From contig NC_007775.1 of assembly GCF_000013205.1 (NCBI RefSeq), positions 2,563,001-2,627,000 of the forward strand: 64,000 bases of DNA. Direction: 5' to 3'. Origin of the DNA: Synechococcus sp. JA-3-3Ab. GTDB taxonomy: Bacteria > Cyanobacteriota > Cyanobacteriia > Thermostichales > Thermostichaceae. The position numbers and the translations under genes are program-made. Below are positions 1 to 64,000 of this stretch, in pieces. The notes under the pieces are model-generated. The model made no database searches. It was not told where the DNA came from and saw nothing but the letters and a program-made list of their open reading frames with translations. Every line of letters begins with the position of its first letter. Within the stretch, counting starts at the first letter, position 1.

Positions 1-264
1 CGCTCGCATCCAGCGCAGATATTCAATAAAGCCAGCGGTGGGATCCGGCCTGGGCGTGGGATCCAAGGGGTGACCCAGCCAAGGCGAGGGCGGAGGATTG
101 TTGCCTCCTCCACCGCGCGGCTGGTTTCCCCCTCCATTGCCTCCTCTAGGAGAATTAGGGCCCCGATTTTCCTGAGGCGGCCGGCGGCTGGGATCCCCTG
201 GCCTGGGGGGACGAGGAAGCGGCTGAGGAGCGTTGCCAGGACGAGTAGGGCGATTGCCAGTCAT
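1..264 (-). CDS. cmr6: Cmr6-like RAMP protein, N-terminal part (runs off the window start)
   Basis: Reading the minus strand from the ATG at 264 gives 88 codons open to the window edge. A GGAG ribosome site lies about 8 bases upstream. The first ~70 residues are low-complexity and rich in Pro, Gly, Asn and Arg. They are followed by GFIEYLRWMR, which resembles the start of the Cmr6 RAMP fold. Cmr6 caps the Cmr4 filament of the type III-B effector and helps hold target RNA. It is the last visible gene of the operon, 29 bases after the Uma2 gene. The identity rests on this short motif and the operon position, because the RAMP body is outside the window. The disordered N-terminal extension is unusual. 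Confidence 0.7.
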   Translation of the reverse strand, partial: MTGNRPTRPGNAPQPLPRPPRPGDPSRRPPQENRGPNSPRGGNGGGNQPRGGGGNNPPPSPWLGHPLDPTPRPDPTAGFIEYLRWMRA

Positions 265-293
265 GGGATCTTCTCCAAAAGTGGGAAACAGCG

Positions 294-935
294 TTAGGAA
301 TTGCCAAGGGTTTGCCGAAATTTGCGCAACATAGCGCTGGTGCCAATCTCTAAGGCCCGTTGAATGAGCTGAGGCACAAGCTTGGGGATGTCGAAGTCTG
401 GAAAAAGCCAGCTGCAGCTTGATTCTACGTAGTCTTCTCCCTGCAGAATAAAGATCCGCAAACTTCGCTCACCCAAGATCCAAACTTCCGGCACGCCGAT
501 GGCTCTATAGGCCTCGATAAAAGTTCGGGAAGTAACGTCGGACTCGATGGCCAGATCAGGTGGGGGCAACTGATCGACATCGATCCTGCCCTCGCAACCT
601 CGCACCAACTCCAGGTGATTGACATAGAAGCAGGTGTCGGGCTCCACGCCAGCTCTGCCTGGCTTTTTGAGGGTTGTTGAGCCAAAGTCTTCCCAATCTC
701 TCCCCTGAGCATCTAAGAGAGCCTTTACAATGTCACTGGCAATGCGATGAAGGCGCTCGTGTTTGGATAAAGGAGACATGATCTCAAAAGTGCCATCGTA
801 GTAGGCAATGCGAGTGTGGCGATCTTCGCCCAGCTCCTCCAGAATGCTCTCGCAGTCTTGCCAGGTAAGAGAATGAATAACCACTCGGCTGCCTTCTTGC
901 AGGGAAATCGCTTGCAGGGGGATCGCGACGCCCAT
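294..935 (-). CDS. Uma2 family (DUF820) putative endonuclease inside the cmr operon
   Basis: The 213-residue protein has the Uma2/DUF820 pattern: an N-terminal region with the YYDGTFEIMSP strand, VEPDTCFYV near residue 97, then PDLAIESDVTSRTF and GVPEVWIL. The family has a PD-(D/E)XK restriction-endonuclease-like fold and is hugely expanded in cyanobacteria, with no settled biological role. Here the acidic residues are present, but the usual Lys after the second acidic strand is not obvious. The start at 935 overlaps the cmr5 stop in a TAATG junction, so translation is probably coupled to cmr5. Position and coupling suggest co-expression with the Cmr complex. Function in interference is unproven. 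Confidence 0.85.
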   Translation of the reverse strand: MGVAIPLQAISLQEGSRVVIHSLTWQDCESILEELGEDRHTRIAYYDGTFEIMSPLSKHERLHRIASDIVKALLDAQGRDWEDFGSTTLKKPGRAGVEPDTCFYVNHLELVRGCEGRIDVDQLPPPDLAIESDVTSRTFIEAYRAIGVPEVWILGERSLRIFILQGEDYVESSCSWLFPDFDIPKLVPQLIQRALEIGTSAMLRKFRQTLGNS

Positions 936-1327
936 TACTCTCCTCCTTTAATGTCGTGGTAGATGGCCATAGCCCAAAAGCCGAATTCCTGAGCCAAAGC
1001 CAGACCTAGCCCTGTTAAACCTAGATACTCTTCAACTCCCAATTGCATAAGACGATCCAGGCCGTTGGAGTTAGCAATTCCCTTTTGGCCAGAGATCTCT
1101 TCTAGGCAATCAAAAAACTCCTTGACTACTTGTTTTTTCCCTTCCTGGTTGAGGGCATCTTCTTCTGCCTTAAGGCGCAGCAGGCCCCAGGTGGAAAGGT
1201 AGGTGTAGAGCTCCACAGCCTGGTTTTTCTGCTCCTTAAGCTTTTCTTGGTCTTTGGTTTGAGCCCTTAACTGGCGAAGGGATTCGTAAACGGGCTTGGC
1301 CAACGTGCGGGGATCAAAAGTTTCCAT
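935..1327 (-). CDS. cmr5: Cmr5, small subunit of the type III-B effector
   Basis: This 130-residue, mainly helical and charged protein (QLRAQTKDQEKLKEQKNQAV, then SNGLDRLMQLGVEEYLG) has the size and composition of Cmr5 and sits directly after cmr4. Cmr5 lines the belly of the Cmr complex beside the Cmr4 backbone and contacts the target RNA strand. The gap from cmr4 is 13 bases, and its stop overlaps the start of the Uma2 gene. The call rests on gene order, length and the conserved Leu-rich C-terminal helices. Small-subunit sequences are poorly conserved, so order carries much of the weight. Confidence 0.85.
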   Translation of the reverse strand: METFDPRTLAKPVYESLRQLRAQTKDQEKLKEQKNQAVELYTYLSTWGLLRLKAEEDALNQEGKKQVVKEFFDCLEEISGQKGIANSNGLDRLMQLGVEEYLGLTGLGLALAQEFGFWAMAIYHDIKGGE

Positions 1328-1340
1328 AAAGCCTCCTCAA

Positions 1341-2111
1341 CTAGTTCCAAGACAACTCGACAAAGCCCCGGCCTAGGCTCTCTTGGCCGCCAATTTGTAG
1401 AAGTTGGTTCTTCTGGAGAAGCTTCTGAAATTGCTCCACTGCTTCTTGGGAACTGCCGTTGGCCTGGGCTGTTACCCCCCAGGTAAAGTACATCAGGCTA
1501 TCGGGGGGGATGGCCTCTTCGTAGCGAAAGCCGCCTTCTACAACTTTGTGCTCGCTGAGCTTAACTTTTACCTGCCGCCACAGGCTCATTTGAATAAGGG
1601 TGGCACAGTGCTGATCCGGCAAGACAAGGACGCGGCTGATGCTGGAAGATTTGACAAAGCTTTGCCAGTTTTCCCACTTCTTTAGACCGTTCTTTAGGAT
1701 GGCATCCTTGAGATAGATGGGTCGGTTTGCCTCCAAGTTGGTGCTATAGGGCTCCGGCACCTGCAACTTCTGGCCACTTAGCCGCAGCCAGCGCTTGAGC
1801 AAGAGGGGGCAGCTAATCCAGACTACCCCGTGGCTGAGGGAAGCCACCGGCACCCACAAGAGGGATCCATCTCCAATCCAAATGGAGCCTTGGGTAAGCT
1901 GATCCCCCTCCCCAATTTCGTTGCCAAAAAGCTCAAACTTTAACTCTTTCTCGGCCACGCTGGCCCGCAATTTGCCGCGGATGGTGCTGGAAGGGATGTA
2001 GGGCAAGTTGGTGTGGGCCTCGCGGGCAATGCCCAAGAGGTTGCCTTCTTGGGTGGTGCCGCCGGTGTGCAGGGGAGTCAGCAAGGTGAGATAGACCAGG
2101 TGAAAGGCCAT
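1341..2111 (-). CDS. cmr4: Cmr4, backbone RAMP subunit (Cas7 type)
   Basis: The 256-residue protein opens with LVYLTLLTPLHTGG, the RAMP first strand. It continues with PYIPSSTIRGKLRA, the usual Cmr4 helix, and ends with a Gly-rich loop, QIGGQESLGRGFVEL, typical of RAMP proteins. In the family, several Cmr4 copies polymerise along crRNA and cut bound target RNA at 6-nucleotide steps, using an Asp in a loop near the thumb. I could not place that Asp with certainty. The length is slightly below the usual ~290 residues. It lies 46 bases after cmr3 in the same operon. Confidence 0.93.
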   Translation of the reverse strand: MAFHLVYLTLLTPLHTGGTTQEGNLLGIAREAHTNLPYIPSSTIRGKLRASVAEKELKFELFGNEIGEGDQLTQGSIWIGDGSLLWVPVASLSHGVVWISCPLLLKRWLRLSGQKLQVPEPYSTNLEANRPIYLKDAILKNGLKKWENWQSFVKSSSISRVLVLPDQHCATLIQMSLWRQVKVKLSEHKVVEGGFRYEEAIPPDSLMYFTWGVTAQANGSSQEAVEQFQKLLQKNQLLQIGGQESLGRGFVELSWN

Positions 2112-2156
2112 AGAAAAACACTCCTTATCCGTTAAAACAGGACTTCAAAAGCAAGC

Positions 2157-6271
<4,115 letters not shown>

Positions 6272-6517
6272 GGTGTTTTCGCAGGAAAGATAGGAAAGTT
6301 AAGAACTGAACGTGCAAGGAAACAAAGTAGACAAAACCCCAGCAGCCACCCGATAGCCGGCTGTAGAAGCTACAAAACAAAGTCCACCGATCCCGACCGG
6401 CCCTCAGGTTTTTTCAGTATTTCTCCAGGTCAATAGGACTTGTTCAAGCTCAGCCCCTGCCAACCGCTGGACCGAAATTGAAAACCCAGAACCTGAGGGT
6501 GGGCCGACGTTGGTAGC

Positions 6518-7837
6518 CTACCGAGAATTGGAAGGATCCCCTTCCAATTCCCCCTCTGTTCGAGTCAATTCAGGAAACAGCGCTTCCAGTTTCGGCAGCA
6601 GATCCTGCAGCACAAAGCTCTCCAGAACTTCGCTGCGTAGAGATTTGGGTTTCATCTGCACATGGGCCACGTCGTTGCGGTATTCGCTCAGCCGAGACCA
6701 GAGCTTAGCTAGCTGCTGCACATCTGGGACATGGGCGGCAATGGGAGGCAGGGACTGAAGCTGCTCTTGGTGTTGGATAAGGGATCCAGTCGCAGGGAGA
6801 TCTCCCAAGAGCTGCTCTTCCCGCGGGATAAGGGATCCCAACTGGTGTTCAATTCCCTGCCGCGCTTCTCGTTCGAGGTAGTTTTGGATCCCCTCACAGA
6901 GGCAAAGGGCAGAAACCACCCACTCGCGGGCCAAGAGAAGGGCTTGGGTGGTGAAGCGCTTTTCAACATACCAGCGCAGCAGTTGAAAGTGCTTTTGAAC
7001 TTGCGCTTGGGGATCCGCCGCCTTTTCTGCCGGCAGCGCCAGTTGGCTGTAGCTATTTTGAATGCTTTGCAGCAGCAGGCCGAAGGGCTTGGCAAATTGG
7101 CCCACCTCTTCTGCCAACTCCTGGGTAGAGTGTCTTTGTAACTTGCGCAAGTCCTCCTGCAGGCTGACCGGCCTCACCAGCTCCAGAGAACGGGAGATGT
7201 CGCGGATGGCTTGTCCAAAGCTCTGCAGCCGGGTGGGCCTGGGATCCCCTTTGCCGGGCCTTTGCTGTCGGTAGAAGTCCCGTTGAACGGTGTCCAAAAG
7301 CTGGCCCAGCTCTACTGCCGAGCCGGTGCTGATGAACTTGTCGCTGGCCGTCAGCCAGTCCAGAAGCCGAATGGCCGGCGTGAGATCGATAATGGGGGTC
7401 TCCGCCTGGCCAGGGCGGTAGAGGCCGTAGTAGAGCCCCTGGATCTCGACATTTTTGGCCTTGCGCAAAAGGGCGGCTCCCAAGAGCACCAGCAGCGGGA
7501 TGGAGCGAAAGGCGTGGGTGATATCAAAAAGCAGCCGGCTGTTGGGCTCGATGCCATCGACCAGCACGTCGAAAATCTCCCAGGTCTCCGCTTCCGTTTT
7601 GCCCTCAGGAATGGCTTTGGCCACCTTCTCCACCTGGGGTGGCAAGGACTCCTGCAAGCGGCCCCAGTGCTTGGCGCGGGCCTCCTCCGTCAGCAGGAGG
7701 ATGATTCTATCAATTTCAAAGAGCTGGCAGAGGGCCTTGGCGACGTAGCAGGTTTTGTCTGCCCTTTGCTCCCCAAAGAAATACGTCGTCTCGGTGTAGT
7801 CGCCAGTGCCCAGGGTGGTCAAAAGGGTTTTAGCCAT
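6518..7837 (-). CDS. CARF-HEPN ancillary ribonuclease (Csx1/TM1812-like)
   Basis: I choose the ATG at 7837 (MAKTLLTTLGTGDY), preceded by GGAGG at proper spacing, giving 439 residues. The N-terminal half is a Rossmann-like CARF domain: TLLTTLGTGDYTETTY first strand, IILLLTEEA, then LFDITHAFRSIPL, matching the TM1812/Csx2 group. The C-terminal half is helical and carries the HEPN motif R-N-D-V-A-H (Arg387, His392). Proteins of this class are activated by cyclic oligoadenylate from Cas10 and then degrade RNA without sequence choice. It is the most upstream gene of the cmr cluster, with a 246-base gap before cmr2. The divergent Uma2 gene begins 178 bases away. Confidence 0.9.
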   Translation of the reverse strand: MAKTLLTTLGTGDYTETTYFFGEQRADKTCYVAKALCQLFEIDRIILLLTEEARAKHWGRLQESLPPQVEKVAKAIPEGKTEAETWEIFDVLVDGIEPNSRLLFDITHAFRSIPLLVLLGAALLRKAKNVEIQGLYYGLYRPGQAETPIIDLTPAIRLLDWLTASDKFISTGSAVELGQLLDTVQRDFYRQQRPGKGDPRPTRLQSFGQAIRDISRSLELVRPVSLQEDLRKLQRHSTQELAEEVGQFAKPFGLLLQSIQNSYSQLALPAEKAADPQAQVQKHFQLLRWYVEKRFTTQALLLAREWVVSALCLCEGIQNYLEREARQGIEHQLGSLIPREEQLLGDLPATGSLIQHQEQLQSLPPIAAHVPDVQQLAKLWSRLSEYRNDVAHVQMKPKSLRSEVLESFVLQDLLPKLEALFPELTRTEGELEGDPSNSR

Positions 7838-8015
7838 AGGGATCCTCCAGGTGGGTCTGCAACGCATCAAAGCACAACCGCTGGCAAGCTACCGCAACCT
7901 GGAAGCCCCCCCTTCCCAAAAACAAGAGGCCTTTTCCCGCGCAGTGAAGGCGAAAAACCCAAAGTTAGCCTAGAACTAGAAAGCAGTTGGCCTCTAGAAC
8001 GAGAGGGATCCTGGC

Positions 8016-8600
8016 ATGCTATCGACCGAAGAGCTGTCGATTGCTCATCCAAAACTTACTCCCGAACAGTTTCTCGCCTTGCCAGAGGAAGATACTACCT
8101 ATGAGCTGGTCAATGGACAAGCTGTTCCCAAAGATTTGCCGATGTCTCCTCAGAGATTTCATGCCTCTTTGCAGAAGCGGCTGCTTTTCATTCTGGATGC
8201 CTGGTGTCAAGGCAAGGGGGATGTGTACACAGAGCTGGCAGTTGTTTTGCAAAGGCAGGATCAAGATTGGCTTCCTGTTCCCGATTTGCTCTATGTTTCC
8301 TTTGAACGCTGGCCAGCGCAGCTTGAGGAAGACGGCCCTTGTCCCGTCGCTCCCGAACTGGTAGTGGAGATTCTTTCTCCCGGCCAGAGTTTTGGGGCTG
8401 TACTTCAAAAAGCAGCGGACTATCTGGAAGCTGGGATCCCTCGCGTTTGGGTTGTGGATCCCCAAGCCAAGAGCATCACCGTTTTCTACCCCGATGCCCC
8501 GCCGCGGACTTTTACGGGATCCCAAGCCATCCAAGATGAGTTTCTGCCCGGCTTGAAGGTTGTCCCCCAGGATGTGTTTGCCCAAGCGAGGATCCCTTAG
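8016..8600 (+). CDS. Uma2 family putative endonuclease
   Basis: The 194-residue protein begins MLSTEELSIAHPKLTPEQFLAL and has the complete Uma2 pattern: ELVNGQ, VPDLLYVS, PELVVEILSPGQSF, then Lys in LQKAADYLEAGIPRVWVVDP. The Glu and Lys match the D..E.K catalytic set of the PD-(D/E)XK fold. It is divergent from the CARF-HEPN gene and 27 bases upstream of another Uma2 gene. The two differ strongly in sequence, so they are not a recent duplication. Its role is unknown, as for the whole family. Confidence 0.88.
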   Translation: MLSTEELSIAHPKLTPEQFLALPEEDTTYELVNGQAVPKDLPMSPQRFHASLQKRLLFILDAWCQGKGDVYTELAVVLQRQDQDWLPVPDLLYVSFERWPAQLEEDGPCPVAPELVVEILSPGQSFGAVLQKAADYLEAGIPRVWVVDPQAKSITVFYPDAPPRTFTGSQAIQDEFLPGLKVVPQDVFAQARIP

Positions 8601-8627
8601 TTGTTTTAGCTATCTGAGAGGGCTACC

Positions 8628-9236
8628 ATGATTGAAGCTCTGGAAAGGCTAGCAAAGGAACCTGCCGAAAGCTCTGCAACAGCTTCTCGGAAGATTTGGA
8701 CTGATGAAGAGTTTATGGCTCTGCCCGATGATGGCAATTGCTATGAAGTTGTCGATGGGAAGCTGATTGCTTTGGGTTCGGCAAGTGCAAGGCATGGATA
8801 CTATGTAAGTTTGATTCACATCCTCCTAGGTGCCTATGTTCGCAGCCAAAAGATTGGCTTTACTTTTGACTCCGATACTTCGTTTAAGATGAAATCTGGC
8901 AATCGCCGCTCCCCAGATTGTTCTTTCTTCTCCAAGGAGCGGCTGCGATCTCTCGGCGGGATCCCCAAGGGCTATATCGAGGGAGCTCCAGACCTGGCTA
9001 TAGAGGTTCTCTCTGAGGCCAATACTGTAGGAGAGATCCACGACAAAATTGTCGAGTATTTTGAGAACGGATCCCGGCTTGTTTGGGTCATTCATCCCGA
9101 AGAAAAGTATGTTTTAGTCTACCGCCAGCCTGAGCCCGCAGCATTGAAGCGGCCAGGAGATATCCTGGAAGGCGAAGAGGTGATCCCTGGGTTTGCCTTG
9201 GATTTGTCAGAGTTTTTTGCCGAACCTGAGTTTTAG
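8628..9236 (+). CDS. Uma2 family putative endonuclease
   Basis: The 202-residue protein shows the Uma2 motifs YEVVDGKLIAL, SPDCSFFSKERL, PDLAIEVLSEANTV and DKIVEYFENGSRLVWVIHP, so the acidic pair and the Lys of the nuclease core are present. It follows the previous Uma2 gene by 27 bases and is probably cotranscribed with it. With the copy inside the cmr operon this makes three Uma2 genes in 9 kb around the Cmr module. Family-level function is undetermined. Confidence 0.88.
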   Translation: MIEALERLAKEPAESSATASRKIWTDEEFMALPDDGNCYEVVDGKLIALGSASARHGYYVSLIHILLGAYVRSQKIGFTFDSDTSFKMKSGNRRSPDCSFFSKERLRSLGGIPKGYIEGAPDLAIEVLSEANTVGEIHDKIVEYFENGSRLVWVIHPEEKYVLVYRQPEPAALKRPGDILEGEEVIPGFALDLSEFFAEPEF

Positions 9237-9312
9237 CTGTTTGCCAAGCTCGCAAGTCTTCCAGGGTTCCGCGGCACCTGGTAAACTGGCGCCAAAAACG
9301 GGATCCAATTTC

Positions 9313-9879
9313 ATGAGGCCGGTTTACCTGCAAGTTCTGGAGCGCAACCCCAGACGGCTGCGAATTGCCCTGCAAAGGTTTACCCCTGAGCAACTGGCCT
9401 GGCGGGTGGTGGCGGGTTTGGGGCTGTTGGCGCTGGGATCCCAGCTCTGGGGCCGCTCGCCGCTGGTGGGGTTGCTGGCCGTAGCAGCGGGCCTGGGGAT
9501 TGGGATCCCTTGGGGGCTGGGGCAGATCCTGAGCTTGGATCGGGAGCGGCAGCGAGCGACCCTGACCCGGCTGGGTGGCCCCTGGGGGCTTTGGCGGCAG
9601 CAGGTATTCTCTTATCCCCTCGCCCAATTGCAAGGGGTGCGGCTGCAGCGGCTGGGACAGGAGATCTTAGATGAGGAGGCGCGGGAGAGCTTTCAGATCC
9701 AAGCTCAGGTGCGGTTGCAGTTTCGCCGCGGCGCTTTTGAACAAAAGCTTGAAGAAAAATTTCAAGAAGAGGTTATTGCTTGCTTCAGCAGCCAATCGGC
9801 GATCAAAGAAGGCGAGCCGGAAGCGCTTACCCTGGCACAGCGGCTGGTGGGCTGGATCCAGGACTATCTTAACCTGTGA
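9313..9879 (+). CDS. Conserved hypothetical membrane protein
   Basis: I prefer the ATG at 9313 (MRPVYLQVLERNPRRLRIALQ), giving 188 residues; the frame is open further upstream but that overlaps the Uma2 stop. Two hydrophobic stretches, roughly residues 35-50 and 55-75, form a helical hairpin rich in Leu, Ala and Gly. The C-terminal half (LSLDRERQRATLTRLGG onward) looks like a PH-like cytosolic domain with a charged end. I do not recognise a function. It stands alone, 150 bases before the large sensor kinase. Confidence 0.7.
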   Translation: MRPVYLQVLERNPRRLRIALQRFTPEQLAWRVVAGLGLLALGSQLWGRSPLVGLLAVAAGLGIGIPWGLGQILSLDRERQRATLTRLGGPWGLWRQQVFSYPLAQLQGVRLQRLGQEILDEEARESFQIQAQVRLQFRRGAFEQKLEEKFQEEVIACFSSQSAIKEGEPEALTLAQRLVGWIQDYLNL

Positions 9880-10032
9880 GGTTCCCTTCTGGGCAATTGC
9901 CGAGGTTATATAGAAGTTCGTGAGTTGTTAATTGTGATACTTGGCAATCCTTGGCAAACTGCCGAGAATTGGTGTGGGTTTGAATAGGCACTCTCGCCTA
10001 TCTTAACAGAATTTTGGCAATGCTAAGCTGTC

Positions 10033-13000
10033 ATGATCATTCCTTGGGAGACCATTGTTGAGGAAGCTTTGGGCAACTGGCCGTGGCTGCTTTTGTGGGC
10101 AGCCTGGCTCCTGGCGCTTGTCTTCTGGCAGAGGCGGCGGCCGCATCAGGCCCAGGTTGGTTTTCCCGATGTCATCATGCTGGCGCGGGCGGATACAACG
10201 GTGGTGGAGTGTAACGAGGCCTGCCAGAAGGTTTTCGGCAATTGGCAGGGCCGGCGCTGGATCGAGGCCTTGCCGCCAGAGGAGCAAGAGCAGGTGCGGC
10301 AGAAGATATCCCAGCTTACTCCTCAGCAGCCTACCTTTGCTTGGGCTCACCCCTTGTTCGATGCGGAAGGAAAGGTGCGGTGGTTTGAGTGGATCAACCA
10401 GGGCCTTTTCGACCGGCGGGGCCGCTTGCAGTTTATTCGCGGGGTGGGCCGAGACATTACCGAGAAGAAGCAACTGGAAGAAAATCTGCGCCTGCGGGAA
10501 GCCCAACTGAGGGCTCTTCTGGACGCCCTGCCGGCAGCCATATGGGCCAGGGATCCCCAGGGAGTGCTGATTTTGCAAAATGCCACCGACCGCGCCTGGT
10601 ATGGCGACCTGCTGGGCACTTCTCTGCAAGAGGCAGCGCAGCAACATCCCCACTGGCTGGAGTACACTGGGCAAGCCTTGTCTGACCTGGAGCGGCAAGG
10701 GTTTTCCCGATTGGAGAGCAAGGAAATCATCCAAGGCCAAGAGCGCTACACCTATCGCCTGGCTGTCAAGCTGCAGGATGAGTCCAAAGGTTTGGGATGG
10801 CTCGGCATTGTCTTCGATATTACCGAGCAAAAGCGGCTGGAACAACAACTGCGAGAACAACAGGAGCGCTTTCGCGCCTTCCTCGACAACAGCCACGACA
10901 TTTTGTGTTGGATCGATGCCCAAGGCTTGGTTCATACTCTCAATCGCCCGGTTACCGAGAAAGTCTTGGGTCGTTGTCCTGAGGAGGGAGAACCTATACC
11001 TCTGGATTGGGTTCACCCGGAAGATCGCCAGATCGTTGCCGACGCCCTTGAACAACTGAAGGCTCGGCCTGGCGAGACGCTCAGCTTTGTCTATCGGGCC
11101 CAGCATGCCGATGGCCACTGGGTGTGGCTGGAGAGCCGCTGCACCAACCTTTTACAGGATCCTTTAGTGCAGGGGATTGTGTGCAGCAGCCGCGACATTA
11201 CCCAACAAAAGCAGGTGGAACTAGCTTTGCGGGAAAGCGAAGCCCGCTTTCGGGAAATGGCCGAGGCTGTGCCGGTGAATTTCTTCGTCTGTTCCGCAGA
11301 TCTCAGCCAAGTTCTCTACAAAAGCCACCGGTGTCAAAGCATCTGGGGATACACACCGGAGGAGTTTTATCAAAAACCGGATCTATGGAAAGAAAGGCTT
11401 CACCCTGAAGATCTGCCCCGTGTTCTTCGATCTCTTCCTCGAGCTATTCGAGGGGAGCAGCCAATCACCTACCGCATCTTCCATCGAGATGGCAGCCTGC
11501 GCTGGTTACGCACTTCCTGTCAGCCTATTTTTAATGAGCGGCAAGAAATCATCCGCTTTGTAGGTGTTACGGAAGACATCACCGAGCAAAAAGAGGTGGA
11601 GCTGGCTCTACAAGAAAGTGAGGCTCGCCTTAGAGCTATTCTGGACAGGATCCCCTTTTCCATCTTCCTCAAAGACCTGGAGGGGCGCTATCTTCACGCC
11701 AACAGGTTTTATCTACAACAGAGAGGTTCTGAGCTAGGAGAACTTATTGGCAAGCTGGATGATGAGCTTTTCACTCCCGAAGAGGCCCGCGAGTTCCGAG
11801 AGCAGGATCAGAGAGCTCTCCAATCTCCGGATCCTGTCAGCTACGAGCGGATTTTTTCCCGCAATGGCAAGCAATTGAGCCAGTGGGTTACCAAATTTGC
11901 CCTGCGAGATTGCCAGGGGGATCCCTATGCCGTCTGTGGCGTTGTTGTGGACATAACTCCTCTTAAGCAGGCTCAGGATCTGTTGATGCAAGAAGCAGAG
12001 CGGGAGCGACTACTAGGGGCTTTGCTGCGGCGGATCCGACAAGCTCTAGACCTGCCAGTTATTTTGCAAACAACCACTGCCGAGGTGCGGGAGTTTCTCC
12101 AGGTGGATCGGGTAATGATCTACCAGTTGCAGGAGGGGGCAGGGGGGTTTGTGGCCGCTGAGTCAGTGGTGGATCCCTGGCCTAGTCACTTGGGCCGCTA
12201 CGTGTGGGATGAGTATTTCCACAGGGATCCCTGCCATCGCAAGTACCAGCAGGGCTTTGTGCAAGCCATCGAAAATGCGGCGACCGCCAGTTTGGATCCT
12301 TGCTATCGGCAGCTCTTGGAATCTTTCCAGGCCCAGGCCAACTTGGTGATCCCAATCCGACGGGGTGAAGACCTTTGGGGCCTCTTGGTGGCGCAGCACT
12401 GCCAATCCAGCCACCCGTGGCAGGAGTGGGAAATTGAGCTTTTGCAGAAGCTGACCGACCAGTTGGCTATCGCGTTGCAACAGGCTCAGTTGTACGAGCA
12501 GGTAAAAGCTCTAAAGCAAACGCTAGAAGAAAAAGTGCGGCAGCGCACTGCGGAGCTAGAGCGGGCTTTGCAATTTGAGGCTCTCCTAAGAAGCATTGCC
12601 AACCGCGTGCGCGATTCTCTCGACGAAGCTGAGATCCTCAGCGCCGCCGTGCGCGAGCTGGGAGAAAGTCTAGATGCCGATGGCTGCGATATCGGCCTTT
12701 ACAACGCCGATTTCACCCTTGCCACCATCCGCTACGAGTATTGCCCCCGCTCCGATTCTTATCTGAACCTCTCCATCCCTTTGCAGGGAGGGCCTTACGA
12801 AACCGTGTATCGACAATTAACTGCAGGGCAGCCTTGTCTATTTTGCTTCTTAGGGCGAGCCTCGGAAAACCGCCAGGTAGTAATGGCTTGTCCCTTGCTA
12901 GATAAAGGCCAAGTGCTGGGGGATCTGTGGATCTTTCGCTCGGCGGCGCGTCCTTTCGACGACCAGGAGATCCAACTTATCCAGCAGGTGGCCAACCAAT

Positions 13001-13749
13001 GTGCCATTGGGCTGCGGCAGGCGCGCCTGTTCCAGGCTGCCCAAGAGCAGGTGCAAGCCCTGGAGCGCCTCAACCGTCTCAAAGACGACTTCATCAGCAC
13101 CGTCAGCCACGAGCTGCGCACTCCCCTGGCCAGCCTGAAAATGGCCCTGAAAATGCTGCAGATAGCTCGCTCAGAGGAGAAACGAGCGCAATACTTCCTC
13201 ATTGCCGAGCGGGAGTGCCAGCGGGAGATCGAGCTCATCAACGACCTGCTGGATCTGCAGCGGCTGCAGGCGGAGGCCTATGCGCTGGAGGTGCAAGCCC
13301 TCACCTGGCGAGATCTGCTGGGGGATCTGCTGACGGTTACCCAAGAGCGGGCCCGCGCCAAGGGGCAGAGCTTTCAAGCCAGCGTCCCCCTAGAAAGCAC
13401 CATCACAACGGATCCCTTGCTGTTGCAACGTATCCTGCGGGAGCTGCTGCACAATGCTGTGAAATACACCCCGGCCCAGGGATCCATCCGCCTACGGGTA
13501 GAAACCGAAAACCGCCGCAGCATCGTCGAGGTCAGCAATAGCCAGCCGATCCCCGCCGAGGAGTTGACCCGCATCTTTGAGCGCTTTTACCGCATTCCCA
13601 GCAACGATCCTTGGAAGGAAGGGGGCACGGGTCTGGGCTTGGCCTTGGTGAAACAGATGGTGGATCAGTTGCGCGGATCCATCGAGGTGAGCAGCGCCGC
13701 CGGCTGGACAACCTTTACGCTTCACCTACCTCATCTGCCCCAACTTTGA
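10033..13749 (+). CDS. Multi-PAS, bilin-type GAF sensor histidine kinase
   Basis: The 1238-residue protein starts with one membrane helix (about residues 15-33). About five PAS/PAC modules follow, each ending in a DITEKK- or DITEQK-like linker (to ~650), then a GAF domain at ~670-820 of the phytochrome/cyanobacteriochrome kind and a second, weaker GAF (~855-1000). A HisKA segment has [11 protein letters not shown] (His1026) and a HATPase domain ends with GTGLGLALVKQMV. In the first GAF, Cys757 in LDPCYRQLL sits where bilin-binding Cys is found, although the following residue is Tyr instead of the usual His. No response regulator is adjacent. It is probably a light or redox sensor; the ligand is inferred. 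Confidence 0.92.
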   Translation: MIIPWETIVEEALGNWPWLLLWAAWLLALVFWQRRRPHQAQVGFPDVIMLARADTTVVECNEACQKVFGNWQGRRWIEALPPEEQEQVRQKISQLTPQQPTFAWAHPLFDAEGKVRWFEWINQGLFDRRGRLQFIRGVGRDITEKKQLEENLRLREAQLRALLDALPAAIWARDPQGVLILQNATDRAWYGDLLGTSLQEAAQQHPHWLEYTGQALSDLERQGFSRLESKEIIQGQERYTYRLAVKLQDESKGLGWLGIVFDITEQKRLEQQLREQQERFRAFLDNSHDILCWIDAQGLVHTLNRPVTEKVLGRCPEEGEPIPLDWVHPEDRQIVADALEQLKARPGETLSFVYRAQHADGHWVWLESRCTNLLQDPLVQGIVCSSRDITQQKQVELALRESEARFREMAEAVPVNFFVCSADLSQVLYKSHRCQSIWGYTPEEFYQKPDLWKERLHPEDLPRVLRSLPRAIRGEQPITYRIFHRDGSLRWLRTSCQPIFNERQEIIRFVGVTEDITEQKEVELALQESEARLRAILDRIPFSIFLKDLEGRYLHANRFYLQQRGSELGELIGKLDDELFTPEEAREFREQDQRALQSPDPVSYERIFSRNGKQLSQWVTKFALRDCQGDPYAVCGVVVDITPLKQAQDLLMQEAERERLLGALLRRIRQALDLPVILQTTTAEVREFLQVDRVMIYQLQEGAGGFVAAESVVDPWPSHLGRYVWDEYFHRDPCHRKYQQGFVQAIENAATASLDPCYRQLLESFQAQANLVIPIRRGEDLWGLLVAQHCQSSHPWQEWEIELLQKLTDQLAIALQQAQLYEQVKALKQTLEEKVRQRTAELERALQFEALLRSIANRVRDSLDEAEILSAAVRELGESLDADGCDIGLYNADFTLATIRYEYCPRSDSYLNLSIPLQGGPYETVYRQLTAGQPCLFCFLGRASENRQVVMACPLLDKGQVLGDLWIFRSAARPFDDQEIQLIQQVANQCAIGLRQARLFQAAQEQVQALERLNRLKDDFISTVSHELRTPLASLKMALKMLQIARSEEKRAQYFLIAERECQREIELINDLLDLQRLQAEAYALEVQALTWRDLLGDLLTVTQERARAKGQSFQASVPLESTITTDPLLLQRILRELLHNAVKYTPAQGSIRLRVETENRRSIVEVSNSQPIPAEELTRIFERFYRIPSNDPWKEGGTGLGLALVKQMVDQLRGSIEVSSAAGWTTFTLHLPHLPQL

Positions 13750-13753
13750 CACA

Positions 13754-14006
13754 AAAGGATAGCTTGGTAGCCCCGTACTTGAGTGCGGGGCGGAAAAGCC
13801 CTTGAGCCACTTTAGTTGCTTCTTTGTTATAGTTAGTACAGAGCTTCTCCAGGAAAACAACCTACTGCGGTGCAAAACCCGCGCGGCAATAACTAACCTA
13901 GAGGAACCTAAGTCCGAAGTAAGCAGAACTTTGAGGTTATGCCTCAAAGGACTGTCTAGGGGCGTCTTGACAGCGCCTTCGCGAGTCTATTTGGGTGGGA
14001 GTGTCA
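13754..14006. mobile_element. Miniature non-autonomous element derived from the tnpB-only element family
   Basis: This ~253-base stretch begins with AAGGATAGCTTGGTAGCCCC and its hairpin, the reverse complement of the right end of the elements at 28905-29520 and 54826-56030. It ends with GGTGGGAGTGTCA, the reverse complement of their left end. Between the ends, GACTGTCTAGGGGCG also matches the left-end inner region of those elements. Nothing of tnpB remains. It lies directly after the sensor kinase stop and before the peptidase gene, so it could act as a transcriptional boundary. The exact edges are uncertain by a few bases. Confidence 0.75.
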
Positions 14007-14069
14007 AATCCCACGCTGAGGTCTCAGGCTTCTGCCATAGTGGAATTGGTCTTTTGTTGCTCCGTCTCT

Positions 14070-17425
<3,356 letters not shown>

Positions 17426-17598
17426 TCAGCAATTGGCTAGACAGTTCTGGCCGAAGCCAGATTGCCAATAGACTAGTGGATTTTCGCCCCTAGATCCCTT
17501 TGCTTCCGGAAAACTTTAACGGCTTGCCCCTGTTTCAAGAGAAGCGGAAGTAGAATAGGCAGAGTAGTCCGGGTGGGGTGGAGGGGGAATCTGCGACT

Positions 17599-18003
17599 AT
17601 GTTCGAAAGACTGCTCTTTCCCATCGACAACTCGCGCGAAACTAGCCACGCCCTGCCCTTGGTGGCGGACATAGCGCAGCGCTACAAGAGCCAGGTCTAT
17701 CTGCTCTCCGTCCTAGACAGCACGGACCTGAGCCCAGAGCAAGCCGAGCAAGCCCGCCAAAGTATCCACAACTTGCTCAAACAGGCTGAGGCTGGCCTCC
17801 AGCAGATTGGCATCCAAAATGTCAAGAGCGAGTATCGCGAGGGGAAGGTTCCTTTTGTCATCTGCGACGTGGCCGACGAGCTGGAGATTAGCCTAATCGT
17901 GATGGGATCCCGCGGCATCAGCCTAGCCGAAGGCCGGAAAAACGAATCCGTTAGCCACCGGGTCATCGACCTCTCCCCTTGCCCAGTGCTGGTAGTACCC
18001 TGA
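17599..18003 (+). CDS. Universal stress protein (UspA fold)
   Basis: The ATG at 17599 gives 134 residues starting MFERLLFPIDNSRETSHALP. The C-terminal ATP-loop region IVMGSRGISLAEGR followed by VSHRVIDLSPCPVLVVP is the USP G-2x-G-9x-G/S signature. Such proteins bind ATP and respond to nutrient or oxidative stress. A very similar but dead copy sits at 57068-57472. Here the start codon and frame are intact. It is the first gene of the duplicated segment uspA-ftrC-psbX. Confidence 0.92.
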   Translation: MFERLLFPIDNSRETSHALPLVADIAQRYKSQVYLLSVLDSTDLSPEQAEQARQSIHNLLKQAEAGLQQIGIQNVKSEYREGKVPFVICDVADELEISLIVMGSRGISLAEGRKNESVSHRVIDLSPCPVLVVP

Positions 18004-18159
18004 AGAGCAGGCCTTCTCTTTCCGGGGAGTGTGTTGAAGTTGTCTCAAAATGTTGCCCTGTGTAACAGCAAGGCCGTTTTTGTTCGTGTTGAACAGGAGT
18101 CTGCTGTACAACGAAGAGCGAGGTAGCCCGGATTACTGGTTACACCCCTGGGAATCGGT

Positions 18160-18519
18160 ATGGAAAATCAAAGTCGTGGTCACAACAAGGCCTCGCAGAG
18201 AACCTTCGAGGTGATGCGGCATTTCGCAGAAACCTACGCCAAACGCACCGGCACTTTTTTCTGCTCCGACCCCGCAATTACGACAGCGGTGATTGAGGGT
18301 CTAGCTCTGCACAAAGAGCAACTGGGCGCCCCGCTCTGTCCTTGCCGCTTCTACGAAGACAAAGAGGCGGAAGTGAAAGCCGGCTATTGGAACTGCCCCT
18401 GCGTGCCAATGCGCGAGCGCAAAGAATGTCACTGTATGCTCTTCTTAACCCCAGACAACCCCTTTGCCGGCACCAGCCAAACCCTAGAGGAGGTGCCCCT
18501 GGAATACCAAACGAAATAA
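18160..18519 (+). CDS. ftrC: Ferredoxin:thioredoxin reductase, catalytic beta chain
   Basis: The 119-residue protein carries the full Cys set: FFCSD, PLCPCRFY, WNCPCVPMRERKECHCMLFL. These ligate the [4Fe-4S] cluster and form the redox-active disulfide that passes electrons from ferredoxin to thioredoxin, linking light to enzyme regulation. Length is normal. psbX follows 117 bases downstream. A second copy (117 residues) at 56425-56778 is nearly identical apart from the first residues and three or four substitutions. Confidence 0.97.
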   Translation: MENQSRGHNKASQRTFEVMRHFAETYAKRTGTFFCSDPAITTAVIEGLALHKEQLGAPLCPCRFYEDKEAEVKAGYWNCPCVPMRERKECHCMLFLTPDNPFAGTSQTLEEVPLEYQTK

Positions 18520-18578
18520 TCGGCCAAGTGCCTGTCATTGGAGGGGACGATCGGGCGGGGAGGGGTGACAAAGATCGG

Positions 18579-18584
18579 TATAGT
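18579..18584 (+). promoter_or_regulatory. Candidate -10 element (TATAGT) for psbX
   Basis: TATAGT lies 52 bases before the psbX start. In the second psbX copy the corresponding site is TATAAT (56378-56383, minus strand), within a spacer that otherwise differs a good deal. The preserved patch also includes GACAAAG just upstream. Retention of a -10-like box in a diverged spacer supports a promoter, but no clear -35 at 17-base spacing is visible. Confidence 0.35.
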
Positions 18585-18636
18585 CAGTCAGAGAATAGCT
18601 GGGTAGTTGCTATTCGCAGGAGGAGGAAACTCTTTT

Positions 18637-18753
18637 ATGACTCCCTCACTGGCTAACTTTCTCTGGAGCTTGCTGTACGGCGCAGTGGTGCTGGGGCTTC
18701 TCTTCGGCGCCATCGTCTTCGTCAGCCAAAGAGATAGGGTGCGTCGTCGCTGA
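18637..18753 (+). CDS. psbX: Photosystem II protein PsbX
   Basis: This short gene encodes 38 residues, MTPSLANFLWSLLYGAVVLG onward, with one membrane helix and a basic RDRVRRR tail. It has the size and pattern of PsbX, a single-span subunit at the periphery of photosystem II near cytochrome b559 that affects quinone exchange. A strong ribosome site, AGGAGGAGG, lies about 10 bases upstream. It follows ftrC and has a duplicate at 56212-56328 with one Leu to Val change. Confidence 0.93.
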   Translation: MTPSLANFLWSLLYGAVVLGLLFGAIVFVSQRDRVRRR

Positions 18754-18835
18754 GTCTCCTGCTCGCCAGGGCTTGTCTGCGGATTGCCCACCGCCCTTTA
18801 TGATCTAAAGCTGATCTGGCGACATCCCGGGAGCG

Positions 18836-20239
18836 TTGACCCACCCCCTGCACTACTGGCGGCAAAAAAACCGCTACTACCACGAGGATCTGGAGCGGCT
18901 GCACCGCTTCTTCGTTCCCCCAGGCCTGCGCATTCTGGAAATCGGCTCCGGCACCGGATCCCTGCTCAACGCTTTGCAGCCCAGTTTTGGGGTGGGGATT
19001 GACTGGGACGCAGAGATTGTTGCCCAGGCGCAGAGGCAGTTTCCCCATCTTCACTTTCGGGTGCAGGATGCCCACACGCTGGACAAGCAGGATCCCATCT
19101 TAGCGGAGCCTTTTGACGTTATTTTGCTCGTCAACACCTTGGGCTACCTGGCAGACGTTCAGCAGGTTTTTGAGCGGCTGCGCCGTTTTTGTACCCCGCG
19201 CACTCGCCTGATCCTCTCGTACCACAACCCCCTCTGGGAGCCGCTGCTAAGCCTGGCGACCGTCCTCAAGCAGCGCATGCCCCTGCCGGCAGCCAACTGG
19301 CTCTCGGCAGGCGATGTGGCCAATTTGCTGCACCTAGCAGGGTACGAGGTCATTCAGCAGGGCAAGCGGCTGTTGTTGCCGCGGCGGATCCCACTGCTTT
19401 CGACGCTGATTAACCGCTTCATTGCCCCCTTGCCCGGGATCAACGCCCTTTGTCTAACGGAATACACGATCGCCCGCCCCCAGCCCGATCCCGCCTGGGA
19501 TCCCCCCCTTGAGGAGCAACCTTCTTGCACAGTGGTGATCCCAGCCCGCAACGAGGCGGGCAACATCCGCCGCTGTGTGCAGCAGTTGCCAGAGATGGGA
19601 TCCCGCACCGAGATCATTTTTGTAGAGGGGCATTCCAGCGACGACACCTGGGCTGAGATCCAGCGGGTTCAGGACGAATACCAGGGGATCCGCACCATCC
19701 AGGCTCTCCGGCAAGAGGGCAAAGGCAAGGGAGATGCGGTGCGCAAGGGGTTTGCCGCGGCCAGCGGCGATGTGCTGATCATTCTCGACGCCGACTTGAC
19801 TGTCCAGGCGGAAGAGCTCCCCAAGTTTTTCCGCGCGGTGGCCTCCGGGCGGTGCGACTTTGCCAACGGCTGCCGCCTCGTCTATCCCCTGAAACCAGAA
19901 GCGATGCCGCGCCTCAACCAGTGGGCCAATCGTTTTTTTGCCGCTCTCCTCTCCCACATTCTCGGCATCCGCATCAAAGATTCCCTCTGCGGCACCAAGG
20001 CCCTGTGGCGGGAGGACTATTGGCAGATTGCCAAGCTGCGGCAAGAATGGGGGGATTTTGACCCGTTTGGGGATTTCGACCTGTTGTTGGGGGCGGCCAA
20101 GCGCACCCTCAAGATCCTGGACATCCCGGTGCGCTACTTCCCCAGAACCTATGGGCGCTCCAACATCCAACATGTGCGGGACGGGCTGCGGCTGCTGCAG
20201 ATCTGCGCTTTTGCCCTCAGCCGCTTCAAGGGATCCTGA
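18836..20239 (+). CDS. SAM methyltransferase - family 2 glycosyltransferase fusion
   Basis: With a TTG start at 18836 the protein has 467 residues. Residues ~1-200 are a class I methyltransferase with LEIGSGTGSLL, the SAM-binding loop, and FDVILLVNTLGY. From ~residue 230 a GT2 domain follows: CTVVIPARNEAGNI, IIFVEGHSSDDT, VLIILDADLTV (the DxD site), FANGCRLVYP and IKDSLCGTKAL, resembling dolichol-phosphate-mannose-synthase-like enzymes. It may modify and transfer sugars for cell-surface polysaccharide; the substrate is unknown. The TTG start lacks a clear ribosome site, so the exact N-terminus is uncertain. Confidence 0.9.
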   Translation: MTHPLHYWRQKNRYYHEDLERLHRFFVPPGLRILEIGSGTGSLLNALQPSFGVGIDWDAEIVAQAQRQFPHLHFRVQDAHTLDKQDPILAEPFDVILLVNTLGYLADVQQVFERLRRFCTPRTRLILSYHNPLWEPLLSLATVLKQRMPLPAANWLSAGDVANLLHLAGYEVIQQGKRLLLPRRIPLLSTLINRFIAPLPGINALCLTEYTIARPQPDPAWDPPLEEQPSCTVVIPARNEAGNIRRCVQQLPEMGSRTEIIFVEGHSSDDTWAEIQRVQDEYQGIRTIQALRQEGKGKGDAVRKGFAAASGDVLIILDADLTVQAEELPKFFRAVASGRCDFANGCRLVYPLKPEAMPRLNQWANRFFAALLSHILGIRIKDSLCGTKALWREDYWQIAKLRQEWGDFDPFGDFDLLLGAAKRTLKILDIPVRYFPRTYGRSNIQHVRDGLRLLQICAFALSRFKGS

Positions 20240-20384
20240 GCCCTAACCCCTTCAACACGGTTTTGATCCAGACGGGCCGCTTCCCCATCCGGATCCCTGC
20301 CCAGCCTCCCAGAAGTTGTTACAATAGTTAGCCATTGAAAAATGCATGGATCAGCCCTGAGAAAAACCGCCACAGGAAAAAGCA

Positions 20385-21767
20385 ATGGGGGAATCCGTGT
20401 TGAGCAGGCTCGGCCAATGGATCTCAAGTACTCCCCTACGCTCCCTCGATCGAGCCTATGAAGCTGCCCTGCGCATCAAAGCCATCGAAGACCGCTACTT
20501 TCAGGGGGGATCCATCGGCAGCAACGGAAACCACGGCCAAAACACCAGCCGCTACTTTCAGATCCAATTGCGCCAGGAATTGCGTCAAATTGATCTTAGT
20601 TTAGCGGAGTTCAGGGCCAGTAGCGTTTTTTCTCGCCTGCCGGATCCCGAGCAAAATGGCAGCGGCCCTCCCTTCTCTTCCGACAAAGATCAGGCCAAAG
20701 AGGCCCCCGTCGGCCCTTCTGAAAACGACGGTAAAGACGCTGAAAATGGCCGGCAAAGTCGGGATCCCTCGATTTTGGAAAAGCTGGAGTTTATCGATCA
20801 GGTGACCTCGCGCTACAAGCGCCCCGCTGCTCAACCCAGGTCCACCTCCCCTCCGCCCAAGTCTCAAGAGCAACCAGAGCCACTGACCTCAAGCCAGCCG
20901 GAGCCCTCCGATCCCTCCATCAAGACCAATCTTGCTAAGACAAACCTCGACAACAGCAATGCCCCGGTTGCCTCTAAAACGGCCCTCCTGCCTCGCTCCA
21001 TCCTGCGTACGGCCAACCAGATCCGCCGTGAGCTGAGTTCGCAGGCAGAAGAAGAGCTGCTCCAGGAGTATCGCAGCCAACGCACGCGCACACTGGTGGC
21101 AGTTCGGTTTTTGTTGCTGCTGGCCATTTTGCCGCTGCTTGTCCAGATTTTCTCGAAACACTTCCTGTTCGGGCCGTTGGTGGATCGCTTTCAGCCGCGG
21201 GAGCCCACCATCCTGGCTCTGAGCTACGAATTTCAAGAAAAGGCTCTCTCCGAGTTTGAGTTTTTCAAGGAAAAAATAGAGTTTGAGCGGGCTTTACACC
21301 ACCAATCTCCAGAGCTCGACCTGGAATCCGAAGACCAACTGTCCAAGAAGGCAGAGGAGTTGCTGCAAAAATACAGCCGTAAGAATTTGGAAGGCCTCAA
21401 GAACGTCCTTGCCGACGTGCTATCGCTGCTGGTGTTTGGCTGGCTGATCCTCATCGGGCGCGAGGAAATTGAAGTTCTCAAGTCTTTTTTGGATCGCCTG
21501 ATCTATGGCCTCAGCGACAGTGCCAAGGCTTTCATTATTATTCTCTTCACAGATGTGTTCGTCGGCTACCACTCTCCCCATGGCTGGGAGGTGCTGCTGA
21601 GCAGCTTAGCTGCCCACCTGGGTCTGCCAGAAAACCGCAATTTTATCTACGGCTTTATTGCCACTTTTCCGGTTTTCCTCGATACACTCTTTAAGTACTG
21701 GATCTTCCGCTACTTGAACCGCGTATCGCCGTCGGCGGTGGCCACCTACCACGCCATGAACGATTGA
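20385..21767 (+). CDS. pcxA: Proton extrusion protein PcxA (CemA family)
   Basis: The 460-residue protein has a long hydrophilic, Ser/Pro/Glu-rich N-terminal half (to ~230) and a C-terminal membrane part with four helices. It ends in the conserved block VGYHSPHGWEVLLSSLAAHLG (written across residues ~390-410), then FIATFPVFLDTLFKYWIFRYLNR, characteristic of CemA/PcxA. The family acts in light-induced proton extrusion and pH homeostasis at the plasma membrane. A TTACAAT box about 60 bases upstream is a possible -10. The N-terminal extension is longer than in plastid CemA, as is usual in cyanobacteria. Confidence 0.95.
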   Translation: MGESVLSRLGQWISSTPLRSLDRAYEAALRIKAIEDRYFQGGSIGSNGNHGQNTSRYFQIQLRQELRQIDLSLAEFRASSVFSRLPDPEQNGSGPPFSSDKDQAKEAPVGPSENDGKDAENGRQSRDPSILEKLEFIDQVTSRYKRPAAQPRSTSPPPKSQEQPEPLTSSQPEPSDPSIKTNLAKTNLDNSNAPVASKTALLPRSILRTANQIRRELSSQAEEELLQEYRSQRTRTLVAVRFLLLLAILPLLVQIFSKHFLFGPLVDRFQPREPTILALSYEFQEKALSEFEFFKEKIEFERALHHQSPELDLESEDQLSKKAEELLQKYSRKNLEGLKNVLADVLSLLVFGWLILIGREEIEVLKSFLDRLIYGLSDSAKAFIIILFTDVFVGYHSPHGWEVLLSSLAAHLGLPENRNFIYGFIATFPVFLDTLFKYWIFRYLNRVSPSAVATYHAMND

Positions 21768-21939
21768 GGGTTTGCAGTTGCCTTCATCGAGAATCCAGGC
21801 CGCTGCCGCCACCATCCACAACCTCAGGGGGAGTTCCCCTCACCCCCGGCCCCTCTCCCTCTGGGAGAAGGGAGCTGGGGATCGACCTAACGAGTTGTTT
21901 CGTTGCCCCTGGAAACAGCCCTAATTTGAGTTCCCTGAG

Positions 21940-22527
21940 TTAGCTGCGCACGCGCAAGGACTGGCGATGGCAAAACCCGCAGACCAACCAACGCTCCAGT
22001 TCGGCGGCAGGGGCGGGGCAGCCACAGGCAGGGCAAGGGAACAGGTTTTGCTGAGTTTGTCTCTGTTTCACCAGTCGGGCCCAACGTTCGAAAGCGGCTT
22101 TAGCATCGGCGGGAGACGGCCGTGAGCCGGAGCGGCGAGCGGTTGCAGGCTGCTTTTGGGCTGGGGTTGCAGATGAGATGGGGTAAAACTTGCCTACCAA
22201 CTCCGCATCAGGGTGGGGAGCGGACGGGCTGGATCCCTCGTGCCAAGCGCCGGGGCTGAAGCGAATGTCGCTGAGAGGAGGGTGCAGGCGGCTGTTGAGT
22301 TTCCTGAGAATGAGCTGGCGCTGCAGAGTTAAGTTTTGCGCCCAGGACGGGGTAGAGGTGGCCACCTGTAGCACCTGGCGGCGCAGGTTGAGGGGATAGG
22401 TTTGCGCTGCTACCGCCTCTCCCACCACTTCCGGCCAGAGCTGTCTTAGGAGCTGCATTTGCTTCAGTTCAGCCCAACACGGATGGCTGCCAAAGCTACC
22501 CAGTGCCTCATCTAACCGTTGCAGCAT
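21940..22527 (-). CDS. DUF721/DciA-like protein with C-terminal zinc ribbon
   Basis: I choose the ATG at 22527 (MLQRLDEALGSF), just after the MscS gene, giving 195 residues; the frame continues open into that gene. Residues ~20-90 (LWPEVVGEAVAAQTYPLNLR, then VATSTPSWAQNLTLQRQLIL) are the DUF721/DciA module. DciA loads the replicative helicase in many bacteria without DnaC. The C-terminus has CPACGCPAPAAELERWLVCGFC, a four-Cys ribbon often seen in cyanobacterial members. It starts 9 bases beyond the MscS stop and is probably cotranscribed. Confidence 0.8.
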   Translation of the reverse strand: MLQRLDEALGSFGSHPCWAELKQMQLLRQLWPEVVGEAVAAQTYPLNLRRQVLQVATSTPSWAQNLTLQRQLILRKLNSRLHPPLSDIRFSPGAWHEGSSPSAPHPDAELVGKFYPISSATPAQKQPATARRSGSRPSPADAKAAFERWARLVKQRQTQQNLFPCPACGCPAPAAELERWLVCGFCHRQSLRVRS

Positions 22528-22535
22528 GGTGTCGC

Positions 22536-24392
22536 TCAGGAAACGCCATTTTGGTCTTCCAACGATTTTGCCGCTTCGCTGAGGGCGGACTGAATGGAAG
22601 CGGCATCGGGCAGGGAACGGGATCCGCCGTTTTGACTGGGGGGAGCAAATCCTTCGAGGCTGCGAATGTGAATATCTTGCTGGGGGAAGGGGATGCGGAT
22701 CCCACGCCGGCGAAACTCTGCTTCGATGGCAAAGTTCAGCTCGCTGATCAAGACAAATTGATCCTGGGGCCGGTTGATCCACACCAGCAGCTCAAAGTTG
22801 AGGGAAGAGGGGCCAAAAGACTTGAGCCACACCTGCGGGGCGGGGCTGCTCAGTACCCGCGGATTTTCCTTGGCGGCGCTGAGCAGGGCTTCGGTGACCA
22901 AGGTGGTATCGGAGCCGTAGGCCACGCCCACGGGAATGTGGATGCGACAGCGGGGATCCCGGTAGCTCCAGTTCACCACCTTCGACTCGGTGAAGCGGGA
23001 GTTGGGCACGATTACAAAGATGCGATCCAAAGTGCGCAGGACGGTGGCCCGCGGGCCAATGCGCTCCACGATGCCGAGCAGGTTGTCCACTTCCACCAGA
23101 TCCCCGACTTGGATGGGGCGCTCCAGCAGGATGGCGATGTAGCTGATGTAGTTGTTGGAGAGGTTTTGCAGACCAAAACCGATCCCCAAACCCACCGCCC
23201 CGGCAATCACCGCCAGGGATCCCAAATTGAGGCCACTGAAGGGCAAGACCAAGAGGATCCCGAACAGGGTGAGGATGTACTTGAAGATGGCCGTTGTAGA
23301 CTCCTGGGTGCCCAGATCCAGTCCCAGCCGGCTCAGAAACCGCTGCTTAAAGCCAACGCTGACGTAGTGGGCAACGGTGAAGACCAAAGCGGCCAGCACA
23401 AAAAAGACCAGCAAGCTGGCGATGGAGAGGCTGGAATTGGGCAGCGGTTGGGTGAGGACGCCCAGCGCCGTGGCCACCACGCGCCCCAAGCCCAGGTAAA
23501 AAGCGCGCTGAAAAGGCCGCAGGGCAGGTATAAAGCTGATGCCGCGATCCAGAGAGATGCCGGCAATGAGAATTGCCCCCAGGCCTCGCAGCAGCAGCCC
23601 TGCGATGTCGATCCAGCTCCCCCAGGCCGGGTCGGCCTTGAGCTCCAACCAACTTTGCAGGCGGACGAGACTGCGGTCGAACAGCCGCCAGAGAAAGAAC
23701 CCCACTGCCACGGTGGCCAGCCCGGCCAGGATGGTGAGCATCAGCACGCGCGGATCCTGCGCCCGCTGCAGATCCAGCCGATCCTGCCGGTACTCGGCAA
23801 TGGCTTGCTCCAGCCGCCGCGCCCAAGTGTTGGCCACCAGACGCACGTCGTTGAGGCTCACCTGGCCCAGCGGCACCCTGCGCTCGGCGGCGGCGTCGGC
23901 ATAGGTGACGGTAAACAGATACCGCTGGGTGGCCTCAAAGCGACCTCTTTCTCCCAGGCGGAGGACGTACTGGCCGTTGGCATCCTGGGCCACCCGTACC
24001 TCCGGCTCTGGCAACTGGCCTTCTTCCAAGAAGCGCTCAATGATTGCCCGCACGTTGTCGGCCCGCACATCGCTGGGGTATTCTGCCGTCTGCAGGCGAA
24101 ACACCGGAATGTTCCCCACCAAGACTTCTGTGCCCTCTTGGCCGGTCAAGGGGATCCGCAGTGGGCTAGAGGTCGGGGAAGGGGATCCCTCAAGAGTTGG
24201 CGCTTCGGCAGGAGTGGGGTGGGAAAAGCCGGGATCCCGCAACTCGAGGGCTTGGGCCACCGGGATCCCAGCAGCCTTGGAGACCGGAGCGGGCAGGAGC
24301 CAGAGGCCAATCCCGGCTATCAGCCCCACCGCCAGGGCCGCTCCCTTCAGCAGGACAGAGTCTCGAATGGCTCGTTGGACCCGAACGCCCAT
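22536..24392 (-). CDS. MscS family mechanosensitive channel
   Basis: The 618-residue protein has an N-terminal hydrophobic signal or anchor, a ~150-residue periplasmic part, about five membrane helices, and the pore helix and vestibule of MscS: AGAVGLGIGFGLQNLSNNYI, then LLERPIQVGDLVEVDN, IVPNSRFTESKVVNWS and the beta domain to ~residue 590. Such channels open under membrane tension to release solutes. The long N-terminal domain places it with the larger MscK/YnaI-like forms. A DciA-like gene follows immediately. Confidence 0.93.
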   Translation of the reverse strand: MGVRVQRAIRDSVLLKGAALAVGLIAGIGLWLLPAPVSKAAGIPVAQALELRDPGFSHPTPAEAPTLEGSPSPTSSPLRIPLTGQEGTEVLVGNIPVFRLQTAEYPSDVRADNVRAIIERFLEEGQLPEPEVRVAQDANGQYVLRLGERGRFEATQRYLFTVTYADAAAERRVPLGQVSLNDVRLVANTWARRLEQAIAEYRQDRLDLQRAQDPRVLMLTILAGLATVAVGFFLWRLFDRSLVRLQSWLELKADPAWGSWIDIAGLLLRGLGAILIAGISLDRGISFIPALRPFQRAFYLGLGRVVATALGVLTQPLPNSSLSIASLLVFFVLAALVFTVAHYVSVGFKQRFLSRLGLDLGTQESTTAIFKYILTLFGILLVLPFSGLNLGSLAVIAGAVGLGIGFGLQNLSNNYISYIAILLERPIQVGDLVEVDNLLGIVERIGPRATVLRTLDRIFVIVPNSRFTESKVVNWSYRDPRCRIHIPVGVAYGSDTTLVTEALLSAAKENPRVLSSPAPQVWLKSFGPSSLNFELLVWINRPQDQFVLISELNFAIEAEFRRRGIRIPFPQQDIHIRSLEGFAPPSQNGGSRSLPDAASIQSALSEAAKSLEDQNGVS

Positions 24393-24474
24393 TGTCTCGG
24401 GAATCCCTAGGATGCTGCTGTAAGCCTATGGTGGCATAAGCAAATCCCGATTTTGGCCGATCCAAGCGAGGACC

Positions 24475-26562
24475 TTAAGTGCTCTGATGGTGGCCCAAAA
24501 GGCGTTGGCGCAGCTTTTTAATTTGGTCTCGCAGTTGCGCAGCTTCTTCAAATTCCAGGTTTTTGGCCGCTGCTTTCATCTTCAGTTCCAGTTGGCCGAT
24601 CAGCTCTGGAATCTCCGAAAGAGGGATTTCGTCTGCAACTGGAAAGGCTTTTTCCAGGTCTTGGCTGTTGAGTTTGCGGGAGATGGCCAAAAAAGACAGA
24701 ATGGCGTTGCTGTTTTTCTTAATAATGGGCTTAGGAGTGATGTTGTGTTGGCGGTTGTATTGCAATTGAATCTCCCGGCGGCGCTGGGTTTCGGCGATGG
24801 CCCGGGCCATGCTGCCGGTCAGGGTGTCGGCGTACATCACCACCGTGCCACGGACATTGCGCGCTGCTCGCCCGATCATCTGAATCAGGGATCGCTCCGC
24901 CCGCAAAAATCCCTCTTTATCCGCGTCCAAAATGGCCACCAAGGAGACTTCCGGCAAATCCAACCCTTCCCGCAACAAATTGACCCCTACCAGTACGTCA
25001 AAAGCTCCTTCGCGAAAATCTTGTAAAATTTCGATCCGCTCAATTGAGCTGATCTCGGAATGCAAATAGCGAACCCGGATCCCGCGTTCTTGCAAGTATT
25101 CTGTGAGATCTTCGGCCATGCGTTTGGTGAGGGTGGTCACAATGACCCGTTCCGGGAGGCCCTGCTGCGAACGTTCCAATCGCAGGTAGATCTCTCCCAA
25201 CAAATCCTCCACCTGCCCGGCTGTGGGGCGGACATGCACTTCCGGATCCACCACCCCGGTGGGCCGAATGACCTGTTCTATAACCCGACCGGTGCCCGGC
25301 ACATAGAACTTCAGGGTTTTGCCGTTTTCCACCACCGTTTCAAATTGGGCTCCGCTTTGCTCCAGTTCCCAGTTGCCGGGCGTGGCGGAAACAAAGACGC
25401 ATTGGTGGACTTTGGCCCAGAACTCCTCGGCTTTGAGAGGGCGGTTGTCGAGGGCGCTGGGCAGGCGAAACCCGTGATCCACCAGCACCTGCTTGCGGGC
25501 GCGATCCCCATTGTACATGCCGCGGATTTGCGGCACGGTGACGTGGGATTCGTCCACCACCAAGAGCCAATCGTTGGCCTTGAAATAATCCACTAAACAA
25601 GCAGGCGGCTCCCCTTCCTTGCGCCCCGTCAGGTGCCGAGAGTAGTTTTCGATGCCGTTGCAATAGCCCACCTCCCGCAGCATTTCCAGGTCGTAGCGGG
25701 TGCGCTGTTCTAGCCGTTGGGCTTCCAGTAGCTTGCCTTGTTTGCGAAAGAAAGCCAGTTGCTCCTCCAGCTCCTGCTCAATGTTGAGGATCGCCTGCTG
25801 CAACTGGGCTTCTGGCGTTACAAAGTGGCGAGCCGGGTAGACTCTGAGGGCGCTGAGGCTGGTCAAAATCTCACCTGTAACCGGATCAATCAGGCGAATG
25901 GCCTCGATCTCATCGCCAAAAAATTCAATGCGGATCACCCGATCTTCATACGCCGGCACAATTTCCAGCACATCGCCCTTGACGCGAAATCGCCCCCGCG
26001 CCAGCTCCAGGTCGTTGCGCTCGTACTGAATGCCGGCCAGATCCCGCAAGACCTCCCGCTGGTTGATCTCCTGGCCGACTTGGAAGGGGATGGAAGCCTT
26101 CAGGTATTCCTCCGGCATGCCCAAGCCGTAGATGCAGCTTACCGAGGCCACCACGATGACATCTCGCCGTTCAAATAGAGAGCGGGTAGCGGAGTGCCGC
26201 AACATGTCGATCTCATCGTTGATGGAAGAAGACTTGGCGATGTAAGTATCGGTGCTGGGCACATAGGCTTCCGGTTGATAATAGTCGTAATAGCTGATGA
26301 AATATTCGACGGCATTGTAGGGAAAAAGCTCTCGCAGCTCGTTACACAGTTGGGCGGCCAAGGTTTTGTTGGGAGCCATCACCAAGGTGGGCCTGCCGAC
26401 TTGCTGGATAGTATGGGCAATGGTAAACGTTTTGCCGGTTCCGGTTGCCCCCAGCAGGGTTTGAAAGCGATGGCCCTCTAAAATCGACTTCACCAAGCCG
26501 GCAATCGCCTTGGGTTGATCCCCCGTGGGCTGATAGGAAGAAACCAGTTGAAACTCCGACAT
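24475..26562 (-). CDS. uvrB: UvrB, excision nuclease subunit B
   Basis: The 695-residue protein is full-length UvrB. Landmarks are [10 protein letters not shown] (Walker A, near residue 40), the damage-wedging beta-hairpin region [25 protein letters not shown] (Walker B), helicase motifs around [20 protein letters not shown] and MIGRAARN, and a C-terminal UVR domain with [17 protein letters not shown] that recruits UvrC. It acts with UvrA and UvrC in nucleotide excision repair. It is monocistronic here, with ~200 bases of non-coding sequence upstream in which I saw no clear LexA box. Confidence 0.98.
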
Positions 26563-26763
26563 AAGTCTATCCGTTGATCTTTTGAGGATCCATGGTTGAG
26601 TGTTCTGGTTAAGACTTTTAATTTAGACAACTGGGCAGTTACAGCCTGCTTGGCCAGAACCTATATCGTCCCATAAGCTAAAACCTTTGTCAGTGGAGTT
26701 TCCGTCGGTGCGCTGGATCTCCTGACGAAAGAGCAAGCTGTAGTTGAATTCGGCGGCTACACC

Positions 26764-27624
26764 TCACAGGCTGTAAATTTGTCCATCGATTAGCAGATGG
26801 GTAATGCCTTTCTTCTGCAATTGTGGGCGTACAATCTCCAGAATGTATCCGGGAAATTGGATGACCCGGTAGGGCGGATAGGTGTTGCTGCCACGACGGC
26901 TCATCTCGGAAAAGCGCCGAGCCACCTTGTGGTTGTCGAAAATGGGCAGCGTATTGGCGTTTTCGATCCCCTCTACGGGCAGGGATCCCAGCCCCAGAAA
27001 TTCCTTGAGGGGGCGGGTGGTCAGCTCTTGGTAGCGATCCACCACAACATAACAGGTCTCAGGCAGGTCGAGCTTCTCTAGGGGGAGTACTTGGATGTGA
27101 TGGACGGGATCCGCCAAGGGATCTTCTGAGGGCACCGCTGCCGCGTCGTCTAAAAAATCGTCGGCATCCTCTTCTTCGTCGTCATCGTCTTCTTCGTCTT
27201 CCAGGTCGTTGTCCTCGTCGTCTTCTAGGTCTTCTTGAAGCTCGGCTACGAGCTGGGCCGGCAATTCTTCGGGGGCCAGTTCTGCCACCGTGGCCGTCCT
27301 GTCCTCAGGGATCCGCTCCCCTTCGCTGACATCGCTGAGATCGGAGGCGTCGGCAGCCCCCTGTGGGGGCAAGACCTGTTGCCCCTCCATGCCGTCCAGG
27401 GGAAGGGTGGGTTCCTCGCCCGTGTCTTTGCGGCGAGCTGCTGAGCGTTTGAGCTGGATCAGCCGCTGGTACTCGTCGGCAGCGATGTTTTCCTTGAGGA
27501 CACGGGTGATGGTGGTAACGCTTACCCGAAATTGCTCGGCCAATTCGGCGGCAGTGGCTGCCGAGCCGCGGTAGGTGCTAACAATTTGCTGTTGTTCTTG
27601 TTCTGAAAGTTTGCTGCGGGCCAT
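26764..27624 (-). CDS. HTH protein with long acidic linker, conserved in cyanobacteria
   Basis: The 286-residue protein begins with a helix-turn-helix of transposase/regulator kind (EQEQQQIVSTYRGSAATAAE, then FRVSVTTITRVLK). A strongly acidic linker follows at ~residues 130-165, including DDEEEDADDFLDD. The C-terminal ~110-residue domain (CYVVVDRYQELTTRPLKEFL to LLIDGQIYSL) is also well structured. I do not know its target. Length and composition fit a DNA-binding regulator. Its stop is 28 bases or so from no other same-strand gene; the CobW gene precedes it with a 28-base gap, so the two may be cotranscribed. Confidence 0.75.
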   Translation of the reverse strand: MARSKLSEQEQQQIVSTYRGSAATAAELAEQFRVSVTTITRVLKENIAADEYQRLIQLKRSAARRKDTGEEPTLPLDGMEGQQVLPPQGAADASDLSDVSEGERIPEDRTATVAELAPEELPAQLVAELQEDLEDDEDNDLEDEEDDDDEEEDADDFLDDAAAVPSEDPLADPVHHIQVLPLEKLDLPETCYVVVDRYQELTTRPLKEFLGLGSLPVEGIENANTLPIFDNHKVARRFSEMSRRGSNTYPPYRVIQFPGYILEIVRPQLQKKGITHLLIDGQIYSL

Positions 27625-27652
27625 CGCGGTTATCCCATCCCAAAACTTGGAC

Positions 27653-28630
27653 TCATGGGCAGGCGGCGGTTGCCCGACACAGCCGGTTGAGGCCGGCGGC
27701 CAGCGCTTCCCGCTCTAGTTCCTTGCCGATGAAGACAATTTTTGACCAACGCGGCTCATCGGGATCCCACTCCCGCTCCAAGAAGAGGGTCTGTCGTCGG
27801 CCCACCTGATGAAAGATAACCCGCTGCGGCTCGTCCGCAACCCACAGCACCCCCTTGGCGCGAAAAATCGTCTCCGGCAGATCCTGCAGCCAATCGCGGA
27901 AGGCCGCCAGATCCAGCGGTTGCTGCAGTTGAAAGCTCAGAGATTGGATCCCGTCTTCTTCCAGATGGTGACTGGGGTGAGCGTGACCTTCAGCCTCGGC
28001 AGCGGAGAGCTTGGGATCCCACAGCTCTGGGCGAAAGGCGTGCACATCCAAAATGCGGGCCAGGGGCACCTGGGCGTGGGTGGTGGGCAGACAGGGAGCG
28101 TCGGGGTTGTAGCGACGCAGATCTAACAGGATCTTCTCTTGTTCGGCTGGGGTGATCAAATCTACCTTGTTCAGGAGCAAGATGTCGGCGCTGCTGATCT
28201 GGTGGGCGGTAGTTTGGGACCGCTGGAAGTTGCGCCAGTACTCGGCCCCATCTACCAGGGTCACCATCCCATCCAGGCGCAGCTCCTCGTGGAAGGTTCT
28301 CTGTACAAACAGCTCGGCCACCTGCCTGGGATCCGCCACGCCGCTGGTCTCCACCACCAGGTAGTCCAACGCCTGGGCATGCTGAAGCAGCTCGCGAGCC
28401 GCCCGTTCGAGATCCTCCCGCACCGTGCAGCAGAGACAGCCGTTGCTGAGCTGCATCAGCCCTCCTTGGGGCATGTTGACCAGTTCGCCATCGATGGAGA
28501 TCTCGCCAAACTCGTTGAGGATAACCCCGATGCGCAGCCCGTGTTCCTCCTGCAAGATGCGCTTGAGCAGGGTGGTTTTACCACTGCCCAAAAAGCCCGT
28601 CAAAATTGTAACCGGAAGCTGAGCTTTCAT
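27653..28630 (-). CDS. CobW/COG0523 family metal-chaperone GTPase
   Basis: I choose the ATG at 28630 ([20 protein letters not shown]), giving 325 residues; another ATG lies 18 bases upstream. It shows Walker [21 protein letters not shown], the metal-binding GCLCC motif, [13 protein letters not shown] and NKVD, plus a His-rich stretch HAHPSHH near residue 220. Members deliver zinc or cobalt to client proteins. The His cluster suggests zinc. I saw no convincing Zur palindrome upstream. The HTH gene follows 28 bases later. Confidence 0.93.
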
Positions 28631-28648
28631 ACATTCATTACATATCAA

Positions 28649-28904
28649 TCACTCAAGACTCAATCGACAAGCGGCCAACAAACCCTTTTCTCAGGTTCTC
28701 TGGAGGCTCTACTAGCTTAGCTCCAGGGCCAGTTTTCCAGGATCTGGACTGAATGGCGGCGCTGCTGGGATCCCTAAGCCAGCAGGTTCGGGTGGACGAG
28801 GTGGGCATGCAATCCACCTACCCCGTCTGGGTGGGCTGCGCCGGCAGATCCGCTGGGCCGATGTCGAGCGCCTTGACCTCGCTCCACCAGCCAGGGGGGC
28901 CTGT
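28649..28904. other. Gene-free stretch before the decayed element, possible gene fragment
   Basis: Between the CobW gene and the element there are ~255 bases with no recognisable gene. A frame from an ATG at 28753 (MAALLGSLSQQVRVDEVG) runs straight into the element and could be the 5' remnant of a gene cut by the insertion. I do not recognise it. No matching 3' part is evident at 29521-29634. Confidence 0.3.
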
Positions 28905-29520
28905 TGACACTCCCACCGTCTAAAGGCGGGGGATTCTTACGCAGTCCACAAAAGAACCCGCAACGGCGTTGTCAAAGCGCCTCTAGACAGTTCCTTAACG
29001 CAAAGCCCCAAGGTTCTGCTGACTTTCTTAAGCAGGTTGGCGGCAGCATTTGCCTCAGCCCAGAGGGTCTCCACCCGTCGGGTTTTTCACCATAACTAGG
29101 TAGCTCATCTCCATCTAGGAAGCTTGCCTGCGAGCTGTACGCCTCCTCTACCTCAATAAACTCCATGCCATAATGCTGACATAATTGCACGATACGCTCC
29201 TTGAACCGACCTGTTGGGACGAAAACAAAGTTTTGGTTAAAACCGCATTCTTGTTTTTGTTCTTTGTTCCAACCTAAATAAGCGATAGTGCGAGAGGAAA
29301 GTCAACGGTACAATCACTACAACCATGGTGTGGGGCTAGCGGTTGTTTATCTTATTTTTTGGCCAAAGAGAAAGAAAGAGGTCTTGGTGGGAGAAGTCAG
29401 GAAGAGGTTGTTTGAGCTATGAAACTATATCAACGACCCCCATCATGGGTAAGCGACTAAAGTGGCTAGCGGGCTTTTCCGCCCCGCACTCAAGTGCGGG
29501 GCTACCAAGCTATCCTTTTG
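28905..29520 (-). mobile_element. Decayed tnpB-only (IS200/IS605-like) element, short copy
   Basis: It starts with TGACACTCCCACCGTCTAAA and ends with a right-end hairpin, GCCCCGCACTCAAGTGCGGGGC, then ACCAAGCTATCCTTTTG. The minus strand still reads the C-terminal TnpB segment CQHYGMEFIEVEEAYSSQAS, but most of the gene is gone and the frame breaks after GEKPDGW. The copy at 54826-56030 has the same ends and ~590 more internal bases. No tyrosine transposase gene is present, so any movement would need help in trans. Confidence 0.85.
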
Positions 29521-29634
29521 TGTACTACCTGGTCAGCGGCCCTATGTCCAGCCTTGGATGGACAGGCTGCTGGGGGTTTGCCCTGTTGCTCTTGCTCTGG
29601 ATGGGATCCTGGCCTTCTGGGTTTGGATGGGGAG

Positions 29635-30231
29635 CTAGCTCCAGCGGGGCAAGTAGCAGGAAAAATCCTGTTTTTTAACAAACCGAAAGGGCCCGGAAAG
29701 GGATCCCCAGACCACCTGATCTGTTTCGGGATCGCGCCCCTGATCCAGGCTGTGGAAGTAGTCGGCCCCGATTTCAAACTCGCTATAGAGGTAGGTGGTT
29801 CTGCCCTTGCGCTCGACGATACAGCCCTTGCCGGGTACGCTGCGGCCCCGGTAGCAGGATCCCGTCCATTCCACCTGAACCGCGCAGCCGGGCAAAAGCT
29901 CCAGCTCTGCCGCCGCTAGGCTGGCCAGTTTTCCCAGATCTCGGCCAGCACATTTGTAGGCCTCCGGGGATCCCAGGGCGTAGTTTTGAATGCGGATCCC
30001 GTCTGGCGTCTCGAAAAGGTGGATGACCCGCTGCCGGTAGGGCTGGTCGGGGTAGATATCGTACAGTTGCTCCACGTAAAACCCTATCCCCTGAAACACC
30101 GACCACGGCAGAGGGCATTGGTAGACGTGAATGTTGGCGAACCAGACCGGCTCGGCTATAGCCTGGTGCAGATTGTTGAAATGTCCGGCCATCCAGGTGG
30201 CCAGTTGGGCCAGTTGCGGCGAAACCGACAT
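29635..30231 (-). CDS. cpcT: CpcT/CpeT-type phycobiliprotein chromophore lyase
   Basis: The 198-residue protein begins MSVSPQLAQLATWMAGHFNN and has the family's LYDIYPDQPYRQRVIHLFE and SCYRGRSVPGKGCIVER segments. CpcT/CpeT enzymes attach phycocyanobilin or related bilins to Cys153-type sites of phycocyanin and phycoerythrocyanin beta chains in the cytosol. Length fits CpcT. Several paralogous lyases exist in cyanobacteria, so the exact substrate is inferred. It is monocistronic, next to a decayed mobile element. Confidence 0.88.
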   Translation of the reverse strand: MSVSPQLAQLATWMAGHFNNLHQAIAEPVWFANIHVYQCPLPWSVFQGIGFYVEQLYDIYPDQPYRQRVIHLFETPDGIRIQNYALGSPEAYKCAGRDLGKLASLAAAELELLPGCAVQVEWTGSCYRGRSVPGKGCIVERKGRTTYLYSEFEIGADYFHSLDQGRDPETDQVVWGSLSGPFRFVKKQDFSCYLPRWS

Positions 30232-30239
30232 AGCGCAAG

Positions 30240-30698
30240 TGACATACTCCCGTCTCTCACCCTAAAGCGCTCTGCGCCGCTGACGCGAACGGGTAGAGAG
30301 CAGGCTTCTCGCTTCGAAGGACTCCGTTCCGCTAGCGCGAACGGGGAGCTATTGCAAGAACCCTCTGCAAGCAGCCACGGAATGCCCTATCGCAGGGCTG
30401 TACCAGATTCCGGCAACGCCGTTTTGTACAGCCAATCTGATTTTACGATATTTTTTGCGGGGGTGGCTGTATCCCGACCCTGACTGCCCCCCAGTCGGAT
30501 ATAGGGGGGTACAGGGCGGGGCTTATCCACCCCCGCACCCCCAGAAGCGTAAGCGTGCAAGCCTATTATCCGGGACGGCAGGCCCGCTTGCCAAAACCAG
30601 CTCTAGGGATCCAGTTTGGCCGACAGGCTAGAGTAGAGAAGCTCGATCCCCTCCGCTTGGGATCCGATTTGCCTTTCAATGGATTTGCGAACGGCGCT
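30240..30698. repeat. Repeat-rich intergenic region between cpcT and rlmN
   Basis: No gene is supported here. An inverted repeat GGCTGTAC (30396-30403) and GTACAGCC (30426-30433) encloses a 22-base loop and may end or pause transcription. At 30487-30510, CCCCCCAGTCGGATATAGGGGGG is a decayed member of the G/C palindrome family: its GGATATAGGGGGG half matches the insertion at 46577-46605. Short motifs such as CGCTGACGCGAAC recur elsewhere in the window (for example near 35583). Confidence 0.55.
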
Positions 30699-31769
30699 AT
30701 GTCTGCCCCACCCCTTCCCCTGCTTGGGCAATCCCTAGCTGCCTTGAAAGACTGGGCGGTTGAGCAAGGGCAGCCGGCCTACCGCGGCCAACAACTGCAC
30801 ACCTGGCTCTACCACAAAGGGATCCGCTCCCTGCAGGAGGTGACGGTCTTTCCCAAGGCCTGGCGCGAGGCGCTGCAAGAGTATCCCGTGGGGCGCTCCC
30901 AGGTGGTGCAGCGGATAGAATCCCGCGATGGCACGGTCAAGTTTTTGCTGCAGTTGGCGGATGGGGAGTTGATCGAGACGGTGGGGATCCCGACCGCCAG
31001 GCGGCTGACCGTCTGCGTCTCCTCCCAGGTGGGCTGCCCCATGGCCTGCAACTTCTGCGCCACCGGCAAGATGGGCTACCGGCGCAACCTCAAGCTGCAC
31101 GAAATTCTGGATCAGGTGTTAACGGTGCAGGAGGACTTTGGCCGCCGCGTCAGCCATGTGGTCTTCATGGGCATGGGCGAGCCCCTGCTCAACCGCGACA
31201 CGGTGGTGCAGGCCATCCGCAGCCTGAACCAAGATATCGGCATCGGCCAGCGGCACATCACCCTCTCCACCGTGGGCGTGCCCCGCCAAATCCCCTGGCT
31301 GGCCCAGCAGGATCTGCAAATTACCCTAGCCGTCAGCCTGCACGCCCCCAACCAGGAGCTGCGGCAGCAGTTGATCCCTTCCGCAGCCCACTACCCCCTG
31401 GACGCCCTTATTCAAGATTGCCGCGACTACATGCTCTGCAGCGGGCGGCGGATTAGCTTTGAGTATACGCTGCTGGCCGGGGTCAACGACCTGCCCATCC
31501 ATGCCCGTCAATTGGCCCACCTGCTGCGCCAGGCCAGCCAGGCGGGGGCACGCCTGCACGTCAACCTAATCCCATACAACCCCATTGCCGAGGCCGACTA
31601 TCAGCGCCCCCACCCGACGCGGGTGGCGGAGTTCGTCCGCCTGCTTGAAGAACACCACGTGCAGGTCAGCGTGCGCCAAACCCGCGGTCTGGATAGCAAC
31701 GCTGCCTGTGGCCAGTTGCGGGGATCCTTTTTGCGCGCTTCCCCTGAGCCGGCCCCTGGCCGTTCCTAG
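30699..31769 (+). CDS. rlmN: RlmN, 23S rRNA (A2503)/tRNA (A37) C2-methyltransferase
   Basis: I take the ATG at 30699 ([19 protein letters not shown]), giving 356 residues; the longer frame upstream reads through repeat sequence. It has the radical-SAM cluster motif [15 protein letters not shown] (CxxxCxxC), [11 protein letters not shown], and the catalytic Cys region near the C-terminus ([13 protein letters not shown]). RlmN methylates C2 of an adenine in 23S rRNA and tRNA through a Cys-methyl intermediate. Its stop overlaps the convergent sensor kinase stop in CTAG. Confidence 0.96.
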
Positions 31770-34696
31770 GCGGCGCCCGCAGGTTCAAGGCTTTTTGCAG
31801 TTGCTGCCGGCGGGGCAGAAGGGAGCCAAACGCGGAAATGGGTCCATCCTTCCAGGCTGCTGACGGAGATCCGGCCCCCCATGTGCTCCACCAGTTGCTT
31901 GACCAGGGACAGCCCCAGGCCGGTGCCGCCGTGCTTCCAGCGATCCGACTGCGGGATGCGGTAGAACTTCTCAAAGATGCGGGGCAGCTCCGCCTCTGGG
32001 ATCTCGCTGCTGTTGCTGCAGACGAAGAGGATCCCTTCTCCTTCCTGGGCCACCCGCAGGTGGATGGATCCCTCGGGGGCGGTGTACTTGATGGCATTGT
32101 GCAGCAGCTCGCGCAAAATGCGGCCCAGAGCCGTGGGATCCGCCTCAAGGGGTGGGATCCCCTCTTCCAGGTGCAGTTGCAGGTTTTGCTGTTTGCTCTG
32201 TGCCAGGGGCTGAGCTGCCGCCACCAGATCCCGCAAATAGCGCGGCAGGAAGATCTCTTCCGGCTGGAGCAGATACTTCTCGGCTGCCAGCCGCTGCATG
32301 TCCAGCAGGTCGTTGATCAGCTCAATTTGTCGGTTACACTCCTTGAGGGCAATGGCGAAATAGTGCTGCTGTTTCTCGGAGTTATTGTGGGCTATTTGCA
32401 ACATTTGCAGGGCCATGCGCACATTGGCCATGGGGGTGCGCAGCTCGTGGGAGACGGTGCTCAAAAAATCGTCCTTGAGCAGGTTGAGCCGCTCCAATTC
32501 CTTCACCTGGGCCTGGGCCGCCTCATACAGACGGGCCTGCCGCAGGGCCAGAGCACACAAGTTGGCCACCTGGTAGGCCAGTTGCCTTTCGGCTTCCGAA
32601 AACTCCTGCTGTCGCTCCACCAGCAACACCCCCAGCCGCTCTTGCTTGTCCCAAAGGGAGCAGGCCAAAAGCTGCACCCAGTGCCCGCCTTTTTCCTTTT
32701 GACAACAGCGGTGGACTTCCCAGGGCTGCTCGAGAAAAGCATGGGAGTGCAGCAGGTGCACCAGCTCAGGGTCGTTGAGATAGACGGGATCCGCCTCCTC
32801 CGGAAACGAGCAAGCCGGGATCCAGCCTGACCCCCCGGCGCCGGTCAAGAGAATGTGGCAGCCGCTTAGGTGGAGGGCTTCGGCCAGGCTCTTGACCACC
32901 TCTTCCAGGATCTCCCCCTCGTTGAGGCTGGCCACCATCTGGCCGCTGAGGGAGCGCAGCACCGCCTCAAAGCACAAAGCCTGCTGCAGCTTAGCGGTGC
33001 GCAGCGCCACTTGCGCTTCCAGCTCGCGGTTGAGGGCTTCTAGCTGCTGTTGGGCCCGCTTTTGCTCGGTGATCTCCCGCCCCACCGCCAGGATCTCCAC
33101 CAATTGGCCTTGGCTGTCGAAAATGCCCTGATCCACCCAGCTCACCCAGCGGGACTGGCCACTTTCGCCGGGGTACTCCCGCTCGCTGCGGTAGAAAGGA
33201 CGTTCAGGCGTAAGAGCCGCAAGAGACTGCAGCACCGCCTCCCGTTCTTGCGGCGGCAGAGAGTCCACCCAGCGCCTGCCTATTGTTTCTTCTGCCGAAC
33301 AACCAAAAAAGCGCAGGTAGGCAGGGTTGACATAGGTAATGCGGCTATCGGGCAAAGAGCGACAGATCAGCTCCGTCTGCTGCTCCACCACAGCGCGGTA
33401 CTGCTGCTGCTGTTGCCAGAGGCGATCCAACAGCGCCTGTTGGCTGGCCGCCGCCTGTTGCCAAGCCTTGGCCAGGGTCTGCACCTCCCAGATGGGGCCG
33501 GGATCCACAGGGGGCCAGGCCGGGATCCCAGTTTGCACAAATTGCTCCGCTATTTGGGTCAGGCGGCGCAGCGGGCGAGAGAGGGCTTCACTGAGGAGGA
33601 TCCCAGCTCCCAGAAAGCCCAGCAGCAGCCCCCCGCCCAAGAGGGCCGCCTGCTGAGTGCTGCGATAGACAGGGGCGAGAAGGATCTCCTCCGGGATCCC
33701 CTGTACGAAATAGAAACTCAGCCCCCCTTCATCCTGAATGGCCGTCACCTGTGCCAGATAACGGATCCTGTCCACCCTAAGGCGCAGCAGATCTTGCGAG
33801 GCCGCCGTCTCCCAGGATCCCACCTGCGCTTGCACAGCCAGCAGCAGCGGGTGGGGGGAGAGCTCCTCCGTGCCGGCCACCACCTGGCCCTCTTCATCCA
33901 GCAACCAGCTCACCCCCGGATACCCCAAGCTGACCTGCAGATCTTCCAGAAAAGCCTGCAGTTGCTGAGCCGAGAGAGCAGCCACCAGGCTGCCGTAAAC
34001 CCCGCCCTCCCCATCCGCCAAGGGCAGCGCCCTCAGGACCAGCCGCTCCGGCCTTTGATGGGGAGACTCGACAAAAAAGTTGCTCACCACCCAGGTACGG
34101 CGGGCCCCTTCCTGTTGCAGGACTGCGGGAAACCAAGACAGCCGCCGCAGATCCACAAAGCCCAATTGCCGCGTCAAGCCGGTGGGATCCCCGCTTTCCG
34201 GATCCCGTTGGCGGCCTTGGACGGATCCCGGCTTCAGGCCCGGCGTGTGGTAAGTCCAGATCGAGCCATCGGCGTGGCGGCGGGCCGTGATAAACCCCCC
34301 CTGCTCAGAGACAAAGCCGACATAGCTCAGCTCGGGAAACTGCTGCAACTGGCGGGCAAAATACGCTTCCAAGACTTCCAGATCGGGAGGCTGAGGAGCG
34401 GCCAGATTGGGCAACAGCCCCCAGCGCACCGCTCCCTCAGTGAGGGCATTGACCTGCAGGGGGGCCTGCAGATACCGGTGTAGGTTCTCCTCGGCTCGGT
34501 GGTTAACCTCACGCTTCAGGTGCTCGGCCAACTGCAGCGCCATCTGCCGCCCGGCTCGCCAGGAGAGGTAGCTCACCCCGCCCGCCCCCCCGGCCACCGC
34601 CAACAGCAGCGGCAACAGCAGCGCCACCTGCAAAGGGATCGACCGAGAAGCCAGGGAGGGCAAGCGCATCCGGGAAGCAATCGAGGAAAATAGCAT
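31766..34696 (-). CDS. Membrane sensor histidine kinase (Cache-like, PAS, GAF)
   Basis: The 976-residue protein has two membrane helices (~25-45 and ~345-365) around a ~300-residue periplasmic sensor of the double-Cache kind ([31 protein letters not shown]). Next come HAMP, a PAS domain ending in [14 protein letters not shown], a GAF domain, HisKA with [11 protein letters not shown] (His750) and a HATPase domain with [18 protein letters not shown]. Its C-terminal third resembles that of the kinase at 10033-13749, so the two are paralogues with different sensors. No partner regulator lies beside it. The ligand is unknown. Confidence 0.93.
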
Positions 34697-34703
34697 GGGA
34701 TCC

Positions 34704-35354
34704 CTAGGCTTGAGGAGGTTCTAGCGCTCGCTGCACAGCGCCGAGGACAACTTCGGCACCCATGGCCAACAGCGCCACCGGGATCGCCCCCACCAGCAGG
34801 ATGGCGGTGTCGTAGAGGGCAAACCCCAGCGTGATAAAGCTGCCCAGCCCGCCCGCCCCGATAAAGGCCGCCAACGTGGCGCTGGCAACCACCTCAATAG
34901 TAGCGGTTTTAACGCCGGCCAAGATTACCGGCAACGCCAAAGGGATCTCCACATAGCGCAGCACCTGGGCAGGGGTCATGCCCATGCCCAAGGCGGCTTC
35001 GCGTAGGGCCGGATCCAGGCTGCGGAAGGCCACGTCGGTGCTGATTAAAATGGGGGGCAAGGCCAAGATCGTCAGGGCAATGGCCGCCGAGCGGAAGCCA
35101 AGGCCAAAGTAGGGAATGGCCAAAAACAAAATCGCCAAGCTGGGGATCACCCGCAAGCTGCTAAAAGCATTGATCACCACCAGAGAAACCACCTGCGAGC
35201 GGGAGCTGCCAAAACCCAGCGGCAGACCCACCAGCAACGCGATCCCCAGCGGCACCGCCACCAGTTGCAGGTGTTGGAGGAAAGCTTGAAGTAGCAGGTC
35301 GCTGTTGCTTTGAGCATAGTCCAAGGAGCGGGCCAGGAGGCTCATCGAGAGCAT
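34704..35354 (-). CDS. ABC transporter permease, glycine betaine/choline (OpuBB/ProW) type
   Basis: The ATG at 35354 gives 216 residues with about six membrane helices and the EAA-like loop EAALGMGMTPAQVLRYVEIPLALP that docks on the ATPase. SSLRVIPSLAILFLAIPYFG and ASATLAAFIGAGGLGSFI are typical of osmoprotectant uptake permeases. No ATPase or binding protein follows; the kinase gene is 8 bases downstream instead. The IS607-type element lies right at its 5' side, so the permease may have been split from the rest of its operon. Confidence 0.88.
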   Translation of the reverse strand: MLSMSLLARSLDYAQSNSDLLLQAFLQHLQLVAVPLGIALLVGLPLGFGSSRSQVVSLVVINAFSSLRVIPSLAILFLAIPYFGLGFRSAAIALTILALPPILISTDVAFRSLDPALREAALGMGMTPAQVLRYVEIPLALPVILAGVKTATIEVVASATLAAFIGAGGLGSFITLGFALYDTAILLVGAIPVALLAMGAEVVLGAVQRALEPPQA

Positions 35355-35423
35355 GACTTTAGTCAATGATATGCTGGACTATACTGAAAATAATGTACAA
35401 TATGTTCAGTATGGCTGCTTGGT

Positions 35424-36041
35424 ATGGCTAGGTATGTAAAACCGAGAGAAGCGGCGGATTATTTTGGGGTGTGTCTCCACACCTTGAGGCGATGGGAACA
35501 GAAAGGCTGGATCAAAGCAATACGTACTCCATCTGGTAGGGCAAGAAGGTATGACCTCGACAGCTACATTGGCCTCCGGCCCGCTGACGCGAACAGAACG
35601 CCAAAGAAAGCCAAACGAGTCGTTTTGTACGCCCGAGTCAGCAGTCGAGGGCAGAAACCAGACTTGGAGAGACAGATTGCAAGACTGGTTAACCTCTATC
35701 CTGGAGCCGAAGTGGTCGGAGAGATTGGCGGCGGTCTCAACTTCAAAAGACCAAAGTTCCTTGCCTTATTGGAACGAGTTCGTGCAGGAGATATCGGAAC
35801 AATTGTGGTCGCTCACCGGGATCGACTCTGCCGGTTTGGATTTGAGTTCGTTGAGTGGTACTGCCGTCAATACGGATGCGAAATCTTGGTTCTCGATGAC
35901 GATCACCTCTCTCCCCAGCAGGAACTGGTTGAGGATATCCTCACCATCCTGCACTGCTTCAGCAGTCGGCTCTACGGACTCAGGAAATATCGGGCTGCAA
36001 TCGAGAAAGATACGGATTTATCCGGAGCCAGCGCTGGCTAA
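35424..36041 (+). CDS. tnpA: IS607-type serine recombinase TnpA
   Basis: The 205-residue protein starts with an excisionase/MerR-like HTH (PREAADYFGVCLHTLRRWEQ) and continues into a serine resolvase domain with the catalytic YARVSSRGQKPDLERQ, AHRDRLCRFGFEFVEWYC and SRLYGLRKYRAAIE. The Ser in RVSS is the nucleophile that cuts and rejoins DNA. It looks intact. tnpB begins before its stop in another frame, so expression is probably coupled. Confidence 0.93.
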   Translation: MARYVKPREAADYFGVCLHTLRRWEQKGWIKAIRTPSGRARRYDLDSYIGLRPADANRTPKKAKRVVLYARVSSRGQKPDLERQIARLVNLYPGAEVVGEIGGGLNFKRPKFLALLERVRAGDIGTIVVAHRDRLCRFGFEFVEWYCRQYGCEILVLDDDHLSPQQELVEDILTILHCFSSRLYGLRKYRAAIEKDTDLSGASAG

Positions 36042-37176
36042 AGTTTGGAAGCGGTGGCAAGCGGCGTGCCGGTACTGCTACAACCAAGCGATTGCCTATC
36101 AGCGTCAGCATGGTGCTCCAAAAACGGCCAGAAAGCTGCGGGACATCATCCTGCACTCCGACCTGCCCGGGTGGGTGAAGGACGCCCCTTGCCACATCAA
36201 GCAGAACGCGGTCGTCGAGGCGTGGTTGGCGTTTCGCCGAAGCAAAGACGCGAGGTTTCGCAGTGTGCGGGACAGGTCGCATACGCTGCAATTCAACGCC
36301 GGCAACTTTCGCAATGGGACGTGGTATCCGAAACTCACCCGAGGTTTGGCGTTCCGCGCATCCGAGGAGATGCCCAGAGAATGGGCACGTGGAACTGAGC
36401 TAATGCGGGTGAAAGACAGATGGTATGCCATCTTTCCTGAGCCCGTGAACGAGCAGTGTTCGTTAGCAAAGGGGGTGATCGCACTTGATCCTGGAGTAAG
36501 AAGCTTCCTTACAGGGTTTGATGGGGCGGGCTTTGTAGATATCGCCAAGGGGGACTTTGGCAGGATCGTTCGGCTGTGCTACCACCTAGACGATCTGCAA
36601 TCTAGGCTGAGTAAAGCACCGCGACCCAAGCGTAGGCGAATGCGGCAAGCGGCGTTTCGTCTGCGGGAGAGAATCAGGAACTTGGTGGACGAGTGCCATC
36701 GCAAGGTAGCGGCGTTCCTAACGGATAACTACCGATTGATATTCCTCCCCACTTTCGAGTCAGCCAAGATGGTTGCCAAGGCAGGGAGGAAGTTTGGTAG
36801 CAAGACAGCAAGGGCGATGCTCACCTGGGCGCACTACCGGTTCAAGCAGCTCCTGAAGTTTCAAGCCAAGAAGAAAAACGTGGTTGTCGTGGAAGTATCG
36901 GAAGCGTACACCAGCAAAACCTGTACCAAGTGCGGGCACATCCACACCAAGTTGGGTGGCGCAAAGGTGTTTCGATGCCCAAAGTGCAACCATAGGCTAC
37001 CACGAGATTGGCAAGGCGCTCTGGGTGTTATGCTCAGGGCTTTGCGGGATACCGCCTTTCTGTTTGGACTCCGTCCGAGTAGCGCGGTCGCGTCAGCGTC
37101 GCGTAGTGACAACGGAAACGGACAGAATGCTATCGCTTCACCGCTGAGCAGTAATGCTCAGCAGTGTTCAGCGTAA
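35980..37176 (+). CDS. tnpB: TnpB, RNA-guided nuclease-type accessory protein of the IS607 element
   Basis: The protein is open from well upstream, but the TnpB homology starts about 35980 (RKIRIYPEPALAKVWKRWQA), overlapping the end of tnpA, with no obvious ATG there. RuvC-I is ALDPGVRSFLTG, RuvC-II is LPTFESAKM, the zinc finger is CTKCG...CPKC, and RuvC-III keeps Asp in LPRDWQGALGVML. TnpB proteins are ancestors of Cas12 and use an RNA from the element's 3' end to cut DNA at vacated sites. All acidic residues are present, so it may be active. The start is uncertain. Confidence 0.88.
   Translation, partial: SGNIGLQSRKIRIYPEPALAKVWKRWQAACRYCYNQAIAYQRQHGAPKTARKLRDIILHSDLPGWVKDAPCHIKQNAVVEAWLAFRRSKDARFRSVRDRSHTLQFNAGNFRNGTWYPKLTRGLAFRASEEMPREWARGTELMRVKDRWYAIFPEPVNEQCSLAKGVIALDPGVRSFLTGFDGAGFVDIAKGDFGRIVRLCYHLDDLQSRLSKAPRPKRRRMRQAAFRLRERIRNLVDECHRKVAAFLTDNYRLIFLPTFESAKMVAKAGRKFGSKTARAMLTWAHYRFKQLLKFQAKKKNVVVVEVSEAYTSKTCTKCGHIHTKLGGAKVFRCPKCNHRLPRDWQGALGVMLRALRDTAFLFGLRPSSAVASASRSDNGNGQNAIASPLSSNAQQCSA
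37143..37162 (+). ncRNA. Perfect hairpin at the tnpB 3' end, candidate omega RNA terminal stem
   Basis: GCTGAGCA, a GTAA loop and TGCTCAGC form a perfect 8-base-pair stem with a tetraloop, placed within the last codons of tnpB. In known TnpB systems the guide RNA overlaps the 3' end of the gene and runs past the element boundary. Position and form fit, but expression is not shown by sequence alone. Confidence 0.4.
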
Positions 37177-37180
37177 ATGT

Positions 37181-37433
37181 ATCAGTTTGCAGCTAGGAAA
37201 CCCCAAAAATCCTCAGCAAGACTCCGGCACGGACGGAAAACTGCGCTCCCAGCCATAGCGGTCTGGAAGAGCCTCCCCAGCACCTCAAGGTGCCAACTGC
37301 GCGATAACAACAGAACCGCAAAATCTAAGATTGAGAACCCCAATCCCTGCCACCGTGCTTTCTGCTCTCTCCGCAAAAGAGGCGGCAGCCAAGGGATCCT
37401 AAAATAGGGGAAAAGCTCTCTCCCGGCTCCACC
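37181..37433. other. Non-coding stretch between the IS607 element and a methyltransferase gene
   Basis: About 250 bases hold no supported gene. The part CACCTCAAGGTGCC gives a small hairpin. CTAAAATAGGGG about 35 bases before the methyltransferase start could be a -10-like box. I see no tRNA or known RNA family here. Confidence 0.3.
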
Positions 37434-37940
37434 GTGGCACCTCGTGGTTTCAAACCCATTCAGAACCGCTCCGGTAGGGAGAGCCTGGCTCCCTACGTGC
37501 GCACCTTGCCCCTGGTGATCGACGCCATGCTGGATCTGGCGCAGGTGCGGGGCGACGATCTCCTCTACGACTTGGGCTGTGGGGATGGCCGCATTCCTAT
37601 CCGGGCAGCCCAGCGCTGCGGCACGCGGGGCCTGGGGGTGGATATCGACCCAGAGCGCATCCTAGAGGCACAGCAGGCGGCCCAAGCCGCTCAGGTTCAG
37701 GATCGGGTCAGTTTTCGGCAGCAGGACTTGCTCACCCTGGATCTCTCGCCAGCGACGGTGGTGACCTGTTATTTGCTGCCCCGCTCCCACCTGCTGATTC
37801 GAGACAAGCTGCGCAGCGAGCTCCGGCCTGGCGCCCGCCTGGTCACCCACACTTTCGATATGGGGGATTGGCCGCCCACCGCCACCACCACCGTGTCAGA
37901 TGTTATCAACACCTACACCATCTATCTCTGGCGGATTTAG
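37434..37940 (+). CDS. Class I SAM-dependent methyltransferase
   Basis: From a GTG at 37434 the protein has 168 residues. LLYDLGCGDGRIPIRAA is the SAM-binding motif I, GVDIDPERI is motif II, and VVTCYLLPRSHLLIRDKL follows. It is a small single-domain enzyme. The VPYV-like N-terminus and LLP motif resemble a family annotated as protein-lysine or generic methyltransferases, but I cannot name the substrate. Its end overlaps or abuts the histidine kinase gene downstream. Confidence 0.85.
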   Translation: MAPRGFKPIQNRSGRESLAPYVRTLPLVIDAMLDLAQVRGDDLLYDLGCGDGRIPIRAAQRCGTRGLGVDIDPERILEAQQAAQAAQVQDRVSFRQQDLLTLDLSPATVVTCYLLPRSHLLIRDKLRSELRPGARLVTHTFDMGDWPPTATTTVSDVINTYTIYLWRI

Positions 37941-37962
37941 CCCCCACTTTTTGCCAGCCCTC

Positions 37963-39072
37963 TTGACTTGCCTGTTCGCTCCTGGCCTAATTCAACTCAG
38001 CCCTCTCTCCCGTTCCCCCTTGAGACGCCGTCTACTTGAGTTCTGGCGCCGCCGCTTCCCCCACAGCCTGCGCACTCAGGTGGCGCTGGTGATTGCCAGC
38101 CTTTCCTTTGTCCCCAACTTGGTTTTCATCCTGTCGGTGCAGTGGATCCTCCCCGGCACAGAGCTCAGCCCCGAGGGATCTGTCCTGCTGCTGCTGTGGA
38201 TCCCTTTGCTAGCAGGGCTATCGGCAGTGGTGGGCTATGTCCTGTCTTCCCTAATCTTGCGGCCCCTCACCTTGCTGGCCCGCGAGCTGGGCCATCTGGA
38301 AACCTTAATTAGCCAGCCGGCCCGTTGGAATTTGCTGCTCCGCCCCGGGGATCCCCAAGAGGCTTTGATCCTGCGCCAGGCCTTTGCCCATCTGCTGCGC
38401 CAGATCCAGATTGACCAATTGCGGCGGGAAGCCTTTACCGCCACCTTGGTGCATGACCTGAAAACCCCTCTCATTGCCTTTGGGCATTTGCTAAGTGCCC
38501 TCAAGCAGGAGCAGCAGTTGCAGCCGGAAGAGCGGCTTGCCCTGCTGGATCGCATCTTGCAGGAGAACCAACGCAATCTGTCCCTGGTGCAGCGGATGGT
38601 GGAGGCCCACCGCCTAGAGCGGGGCGAGATCGAGCTACATCCTCGTCTTTGCGATCTGGGATCCCTGGCCCGACGGGTGGCCGAACGCATGGGATCCCTG
38701 GCCCGAGAACGGGGGATCGACCTGCGAGTGGAGGGAGAAGGGTGGGCCAATGCCGATGAGGCCGAGCTGGAACGGGCGCTGGTGAACCTGGTGGACAATG
38801 CCTTGCGCTACGCCCGCCAGGTGGTGGTGCTGACCATCAGCCCTCGCCAGATCCAGGTGCGGGATGACGGGCCCGGCCTGCCGGCTCCCCTGGAAGAGCT
38901 GGCCCAGCCCTACATCGCCCAACCCATTCACATCGCCGGCCAGCACTACCCGACCGGCTCAGGAGGTCTGGGGCTGTACATCGCCAAACGTATCCTGCAA
39001 GCCCACGGAGGAGACTTGTGTTTGGTGGAGACGGGATCCCAGGGCACGACCCTAGCGCTGGTGCTGCCCTGA
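37963..39072 (+). CDS. Membrane histidine kinase with short sensor region
   Basis: The frame is open from 37900; I use the in-frame TTG at 37963 as a provisional start (369 residues). There are two membrane helices (around LVIASLSFVPNLVFILSV and LLLLWIPLLAGLSAVVGYVL), a short HAMP-like linker, HisKA with LVHDLKTPLIAFG and a HATPase domain with NALRYA, DDGPGL and GGLGLYIAKRI. The HDLKTP H-box is the type found in cyanobacterial kinases of the NblS/Hik family fringe. A response-regulator-like gene is convergent just downstream. Confidence 0.87.
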   Translation: MTCLFAPGLIQLSPLSRSPLRRRLLEFWRRRFPHSLRTQVALVIASLSFVPNLVFILSVQWILPGTELSPEGSVLLLLWIPLLAGLSAVVGYVLSSLILRPLTLLARELGHLETLISQPARWNLLLRPGDPQEALILRQAFAHLLRQIQIDQLRREAFTATLVHDLKTPLIAFGHLLSALKQEQQLQPEERLALLDRILQENQRNLSLVQRMVEAHRLERGEIELHPRLCDLGSLARRVAERMGSLARERGIDLRVEGEGWANADEAELERALVNLVDNALRYARQVVVLTISPRQIQVRDDGPGLPAPLEELAQPYIAQPIHIAGQHYPTGSGGLGLYIAKRILQAHGGDLCLVETGSQGTTLALVLP

Positions 39073-39149
39073 TCCCCAACCCCGCCAGGGGAGAAAAGCG
39101 CCCAAGGGATCCCCTCTGCTTCGCGTTAGTGGTGTGGAGCGCTTGCAGC

Positions 39150-39704
39150 TCACTCGACAGGGCGGCCCCGATACATCAATCGATACTTTGCCGGCGGGAG
39201 CGCAGCCGTTTGCTCTTGGCGTTCTTCTGTTGCAACGGACGGGGAAGGAGGGGGGCTGTCTTTTTCAGACCACAAACCCAGCTGCTCGAGAACCGCGTGA
39301 AGAGCTTCCGTGTCGATGGGAAAAGACCACCTGGCTGCCTTGTAAATTTGCTCGAGGGAGTGGAGAATGTCGTCGGCTTCGGCCAAACCGGGGATCACCT
39401 CGGCTGCCCCCTGGTAAATGGCCCAGCGCCGCTCTGCCGGCTCGATGGGGCGACGAGGGTAATGAGTGAGAATCACAGGGATATCCGGAAGCCGGCTCCG
39501 ACACTCTCGACAAAAGGCATAGGGGTTAAACAGCCCCGTCGTCATATCCACCACCATCAGATCCGGAGAATGAGTTGCCGCCACCTCCACCAGATCTGCC
39601 TGAGGAGAAACCAGCACCACTGTATGGCGCTGAGACTCCAGCACCAGCTTCCAGAGCTGGGCTTGCAAAAGCTGACCCTGAGCCACCAGAACGGTCTTGG
39701 TCAC
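39150..39704 (-). CDS. Response-regulator receiver-like protein
   Basis: I choose the GTG at 39704 (TKTVLVAQGQLLQAQLWKLVL); longer starts exist to 39755. The ~184-residue protein has a CheY-like fold: DLMVVDMTTG carries the phospho-acceptor Asp, VILTHYP the conserved Thr strand, and QGAAEVIPGL the loop before the last helix, where the usual Lys is not evident. An ~50-residue polar tail follows. It is convergent with the kinase at 37963-39072 and may be its partner. There is no DNA-binding domain. Confidence 0.75.
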   Translation of the reverse strand: MTKTVLVAQGQLLQAQLWKLVLESQRHTVVLVSPQADLVEVAATHSPDLMVVDMTTGLFNPYAFCRECRSRLPDIPVILTHYPRRPIEPAERRWAIYQGAAEVIPGLAEADDILHSLEQIYKAARWSFPIDTEALHAVLEQLGLWSEKDSPPPSPSVATEERQEQTAALPPAKYRLMYRGRPVE

Positions 39705-39739
39705 GGTGAGCAGAGAAACGACTTGCCTTAGTTCACAAC

Positions 39740-39993
39740 TTTGCCTACGGCGCAAGGTAGCATTTCCAATAGAGAAGAAACAGTAACTAGCTATACCGGT
39801 AGTGCTGGGCTGACCCAGCCGCTTGGATACGTAAACTACCCGACTCCGACCGCCCCCCCTTCCCCCCCAACCCCCCGTATATGGGGGCAGGGGGGCGGGG
39901 GGATTGAGGGGGTACAGTGCGGGGCTCCTGCAGTTTCTAGCTGAAACTCCACCGATCTGCGACAGGTTTTTGGGTACAGCTTGCCCGGCGGCC
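39740..39993. repeat. Intergenic region holding a G/C mini-palindrome element
   Basis: The stretch contains, at 39852-39896, GCCCCCC...CCCCCCGTATATGGGGG...CAGGGGGGC, the same compound palindrome found inserted in the tnpB copy at 47340-47379, with GTATAT in place of GTATAC. More G runs follow to ~39915. Otherwise I see no gene or clear promoter in these ~250 bases. Confidence 0.75.
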
Positions 39994-40335
39994 TCAGCAC
40001 TTGCCTTGCTCGGTCAAACCACCCTCAGCTTCCTCTTCGGTTTCGGAGGCCAGCTCGGCCTGCAAGGCCTGCCACTCCTCCGGGGAGAGGGAGTGAAGTT
40101 TTTCTTGGATTTGCTGCCTCTCGAAAGTGGCCCACTGGGCCTTCAGAGTCATTTCCCTGCTCAACACCCGCTTCAGGTAGCCCACCGTCCAGCCCAGGCA
40201 TCCCAGCAGAAACACCACACTCGACACCTGCTGCGCCGCGCCCGTATCTAAGCCGGCCCAAAGCAGCAGCCCGTAGAGAAGTCCTCCCCCCAAGAGCAGG
40301 GCTAGGCCAATGCCGAGAACATCCCGTCTGCGCAT
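39994..40335 (-). CDS. DUF3007 family cyanobacterial membrane protein
   Basis: The 113-residue protein begins MRRRDVLGIGLALLLGGGLL and has two membrane helices, followed by a charged cytosolic helix (YLKRVLSREMTLKAQWATFE) and a Glu-rich tail. This is the DUF3007 pattern found next to ndhL in many cyanobacteria and related to a plastid protein. The role is unknown; the constant neighbourhood suggests a link to NDH-1 or thylakoid function. It lies 27 bases after ndhL, probably in one operon. Confidence 0.85.
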   Translation of the reverse strand: MRRRDVLGIGLALLLGGGLLYGLLLWAGLDTGAAQQVSSVVFLLGCLGWTVGYLKRVLSREMTLKAQWATFERQQIQEKLHSLSPEEWQALQAELASETEEEAEGGLTEQGKC

Positions 40336-40362
40336 GGCTGGTAGGTTGCAGAAGGGCGAGCT

Positions 40363-40584
40363 CTAGAGCGAACGCGGCTTGGGCCGAAACGTCATGAAGG
40401 GAGCCACGAGCACCATACCGGGGAAGAAAAACAAAACTAGGAAAAACATCAACACCTTTTCCCAGGCACCGCTGTAGTTCCAGCGCTTGTCCACGTACAC
40501 CAAAAACAAGAACGGCAGCACCAGCAGGTAGAGAACTGCTAGCGCAGCATAGGTCAAGCCAATGAGTGTCGAGGTAGAGAGCAT
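40363..40584 (-). CDS. ndhL: NAD(P)H-quinone oxidoreductase subunit L (NdhL)
   Basis: The 73-residue protein has two membrane helices and the conserved YVDKRWNYSGAWEKVLMFFL and FFPGMVLVAPFMTFRPKPR segments of NdhL. This small membrane subunit stabilises photosynthetic NDH-1, which runs cyclic electron flow and feeds CO2 uptake complexes. Length matches. It is followed by the DUF3007 gene, as in other cyanobacteria, and preceded by the NIL/ferredoxin gene on the same strand. Confidence 0.93.
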   Translation of the reverse strand: MLSTSTLIGLTYAALAVLYLLVLPFLFLVYVDKRWNYSGAWEKVLMFFLVLFFFPGMVLVAPFMTFRPKPRSL

Positions 40585-40692
40585 ATCCAGTTGCCTCGAA
40601 TTAACCTGGGCAAATCCAGTCCAATCGGGGTCATATTACAGCATTGTAATAGTGAATGAACTTGTCGGCTTAGCCGGCTCTTCGCCTCATCG

Positions 40693-41097
40693 CTATAAAC
40701 TCGTGCTGATGGCCCCGACAGGGCAGGTGGGGATGCATTGTTCGCACATAACACAGCGATTACGCAGAAACTCCAGTTTCCAGTCGGGAGCGGAAATCTT
40801 CAGTGCCTCGGTGGGGCAAACGCCCGTACACAAGCCGCAATCCACGCACAAATCTGGGTCGATCTGAATTTCTTTAGCCCGCTCGGCCACCTCAATGCCC
40901 AAAGACTGCACCCACTCCAGCCCCGCCTCCACCTGGTCGATATCTCCCGAGAGCTCCACCACCAGGGTGCCCACTTCGTTAGGGGTTACTCTGGCACGGA
41001 CGATGTTGGCGGCTACATCGAAGTCTTTCGCCAGACGATAGGTGAGGGGCACATTCACCAAGTGGCGAGGAAAAATCAGGGTCACTCGTTTGCGCAC
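40693..41097 (-). CDS. NIL domain plus two-[4Fe-4S] ferredoxin protein
   Basis: A GTG at 41097 (RKRVTLIFPRHLVNVPLTYR) gives 134 residues. The first ~75 form the NIL domain that in MetN-type transporters binds methionine. The C-terminal part has two ferredoxin motifs, CVDCGLCTGVCP and CVMCEQCIPTCP. Such fusions occur widely in cyanobacteria and are suspected of acting in sulfur-amino-acid linked electron transfer. An IS200/IS605 element ends 68 bases upstream at 41165, so the native promoter may have been replaced; the open frame before the GTG comes from that element. Confidence 0.88.
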   Translation of the reverse strand: MRKRVTLIFPRHLVNVPLTYRLAKDFDVAANIVRARVTPNEVGTLVVELSGDIDQVEAGLEWVQSLGIEVAERAKEIQIDPDLCVDCGLCTGVCPTEALKISAPDWKLEFLRNRCVMCEQCIPTCPVGAISTSL

Positions 41098-41255
41098 GGA
41101 TTTGACTTGCGTAGCTGAGGTACGACGACTCTTCCAGTATGCCAAGGCCGACTGCCAAGTTCGGCCATCAGAACCTCCGGGGTACTCCCGCCACAGCGCA
41201 GCTTGGCGGGATGGGGGATAGGCGGTGAGACGAAGGGGTTCAATGCCCCTGAGTC

Positions 41256-41663
41256 TCACAATCTGGGCGTTGCCTGCTGCTCGACATACTTCTTCAACTC
41301 CTCAACGGTGACCCCACCACAAGAGGCAACAAAATAGGCCCCTGTCCAAAATACAGGCTTGCTGTAGAACCGTGCCACCTCTGTGGCGAACTCTTTGCGA
41401 ATCAACCGGCTGGAGACTGTTTTCAGGTTGTTCACCAGCTTCGAGACCTGAACATCCGGCGGAAAACTCACCAACAGATGCACATAATCCGCCTCACCGT
41501 TGAACTCCACCAAGGAACAGCGCCACTTTTGGCAGGTCGCTCGAAATATATCTTCCAGCCTCTGCAACATTGGAGCAGTTATCACCCGACGACGGTACTT
41601 TGTCACCAGCACCAAGTGGATTTGTAGGCTGTAAACAGAACGATGGCCTATGTTGTAGCTCGT
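41256..41663 (-). pseudogene. tnpA: Y1 transposase TnpA, copy 1, start codon ATG changed to ACG
   Basis: The coding body is the same as the intact-looking copy at 47824-48231 (135 residues, SYNIGHRSVYSLQIHLVLVT onward), with the catalytic Tyr in EELKKYVEQQ. At the expected start (41661-41663) the codon is ACG where copy 2 has ATG. The next in-frame candidate, a TTG about 40 bases in, would remove the first beta strand. The frame is otherwise open, so some product could still be made, but normal initiation is doubtful. The usual HUH motif reads Y-V-H here. Confidence 0.75.
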
Positions 41664-41687
41664 TGCGCTAAATGCTAGAACCGTCTC

Positions 41688-42959
41688 ATGATTATCACCT
41701 ACGAGTACCGGATCCTGCCCAGCGACGACCAAGCCGCTCTGATGACCGAGTGGCTGGAATTGTTGCGGCGGCAGTGGAACGACGCTCTGGGGCAGAGACT
41801 GGACTGGCTGACCGCAACCCGTTGCCCAATTGACCGCTGCAGTCTTGTCTCGTGCCCGTTGCCTGTGTCAGAAGCTCCGCTGGAGCCGAATTATTATCGG
41901 CAGGCGGGATCCCTCAAACAAATCAAGCAACTGTTCCCGGCCTACCGGGGCATTTACGCCGAGGTGCTGCAGCAAAACTTGATGCGGCTGGACAAGGCGT
42001 GGAAAGCGTGGCAGGTGCCGGATAGCACAGGCAAGCGGCGGGGGCGGCCTCGCTTCAAAAAAGCGGGGGAGTTGAGATCCTTCACATTCCCCCGCATCAA
42101 TTGCCCCAAGGCGGGAGCGCATCTGGAAGGGGAGACTCTGCGGCTGAGCAAGATTGGCTCGATGCCTGTGGTGCTGCACCGCCCCTTGCCGGAGGGGTTC
42201 GCGCCCAAAACCTGCACAGTGGTGCGCAAGGCCGATGGGTGGTATGTCTGCATCAGCTTGGAAGACAAAAGCGTTCCTCTCCCAGAGCCTGTGCCGATCA
42301 AAAAGGCGGTGGGCATTGATGTGGGATTGGATAGGTTTCTCACCACCAGCGATGGGGAGGTGGTGCCTATCCCGCGGCACTACCGCCGAGCCCAAAAACA
42401 CTTGGCTCGACAGCAGCGGCAACTGAGCCGCAAGGTGAAGGGGTCCGCCAACTGGAAGAGACAAGCCACGAAAGTTGCTTGTTTGCAGTTGCACGTTGCC
42501 CGACAACGCAAAGCGTTCCACTACCAAGTGGCGCACTGGCTGGTGGGGCAATACGACCTGTTGGTGGTGGAGGATCTCAACGTCCGAGGGCTGGCACGGA
42601 CTCGGTTGGCTAAATCGATTTTGGATGCGGCTTGGGGACAATTTCTTGACATTCTGACAGCAGTGGCGGTCAAACGCGGCAAACAGGTGTTGAGAGTGGA
42701 TCCCCGTGGTACGTCCCAAAATTGTTGTGTTTGTGAGGAGCGTGTTCCCAAGGCCTTGTCGGAACGGGTGCATGATTGCCCTCGTTGCGGGTCGTGGGAC
42801 AGAGACTTGAACGCTGCTATCGAGATTTTGAAGCGAGGACTCAGGGCGGTGGGACTGCCGCTCTCTGGCTGTGGAGGATCCTGGTTTACCAGTCCGTTGA
42901 AGCAGCAACTCCGAGAAGTGATTCTCGGAAGCTCCCGTCTACAGCCCGTCAGGGCTTAG
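41688..42959 (+). CDS. tnpB: TnpB of IS200/IS605 element, copy 1 (intact)
   Basis: The 423-residue protein starts MIITYEYRILPSDDQAALMT. RuvC-I is GIDVGLDRFLTTSDGE, RuvC-II is LLVVEDLNVRGL, the zinc finger is CCVCEERV...CPRCG, and RuvC-III is WDRDLNAAIEIL. All three acidic residues and four Cys are present, so it should be a functional OMEGA-type nuclease. It diverges from tnpA, with 24 bases between the starts. The second copy, at 46461-47799, is broken by two small palindromic insertions. Confidence 0.95.
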   Translation: MIITYEYRILPSDDQAALMTEWLELLRRQWNDALGQRLDWLTATRCPIDRCSLVSCPLPVSEAPLEPNYYRQAGSLKQIKQLFPAYRGIYAEVLQQNLMRLDKAWKAWQVPDSTGKRRGRPRFKKAGELRSFTFPRINCPKAGAHLEGETLRLSKIGSMPVVLHRPLPEGFAPKTCTVVRKADGWYVCISLEDKSVPLPEPVPIKKAVGIDVGLDRFLTTSDGEVVPIPRHYRRAQKHLARQQRQLSRKVKGSANWKRQATKVACLQLHVARQRKAFHYQVAHWLVGQYDLLVVEDLNVRGLARTRLAKSILDAAWGQFLDILTAVAVKRGKQVLRVDPRGTSQNCCVCEERVPKALSERVHDCPRCGSWDRDLNAAIEILKRGLRAVGLPLSGCGGSWFTSPLKQQLREVILGSSRLQPVRA

Positions 42960-43102
42960 CGGGAGAGGATGTCACACTGCAAGCAAAAAATCTCCCCTCA
43001 CCGGCAGAACAGATGGGGTGCTTTCTCGCCTGCCCGCAGGTTGGAAGCTATGAAAGGCGCCCCGCGGCCTGCCACAATAGGGGCAGAGCGTCTTCGATCC
43101 CC

Positions 43103-43267
43103 ATGAACTCGGCCCGGCCCCGTCTCAACTCCGAGCACTACCGACAGATGTTGGTGCGCGATGGTGAGCGTCGCTTCCGCGAGTGGCACACTGCCTTTCT
43201 CAACTACCAGCGGCAGTTTTTGCAAGAGATGAAGCGGCTGCAGCTCCGTTCTTCCTCGAATGGCTAA
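43103..43267 (+). CDS. Small hypothetical protein upstream of mutS2
   Basis: From the ATG at 43103 the frame codes for 54 residues, highly charged and helical (NSEHYRQMLVRDGERRFREW, then HTAFLNYQRQFLQEMKR). It ends 11 bases before the mutS2 start, consistent with a small upstream operon member. I do not recognise it. Codon use resembles real genes of the window, but the short length keeps confidence moderate. An IS element ends ~130 bases upstream. Confidence 0.5.
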   Translation: MNSARPRLNSEHYRQMLVRDGERRFREWHTAFLNYQRQFLQEMKRLQLRSSSNG

Positions 43268-43278
43268 TTTCTTCAGGA

Positions 43279-45678
43279 ATGCCTACGCCCACTACTTTCA
43301 ACCTGCTGCCGATCTGTTCTGAGCCCGATCCTTCCCTCCGCCAAGAAACTTTGGAATTGTTGGAGTGGCCCCGCCTCTGCCAACACTTGGCCAGCTTTGC
43401 CGCCACACCCCTAGGCCGCCGCGCCTGCCTAGAGCTGGATCCCTGGCGGAGCCGCGCCGAGAGCGAGGTCTGTCTTGATCAAACGGAGGAGGCCATCCGG
43501 CTGGATTGCAGCCAGCCAGGGGGGATTTCTCTGGACGGGATCCACAACTTGCTGCCGGCCCTGGAACGGGCCGAACGGGGGGGCATTCTGAGCGGGGAAG
43601 AGCTGGTGCAGATTGCCACCACCTTGGGGGCTGCTCGCCGCCTTCGCCGACTCATCGATGCTGACGAGCGCCTGCCCCGCCTGCAGGAGTGGGTGAGCAA
43701 TCTGCGCACCTATCCTGAGCTAGAGCAGGAGATCTTCCGCTGCCTGGACGAACACGGCGAGGTGAGAGATAGCGCCAGCGCCGCCCTGGCAGACCTGCGC
43801 CGTCAGCACCGCCAGTACCGCAGCCAGATCCAAGAACGCCTACAACAGGTGATGAGCCAGCACCCCCAGGCGCTGCAGGACACGTTGATTGGCCAGCGGC
43901 AGGGGCGCTTTGTGCTGATGGTAAAGGCCACCCATCGGGATCTCATCCGCGGCATTGTGCACGACAGCTCTGCCAGCGGGGCCACCCTCTATGTAGAGCC
44001 CTACGCTGTGGTGGAGCTAGGCAACCGGCTGCGGGAAACCCAGGCCCAGATCCAGGCGGAGGAAGAGCGGATCTTGGCCGCCCTCTCGGCCCAGGTGGGA
44101 TCTGTTGCCGAGGATTTGGAGCATCTGCAGGCGGTGATGGTGGGGCTGGAGGTGGCGTTGGCTCGCGCTCGCTACAGCCTTTGGTTGGGGGGCAATCGCC
44201 CCCAGTTTGTCCCGGCAGGATTGCGCCTGCGCCAAGCTAGGCACCCCTTGCTTCTGTGGCAGTCTCGCGAGGAAGGCAAGGGCCCGGAGGTGATCCCGAT
44301 CGATTTCACCCTCTCGGAGTCCATCCGCGCCGTGGTCATCACCGGCCCCAACACTGGCGGCAAGACGGTTGCCCTGAAGACCTTGGGGCTATTGGTGCTT
44401 ATGGCCAAGGCGGGGATCTTCCTGCCCGCCCAGGATCCGCCCCAACTGCCCTGGTTCGACGGGGTCTATGCCGACATCGGCGACGAGCAATCGCTGCAGC
44501 AAAGCCTCTCCACTTTTTCCGGGCATATTCGCCGCATCAGCCGCATCGTGCAAGCTTTGCAGTCGGAGCCGGCGCCGGCCCTTGTTCTGCTGGACGAGGT
44601 GGGGGCAGGCACGGATCCCAGCGAGGGCGCGGCCCTGGCTGCCGGGCTATTGGAGTATCTCGCCGAAAAGGCCCTGCTGACCTTGGCCACCACCCACTAC
44701 GGCGAGCTGAAGGCTCTGAAATACCAGCATCCCGGCTTTGAGAATGCCTCGGTGGAGTTTGACGAGGCCACCCTGGCCCCCACCTACCGCCTGCTGTGGG
44801 GGATCCCTGGTCGCTCCAATGCCTTGGCCATCGCCCGGCGGCTGCACCTGGAGCCGGAGATTCTGCGGCGGGCGCAGCAGCATCTGCAGGGGGAAAGCCA
44901 GGTGGATAAGGTGATCGCGGGGCTGGAGGCGCAACGGGCCCAGTTGGAAGAGCGGGCCGCCCAGGTGGGATCCCTGCACCAAGAGCTGGAAACCCTGTAC
45001 CGCCAAATGCAGCAGCGCAGTCGGCAAATGGCTGAGCGAGAGGCGCAACTGGAGTACCGGCAGCAACAGGGGCTGCAAGCCCTCTTGGCCGCCGCCCGCC
45101 GGGAGGTGGCCGCCGCCGTCCGCAAGCTGCAACAGGGGGACGATCCCCAGCAGGTCGCTGCTGAGCTGGAGCAGATTCGCAGGCGCTACTCGCCGCCGCC
45201 GCCGCCCGTTGAGACTGAGTTCGTGCCAGAGGTGGGGGATCGGGTGCGGCTGCGGGGCCTGGGACAGACGGGAGAGGTCATTGCCGTCGAAGGAGAGGTG
45301 TATGTGGTGCGCAGCGGCATTCTCAAGTTCACGGTGCCGCGGGGCCAGTTGGATCCCATCGATGAACATCAGGCCAAACAGCGCCAGCGCCCCAAAGCTC
45401 CTCCTTCCCCACCGCCCACCACTGCTCCCCTGAACCTGCGCACCAGCCGCAACACCCTTGACCTAAGGGGGAAAACTGTAGCCGATGCCGAGGCGATTCT
45501 GGAACAGCACTTTGCCCAAGCCCCTCCTGGCCCGGTTTGGATCATCCACGGCCACGGCACGGGACGCCTGCGGGCCGGCGTCCAGGCCTACCTCCAAAAT
45601 CACCCGCGTGTCCAGAGGTTTGCCCCAGCGGATCCCCAGGACGGCGGTACGGGTGTGACTGTGGCCCACCTGCGGTGA
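43279..45678 (+). CDS. mutS2: MutS2, recombination/ribosome-collision ATPase with Smr nuclease
   Basis: I use the ATG at 43279 (MPTPTTFNLLPICSEPDPSL), giving 799 residues. There is a MutS core with GPNTGGKTVALKT (Walker A, ~residue 355), STFSGHI and LLDEVGAGTDPSEG (Walker B), then a coiled-coil of ~120 residues, and a C-terminal Smr domain with LDLRGKTVADAE and IHGHGTGRLR, the nuclease motifs. MutS2 lacks the mismatch domain I of MutS. It suppresses recombination or splits collided ribosomes, depending on species. Full length. Confidence 0.96.
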   Translation: MPTPTTFNLLPICSEPDPSLRQETLELLEWPRLCQHLASFAATPLGRRACLELDPWRSRAESEVCLDQTEEAIRLDCSQPGGISLDGIHNLLPALERAERGGILSGEELVQIATTLGAARRLRRLIDADERLPRLQEWVSNLRTYPELEQEIFRCLDEHGEVRDSASAALADLRRQHRQYRSQIQERLQQVMSQHPQALQDTLIGQRQGRFVLMVKATHRDLIRGIVHDSSASGATLYVEPYAVVELGNRLRETQAQIQAEEERILAALSAQVGSVAEDLEHLQAVMVGLEVALARARYSLWLGGNRPQFVPAGLRLRQARHPLLLWQSREEGKGPEVIPIDFTLSESIRAVVITGPNTGGKTVALKTLGLLVLMAKAGIFLPAQDPPQLPWFDGVYADIGDEQSLQQSLSTFSGHIRRISRIVQALQSEPAPALVLLDEVGAGTDPSEGAALAAGLLEYLAEKALLTLATTHYGELKALKYQHPGFENASVEFDEATLAPTYRLLWGIPGRSNALAIARRLHLEPEILRRAQQHLQGESQVDKVIAGLEAQRAQLEERAAQVGSLHQELETLYRQMQQRSRQMAEREAQLEYRQQQGLQALLAAARREVAAAVRKLQQGDDPQQVAAELEQIRRRYSPPPPPVETEFVPEVGDRVRLRGLGQTGEVIAVEGEVYVVRSGILKFTVPRGQLDPIDEHQAKQRQRPKAPPSPPPTTAPLNLRTSRNTLDLRGKTVADAEAILEQHFAQAPPGPVWIIHGHGTGRLRAGVQAYLQNHPRVQRFAPADPQDGGTGVTVAHLR

Positions 45679-45813
45679 GGGTCAGGCTGTTTCAAACTCC
45701 CTGACAGTCGTTTCAAACAAGGTTAAGGCACTTTGCCGCTGGCCTTCACCCGCCCCTCTTCCTCAGGGGGAGAGGGAAGCTGAAGCTCCACGAACAGGCT
45801 GTTTGGTAACTGT

Positions 45814-46065
45814 TCAAACTTGACTTTGGAGCGCCGCTGCCAAGCTGACGGGCTGGGATCCCGCTTGGCGGTGCCGACTTTGCCAAAGCCAGTAGGCGCG
45901 CAGCAGTTGGCTATCTCCAATTAACTTGAGCATCACCGCCACCGTCGCGCCGGTCCAGCAGAGGGGGCCGAAAGTGGCACCTGCTGCTGCCAACAGGGCC
46001 AACCCGGAAAGATTCAGCCCCAAGCCCTGTACCCACATCCACCAAACAGTCTCACGCTCTAACAT
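45814..46065 (-). CDS. Small membrane protein of unknown function
   Basis: From the ATG at 46065 (MLERETVWWMWVQGLGLNLS) the protein has 83 residues with two hydrophobic helices (LGLNLSGLALLAAAGATFG and LCWTGATVAVMLKLIG), then a short basic tail ending QSQV. I do not recognise the family. It is an isolated gene between mutS2 and the urease remnant, on the same strand as the latter. Longer starts upstream are possible. Confidence 0.5.
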   Translation of the reverse strand: MLERETVWWMWVQGLGLNLSGLALLAAAGATFGPLCWTGATVAVMLKLIGDSQLLRAYWLWQSRHRQAGSQPVSLAAALQSQV

Positions 46066-46201
46066 TGGCCAGATCCCAGAGGAAGAATTGGATAGCCCTA
46101 CTCTCTTGAATCTGAGGTGGGATGGGGATGTGGCCAAGCCTCAGCCCAGATGCCCAAAGCTGCATACTTCGAGGGGCGTTATGTCCATAGCGCTTAACCA
46201 C

Positions 46202-46444
46202 CTAGCCCATCCACTCCTGCAATCGGGCCAGGGCCCGCCGCTTTTGCGTTGCAGAGCGGACGCTGCTCTTCGTCAGCCGGTTGCAGCCATGCACCAGACC
46301 CTTGCCTCCCAGCGCCACCAGAGTGACCCGCTGGGTTTGCCCCGGCTCAAAACGCACCGCTTGGCCGGAAGGGATGTTGAGGCGCCTGCCAAAGCTGGCG
46401 GCGCGATCCAACACCAGGGCTCGGTTGACCTCAAAAAAGTGAAA
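46202..46444 (-). pseudogene. ureB: Urease beta subunit (ureB), 3' half cut by an IS element
   Basis: The minus strand reads [20 protein letters not shown] onward to [16 protein letters not shown], the C-terminal half of the urease beta chain. The frame begins exactly at the IS200/IS605 edge at 46445, and the ~45 N-terminal residues are missing. Urease splits urea to ammonia and CO2. No ureC follows downstream. On the far side of the IS lies a frameshifted ureA, so this is the remnant of a deleted operon. Confidence 0.88.
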
Positions 46445-46576
46445 GTGACATCCTCTCCCGCTAAGCCCTGACGGGCTGTAGACGGGAGCTTCCGAGAATC
46501 ACTTCTCGGAGTTGCTGCTTCAACGGACTGGTAAACCAGGATCCTCCACAGCCAGAGAGCGGCAGTCCCACCGCCC

Positions 46577-46605
46577 CCCTATATCCCCCCGTATACGGGG
46601 GGACC
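46577..46605. repeat. Mini-palindrome insertion (29 bases) in tnpB copy 2
   Basis: The inserted sequence has the core CCCCCCGTATACGGGGGG, an 18-base perfect palindrome, joined to TATAT and a C run. The intact tnpB reads straight across the site, so the empty and filled forms are both visible in this window. Its edges are ambiguous by a few bases because of the flanking C runs. Confidence 0.9.
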
Positions 46606-47339
46606 TGAGTCCTCGCTTCAAAATCTCGATAGCAGCGTTCAAGTCTCTGTCCCACGACCCGCAACGAGGGCAATCATGCACCCGTTCCGACAAGGCCTTG
46701 GGAACACGCTCCTCACAAACACAACAATTTTGGGACGTACCACGGGGATCCACTCTCAACACCTGTTTGCCGCGTTTGACCGCCACTGCTGTCAGAATGT
46801 CAAGAAATTGTCCCCAAGCCGCATCCAAAATCGATTTAGCCAACCGAGTCCGTGCCAGCCCTCGGACGTTGAGATCCTCCACCACCAACAGGTCGTATTG
46901 CCCCACCAGCCAGTGCGCCACTTGGTAGTGGAACGCTTTGCGTTGTCGGGCAACGTGCAACTGCAAACAAGCAACTTTCGTGGCTTGTCTCTTCCAGTTG
47001 GCGGATCCCTTCACCTTGCGGCTCAGTTGCCGCTGCTGTCGGGCCAAGTGCTTTTGAGCTCGGCGGTAGTACCGCGGGATAGGCACCACCTCCCCATCGC
47101 TGGTGGTGAGAAACCTATCCAATCCCACATCAATGCCCACCGCCTTTTTGATCGGCACAGGCTCTGGGAGAGGAACGCTTTTGTCTTCCAAGCTGATGCA
47201 GACATACCACCCATCGGCCTTGCGCACCACTGTGCAGGTTTTGGGCACAAACCCCTCTGGTAAGGGGCGGTGCAGCACCACAGGCATCGAGCCAATCTTG
47301 CTCAGCCGCAGAGTCTCCCCTTCCAGATGCGCTCCCGCC

Positions 47340-47379
47340 CCCCTGCTGGCCCCCCAACCCCCCGTATACGGGGGGCAGG
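47340..47379. repeat. Mini-palindrome insertion (net 38 bases) in tnpB copy 2
   Basis: The element is a nested palindrome: outer arms GCCCCCCTG (47337-47345) and CAGGGGGGC (47376-47384) around CCCCCCAA and the core CCCCCCGTATACGGGGGG. It replaces two bases of the intact tnpB. A near copy lies at 39852-39896 between genes. Confidence 0.9.
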
Positions 47380-47823
47380 GGGGCAATTGATGCGGGGGAA
47401 TGTGAAGGATCTCAACTCCCCCGCTTTTTTGAAGCGAGGCCGCCCCCGCCGCTTGCCTGTGCTATCCGGCACCTGCCACGCTTTCCACGCCTTGTCCAGC
47501 CGCATCAAGTTTTGCTGCAGCACCTCGGCGTAAATGCCCCGGTAGGCCGGGAACAGTTGCTTGATTTGTTTGAGGGATCCCGCCTGCCGATAATAATTCG
47601 GCTCCAGCGGAGCTTCTGACACAGGCAACGGGCACGAGACAAGACTGCAGCGGTCAATTGGGCAACGGGTTGCGGTCAGCCAGTCCAGTCTCTGCCCCAG
47701 AGCGTCGTTCCACTGCCGCCGCAACAATTCCAGCCACTCGGTCATCAGAGCGGCTTGGTCGTCGCTGGGCAGGATCCGGTACTCGTGGGTGATAATCATG
47801 AGACGGTTCTAGCATTTAGCGCA

Positions 47824-48231
47824 ATGAGCTACAACATAGGCCATCGTTCTGTTTACAGCCTACAAATCCACTTGGTGCTGGTGACAAAGTACCGTCGTCG
47901 GGTGATAACTGCTCCAATGTTGCAGAGGCTGGAAGATATATTTCGAGCGACCTGCCAAAAGTGGCGCTGTTCCTTGGTGGAGTTCAACGGTGAGGCGGAT
48001 TATGTGCATCTGTTGGTGAGTTTTCCGCCGGATGTTCAGGTCTCGAAGCTGGTGAACAACCTGAAAACAGTCTCCAGCCGGTTGATTCGCAAAGAGTTCG
48101 CCACAGAGGTGGCACGGTTCTACAGCAAGCCTGTATTTTGGACAGGGGCCTATTTTGTTGCCTCTTGTGGTGGGGTCACCGTTGAGGAGTTGAAGAAGTA
48201 TGTCGAGCAGCAGGCAACGCCCAGATTGTGA
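47824..48231 (+). CDS. tnpA: Y1 (IS200/IS605) transposase TnpA, copy 2
   Basis: The ATG at 47824 gives 135 residues. The fold is the small RNA-recognition-like HUH domain: HLVLVTKYRRRVI strand, CSLVEFNGEADYVHLLVSFP, then the helix EELKKYVEQQ with the catalytic Tyr. At the metal-binding HUH site the first His is Tyr (Y-V-H) in both copies. Such enzymes cut and join single-stranded element ends at the lagging strand. The gene is intact, but the Tyr may limit activity; some relatives may tolerate this change. Confidence 0.9.
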   Translation: MSYNIGHRSVYSLQIHLVLVTKYRRRVITAPMLQRLEDIFRATCQKWRCSLVEFNGEADYVHLLVSFPPDVQVSKLVNNLKTVSSRLIRKEFATEVARFYSKPVFWTGAYFVASCGGVTVEELKKYVEQQATPRL

Positions 48232-48369
48232 GACTCAGGGGCATTGAACCCCTTCGTCTCACCGCCTATCCCCCATCCCGCCAAGCTGCGCTGTGGCGGG
48301 AGTACCCCGGAGGTTCTGATGGACAACCTCCTAAAGTCTCTGGGTCTTTGGGGGATCCTTAGAAAGCAG

Positions 48370-48636
48370 CTAGCGGATGGTTAACAGCTTGGTTTCGTCG
48401 GGAAAGGTGGCCTCTACTTGAATTTCCGGGATCCCTGGCATCACGTCCTCTCGGCTCAGCCACGTCAGACCTTCGCTCATCACCTGAGCAACGGTTTTCC
48501 CTTCCCGCGCCCCTCCAAGATAGCTGCGCTCAGGTAGGTCACCGTCTTGGGGTAATTGAGTTGGAGGCCCCACTGCCGCCGATCCCGAGCTAGCTGGACG
48601 GCCAGGTAGAGCAACCTCCTGGGGGGACAAGTACAT
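48370..48636 (-). pseudogene. ureA: Urease gamma subunit (ureA), frameshifted
   Basis: Three frame pieces together spell UreA: MYLSPQE at the start, then [20 protein letters not shown] and [11 protein letters not shown] in another frame, then [20 protein letters not shown] and [20 protein letters not shown] to the stop. The shifts lie near 48613 and in a C run near 48511. The gene is otherwise nearly complete. ureB would follow, but the IS200/IS605 element and a deletion of its first ~45 codons intervene. Confidence 0.9.
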
Positions 48637-48639
48637 GGA

Positions 48640-48972
48640 GCGACCTCGAAAGATACAAAACGATACAGAACAGGCAGCAGCAGGCTCACTTAGCCTAGAG
48701 TTGACTTAACACTTTAGTACCCCCTTTGGGCAAAAATAAGGATGCAGAGGCTACAGGGAGCTCCGCTTTTCTCGCCAAACCAAGAGCCTCCACCTCTTTC
48801 CACCTCTGCTGTTGCAATTTTCCGCGCCTGCAACCCAAGATGAAAGGGTAACAATAAAGTTAAAGAGAGAAGTAAAAGTTTATCTGATCCTCATTTAGCC
48901 CTAGCTTGGTTGACCTGAGATCCATTGGCTAATTCCCCTTAGCAGGTGTTGATTGGGTTCTTTTGAGCAGCC
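48640..48972. other. Intergenic region between the urease remnant and hrcA
   Basis: About 330 bases hold no supported gene. AT-rich runs near 48850-48890 (GTAACAATAAAGTTAAAGAG) could carry the hrcA promoter. I looked for the CIRCE operator (TTAGCACTC and GAGTGCTAA) and did not find it. A TTGACTTAAC stretch at ~48701 may be a leftover promoter of the lost urease operon or part of another. Confidence 0.35.
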
Positions 48973-50151
48973 ATGAAACTCGAACTGACTCCTAGACAAC
49001 GGAAGATCCTGTGGGCAACGGTGCGCAGGTATATTGCCACGGCAGAACCTGTCGGCTCCAAAACCTTGGCCCAGTCCTACAACCTCGGAGTCAGCACGGC
49101 TACCATTCGCAACGACTTGGCCACGCTGGAGCAGGTTGGGTTGCTGTTCCAGCCTCACACCTCTGCCGGTCGGATCCCTTCTGACTTTGGCTATCGGGTC
49201 TATGTGAACGATCTGTTGAGCTCCGCCAACATGGATGGGATCCCGAACGATGCTCCCCAGCCGGAGCCCCATCCTGCGCTGCAGCAGTTGCTGGATCAGC
49301 TCAACCGTGAGCTGGGGGACGACCTCGATAGCTTCCTACAGAGGGTGGCACAGCTTTTGGCCCACTTGAGCGGTTGCATCGCCCTCATCACCCCTCCCCA
49401 GGGGCCGGTGGTAGCCGTTCACCACGTGCAGTTGTTGTCGGTGGGGCCGGGGCGGGTAATGGTGCTGGTGGTTACGGATTCCTATCAAACCCACTCGGCC
49501 TTGGTCAGCCCACCGGATTGGCCTGACGATCGGCGCGAGGATCTGGAAGATGAACTGCAGCTACTGAGCAACTTCCTCACCCTGAAATTGCGGGGCAAGA
49601 CTTTTGCCGAGCTGCAGGATCTGAGCTGGTTGAAGCTGGATGAGGAGTTTCGCGCTTACAGCCATTGGCTGCAGCAACTGCTGCGCTCGGTAGTCCAACG
49701 CTACCTGCGGCCCTCTCTAGGACAGGTGTTCAGCGCGGGCATGACGGAGCTGATGCGGCAGCCGGAGTTTTCCCAGGCTCAGCGGATGCAGGCGGTGGCC
49801 CAGTTGCTCGAAGAGGGATCCGAGCAGCTGCAGGGGATGATCGGGCTCTATTCCACGCCAGGTTGCCTGTTCACGAGCGAAGCGGCTCTCTCGGCCCCGT
49901 CGGCCAGGGAGAAGGCATCCTCCAGCACCGCAGATCAGGATCCATCCCACAACGTTCCCGTGATCATCTACATTGGCAGCGAGAACCCGCTGGAATCGCT
50001 GCACCACTGCACGGTCATCGCCTCAGTTTATCGCCGCCGCTCGGCGCCGCTGGGGACGGTCACCTTGCTGGGGCCGACTCGCATGGCCTACGAGCGGAGC
50101 ATTGCGGCTGTGCAGACGGTGGCCTCGCATCTCACTCGGGCCCTTGCCTGA
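48973..50151 (+). CDS. hrcA: HrcA, heat-inducible transcription repressor
   Basis: The 392-residue protein begins MKLELTPRQRKILWATVRRY with the winged-helix DNA-binding domain (LAQSYNLGVSTATIRNDLAT, then HTSAGRIPSDFGYRVYV). The central GAF-like dimerisation part and the C-terminal RRSAPLGTVTLLGPTRMAY block are typical. HrcA binds CIRCE sites upstream of groESL-type operons and is folded with help from GroEL. Length is slightly above average, owing to a Ser/Ala-rich insert near residue 310-325. tilS follows 40 bases later. Confidence 0.96.
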   Translation: MKLELTPRQRKILWATVRRYIATAEPVGSKTLAQSYNLGVSTATIRNDLATLEQVGLLFQPHTSAGRIPSDFGYRVYVNDLLSSANMDGIPNDAPQPEPHPALQQLLDQLNRELGDDLDSFLQRVAQLLAHLSGCIALITPPQGPVVAVHHVQLLSVGPGRVMVLVVTDSYQTHSALVSPPDWPDDRREDLEDELQLLSNFLTLKLRGKTFAELQDLSWLKLDEEFRAYSHWLQQLLRSVVQRYLRPSLGQVFSAGMTELMRQPEFSQAQRMQAVAQLLEEGSEQLQGMIGLYSTPGCLFTSEAALSAPSAREKASSSTADQDPSHNVPVIIYIGSENPLESLHHCTVIASVYRRRSAPLGTVTLLGPTRMAYERSIAAVQTVASHLTRALA

Positions 50152-50191
50152 GGGATCCCAGGTCTGGGTTGCCCCCGAGCAATAGCCAACT

Positions 50192-51202
50192 GTGGCCAGG
50201 CTTTCTCCTCTTCACTTGCGGGTTCAGTGTGCCATTCGCGAGCGGCAACTGCTTCGCCCCGGCCAGCGGCTGCTGGTAGCTTTTTCCGGCGGACAAGATT
50301 CTTTTTCCCTGCTCCAGATCTTGCGGGATTTGCAGCCGCGCTGGCGGTGGCAGATCTTTGTTTTGCACTGCGATCACCGTTGGTCAGCCGATGAGACGGC
50401 GTGTGCCCAGTTTTTGCAGGGATGGCTGCAACAGCAGGGCCTGCCCCACGCCGTTGAGACTGCCGATCCCATCCGCTGGGATGAGGCGGGGGCCAGGGCT
50501 TGGCGCTACCAGCAACTGGACAAATGGGCGCGCACCTGGAGCTGCGAGGCGGTGGCCACGGGGCACACGGCCAGCGACCGGGCGGAGACGTTTTTGTGGA
50601 ACCTGCTGCGGGGCACGGGGGCTGCCGGCCTGGTCAGCCTAGATTGGCAACGGCGTTTGGACGAGCGGGATCCCACCTCCGCTTGGTTGGTGCGTCCCCT
50701 GCTGGGCCTTTCCCGCTGGGAAACGGAAGAGTTCTGCCGACAATACCAGTTGCCGGTCTGGCCGGATCGCAGCAACCAGGATTTGGCTCATGGCCGCAAC
50801 CGCCTTCGCCTAGAGGTGATGCCCTATCTCAAGCAGCACTTTAACCCGCAACTGGAAGCGGCTTTGAATCGGGCGGCCACGCTGTTGCAGGCAGAGCATG
50901 AGCTGGTGGTGGCGCAAGCCGCCCAACTATGGTTGCAGGTGTACGAGCCGGCTTTGCCGGGGCTGCGACGGGATCCCTTGCGGGCTGCGCCCCTGGCTCT
51001 GCAGCGGCAGGTGATGTTCCAATTCTTGTCGCTGCTGCTGCCCCATCACCCGACTTTTGAGCAGGTGGAAGCCGGGATCCGGCTCCTGAAAGCAGGCCGC
51101 CGCAGCCGCAGCCCCGACTACCCAGGGGGTGGCTGGTTGGAGGTGAGGGGAGATTGCGTGGTCTGGGTTGCTGCTTCTCAGCCCGCCAGTTTTGTCCCCT
51201 AG
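50192..51202 (+). CDS. tilS: tRNA(Ile)-lysidine synthetase
   Basis: From a GTG at 50192 the protein has 336 residues. The PP-loop LVAFSGGQDSFSLLQ binds ATP, VLHCDHRWSADET and ATGHTASDRAETFLWNLLRG are the other conserved TilS blocks, and WPDRSNQD and RNRLRLEVMP follow. The enzyme converts C34 of the CAU anticodon of tRNA-Ile to lysidine, which is essential for AUA decoding. It lacks the extra C-terminal domains of the E. coli protein, as do other cyanobacterial forms. Probably in one operon with hrcA. Confidence 0.95.
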   Translation: MARLSPLHLRVQCAIRERQLLRPGQRLLVAFSGGQDSFSLLQILRDLQPRWRWQIFVLHCDHRWSADETACAQFLQGWLQQQGLPHAVETADPIRWDEAGARAWRYQQLDKWARTWSCEAVATGHTASDRAETFLWNLLRGTGAAGLVSLDWQRRLDERDPTSAWLVRPLLGLSRWETEEFCRQYQLPVWPDRSNQDLAHGRNRLRLEVMPYLKQHFNPQLEAALNRAATLLQAEHELVVAQAAQLWLQVYEPALPGLRRDPLRAAPLALQRQVMFQFLSLLLPHHPTFEQVEAGIRLLKAGRRSRSPDYPGGGWLEVRGDCVVWVAASQPASFVP

Positions 51203-51375
51203 GCCGGGATCGGCATGCCCACAAAAGCTCTTGGGCAAAGTTGTGGCTGCCCTATTTAGGTCCACTCCGGTCTTAACCAGAAGAAGCCGGCCAAGGGTGA
51301 ACCCGGCCCGTTTGCGGCTGAAGGGCAACCTGGGGAGATGGGCACCCCTGGCAACCCAGAGCAAGGGGGAGTAGG

Positions 51376-52212
51376 TCAATCCGGCAACCGGCCAAACCTG
51401 ACGCCGGGGTAGTAGTAGGCCAAGATTTGGCGGTAAGTCCAGCCCCGGCGGGCCAATTCTTGGGCGCCCCACTGGCTCATGCCGATGCCATGCCCGTACT
51501 TGGGATAGGGGCTAAAATCCGGCAGGCTTTTTAGGTAAGGGATCCCGCTCACCCCGACGGTTTGGCTGCCGGCGCTGGCGCTATACATGGCATTCACGAA
51601 TTGCCCCCCATACACCATGACGATGCCGCGGGTGGCGTGTGTTGCTGCTAGGGCGGCTGCCGAGCGCTGCGACAGACCCCGATACACCTGGGAGCGGGTG
51701 TCGCTAAACACGTCAAACCAGCCGCGGGAATTGCGGTGGTGAAGAACATAGGTGCGGGCTGCCACCGCCTGGGCCTTGAGGGCCTCGGGCAGAAAGCGGG
51801 ATCCCATCTCGGCTTCCACCACGCCGGCCACGTAGTCTTCCAGATCCACGTAATTGATGGCCAGCAAGCGGTTGTAGCCGGTCAGGAGCACTTTGCCAGA
51901 ATACCAGCGGCCATCCACCGCCACCAGGCCACCCGCTTGCGGCTCGATGAACAACACCGGGCTGACCACCCCCTGCAGGCGCACCCCCTGAGGGCCGGGC
52001 TGGGCCAGAAACCCTTGCATGGGGGGCAACTCGGCCAGCACCTCTTGGCGGCTATTGGTCAGTTGGGCAGGGAGAGAAACCCCCACCACCAAAGGGGCGG
52101 TGGCATCGGCCAAGGCCACCCGCACCGTTACCCCCCAAGCGCTCTCGATCCATCCCCCTAAGGCGCCCACCAGCAGGGATCCCAGGAGGGCAAGCCAACC
52201 CCGTGCTCCCAT
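51376..52212 (-). CDS. SpoIID/LytB domain protein, exported
   Basis: I take the ATG at 52212 (MGARGWLALLGSLLVGALGG), giving 278 residues with a signal peptide ending near residue 28. The SpoIID domain covers ~105-275: AINYVDLEDYVAGVVEAEMG, LKAQAVAARTYVLHH, ARGIVMVYGGQFVNAMYSA-like strands, and YGHGIGMSQWGAQELARRG near the end. In sporulating bacteria SpoIID strips glycan from peptidoglycan; in cyanobacteria such proteins presumably also act on the wall. It is convergent with tilS. Confidence 0.9.
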   Translation of the reverse strand: MGARGWLALLGSLLVGALGGWIESAWGVTVRVALADATAPLVVGVSLPAQLTNSRQEVLAELPPMQGFLAQPGPQGVRLQGVVSPVLFIEPQAGGLVAVDGRWYSGKVLLTGYNRLLAINYVDLEDYVAGVVEAEMGSRFLPEALKAQAVAARTYVLHHRNSRGWFDVFSDTRSQVYRGLSQRSAAALAATHATRGIVMVYGGQFVNAMYSASAGSQTVGVSGIPYLKSLPDFSPYPKYGHGIGMSQWGAQELARRGWTYRQILAYYYPGVRFGRLPD

Positions 52213-52290
52213 CTGCCCAGAGTTCTTTTTTGTACAGCAACCCCAGCCTAGGATAGGGCAAATCGGACTTGGGGACAAAAATCAGGGTGC

Positions 52291-53634
52291 CTAGAGGGCA
52301 GGACGGGATCCCGTTGGCAGGGGAGGGGACGGCTGGGGCTGTTCCGAAGGGACAGGATCTGGCTGTCGAAACCGATCGGTTTCCAGGCCCAAGGCAAAGC
52401 GCAGGGAGGATCCCGGTCGCCCGTTGGAGAAGCAGAGAAAAGAGCCCAAGGAAGCCAACGCCAGAAGGGCGGCGTAGCCAAACATGGCCCGATACCCGAA
52501 CCCCCCCGCCAGCGTGCCCAGGATCGGCCCCGCCAGCCCAATGCCCAAGTCAAAGCCACACATCACCAAGCTAAACAGGCGACCGCGCTCCGCCGGCTCA
52601 GAGCGATCCGCCACCAGGGCGGAGATCAGCGGGATCAAGGTGCCAAAACCCGACCCCACCACGATCCCGGCGGCGAGAAAAGCCGCAGCGCTGTCGGCAA
52701 CCCTCAGGATCCCCATCGCCAGAGCATAGGTGGCCAGGCTGAGCGAGATGAACGGCCCCCGCCCGTAGCGGTCGGAAGCGCGACCAGCCAGCAGGCGCAC
52801 GCCGAAGCTGGACAGGGCCACCGCCGTATAAAAAAGACCTGGATTCAGGGGAACTCCGGCCTCTTGGATCAACAGAGCCACAAACGTGGTCTGGGTGCCA
52901 AAGGCCAGGCCAACCAACAACATGACCCCGGCGAGAGAGCACACCTTCGGGCTGAGCACAAGGCCCCAAAACGCCCCATCCGAGGGCAGGGATCCCCAAT
53001 CCCCACGGCGCTGCTCTCGAACCAATTGGGTACAGAAAAAGCCCACCAACCCCAGCAAAGCGGCGAAGAGAAACAGAGGGCCATAACCGGCCAGCTCCTG
53101 CAAAAAACCGCCCAAAGCAGGGCCGATGGCTACACCCATGGGATTGACCAAGCTCATGTAGCCCAAGATCTCGCCGCGTTTTTCTTCCGGGGCAAAATCC
53201 GCCACCAAAGTAACGTAGGCGGTGGCAAAAGCGGCGATGCTGATCCCATGAAAGGCCCGTACCAGCGCTATCCACGGGATCCAATCCCAAAGCCAGTACC
53301 CCAAAGGCGCCATCCCCGCCGCGCCCATGCCGATGAGCAACACAATGCGCCGACTGTGGCCATCCGCCAGCCGCCCCAGCCAAGGACGAAAAGCCAGCAG
53401 CCCAATCGAGAAGGCCCCCATCACCAAGCCCACCTCTTGGCTGGTGCCGCCCACATCCCGGACGTAGAGCGGCAGCGTGGGCAACAGCGCAGACAGACTG
53501 GCCCAAAAGAGCAGCCCGGCCACGAACAAAATGCCCAAGTTGCGCCGCTGTGCTGGCTGTAGCCGCCCAAATGCCCTCACGCCCACTCCTGATGAAACTC
53601 TTACAACCATGCCGAGGAGCAAAGCCGTCTCCAC
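52291..53634 (-). CDS. Major facilitator superfamily transporter
   Basis: The 447-residue protein has about 12 membrane helices and the loop 2-3 motif GRLADGHSRR typical of MFS drug/metabolite efflux proteins. LVNPMGVAIGPALGGFLQE matches the antiporter motif C-like region. The C-terminal 45 residues are polar and Pro-rich. A second ATG at 53610 (MVVRVSSGVG) could equally be the start. It is monocistronic; the substrate cannot be told from sequence. Confidence 0.9.
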   Translation of the reverse strand: METALLLGMVVRVSSGVGVRAFGRLQPAQRRNLGILFVAGLLFWASLSALLPTLPLYVRDVGGTSQEVGLVMGAFSIGLLAFRPWLGRLADGHSRRIVLLIGMGAAGMAPLGYWLWDWIPWIALVRAFHGISIAAFATAYVTLVADFAPEEKRGEILGYMSLVNPMGVAIGPALGGFLQELAGYGPLFLFAALLGLVGFFCTQLVREQRRGDWGSLPSDGAFWGLVLSPKVCSLAGVMLLVGLAFGTQTTFVALLIQEAGVPLNPGLFYTAVALSSFGVRLLAGRASDRYGRGPFISLSLATYALAMGILRVADSAAAFLAAGIVVGSGFGTLIPLISALVADRSEPAERGRLFSLVMCGFDLGIGLAGPILGTLAGGFGYRAMFGYAALLALASLGSFLCFSNGRPGSSLRFALGLETDRFRQPDPVPSEQPQPSPPLPTGSRPAL

Positions 53635-53762
53635 GGCATCCCCGAACAGAAGTATTACGAAATGTATATTTGGGTGGTGACTTTTTGGATCTTAACCTCT
53701 TGTCTGGAGCTGCGCAGGAGGGCAGACGTTAGCCTGGAAATGGCCTTTTTGTACGCTGGCCT

Positions 53763-54065
53763 ATGGCGGAACGGTCGGATCCCTTGACTCGCGGTTTAGT
53801 TGCCCTGATTCGAGGCTACCAGGTGGCCATCTCCCCTCTGCTACCGCCTGCCTGCCGCTACTACCCCACCTGCTCCCAGTACACCCTGGAAGCCGTGCGG
53901 CGCTACGGTGCCATCCGAGGCAGTTGGCTGGGGATCCGCCGCCTCTGCCGCTGCCACCCTTGGCACCCGGGAGGCTACGACCCGGTGCCCGACTTGCCGG
54001 GATCCGCACCCGAGGAAAACGGTCGCCCCAGCCCAGATGGCCAACATTCTGGATCTGGGGGTTGA
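53763..54065 (+). CDS. yidD: YidD, membrane protein insertion efficiency factor
   Basis: The 100-residue protein contains the family core [39 protein letters not shown] and [18 protein letters not shown], with three Cys and a conserved HPGG. YidD helps YidC-dependent membrane insertion. The last ~25 residues, Ser/Gly/Pro-rich, are beyond the family core. The gene stands alone here, away from rnpA-yidC, as is common in cyanobacteria. It converges with ridA, 23 bases apart. Confidence 0.94.
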
Positions 54066-54088
54066 AGAGTTGCAGCTTTTAACCGCCG

Positions 54089-54532
54089 CTATCGGTAGCA
54101 GGCCACCGCCTCGATTTCCACCAAGGCATTCAAGGGCAGGCCAGCCACCTGCACGCAAGAGCGGGCCGGTGCCGGATCGGCGGCAAAAAACTCTCGATAA
54201 ACCGCGTTCATGGCGGCAAAGTCTTTCATATCCGCCAAAAAAACGGTGGTCTTCACCACATTGGCCAAGCTTGTTCCCCCTGCTTCCAGCACGGCTTTCA
54301 GGTTCAGCAGCGCCTGCCGAGTTTGCGAGGCAACATCTTCCCCCGCCAGCTTGCCGGTTTTGGGATCCAGGCCCACCTGTCCGGCGGCGAATAGAAATGG
54401 CCCCGCAGCGGCAATGCCCTGGCTGTAAGGGCCGACAGGGGCAGGAGCAGCCTCGGTTCGCACCTCCTGCGGCCCTGCCTCAGCTCGAGTGGGGTGGTTA
54501 GGCTCAGAACTGACCGGCTTCCTCTGCTCCAT
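54089..54532 (-). CDS. ridA: RidA family enamine/imine deaminase
   Basis: The 147-residue protein has an N-terminal extension of ~25 residues, then the RidA body: APAPVGPYSQGIAAAGPFLF, AAGQVGLDPKTGKL, QTRQALLNLKAVLEAGG, TTVFLADMKDFAAMNAVY and PARSCVQVAGLPLNALVEIE. The Arg in ARSCVQV and the Glu near the end are the active-site residues. RidA trimers hydrolyse reactive 2-aminoacrylate formed by PLP enzymes. The extension is poorly conserved; an ATG-initiated shorter form is not available. Confidence 0.94.
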   Translation of the reverse strand: MEQRKPVSSEPNHPTRAEAGPQEVRTEAAPAPVGPYSQGIAAAGPFLFAAGQVGLDPKTGKLAGEDVASQTRQALLNLKAVLEAGGTSLANVVKTTVFLADMKDFAAMNAVYREFFAADPAPARSCVQVAGLPLNALVEIEAVACYR

Positions 54533-54631
54533 GGGGATCGGCGGAACTCTGCAGCTAAGCTACCACAGGGGGATCCCGCAAAAAACAAGCCGGCAACGGC
54601 AAGATCAACTTGTCGACAAAAAGCAGTGCCT

Positions 54632-54844
54632 ATGCCCTTGATCAAGTTGCAAACGCCTCTAAAGCCGGAACCTGCCGCTGTAGAGGCGCTGCTCAAGTCG
54701 CTCTCTGCTGCTCTGGCCAAACAGGTGGGCAAGCTGGAAGCCTACGTGATGACCGCCTTTGAAGGAGGGATCCCGATGACCTTTGCCGGCAGTGGGGATC
54801 CCTGCTGCTATGTGGAGATCAAGATTGACACTCCCACCGCCTAA
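54632..54844 (+). pseudogene. MIF-like tautomerase, truncated by a mobile element
   Basis: The frame starts MPLIKLQTPLKPEPAAVEAL and continues to TFAGSGDPCCYVEIK, the first ~65 residues of a macrophage-migration-inhibitory-factor-like tautomerase with its catalytic Pro2. At ~54826 the element with TGACACTCCCACCG begins and supplies a stop six codons later. The family needs ~115 residues. I could not find the missing 3' part after the element at 56031, so it was probably deleted. Confidence 0.85.
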
Positions 54845-56030
54845 AGGCGGGGGATTCTTACGCAGTCCACAAAAGAACCCGTAACGGCGTTGTCAAAGCG
54901 CCTCTAGACAGTTCCTGAAGGCAAAGCCCCAAGGTTCTGCTGACTTTCTTAAGCAGGTTGGCGGCAGCATTCGCCTCAGCCCAGAGGGTCTCCACCCGTC
55001 GGGTTTTTCACCATAATTAGGTAGCTCATCTCCATCTAGGAAGCTTGCCTGCGAGCTGTACGCCTCCTCTACCTCAATAAACTCCATGCCATAATGCTGA
55101 CATAATTGCGCAATACGCTCCTTGAACCGACCTGTTGGAATGAAAACAAAGTTTTGGTTATTGACCTTCCCTAAACCGCATTCTTTGTTCCAACCAAAGA
55201 CTATTCTCCCAATTGAGTGGTGCAAACAGAAGTCAATGACCTTGCCCGCAGCTTTGTGGATTGCATTCTCCGGTTTCCGTAATTCGACGAAGCTTTTGCA
55301 ACCAAAACCCCCGCAGCTTGTGAGTCTTGAGCCTAGCCAGCTCCTTGTTGTACCCCTGGTTAAAGGACTTGACTTTGCGGCCACCAATGATGAAGCTATG
55401 TCCTAAGTTGCTAACGCACGTAAGCCAGTTGTTGACTCCGTGGTCAATTGCTAGAGCTTTTCTCGGATCCAGCGATTGGGGCTGAGCAGGCTTGGCATAG
55501 ACCCACTCCAGCTACAGACTTACAGGTCTGTTGTGCGGCGGAAACATACATCGCGATGAAGTGCTTGTTTTGGGTTCTCACCATCTCAGCGCAAAGCTCA
55601 CCATAGCTTGCCCATCGCTTCGTTTTGAAATAGACTTGTCTCGCATAGTACAGAGCACAGTTGCTTATTAGACTGTTGACACAAGTATTCTAATAGGGGG
55701 ACTAGCTCCCTGTCCGTGACTCGAACCTGCTGACAGCCGTACTCCATCATTGTTGGCAAGCGGCATGACAACCGCAGTCTGACATGGGCAAGCGATAGTG
55801 CGAGAGGAAAGTCAACGGTACAATCACTACAACCATGGTGTGGGGCTAGCGGTTGTTCATCTCATTTTTTGGCCAAAGAGAAGGAAAAAGGTCTTGGTAG
55901 GAGAAGTCAGGAAGAGGTTGTTTGAGCTATGAAACTATATCAACGACCCCCATCATGGGTAAGCGACTAAAGTGGCTAGCGGGCTTTTCCGCCCCGCACT
56001 CAAGTGCGGGGCTACCAAGCTATCCTTTTT
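54826..56030 (-). mobile_element. Decayed tnpB-only (IS200/IS605-like) element, long copy
   Basis: The element shares both ends with that at 28905-29520: TGACACTCCCACCG at the left and the hairpin GCCCCGCACTCAAGTGCGGGGC followed by ACCAAGCTATCC at the right. It is ~1205 bases and holds a broken tnpB. It has cut a tautomerase gene at its left edge. The 3' half, with GGTACAATCACTACAACCATGG, is nearly identical to the short copy. Confidence 0.88.
54893..55690 (-). pseudogene. tnpB: TnpB of the decayed element
   Basis: Pieces in more than one frame spell TnpB: NCALYYARQVYFKTKRWASY near 55660, ALAIDHGVNNWLTC (RuvC-I) near 55440, GGRKVKSFNQGYNKELARLK, then GRIVFGWNKECGLGKVNNQN and CQHYGMEFIEVEEAYSSQAS toward the C-terminus. 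Frame breaks and a missing C-terminal RuvC-III show it is dead. It is a different TnpB lineage from the two others in the window. Confidence 0.85.
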
Positions 56031-56211
56031 TGTGAGCGTTAGCAACAACGGCGCCAAGCACGTCGATCCGGTTGTCACTCAACCCGGCTGGATCCCTGAC
56101 AGGTGGACAAAGCACCCTGGCAGTTGCCTACCAGAGCAAACCTTAGCACCCGAGTCTCTTTCCACTCAGCAACAACAGCAAAGAAGTAGAGCATCAGCGC
56201 GAGCAGAGGGA

Positions 56212-56328
56212 TCAGCGACGACGCACCCTATCTCTTTGGCTGACGAAGACGATGGCGCCGAAGAGAAGCCCCAGCACCACTGCGCCGTACACCAAGCTCC
56301 AGAGAAAATTAGCCAGTGAGGGAGTCAT
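56212..56328 (-). CDS. psbX: Photosystem II protein PsbX, second copy
   Basis: The 38-residue product differs from the copy at 18637-18753 by a single Leu to Val change in the membrane helix (LWSLVYGAVV). Start, length and the GAGGAGG ribosome site are kept, and a TATAAT box lies upstream at 56378-56383. It therefore looks functional. It belongs to the inverted duplicate of the uspA-ftrC-psbX segment. Confidence 0.9.
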   Translation of the reverse strand: MTPSLANFLWSLVYGAVVLGLLFGAIVFVSQRDRVRRR

Positions 56329-56424
56329 AAAAAGAGTTTCCTCCTCGTGCGACTATCAACCACTCAACTATTTCCCGATTATACTGGTCTTTGTCGCTCA
56401 ACCCAGAGACAGACGCATTGCCGA

Positions 56425-56778
56425 CTATTTCGCCTGGTACTCTAGGGGCACCTCCTCTAGGGTTTGGCTGGTGCCGGCGAAGGGGTTATCTGGAGTTAAA
56501 AAGAGCATACAGTGGCATTCCTTTCGCTCCCGCATGGGTACACAGGGGCAGTTCCAATAGCCGGCTTTCACTTCCGCCTCTTTGTCTTCATAAAAACGAC
56601 AGGGGCAGAGCGGAGCGCCCAATTGCTCTTTGTGCAGAGCCAAGCCCTCGATCACCGCTGTCGTAATCGTAGGATCAGAGCAGAAAAAAGTGTCGGTACG
56701 TTTGGCGTAGGTTTCTGCGAAATGCCGCATCACCTCAAAAGTCTTCTGGGAGGCCTTGTTGTAACCACGACTTTCCAT
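56425..56778 (-). CDS. ftrC: Ferredoxin:thioredoxin reductase catalytic chain, second copy
   Basis: From the ATG at 56778 (MESRGYNKASQKTFEVMRHF) the protein has 117 residues with every cluster and disulfide Cys conserved (FFCSD, CPCRFY, CPCVPMRERKECHC). Apart from two fewer residues at the N-terminus and a handful of substitutions it equals the copy at 18160-18519. Intact reading frame and active site suggest it is expressed and under selection. psbX follows as in the first copy. Confidence 0.95.
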   Translation of the reverse strand: MESRGYNKASQKTFEVMRHFAETYAKRTDTFFCSDPTITTAVIEGLALHKEQLGAPLCPCRFYEDKEAEVKAGYWNCPCVPMRERKECHCMLFLTPDNPFAGTSQTLEEVPLEYQAK

Positions 56779-57067
56779 GACGATTCTCGGAAGGGAACTG
56801 ACCGGCTGTTGCTGGTAATGAGGCTCACAGCTTCTTCCGGCCACACTTTCTGAAGTTAATACAGATGTGCGTATGCCGGGATCCTGCTGATTCTACAGAC
56901 CTCCCCCGAAGTCGGACAAAGCTGTATCTTGCTCTTCGTTGTACTGCAGACTTTTAGAGAAGACAAACAGTGACAGCCGTGCTGTTACACAAGGCAACAT
57001 TGTTTGGACTTGGCAAGACCCCGCCCTAGGGTACTCTACAGGATCACGCTGACCGGGATCCCTTTTC

Positions 57068-57472
57068 TCAGGGCACGACCAGCACCGGGCAGGGAGCAAG
57101 GTCGATGAGGCGGTGGCTGACGGAGTTGTTCTGCCCCTCGGCAGACAGGCTGAGGCTGCGGGATCCCATCACGATCAGGCTGATCTCCAGCTCGTCCGCC
57201 ACGTCGCAGATGACGAAGGGTACTTTTCCCTCGCGATACTCGCTCTTGACGCTGTTGATGCCGATTTACTGCAGGCCCAGCTCCGTCTGTTTGGGCAGGT
57301 TCTGAATGTTCTGCCGGGCTTGTTCTGCTCGCTCCGCGTCAAGCTCCATGTTGTCCAGTACCGAGAGCAAGTACACCCGACTTTTGCAGCGCTGCGCTAG
57401 GTCTGCCACCAAGGGCAAGGCGTGGCTGGTCTCGCGCGAGTTGTCGATGGGAAAGAGCAGCTTGTCGAACCT
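57068..57472 (-). pseudogene. Universal stress protein, second copy, inactivated
   Basis: This 405-base stretch matches the intact uspA at 17599-18003 codon for codon in length. The start codon is AGG in place of ATG (57470-57472), and an in-frame TAA at 57266-57268 replaces a Gln codon after ELGLQ. The rest, ending LIDLAPCPVLVVP, is readable. Both changes point to loss of function after duplication, while the neighbouring ftrC and psbX copies stayed intact. Confidence 0.92.
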
Positions 57473-57695
57473 AGTCGCGGATCCCCCGCTTAAGCCCGGC
57501 TCGACCCCTCCCATTTTACTTCTAGCGGGGAGCCGGGTGGACGCCGTCTCTCTGGGGGCGCTGTGGGCGGCGATGAGATCCCTATGGCATGAGAGCTCTT
57601 TCTGTCTGTTTGGAGGGTTAGAGCCACCAGCAATCTGCGGGGGTTGGGGGTTGCTGACAAAACTCGCAGTTGAGCTAAGGACAAAGGCCAGTCTT

Positions 57696-58448
57696 TCAGG
57701 CAAGGCTGGTCTGCAATTGCTGCAGCTTTTGCCAGAAATCCATGATTTTCAAGTTGACCAAACTTGGAAAAGAATAGTGAAAAAAGTGTCGCCCCCCAGG
57801 ACAAAACCACATTTGATCCCCTGGCTTTAAGTAGTTTCCCCACTGCTCCAGCGAAGCAGGATCCACAATGGGATCATCCTCGCTGGCGCAAACCAACATC
57901 GGCACCGGCACTTTCTGGGCTGGAATCGCTACCACCTGAAATAGGGAATGAGGTATGGGGGAAGTGTCTAAATCTTTAGCCAGGGCGCGGGAGAGTGAGC
58001 GCGCTCGCCACTGTTCTGAAGCTGGCAGAAGGCTCTGAGCTATACGCACCAGGAGCTGTTCTCGGCTACAGCAAAACATTTTTCGTTGCACGTAGAAATG
58101 GGCATGCCAGGTGGCGGCAGGCTGACTGCCTACAGCCAGCAGGGTTAGAGACCGTATCCGCTGGGGGTAATAGTAGGCAAAAAGATAGGCAACCACCCCG
58201 CTCAAGCCGTGGCCGATGAGATGTACCGGTCGATCCCAAGCTTTTAGGTATTCGTATAGCAGCGTCACGACTGTCTCCAAACTACAGGGCTCATCCTGGG
58301 TTTGGTGATACTCCCAGTAGGCTACACGGAAACATTTTCCCAGGGATCCCAACAGAGGCCGATCGAAAAGCTTTAGACTGGGAGAAACGCCCAAATAAAG
58401 TGCTTCAAAAGAAGGCGCAGAAGCGGAACCTAAGCTCATTTTAGCCAT
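57696..58448 (-). CDS. Alpha/beta hydrolase-fold protein at the end of the isi cluster (IsiC-like)
   Basis: The 250-residue protein has the alpha/beta-hydrolase core: FRVAYWEYHQTQDEPCSLET, HLIGHGLSGVVAYLFAYYYP with the elbow, and MLVCASEDDPIVDP and GGRHFFHYSFPS near the C-terminus for the Asp and His. The elbow reads G-H-G-L-S-G: the usual nucleophile Ser is Gly, so it may not be a classical hydrolase. It follows the CP43'-PsaL gene by ~160 bases with a hairpin between. Esterase-like genes in isi operons of other cyanobacteria are the likely relatives. Confidence 0.8.
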   Translation of the reverse strand: MAKMSLGSASAPSFEALYLGVSPSLKLFDRPLLGSLGKCFRVAYWEYHQTQDEPCSLETVVTLLYEYLKAWDRPVHLIGHGLSGVVAYLFAYYYPQRIRSLTLLAVGSQPAATWHAHFYVQRKMFCCSREQLLVRIAQSLLPASEQWRARSLSRALAKDLDTSPIPHSLFQVVAIPAQKVPVPMLVCASEDDPIVDPASLEQWGNYLKPGDQMWFCPGGRHFFHYSFPSLVNLKIMDFWQKLQQLQTSLA

Positions 58449-58560
58449 CTCATTTCGACGGTCGAAAGATTAAAGTTGCTGGCTGACAAAAGCTTCATAA
58501 AAAAGGGTTATCGGATCCAGAAGCCGGCAGGCAAAAGGTAGAGCCAGATCTCGACAGAGA

Positions 58561-58584
58561 GGAGGGGATGAGGATCTCCCCTCC
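58561..58584 (-). terminator. Hairpin between the CP43'-PsaL gene and the hydrolase gene
   Basis: GGAGGGGA (58561-58568) and TCCCCTCC (58577-58584) form an 8-base-pair G/C stem with an 8-base loop. No U run follows on the minus strand, so it may act as a pause, an mRNA-stability element or a partial terminator that lowers expression of the last gene. Confidence 0.4.
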
Positions 58585-58610
58585 CTGCTTTGAGAAGCCT
58601 CAACCCTCCT

Positions 58611-60191
58611 TTACAGCCCCGGCAAAATCTGGGCTACCACATCGCCGCTGCCCAGGAGCATGTAGGCAAACAGGGCACCGCCAACGCCGCCCACCAGAAA
58701 CCCTCCGGCCAACTGGCTCCAACCGGCGCGGGTGCGCAAGTTTTCCGGCAAATCCTCAGAGCCTGCCGGCACGCGCACCGGCTGAGGGGATCCCTGCGAT
58801 TCGGCCATCAGTTGCACGCCCGGCGTCGGATAGGCCACCTCGCCGTAGGGGGTATTGACCACTGCCACCAGCCGCGAGCGAGGAAAGGACACCCGTCCGT
58901 AAATGGAGAGACAAACCGTCAGGATCAGCACCAGGCCGATGGTCGCCAGCGTCCCTGCCGTCAGGGCCTGCTCCGAATTCCGCAGCGGACTCAACTTGTA
59001 AAACGGCCCCACCAGGAAGTACCCATGAGCCATGCCGATCTCCAAGCCGCGCAAAAAAGGAGAGAGGCCCTCCCGGTAGATGGGCAGGTTTTGCAGCAGC
59101 AGCAGGGTGAGATCGCCCCGGTTTACCGGCGTGTCCAAGTTGCCCACCTGCGGATCTGTGGCTCGCACCCAGCCCCCGTGCTGGAAGTCAAAGCCGCTGG
59201 CTGCCGCCCGCGCCCGGATGGCATGCCAGATGTGCCCCGCCAAAAACAGGATCCCCAAGACAAAGTGGGCTGTGGCCAACCAGGTGCGGCTGCTCACCAC
59301 ACCCATCTCGTCGGCAGCCAGCCCCAGCGGCCCGTAGAAAGCCACCGGATAGGCGATCTCGTTGACGCTGACAAAATAGGCCGCCAAGATGCCCATGTAG
59401 GCCAGGGCCCCCAGGCTGTAGGAGAGGTAGGCTTCGCCCGAGTAGATCAGCACCTGCTTGGCCCAGGCAAAGGGCCGTGTGGCTATGTGCCACCATCCCC
59501 CCAGCACACAGAGCAGGCCGACATAGATGTGCCCTCCCACCAGATCTTCCAGATTGTTCACGGCGGCCATGCCCTGCTGGCCCATGAGCGGCGTCAGGTA
59601 GGCAAAGATCCGCAGCGGATTGAGGGTGGGATCCGTAACTACGCGCACGCGGCCCAGTTGAGCATCGTACAGCCCTCCCCAGAAGAGCGCTTTGGCCACC
59701 AGCAACCAGGCCCCCAGCCCCAGCAGCAGCAGGTGGATCCCCAGGATGGTGGTCATCTTGTCGTCGTCTTCCCAGTCGTAGCCGAAAAACTCGGCAAAGG
59801 TTTCTCCCTTGGCCAGCACCTCCGGCCCCAAAAGGGCGTGGAAGATCCCTCCTGCCCCCAGCACCGCCGAGGCAATCAGGTGCAGAACGCCCACCACAAA
59901 AAAGGGATAGGGATCCGTGGCCACCCCCTCTGCATTCACGCCGATGCCCAACGTGGCCAAATGGGGCAGCAAGATCAGCCCCTGGCTGCCCATGGGCTGA
60001 GCCGGATCCCAGTGGGCCACCTCAAACAAAGTCATGCCGCCGGCCCACAGCATGATCAACCCCGCATGGGCCACGTGGGCCCCCAGCAGCTTTCCGGACA
60101 GATTCACCAAGCGAGCATTGCCCGCCAGCCAGCTCACCTGAGGGGATCCCTCAGCAGAGGTAGGCGATGAAGATAGAACTGCGCCAGTCAT
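58611..60191 (-). CDS. CP43'-type chlorophyll-binding protein fused to a PsaL domain
   Basis: From the ATG at 60191 ([25 protein letters not shown] ribosome site) the protein has 526 residues. Residues ~15-335 are an IsiA/Pcb-like six-helix antenna ([80 protein letters not shown]). Residues ~350-526 are PsaL ([52 protein letters not shown]). PsaL sits at the trimer interface of photosystem I. The fusion would tether an antenna ring there under iron stress. Such fusions are known from a few cyanobacteria. Confidence 0.95.
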
Positions 60192-60239
60192 GACAAACTC
60201 CCACAGTATCCACAACAAGCTAAGAAGCCGAGTTTGAGA

Positions 60240-60749
60240 TTACAGATTGAAGAGTGTTTTGAGTTTGGCCGTCCACTCTTTAATTCGTTTTTCCGTCAGC
60301 TCCGGCTGATTGTCTTCATCCAGAGCAAGGCCGACAAACTCGCCGTTAACCACTCCCTTGGACTCATTGAACTCGTAGCCTTCTGTAGGCCAGAAGCCGA
60401 CGTTTTTTCCGCCGCGCTCGGCAATTTTTTGGGCCAGGATCCCCATGGCATCTTGAAAGTTGTCGGGATAGCCCAACTGATCCCCAACTCCAAAATAGGC
60501 TACCGTCTTACCGGAAAAATCGATTTCATCCAAATAGGGGAAAAACCCATTCCAATCGGCCTGCAGCTCCCCGATATTCCAAGTTGGACAGCCGATGATT
60601 AAGTAGTCGTACCTATCAAAGTCCTCAACCGTGGCCTCGGCAATGTTGATCAAATCTACATTGTCTTCGCCCAGCTCTTTTTGGATCATCTCAGCGGCTC
60701 TCTCGGTATTTCCGGTTTGAGTGCCGAAAAATAGACCTACTTTTGCCAT
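60240..60749 (-). CDS. isiB: Flavodoxin (iron-stress-induced)
   Basis: The 169-residue protein has the phosphate loop GLFFGTQTGNTERAAEMI, the FMN-binding CPTWNIGELQADWNGFFP with its Trp, and YFGVGDQLGYPDNFQDAMG with the conserved Tyr. Length is that of long-chain flavodoxins. Flavodoxin replaces ferredoxin as electron carrier from photosystem I when iron is scarce. It lies 56 bases after isiA and 48 before the CP43'-PsaL gene, in one apparent operon. Confidence 0.97.
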   Translation of the reverse strand: MAKVGLFFGTQTGNTERAAEMIQKELGEDNVDLINIAEATVEDFDRYDYLIIGCPTWNIGELQADWNGFFPYLDEIDFSGKTVAYFGVGDQLGYPDNFQDAMGILAQKIAERGGKNVGFWPTEGYEFNESKGVVNGEFVGLALDEDNQPELTEKRIKEWTAKLKTLFNL

Positions 60750-60805
60750 TGCTCCTACCTCGAAACTGCAAGTGCAAAGCTCAAAATCAGATGGCTAGAT
60801 TGCCG

Positions 60806-61840
60806 TTAGGCCTGCTGCGCTGCAAGTTCTACTCTGCCGGTACGGAAATTGAACCCTCGCGCTTTCAGGGCATGGAACAGGTGGCCCTGAAGGAAGAAAA
60901 AGGCCAGCCAAAAATGGGCATTGGCCAGCCAAACCCTAGATGTGAGAGCTCCCCCTTGCTCAAAGAAGGGATAGCGATCCAAGCCCACCTGCAGCAGCGG
61001 CCCATAGAAAACTTCGGGATAGACCACTGGGTTAACGGCAACGAAATAGGCGGCAATAAATCCCATCAAGGCCAAAGCTCCCAAGCTGTAGGAAAGATAA
61101 GCTTCCCCAGACCAGATAAAAATCCGTTCTGCCCAGGCAAAAGGCTTGGTCGCGATATGCCAAACCCCACCTGCCACCAGGAGCAAGCCCAGCCAGAGGT
61201 GGCCGCCCACCACGTCTTCTAAAGTGTCCACCCCGGCGATCCAGTGGCGCCCTTCTATGCCCAACAGGTGGCCAAAGGGGTTCCAGTTGGGAGACACCAG
61301 GCGCACCTCTCCTGCCACCGGGTCGAACAAGCCGCCAAACACCACTGCCTTGAGCACCAAAAGCCAGGCTCCCAATCCCAGCAGCACCAGGTGGATCCCT
61401 AGGATGGTGGTCATCTTGTTTTTGTCTTGCCAGTCGTAGCTAAACAGGGGAAAGGCTTTGGGATCCAGCACCGCCGGCCCGCGCAGGGCATGAAAAATGC
61501 CGCCAAACCCCAAAAAGGCAGAGCTGATGAGGTGGATTGCTCCCACCGCAAAGTAGATATCCGTATCCAGGACTTCCCCGCCGGATCCCACCCCCAGCCC
61601 CAAGCTGGCCAGGTGGGGCAAGAGAATCAGCCCCTGCTCATACATCGGTCGGCTGGGGTCAAACTTGGCCAACTCGATCAGGGTCATCGCCCCTGCCCAG
61701 AGAACGATCAGCCCGGCATGGGCCACATGCGCCCCCAGCAGCCGGCCAGAAAGATCGGTCAAACGGGCGTTGCCCGCCCACCACGGGATCTGTTGTTGCG
61801 AGCTAGATCCCCCTTCTTGCTTGAGTGTCGTCGCTGTCAT
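60806..61840 (-). CDS. isiA: IsiA, iron-stress chlorophyll-binding protein (CP43')
   Basis: I choose the ATG at 61840 ([20 protein letters not shown]), with a GGAG site in front, giving 344 residues. Six membrane helices and conserved His residues in [60 protein letters not shown] and [16 protein letters not shown]-like C-terminal segments bind chlorophyll. The large lumenal loop of true CP43 is absent. IsiA forms rings round photosystem I in iron starvation. A palindrome upstream may be a Fur site. Confidence 0.97.
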
Positions 61841-62230
61841 CTCCGCTCCTTTTGCGTTTCTAAACAAGCTTTTCTAGGAAAAGGCCAGAGACCTTGCCCC
61901 AGGCCCGCCTCTGGCCGCACGGACACATCCTTTCGAGACACGTAACCAACTGTTGAGAGTAAATCTCAACAGCGAGCTGTGACCTACTCTAGGCTTCTTG
62001 CAAACAAATATCAATGTCTTTAGAGTTAAGTTTTGTTAAGAGTCGGACTTGTATCCGCCCATAGCCCCACCTGGGGAAGCTGCAGATGGAAGCTGGCCCG
62101 CAGAGGGACGAGCCGGGCGATCCGGTGGCAGCCGGTGATAAAAATCTCTCCCTTCTTAAGATTGAGTCGCAATAGCTGGATTACAATCAAGCCAAAGTTG
62201 GCCAAGTCGAGGGCAAAGGAGTCGGAGGAG
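61841..62230. promoter_or_regulatory. Divergent control region between isiA and the imelysin-like gene
   Basis: About 390 bases separate the two divergent starts. It holds the inverted repeat at 61952-61970 and an AT-rich tract at 62004-62040 (AAACAAATATCAATGTCTTT, then AGTTAAGTTTTGTTAAGAG) suited to promoters. Because both flanking units may be iron-linked, shared control is possible. No gene is seen. Confidence 0.45.
61952..61970 (-). promoter_or_regulatory. Candidate Fur-type operator upstream of isiA
   Basis: GTTGAGAGTAAATCTCAAC is a perfect 7-5-7 inverted repeat ~110 bases before the isiA start. It resembles the TGAGA...TCTCA half-sites of ferric uptake regulator boxes, though the spacer is longer than in the classical 7-1-7 form. 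Fur control of isiA is well known. TAGAGT at about 61992 (minus strand) could be a nearby -10. Confidence 0.45.
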
Positions 62231-63463
62231 ATGTCGAGGTATCTGAAGCTGTGGACGGGGATAGGGCTTTATGTTCTGGTCAGCGGGGCCGCTTGCGGGG
62301 AAACCCAAAAGGATCCCTCGGCTGCGGGCGGCGGGGATCCACCGGCCCTGAGCCAGGCTTCGCCTCAGCAGGCAGCTCAAATGAACCCGGAGTGTCGGCC
62401 TATCCCGGTGGATGGCGGCGGCGAGGGTGGGGAAGAAGGGGCAGGCTCTGGCCGGCCAGCCGTTGTGCTCTCTCCTGAGCAGCGGTTTCAGGATCGGCAG
62501 ATTTTGCTCGACTTTGCCGATCAGGTGGTGATCCCTGCCTATGAGCAGTTGGTCGCCGATACCCAGGCCCTGTCTCAGGCCATCCAGGCCTTCGTGCAAG
62601 ATCCCAATGCCCAGACTTTGCAAGCGGCTCGCCAGGCTTGGTCTGTTGCCCGCATCACTTGGGAGGAGAGCGAGGCTTTTGCCTTTGGGCCGGCGGCTTA
62701 TTTGGGGCTGGATGCGGATTTGGACGAATGGCCCCTGAACGAGGTGGAGGTGCTGGAAGTTCTCAACAGCGGCGATCCCCTCACTCCAGAGACCGTGGCC
62801 GAGTTGGAAAGCGGGCAAAAGGGATTTCATGCCGTGGCCTTCTTGCTCTTTGGCGTGGATAACAACAAGTCTTTGCAAGACTTTACCGAGCGGGATCGGG
62901 AGTACTTGGCTGCCCTTGGCCCAGTTTTGGCGGATACGGCGGCAAAGCTGCTCAAAAGCTGGACAGAGGGAGTGCAAGGGCTGCCTGCTTTTCGCGAAGA
63001 ATGGGTAAAAGCCGGCGAGGGCAGCAAGAGTTATCTCACGCTGCAAGCTGCTGCTGAAGAAATAGCCCAAGGTATTCTCGGCATGTTGGACGAGCTGGGC
63101 AAGGTCAAAATTGGCGAAGCCTTCGCCCAGCAAAATCCTTTTCTGCTGGAAAGTCGCTTTGCCCACCATTCGCTGCCGGAGTTCCAGGCCAATGTGCGCA
63201 GCGTTCAGTATGCTTACTTGGGCGGATTTAGAGATAGAAAAGGTCGTGGCCTGAGCCAATTTGTCCGGGACATCAATCCCAATTTGGATAGTCAAATTCA
63301 GTCGGAGTTACAAGCAGCGGCGGCGGCTCTCCAGGGGATCCCTGCCCCTATCGAAAAAAGCCTTTGCGATGCCAATGCCCGTGGATCTATTACTGCCGCT
63401 ATGGAAAAAATTGAAGACGCTTTCGACAGCTTTGCTCAGGAAGTTGTGCCGCTCCTGCAGTAG
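62231..63463 (+). CDS. Imelysin-like (peptidase M75 family) probable lipoprotein
   Basis: I use the ATG at 62231 (MSRYLKLWTGIGLYVLVSGA), though GGAGG is only 2 bases away, so another start is possible. The 410-residue product has a signal peptide ending in SGAAC, a likely lipid-attachment Cys, then a Gly/Pro/Glu-rich linker and the helical imelysin domain (from ~95). The family GxHxxE motif reads GFHAVAFLLFG: the Glu is Ala. Imelysin-like proteins are often iron-regulated and linked to iron uptake or wall functions. A haem c gene follows. Confidence 0.87.
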   Translation: MSRYLKLWTGIGLYVLVSGAACGETQKDPSAAGGGDPPALSQASPQQAAQMNPECRPIPVDGGGEGGEEGAGSGRPAVVLSPEQRFQDRQILLDFADQVVIPAYEQLVADTQALSQAIQAFVQDPNAQTLQAARQAWSVARITWEESEAFAFGPAAYLGLDADLDEWPLNEVEVLEVLNSGDPLTPETVAELESGQKGFHAVAFLLFGVDNNKSLQDFTERDREYLAALGPVLADTAAKLLKSWTEGVQGLPAFREEWVKAGEGSKSYLTLQAAAEEIAQGILGMLDELGKVKIGEAFAQQNPFLLESRFAHHSLPEFQANVRSVQYAYLGGFRDRKGRGLSQFVRDINPNLDSQIQSELQAAAAALQGIPAPIEKSLCDANARGSITAAMEKIEDAFDSFAQEVVPLLQ

Positions 63464-63508
63464 TAAGAAAGTCCCAAAAGAGCTGAGTTGCCGATATTTT
63501 GATAGCCG

Positions 63509-64000
63509 ATGCGTCGTCTTCTCCAGATTTTCATGCTGGGATTGGCCTCTCTTTGGGCGGCGAGCTTTCTGGCTTTCCCCGCTGCCCCAGAGGGATCCCA
63601 GCCATTGCCCCCTCGAGCGGGTGGCGAAACAACCCTTTGGAACCGCACCTCAACAGCCTACGAGCAGCCGGCTCCCAACTTGGATCCCCGCTGGGCCAGG
63701 CTGCATGCTCTGGGGGACATTGCCTTTGAGGCCAGCTTCGTAACGGCTCCAGCACCCGTTAACCCCGGCTTGGGGCCTTTGTTCAACAACAACTCTTGTG
63801 CCGGCTGCCATGTCAAAAATGGCCGTGGTCAATCTGAGAAAGGACAGCGGGTGGTTAGGGTCAGCCAAGCTAGCCTCTCTCAGGTGGATACGGTTGCTGC
63901 TCCCAAACCCTCTGGATGGGAAGCCATTGCTGATACATTCACGCTGAACTCTCCTGAACATGGTTCAGGAAAGAAGCGATCGCATCCTGCCTATCTCTGA
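63509..64000 (+). CDS. Di-haem peroxidase-like (DUF1111) protein, short or truncated
   Basis: The 163-residue product has a signal peptide (MRRLLQIFMLGLASLWAASF), then GDIAFEASFVTAPAPVNPGL, GPLFNNNSCAGCHVKNGRG with a CxxCH haem c site. Family members run to ~450 residues and carry a second CxxCH. Here a TGA stop at the window edge ends the frame early, just after GCGATCGC. A frameshift or an interruption is likely, but the sequence beyond is not visible. Next to the imelysin gene, it is probably part of the same periplasmic iron- or redox-related unit. Confidence 0.75.
   Translation: MRRLLQIFMLGLASLWAASFLAFPAAPEGSQPLPPRAGGETTLWNRTSTAYEQPAPNLDPRWARLHALGDIAFEASFVTAPAPVNPGLGPLFNNNSCAGCHVKNGRGQSEKGQRVVRVSQASLSQVDTVAAPKPSGWEAIADTFTLNSPEHGSGKKRSHPAYL

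Follow-up and report, generated by a model that had tools for sequence, protein, structure and literature searches.

The analysed stretch of DNA, 64,000 nucleotides of the hot-spring cyanobacterium Synechococcus sp. JA-3-3Ab (hereafter the window), contains on its + strand an open reading frame of 1238 aa (10033..13749), identified as a sensor histidine kinase from the ORF list and domain searches. An N-terminal hydrophobic segment, recognised by eye, is followed by five PAS domains (10162..11979; residues about 44-649, with approximate outer limits), a bilin-type (cyanobacteriochrome, CBCR) GAF domain (12049..12477; residues 673-815; Pfam GAF and PDB entries 6oap, 6mgh and those of TePixJ), a second GAF domain (GAF_2; 12619..13014; residues 863-994), a HisKA phospho-acceptor domain (13081..13275; residues 1017-1081) and a HATPase_c domain (13411..13734; residues 1127-1234), all on the + strand. 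Five PAS stretches were detected with PAS_4 and, separately, with TIGR00229, in agreement with the five-PAS kinase carrying a bilin-type GAF that a first-pass annotation of this DNA had described. The second GAF, which is not of the bilin type, is absent from that annotation. The PHY profile scored 13.9 bits on the kinase, below the cut-off of 27, which indicates that there is no phytochrome PHY domain.

A search of the PDB with the first GAF sequence revealed the CBCR-bearing kinase 6oap as the top match (E 3.4e-41), followed by miRFP670nano. The AF2 model of the domain (mean pLDDT 91.1) matched the structures 6xhh (Z 24.6), 6oaq (Z 24.4) and 3w2z (Z 23.9), and the best six Foldseek matches were chains of 6oap, 6oaq and 6ob8 only. 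Bacteriophytochrome GAFs matched the model almost as strongly as CBCRs, so that the fold by itself cannot distinguish between the two. An alignment of 28 sequences showed no variation of Asp726, Cys757 and the A-N-x3-P and W-G signatures. Asp726, an Asp of the type binding the pyrrole nitrogens, is present in all six members of the genus, and a bilin-reductase gene (Fe_bilin_red) was found in the genome. Taken together, the sequence, the modelled fold and the conserved residues of the pocket identify the first GAF as a probable cyanobacteriochrome. Because the canonical Cys and the Asp are invariant, the AF2 model is like bilin-loaded CBCRs and the Fe_bilin_red gene is present, it is very probable that the domain binds bilin. 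The first-pass annotation had allowed for either altered colour tuning or no binding; the evidence favours binding and disfavours the second outcome.

Residue 757 is the canonical Cys (LDPCYRQLL); alignment and AF2 model place it together with the following Tyr758 (12301..12306, + strand) on helix 756-764 (alpha4). The same annotation was right in reading Tyr instead of His after this Cys, but the Cys-Tyr (CY) motif is not the unusual context for which it was taken. Of the 30 best-per-genome loci (L013-L042, window included), a sample picked by similarity to the query, 18 carry CY by eye count, and 12/24 do so once the six genus members are removed. We therefore ruled out CY as the anomaly of this domain, since it is frequent among relatives and occurs in CBCRs both natural and engineered. 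The natural CBCR NpF2164g5 carries the motif, and replacing CH by CY in SPI1085g3 increased both its fluorescence and its binding of biliverdin (both PMC9378818, partial text); the 18 substitutions of the biliverdin-binding miRFP670nano include H87Y (PMC6336887, partial text). By analogy with these proteins, Cys-Tyr is compatible with covalent bilin binding. CY also accompanies fluorescence and undetected photoconversion in miRFP670nano and in the natural CY CBCR (PMC9378818, partial text), so the GAF might bind bilin yet switch poorly.

A further Cys, Cys734 in RDPCH (12232..12234, + strand), lies 23 residues upstream of Cys757, where the first-pass annotation had placed it. Alignments corroborated that RDPCH is off the DXCF alignment and that the aligned Asp motif reads DEYF (residues 726-729; 12208..12219, + strand), with Tyr728 at the position of the Cys. 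No role had been assigned to RDPCH. The column of Cys734 holds Cys in all six genus genomes (window included), encoded by TGC as well as TGT. The DXCF column reads Y, C, H, S, Y and H in the same six genomes (codons TAT, TGT, CAT and TCT, with single-base differences); only G004 reads DECF, and the DXC Cys is missing in the other five. Comparison of the window with G004 gave a dN of 0.091 and a dS of 1.042, and dN was far below dS within the genus wherever both were estimable. As Cys is found in 6/6 genomes with both codons while the DXCF column drifts, the conservation of Cys734 exceeds chance. The conserved feature in the genus is Cys734, and the drifting one is the DXCF column.

A one-residue insertion precedes Cys734, by which the residue comes to share a column with W499 of TePixJ in the alignment. 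TePixJ reads DPCFREHWVEAYRQG in this stretch, and W499 lies four residues ahead of the conserved Tyr. In the AF2 model Cys734 and Tyr738 are located on a short helix (residues 733-739; 12229..12249, + strand), which was taken as alpha3'. By alignment and model, Cys734 sits at the predicted edge of the bilin pocket, near the B ring; W499 of TePixJ hydrogen-bonds the B-ring propionate of the bilin (PMC6955287, partial text). This reported contact is to the propionate and not to C10, which counts against a C10-reactive Cys734.

A search of 388 genomes of the same class for a DNA pattern combining Cys at this column with the downstream CBCR signature gave 38 matches in 37 of them, the genus itself contributing five of the 37, and the reversed control pattern gave none. 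The helix Cys was found in 22/42 insertion-type GAFs of the 388 genomes (22/64 under looser sorting, with 22 rows of ambiguous spacing added as insertion-type) and in 2/410 standard-spacing matches (G022 and G077), where 410 is a hand-copied sum over a different set of 116 genomes nested in the 388. The listing from which the 42 were drawn had 143 rows (by hand count, matched by the per-genome sums), 96 of which were set aside by eye (Cys at the fourth codon, standard spacing) and 47 sorted; subtraction of four standard-spacing rows and the spurious G053b left the 42. Among the 96, 22 have a second residue other than Asp (DExCF and DAPCF types), which makes the Asp spacing ambiguous. The helix Cys is absent from all 96, as any row with it would have appeared among the 38 pattern matches. 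G001 is outside both counts, as it has the Cys but a Trp in place of the Tyr, so that the patterns miss it. The DXC Cys is still present in 16 of the 22 helix-Cys GAFs, so the helix Cys is not required there as the sole second Cys; of 25 insertion-type GAFs with DXC Cys, 16 have the third Cys too. In a set of 76 GAFs, which is enriched by the pattern searches and does not give a background rate, 46 carry CY and 29 a Cys at the column. Constraining 18 rows of the three-Cys group to one clade in a 39-row tree lowered the log-likelihood by 8.04 units (p-AU 0.316). On the same tree 10 changes were needed for the third Cys, 7 for the insertion and 6 for CY; convergence is therefore possible. Among the papers listed by literature searches in a collection lacking most subscription papers, none described a third Cys, and none, including part of the text of PMC9953108, gave an account of this kinase in thermophilic Synechococcus.

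Our tentative reading, held at somewhat below even confidence, is that the domain is a phycocyanobilin (PCB)-binding CBCR of a three-Cys variant group, with Cys734 as a possible displaced second Cys. The first GAF would attach PCB covalently through Cys757, and the light signal would pass via the linker and the second GAF to the kinase. It would belong to, or resemble, a CBCR variant group with a DXC Cys, a Cys six residues further on in alpha3' and mostly CY. The genus keeps the helix Cys, and five of its six species lack the DXC Cys. Acting as the displaced second Cys, Cys734 could add reversibly near C10, and one photostate would then be blue- or violet-shifted. There is precedent for a second Cys in helix alpha3, which serves the red/blue photocycle of AM1_1186g2 (PMC6628166, partial text). 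If bilin is bound, the chances that Cys734 is chromophore-reactive appear nearly balanced. A further-reaching and rather doubtful suggestion is a new photocycle chemistry, with a reversible second thioether from the alpha3' Cys in the W499 column. The ancestor would have had three pocket thiols; in the thermophilic Synechococcus species the helix thiol would persist and single-base changes would switch the DXCF thiol on and off, giving sister species different colours from the same kinase.

Nearly as probable as the reading we prefer is that the domain is an ordinary single-Cys CBCR like NpR3784, with PCB on Cys757, a red/green-type photocycle set by pocket residues, and Cys734 replacing the usual Tyr/Trp and making no contact with the bilin. 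The VWDEYF of the window resembles VRDRYF in miRFP670nano and VEDQYF in 6oap, and since neither of these has a Cys in this stretch, the lineage manages without one. The window shares with the NpR3784 lineage the missing DXCF Cys and the Val two residues before the Asp, which is conserved in that lineage (PMC11284453, partial text); within the genus, however, the Val is found in five of six members and is a Leu in G001. An ordinary single-Cys CBCR leaves unexplained why Cys734 persists throughout the genus amid changing neighbours and why it recurs in the class, and the genus forms a clade apart from 6oap and miRFP670nano, in trees with poorly supported deep branches. That the GAF holds no bilin and is a structural domain or binds another small ligand seems improbable: residue 748 (model position 102), which is almost always Asp in the family, is Asn in 2/28 rows (the window and L024), but the invariant Cys, Asp726 and pocket signatures, the low dN relative to dS and the bilin-reductase gene speak against it. 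Least likely of all is a thiol/redox switch, in which Cys734 would be oxidised or pair with another thiol (the DXC Cys, six residues upstream, in relatives) and gate bilin chemistry or signalling according to the redox state of the cell; GAFs with both DXC and third Cys do have two thiols near in sequence at the pocket, but the DXC partner is missing from most of the genus, so the pair is not a conserved function here, and the papers listed in a literature search included none on CBCRs, which neither supports nor excludes it.

The position of the second Cys helps to set the colour sensing of CBCRs and can be exploited in the design of optogenetic tools. Published sites, in the source texts available in part, are the DXCF motif, the insert loop, helix alpha3 of AM1_1186g2 and the Cys of CXDXXL; the site of Cys734, genus-wide and recurrent in the class, would add a further position if reactive. 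Sister species which share the helix Cys and differ at the DXCF codon form a natural test of each thiol. Judging from its sequence, the kinase may sense light slightly differently from its known relatives.

Comparison with known CBCR types excluded several assignments. A DXCF CBCR was ruled out by DEYF, and an XRG (expanded red/green) CBCR by VWDEYF, which has Val two before and Phe three after the Asp and departs from WXDXXL. In insert-Cys CBCRs residue numbers place the second Cys in an inserted loop that precedes the Asp motif (PMC5240096, partial text), whereas the window has no gap ahead of Asp726 relative to 6oap or miRFP670nano; RDPCH as a shifted insert-Cys (C-x-x-K at residues 734-737) was rejected because it falls after the Asp motif. 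TePixJ (DXCF, blue/green) shares the fold and has W499 in the column of Cys734, but it possesses the DXCF Cys494 and CH and has no alpha3' Cys. AM1_1186g2 is of the XRG lineage, and Cys734 occupies another column than its second Cys, which by residue arithmetic we take to fall near the column of Tyr738, about four residues (one helical turn) past Cys734. What the two have in common is a thiol in this helical region outside DXCF, preceded by Pro (PMC6628166, partial text). NpF2164g5 shares the Cys-Tyr attachment (PMC9378818, partial text) and has been placed among the XRG CBCRs (PMC7504144). NpR3784 and the engineered miRFP670nano (6mgh) likewise have no DXCF Cys and a Val at the same place, with CY in the derivative only; wild-type NpR3784 has CH (H87Y is engineered). 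The pair carries no extra alpha3' Cys and did not group with the genus clade in the trees with poorly supported deep branches. Closest in PDB sequence is the PPHK, or dual sensor histidine kinase, CBCR (6oap, 6oaq, 6ob8) from Leptolyngbya JSC-1 (PMC11480761), which shares the VxDxYF-like motif and the fold with the window, but differs in its CH site, in having neither a Cys in the Cys734 stretch nor the one-residue insertion.

The sensor kinase is encoded at 10033-13749 on the forward strand (1238 residues). Pfam and NCBIfam matches delimit five PAS stretches, a bilin-type GAF (residues 673-815), a second GAF (863-994), a HisKA (1017-1081) and a HATPase_c domain (1127-1234). The first-pass annotation had listed five PAS domains, Cys757 within LDPCYRQLL, a further Cys 23 residues upstream within RDPCH (Cys734) and a DEYF motif, which starts at Asp726; all of these sequence statements were correct. 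Orthologous ORFs of the genus encode 1247, 1241, 996, 1114 and 1009 aa, and our guess is that their PAS number varies.

Two Uma2-family genes lie side by side upstream of the kinase (8016-9236, forward strand), with an ORF lacking a Pfam match between them and the kinase (9193-9879). Close by on the reverse strand, a gene of the Cmr2/Cas10 type (3278-6271) and, next to it, one lacking a Pfam match (6518-7870) probably belong to a type III CRISPR locus (3278-7870). A 976-aa histidine kinase paralog (31766-34696, reverse strand) is found 18 kb downstream; its alignment to the kinase covers residues 821-1236 (49% identity) and 30-152 and leaves out the bilin-type GAF. Writing CY or CH for the canonical Cys followed by Tyr or His, the same genome also holds bilin-type GAFs with DPCF and CY in a 1523-aa kinase (locus L007) and with DQCF and CH in a 1036-aa ORF (L002); an 841-aa ORF (L004) carries a phytochrome-like one that reads DPCH.

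The closest PDB sequence match of the first GAF was the cyanobacteriochrome (CBCR)-bearing dual sensor kinase 6oap, followed by miRFP670nano, and a profile built from 28 relatives again ranked these two at the top. Residues 647-829, modelled with AlphaFold2 (mean pLDDT 91.1, pTM 0.87), resemble bilin-loaded structures (6xhh, Z 24.6; 6oaq, Z 24.4; 3w2z, Z 23.9; 6mgh, Z 23.8), as was also found with Foldseek. Bacteriophytochromes scored almost equally (6t3l, Z 23.7), so that fold by itself cannot tell the two families apart; they are distinguished by sequence rank and by the absence of a PHY domain, none of which was found in a domain scan of the protein. An alignment of 28 rows shows no variation at Asp726, at Cys757 or in the ANxxxP and WG signatures; residue 748 is Asn at a position where the family has a nearly invariant Asp (Asn in two rows). 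A Fe_bilin_red gene is present in the same genome. PDB ranks, fold, invariant pocket residues and this gene make the predicted covalent bilin binding likely. The first GAF shows each CBCR feature that could be tested. Membership of the DXCF, XRG or insert-Cys groups was excluded by the tested motifs.

The Tyr reported to follow Cys757 is indeed there, and it is not rare: CY occurs in 18 of 30 best-per-genome loci, window included (counted by eye). According to excerpts of PMC9378818, the natural CBCR NpF2164g5 carries CY, and SPI1085g3 bound more biliverdin and fluoresced more strongly once its CH had been exchanged for CY. In miRFP670nano, H87Y is among 18 substitutions and stacks on the bilin (PMC6336887, in part). 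CY is thus compatible with binding and no oddity by itself. As photoconversion was undetected in miRFP670nano and the natural CY protein (excerpts of PMC9378818), CY sites may be associated with poor switching.

Both Cys734 and Cys757 are Cys in all six genus genomes, with the Cys734 codons TGC, TGC, TGC, TGT, TGC and TGT. The DXCF column (Tyr728 in the window) reads Y, C, H, S, Y and H; its codons are TAT and, each one step off it, TGT, CAT and TCT, and a DXCF-type Cys (DECF) is confined to one of the six, G004. For the GAF, dN was 0.091 and dS 1.042 between the window and G004, and dN was below dS wherever both could be estimated in the genus, many dS values being saturated and two undefined. 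The motif of Synechococcus sp. M44_DOE_062 (locus L043) is identical to that of genome G003, and the two are probably one record.

Across the class, a DNA pattern encoding Cys-x3-Tyr-x2-Gly-x15-Cys-His/Tyr, followed by A-N and P at set spacing, gave 38 matches in 37 of 388 genomes; its reversed control gave zero. A second pattern, demanding Asp twelve residues ahead of the Tyr, gave 143 rows in 103 of 388 genomes, and removal of standard-Cys-spacing rows and one spurious row left 42 GAFs with one additional residue between Asp motif and helix. A Cys at the Cys734 column was present in 22 of these 42 (22/64 once 22 rows of ambiguous Asp spacing are included), with motifs such as DPCLVMADC, DPCLTNEAC and DPCFSLSPC, and in 16 of the 25 that have a DXC Cys. 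Standard-spacing matches numbered 410, in 101 of 116 genomes, and only two matches of the first pattern (genomes G022 and G077) have standard spacing in genomes of that set. The insertion, helix Cys and CY of the window clade are common to most of the insertion-type group. A tree without the motif columns did not fix the deep branching order, and a single helix-Cys clade was neither rejected nor demonstrated by the AU test (p 0.316). Convergence of helix Cys, insertion and CY among members is a live possibility, because these need 10, 7 and 6 changes on a 39-row tree. Among loci L044-L122 (mostly Nostocales; e.g. L067, L071) are many GAFs that read like PPECFPDEYTRLY...CH and lack an Asp two residues ahead of the upstream Cys; these would seem to form a further variant, its Cys lying close to the DXCF place. 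No earlier description of a helix-alpha3' Cys was found in the excerpts read or among the papers listed first by literature searches, which covered few subscription papers.

Isomerisation of C15=C16 by light is established for the CBCR family. In the first GAF, PCB would most likely be bound by Cys757, light would isomerise its C15=C16 bond, and the signal would reach the kinase by way of the linker and the second GAF. Chief among the rival readings is a photocycle of the ordinary single-Cys type, near the NpR3784 lineage; Val at Asp-2 and the absence of a DXCF Cys are common to this lineage and the window GAF. We propose, as an inference, that Cys734 may add reversibly close to C10 and give one blue- or violet-shifted state, by analogy to AM1_1186g2, in which an alpha3 Cys adds reversibly near C10 (PMC6628166, in part).

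Cys734 is taken to lie on alpha3', since the AlphaFold2 model gives a short helix at residues 733-739. The TePixJ sequence here reads DPCFREHWVEAYRQG...ECH; together with the residues D492, C494, C522, H498 and W499 named in the available part of PMC6955287, this puts W499 four residues ahead of the conserved Tyr. Cys734 is aligned four residues ahead of the same Tyr, and W499 occupies its column, with Trp in TePixJ and Cys here. In TePixJ, H498 and W499 are the hydrogen-bonding partners named for the propionate of the B ring (PMC6955287, same part), and a Cys at the W499 column would, by this alignment, lie at the pocket edge, adjoining the B ring.
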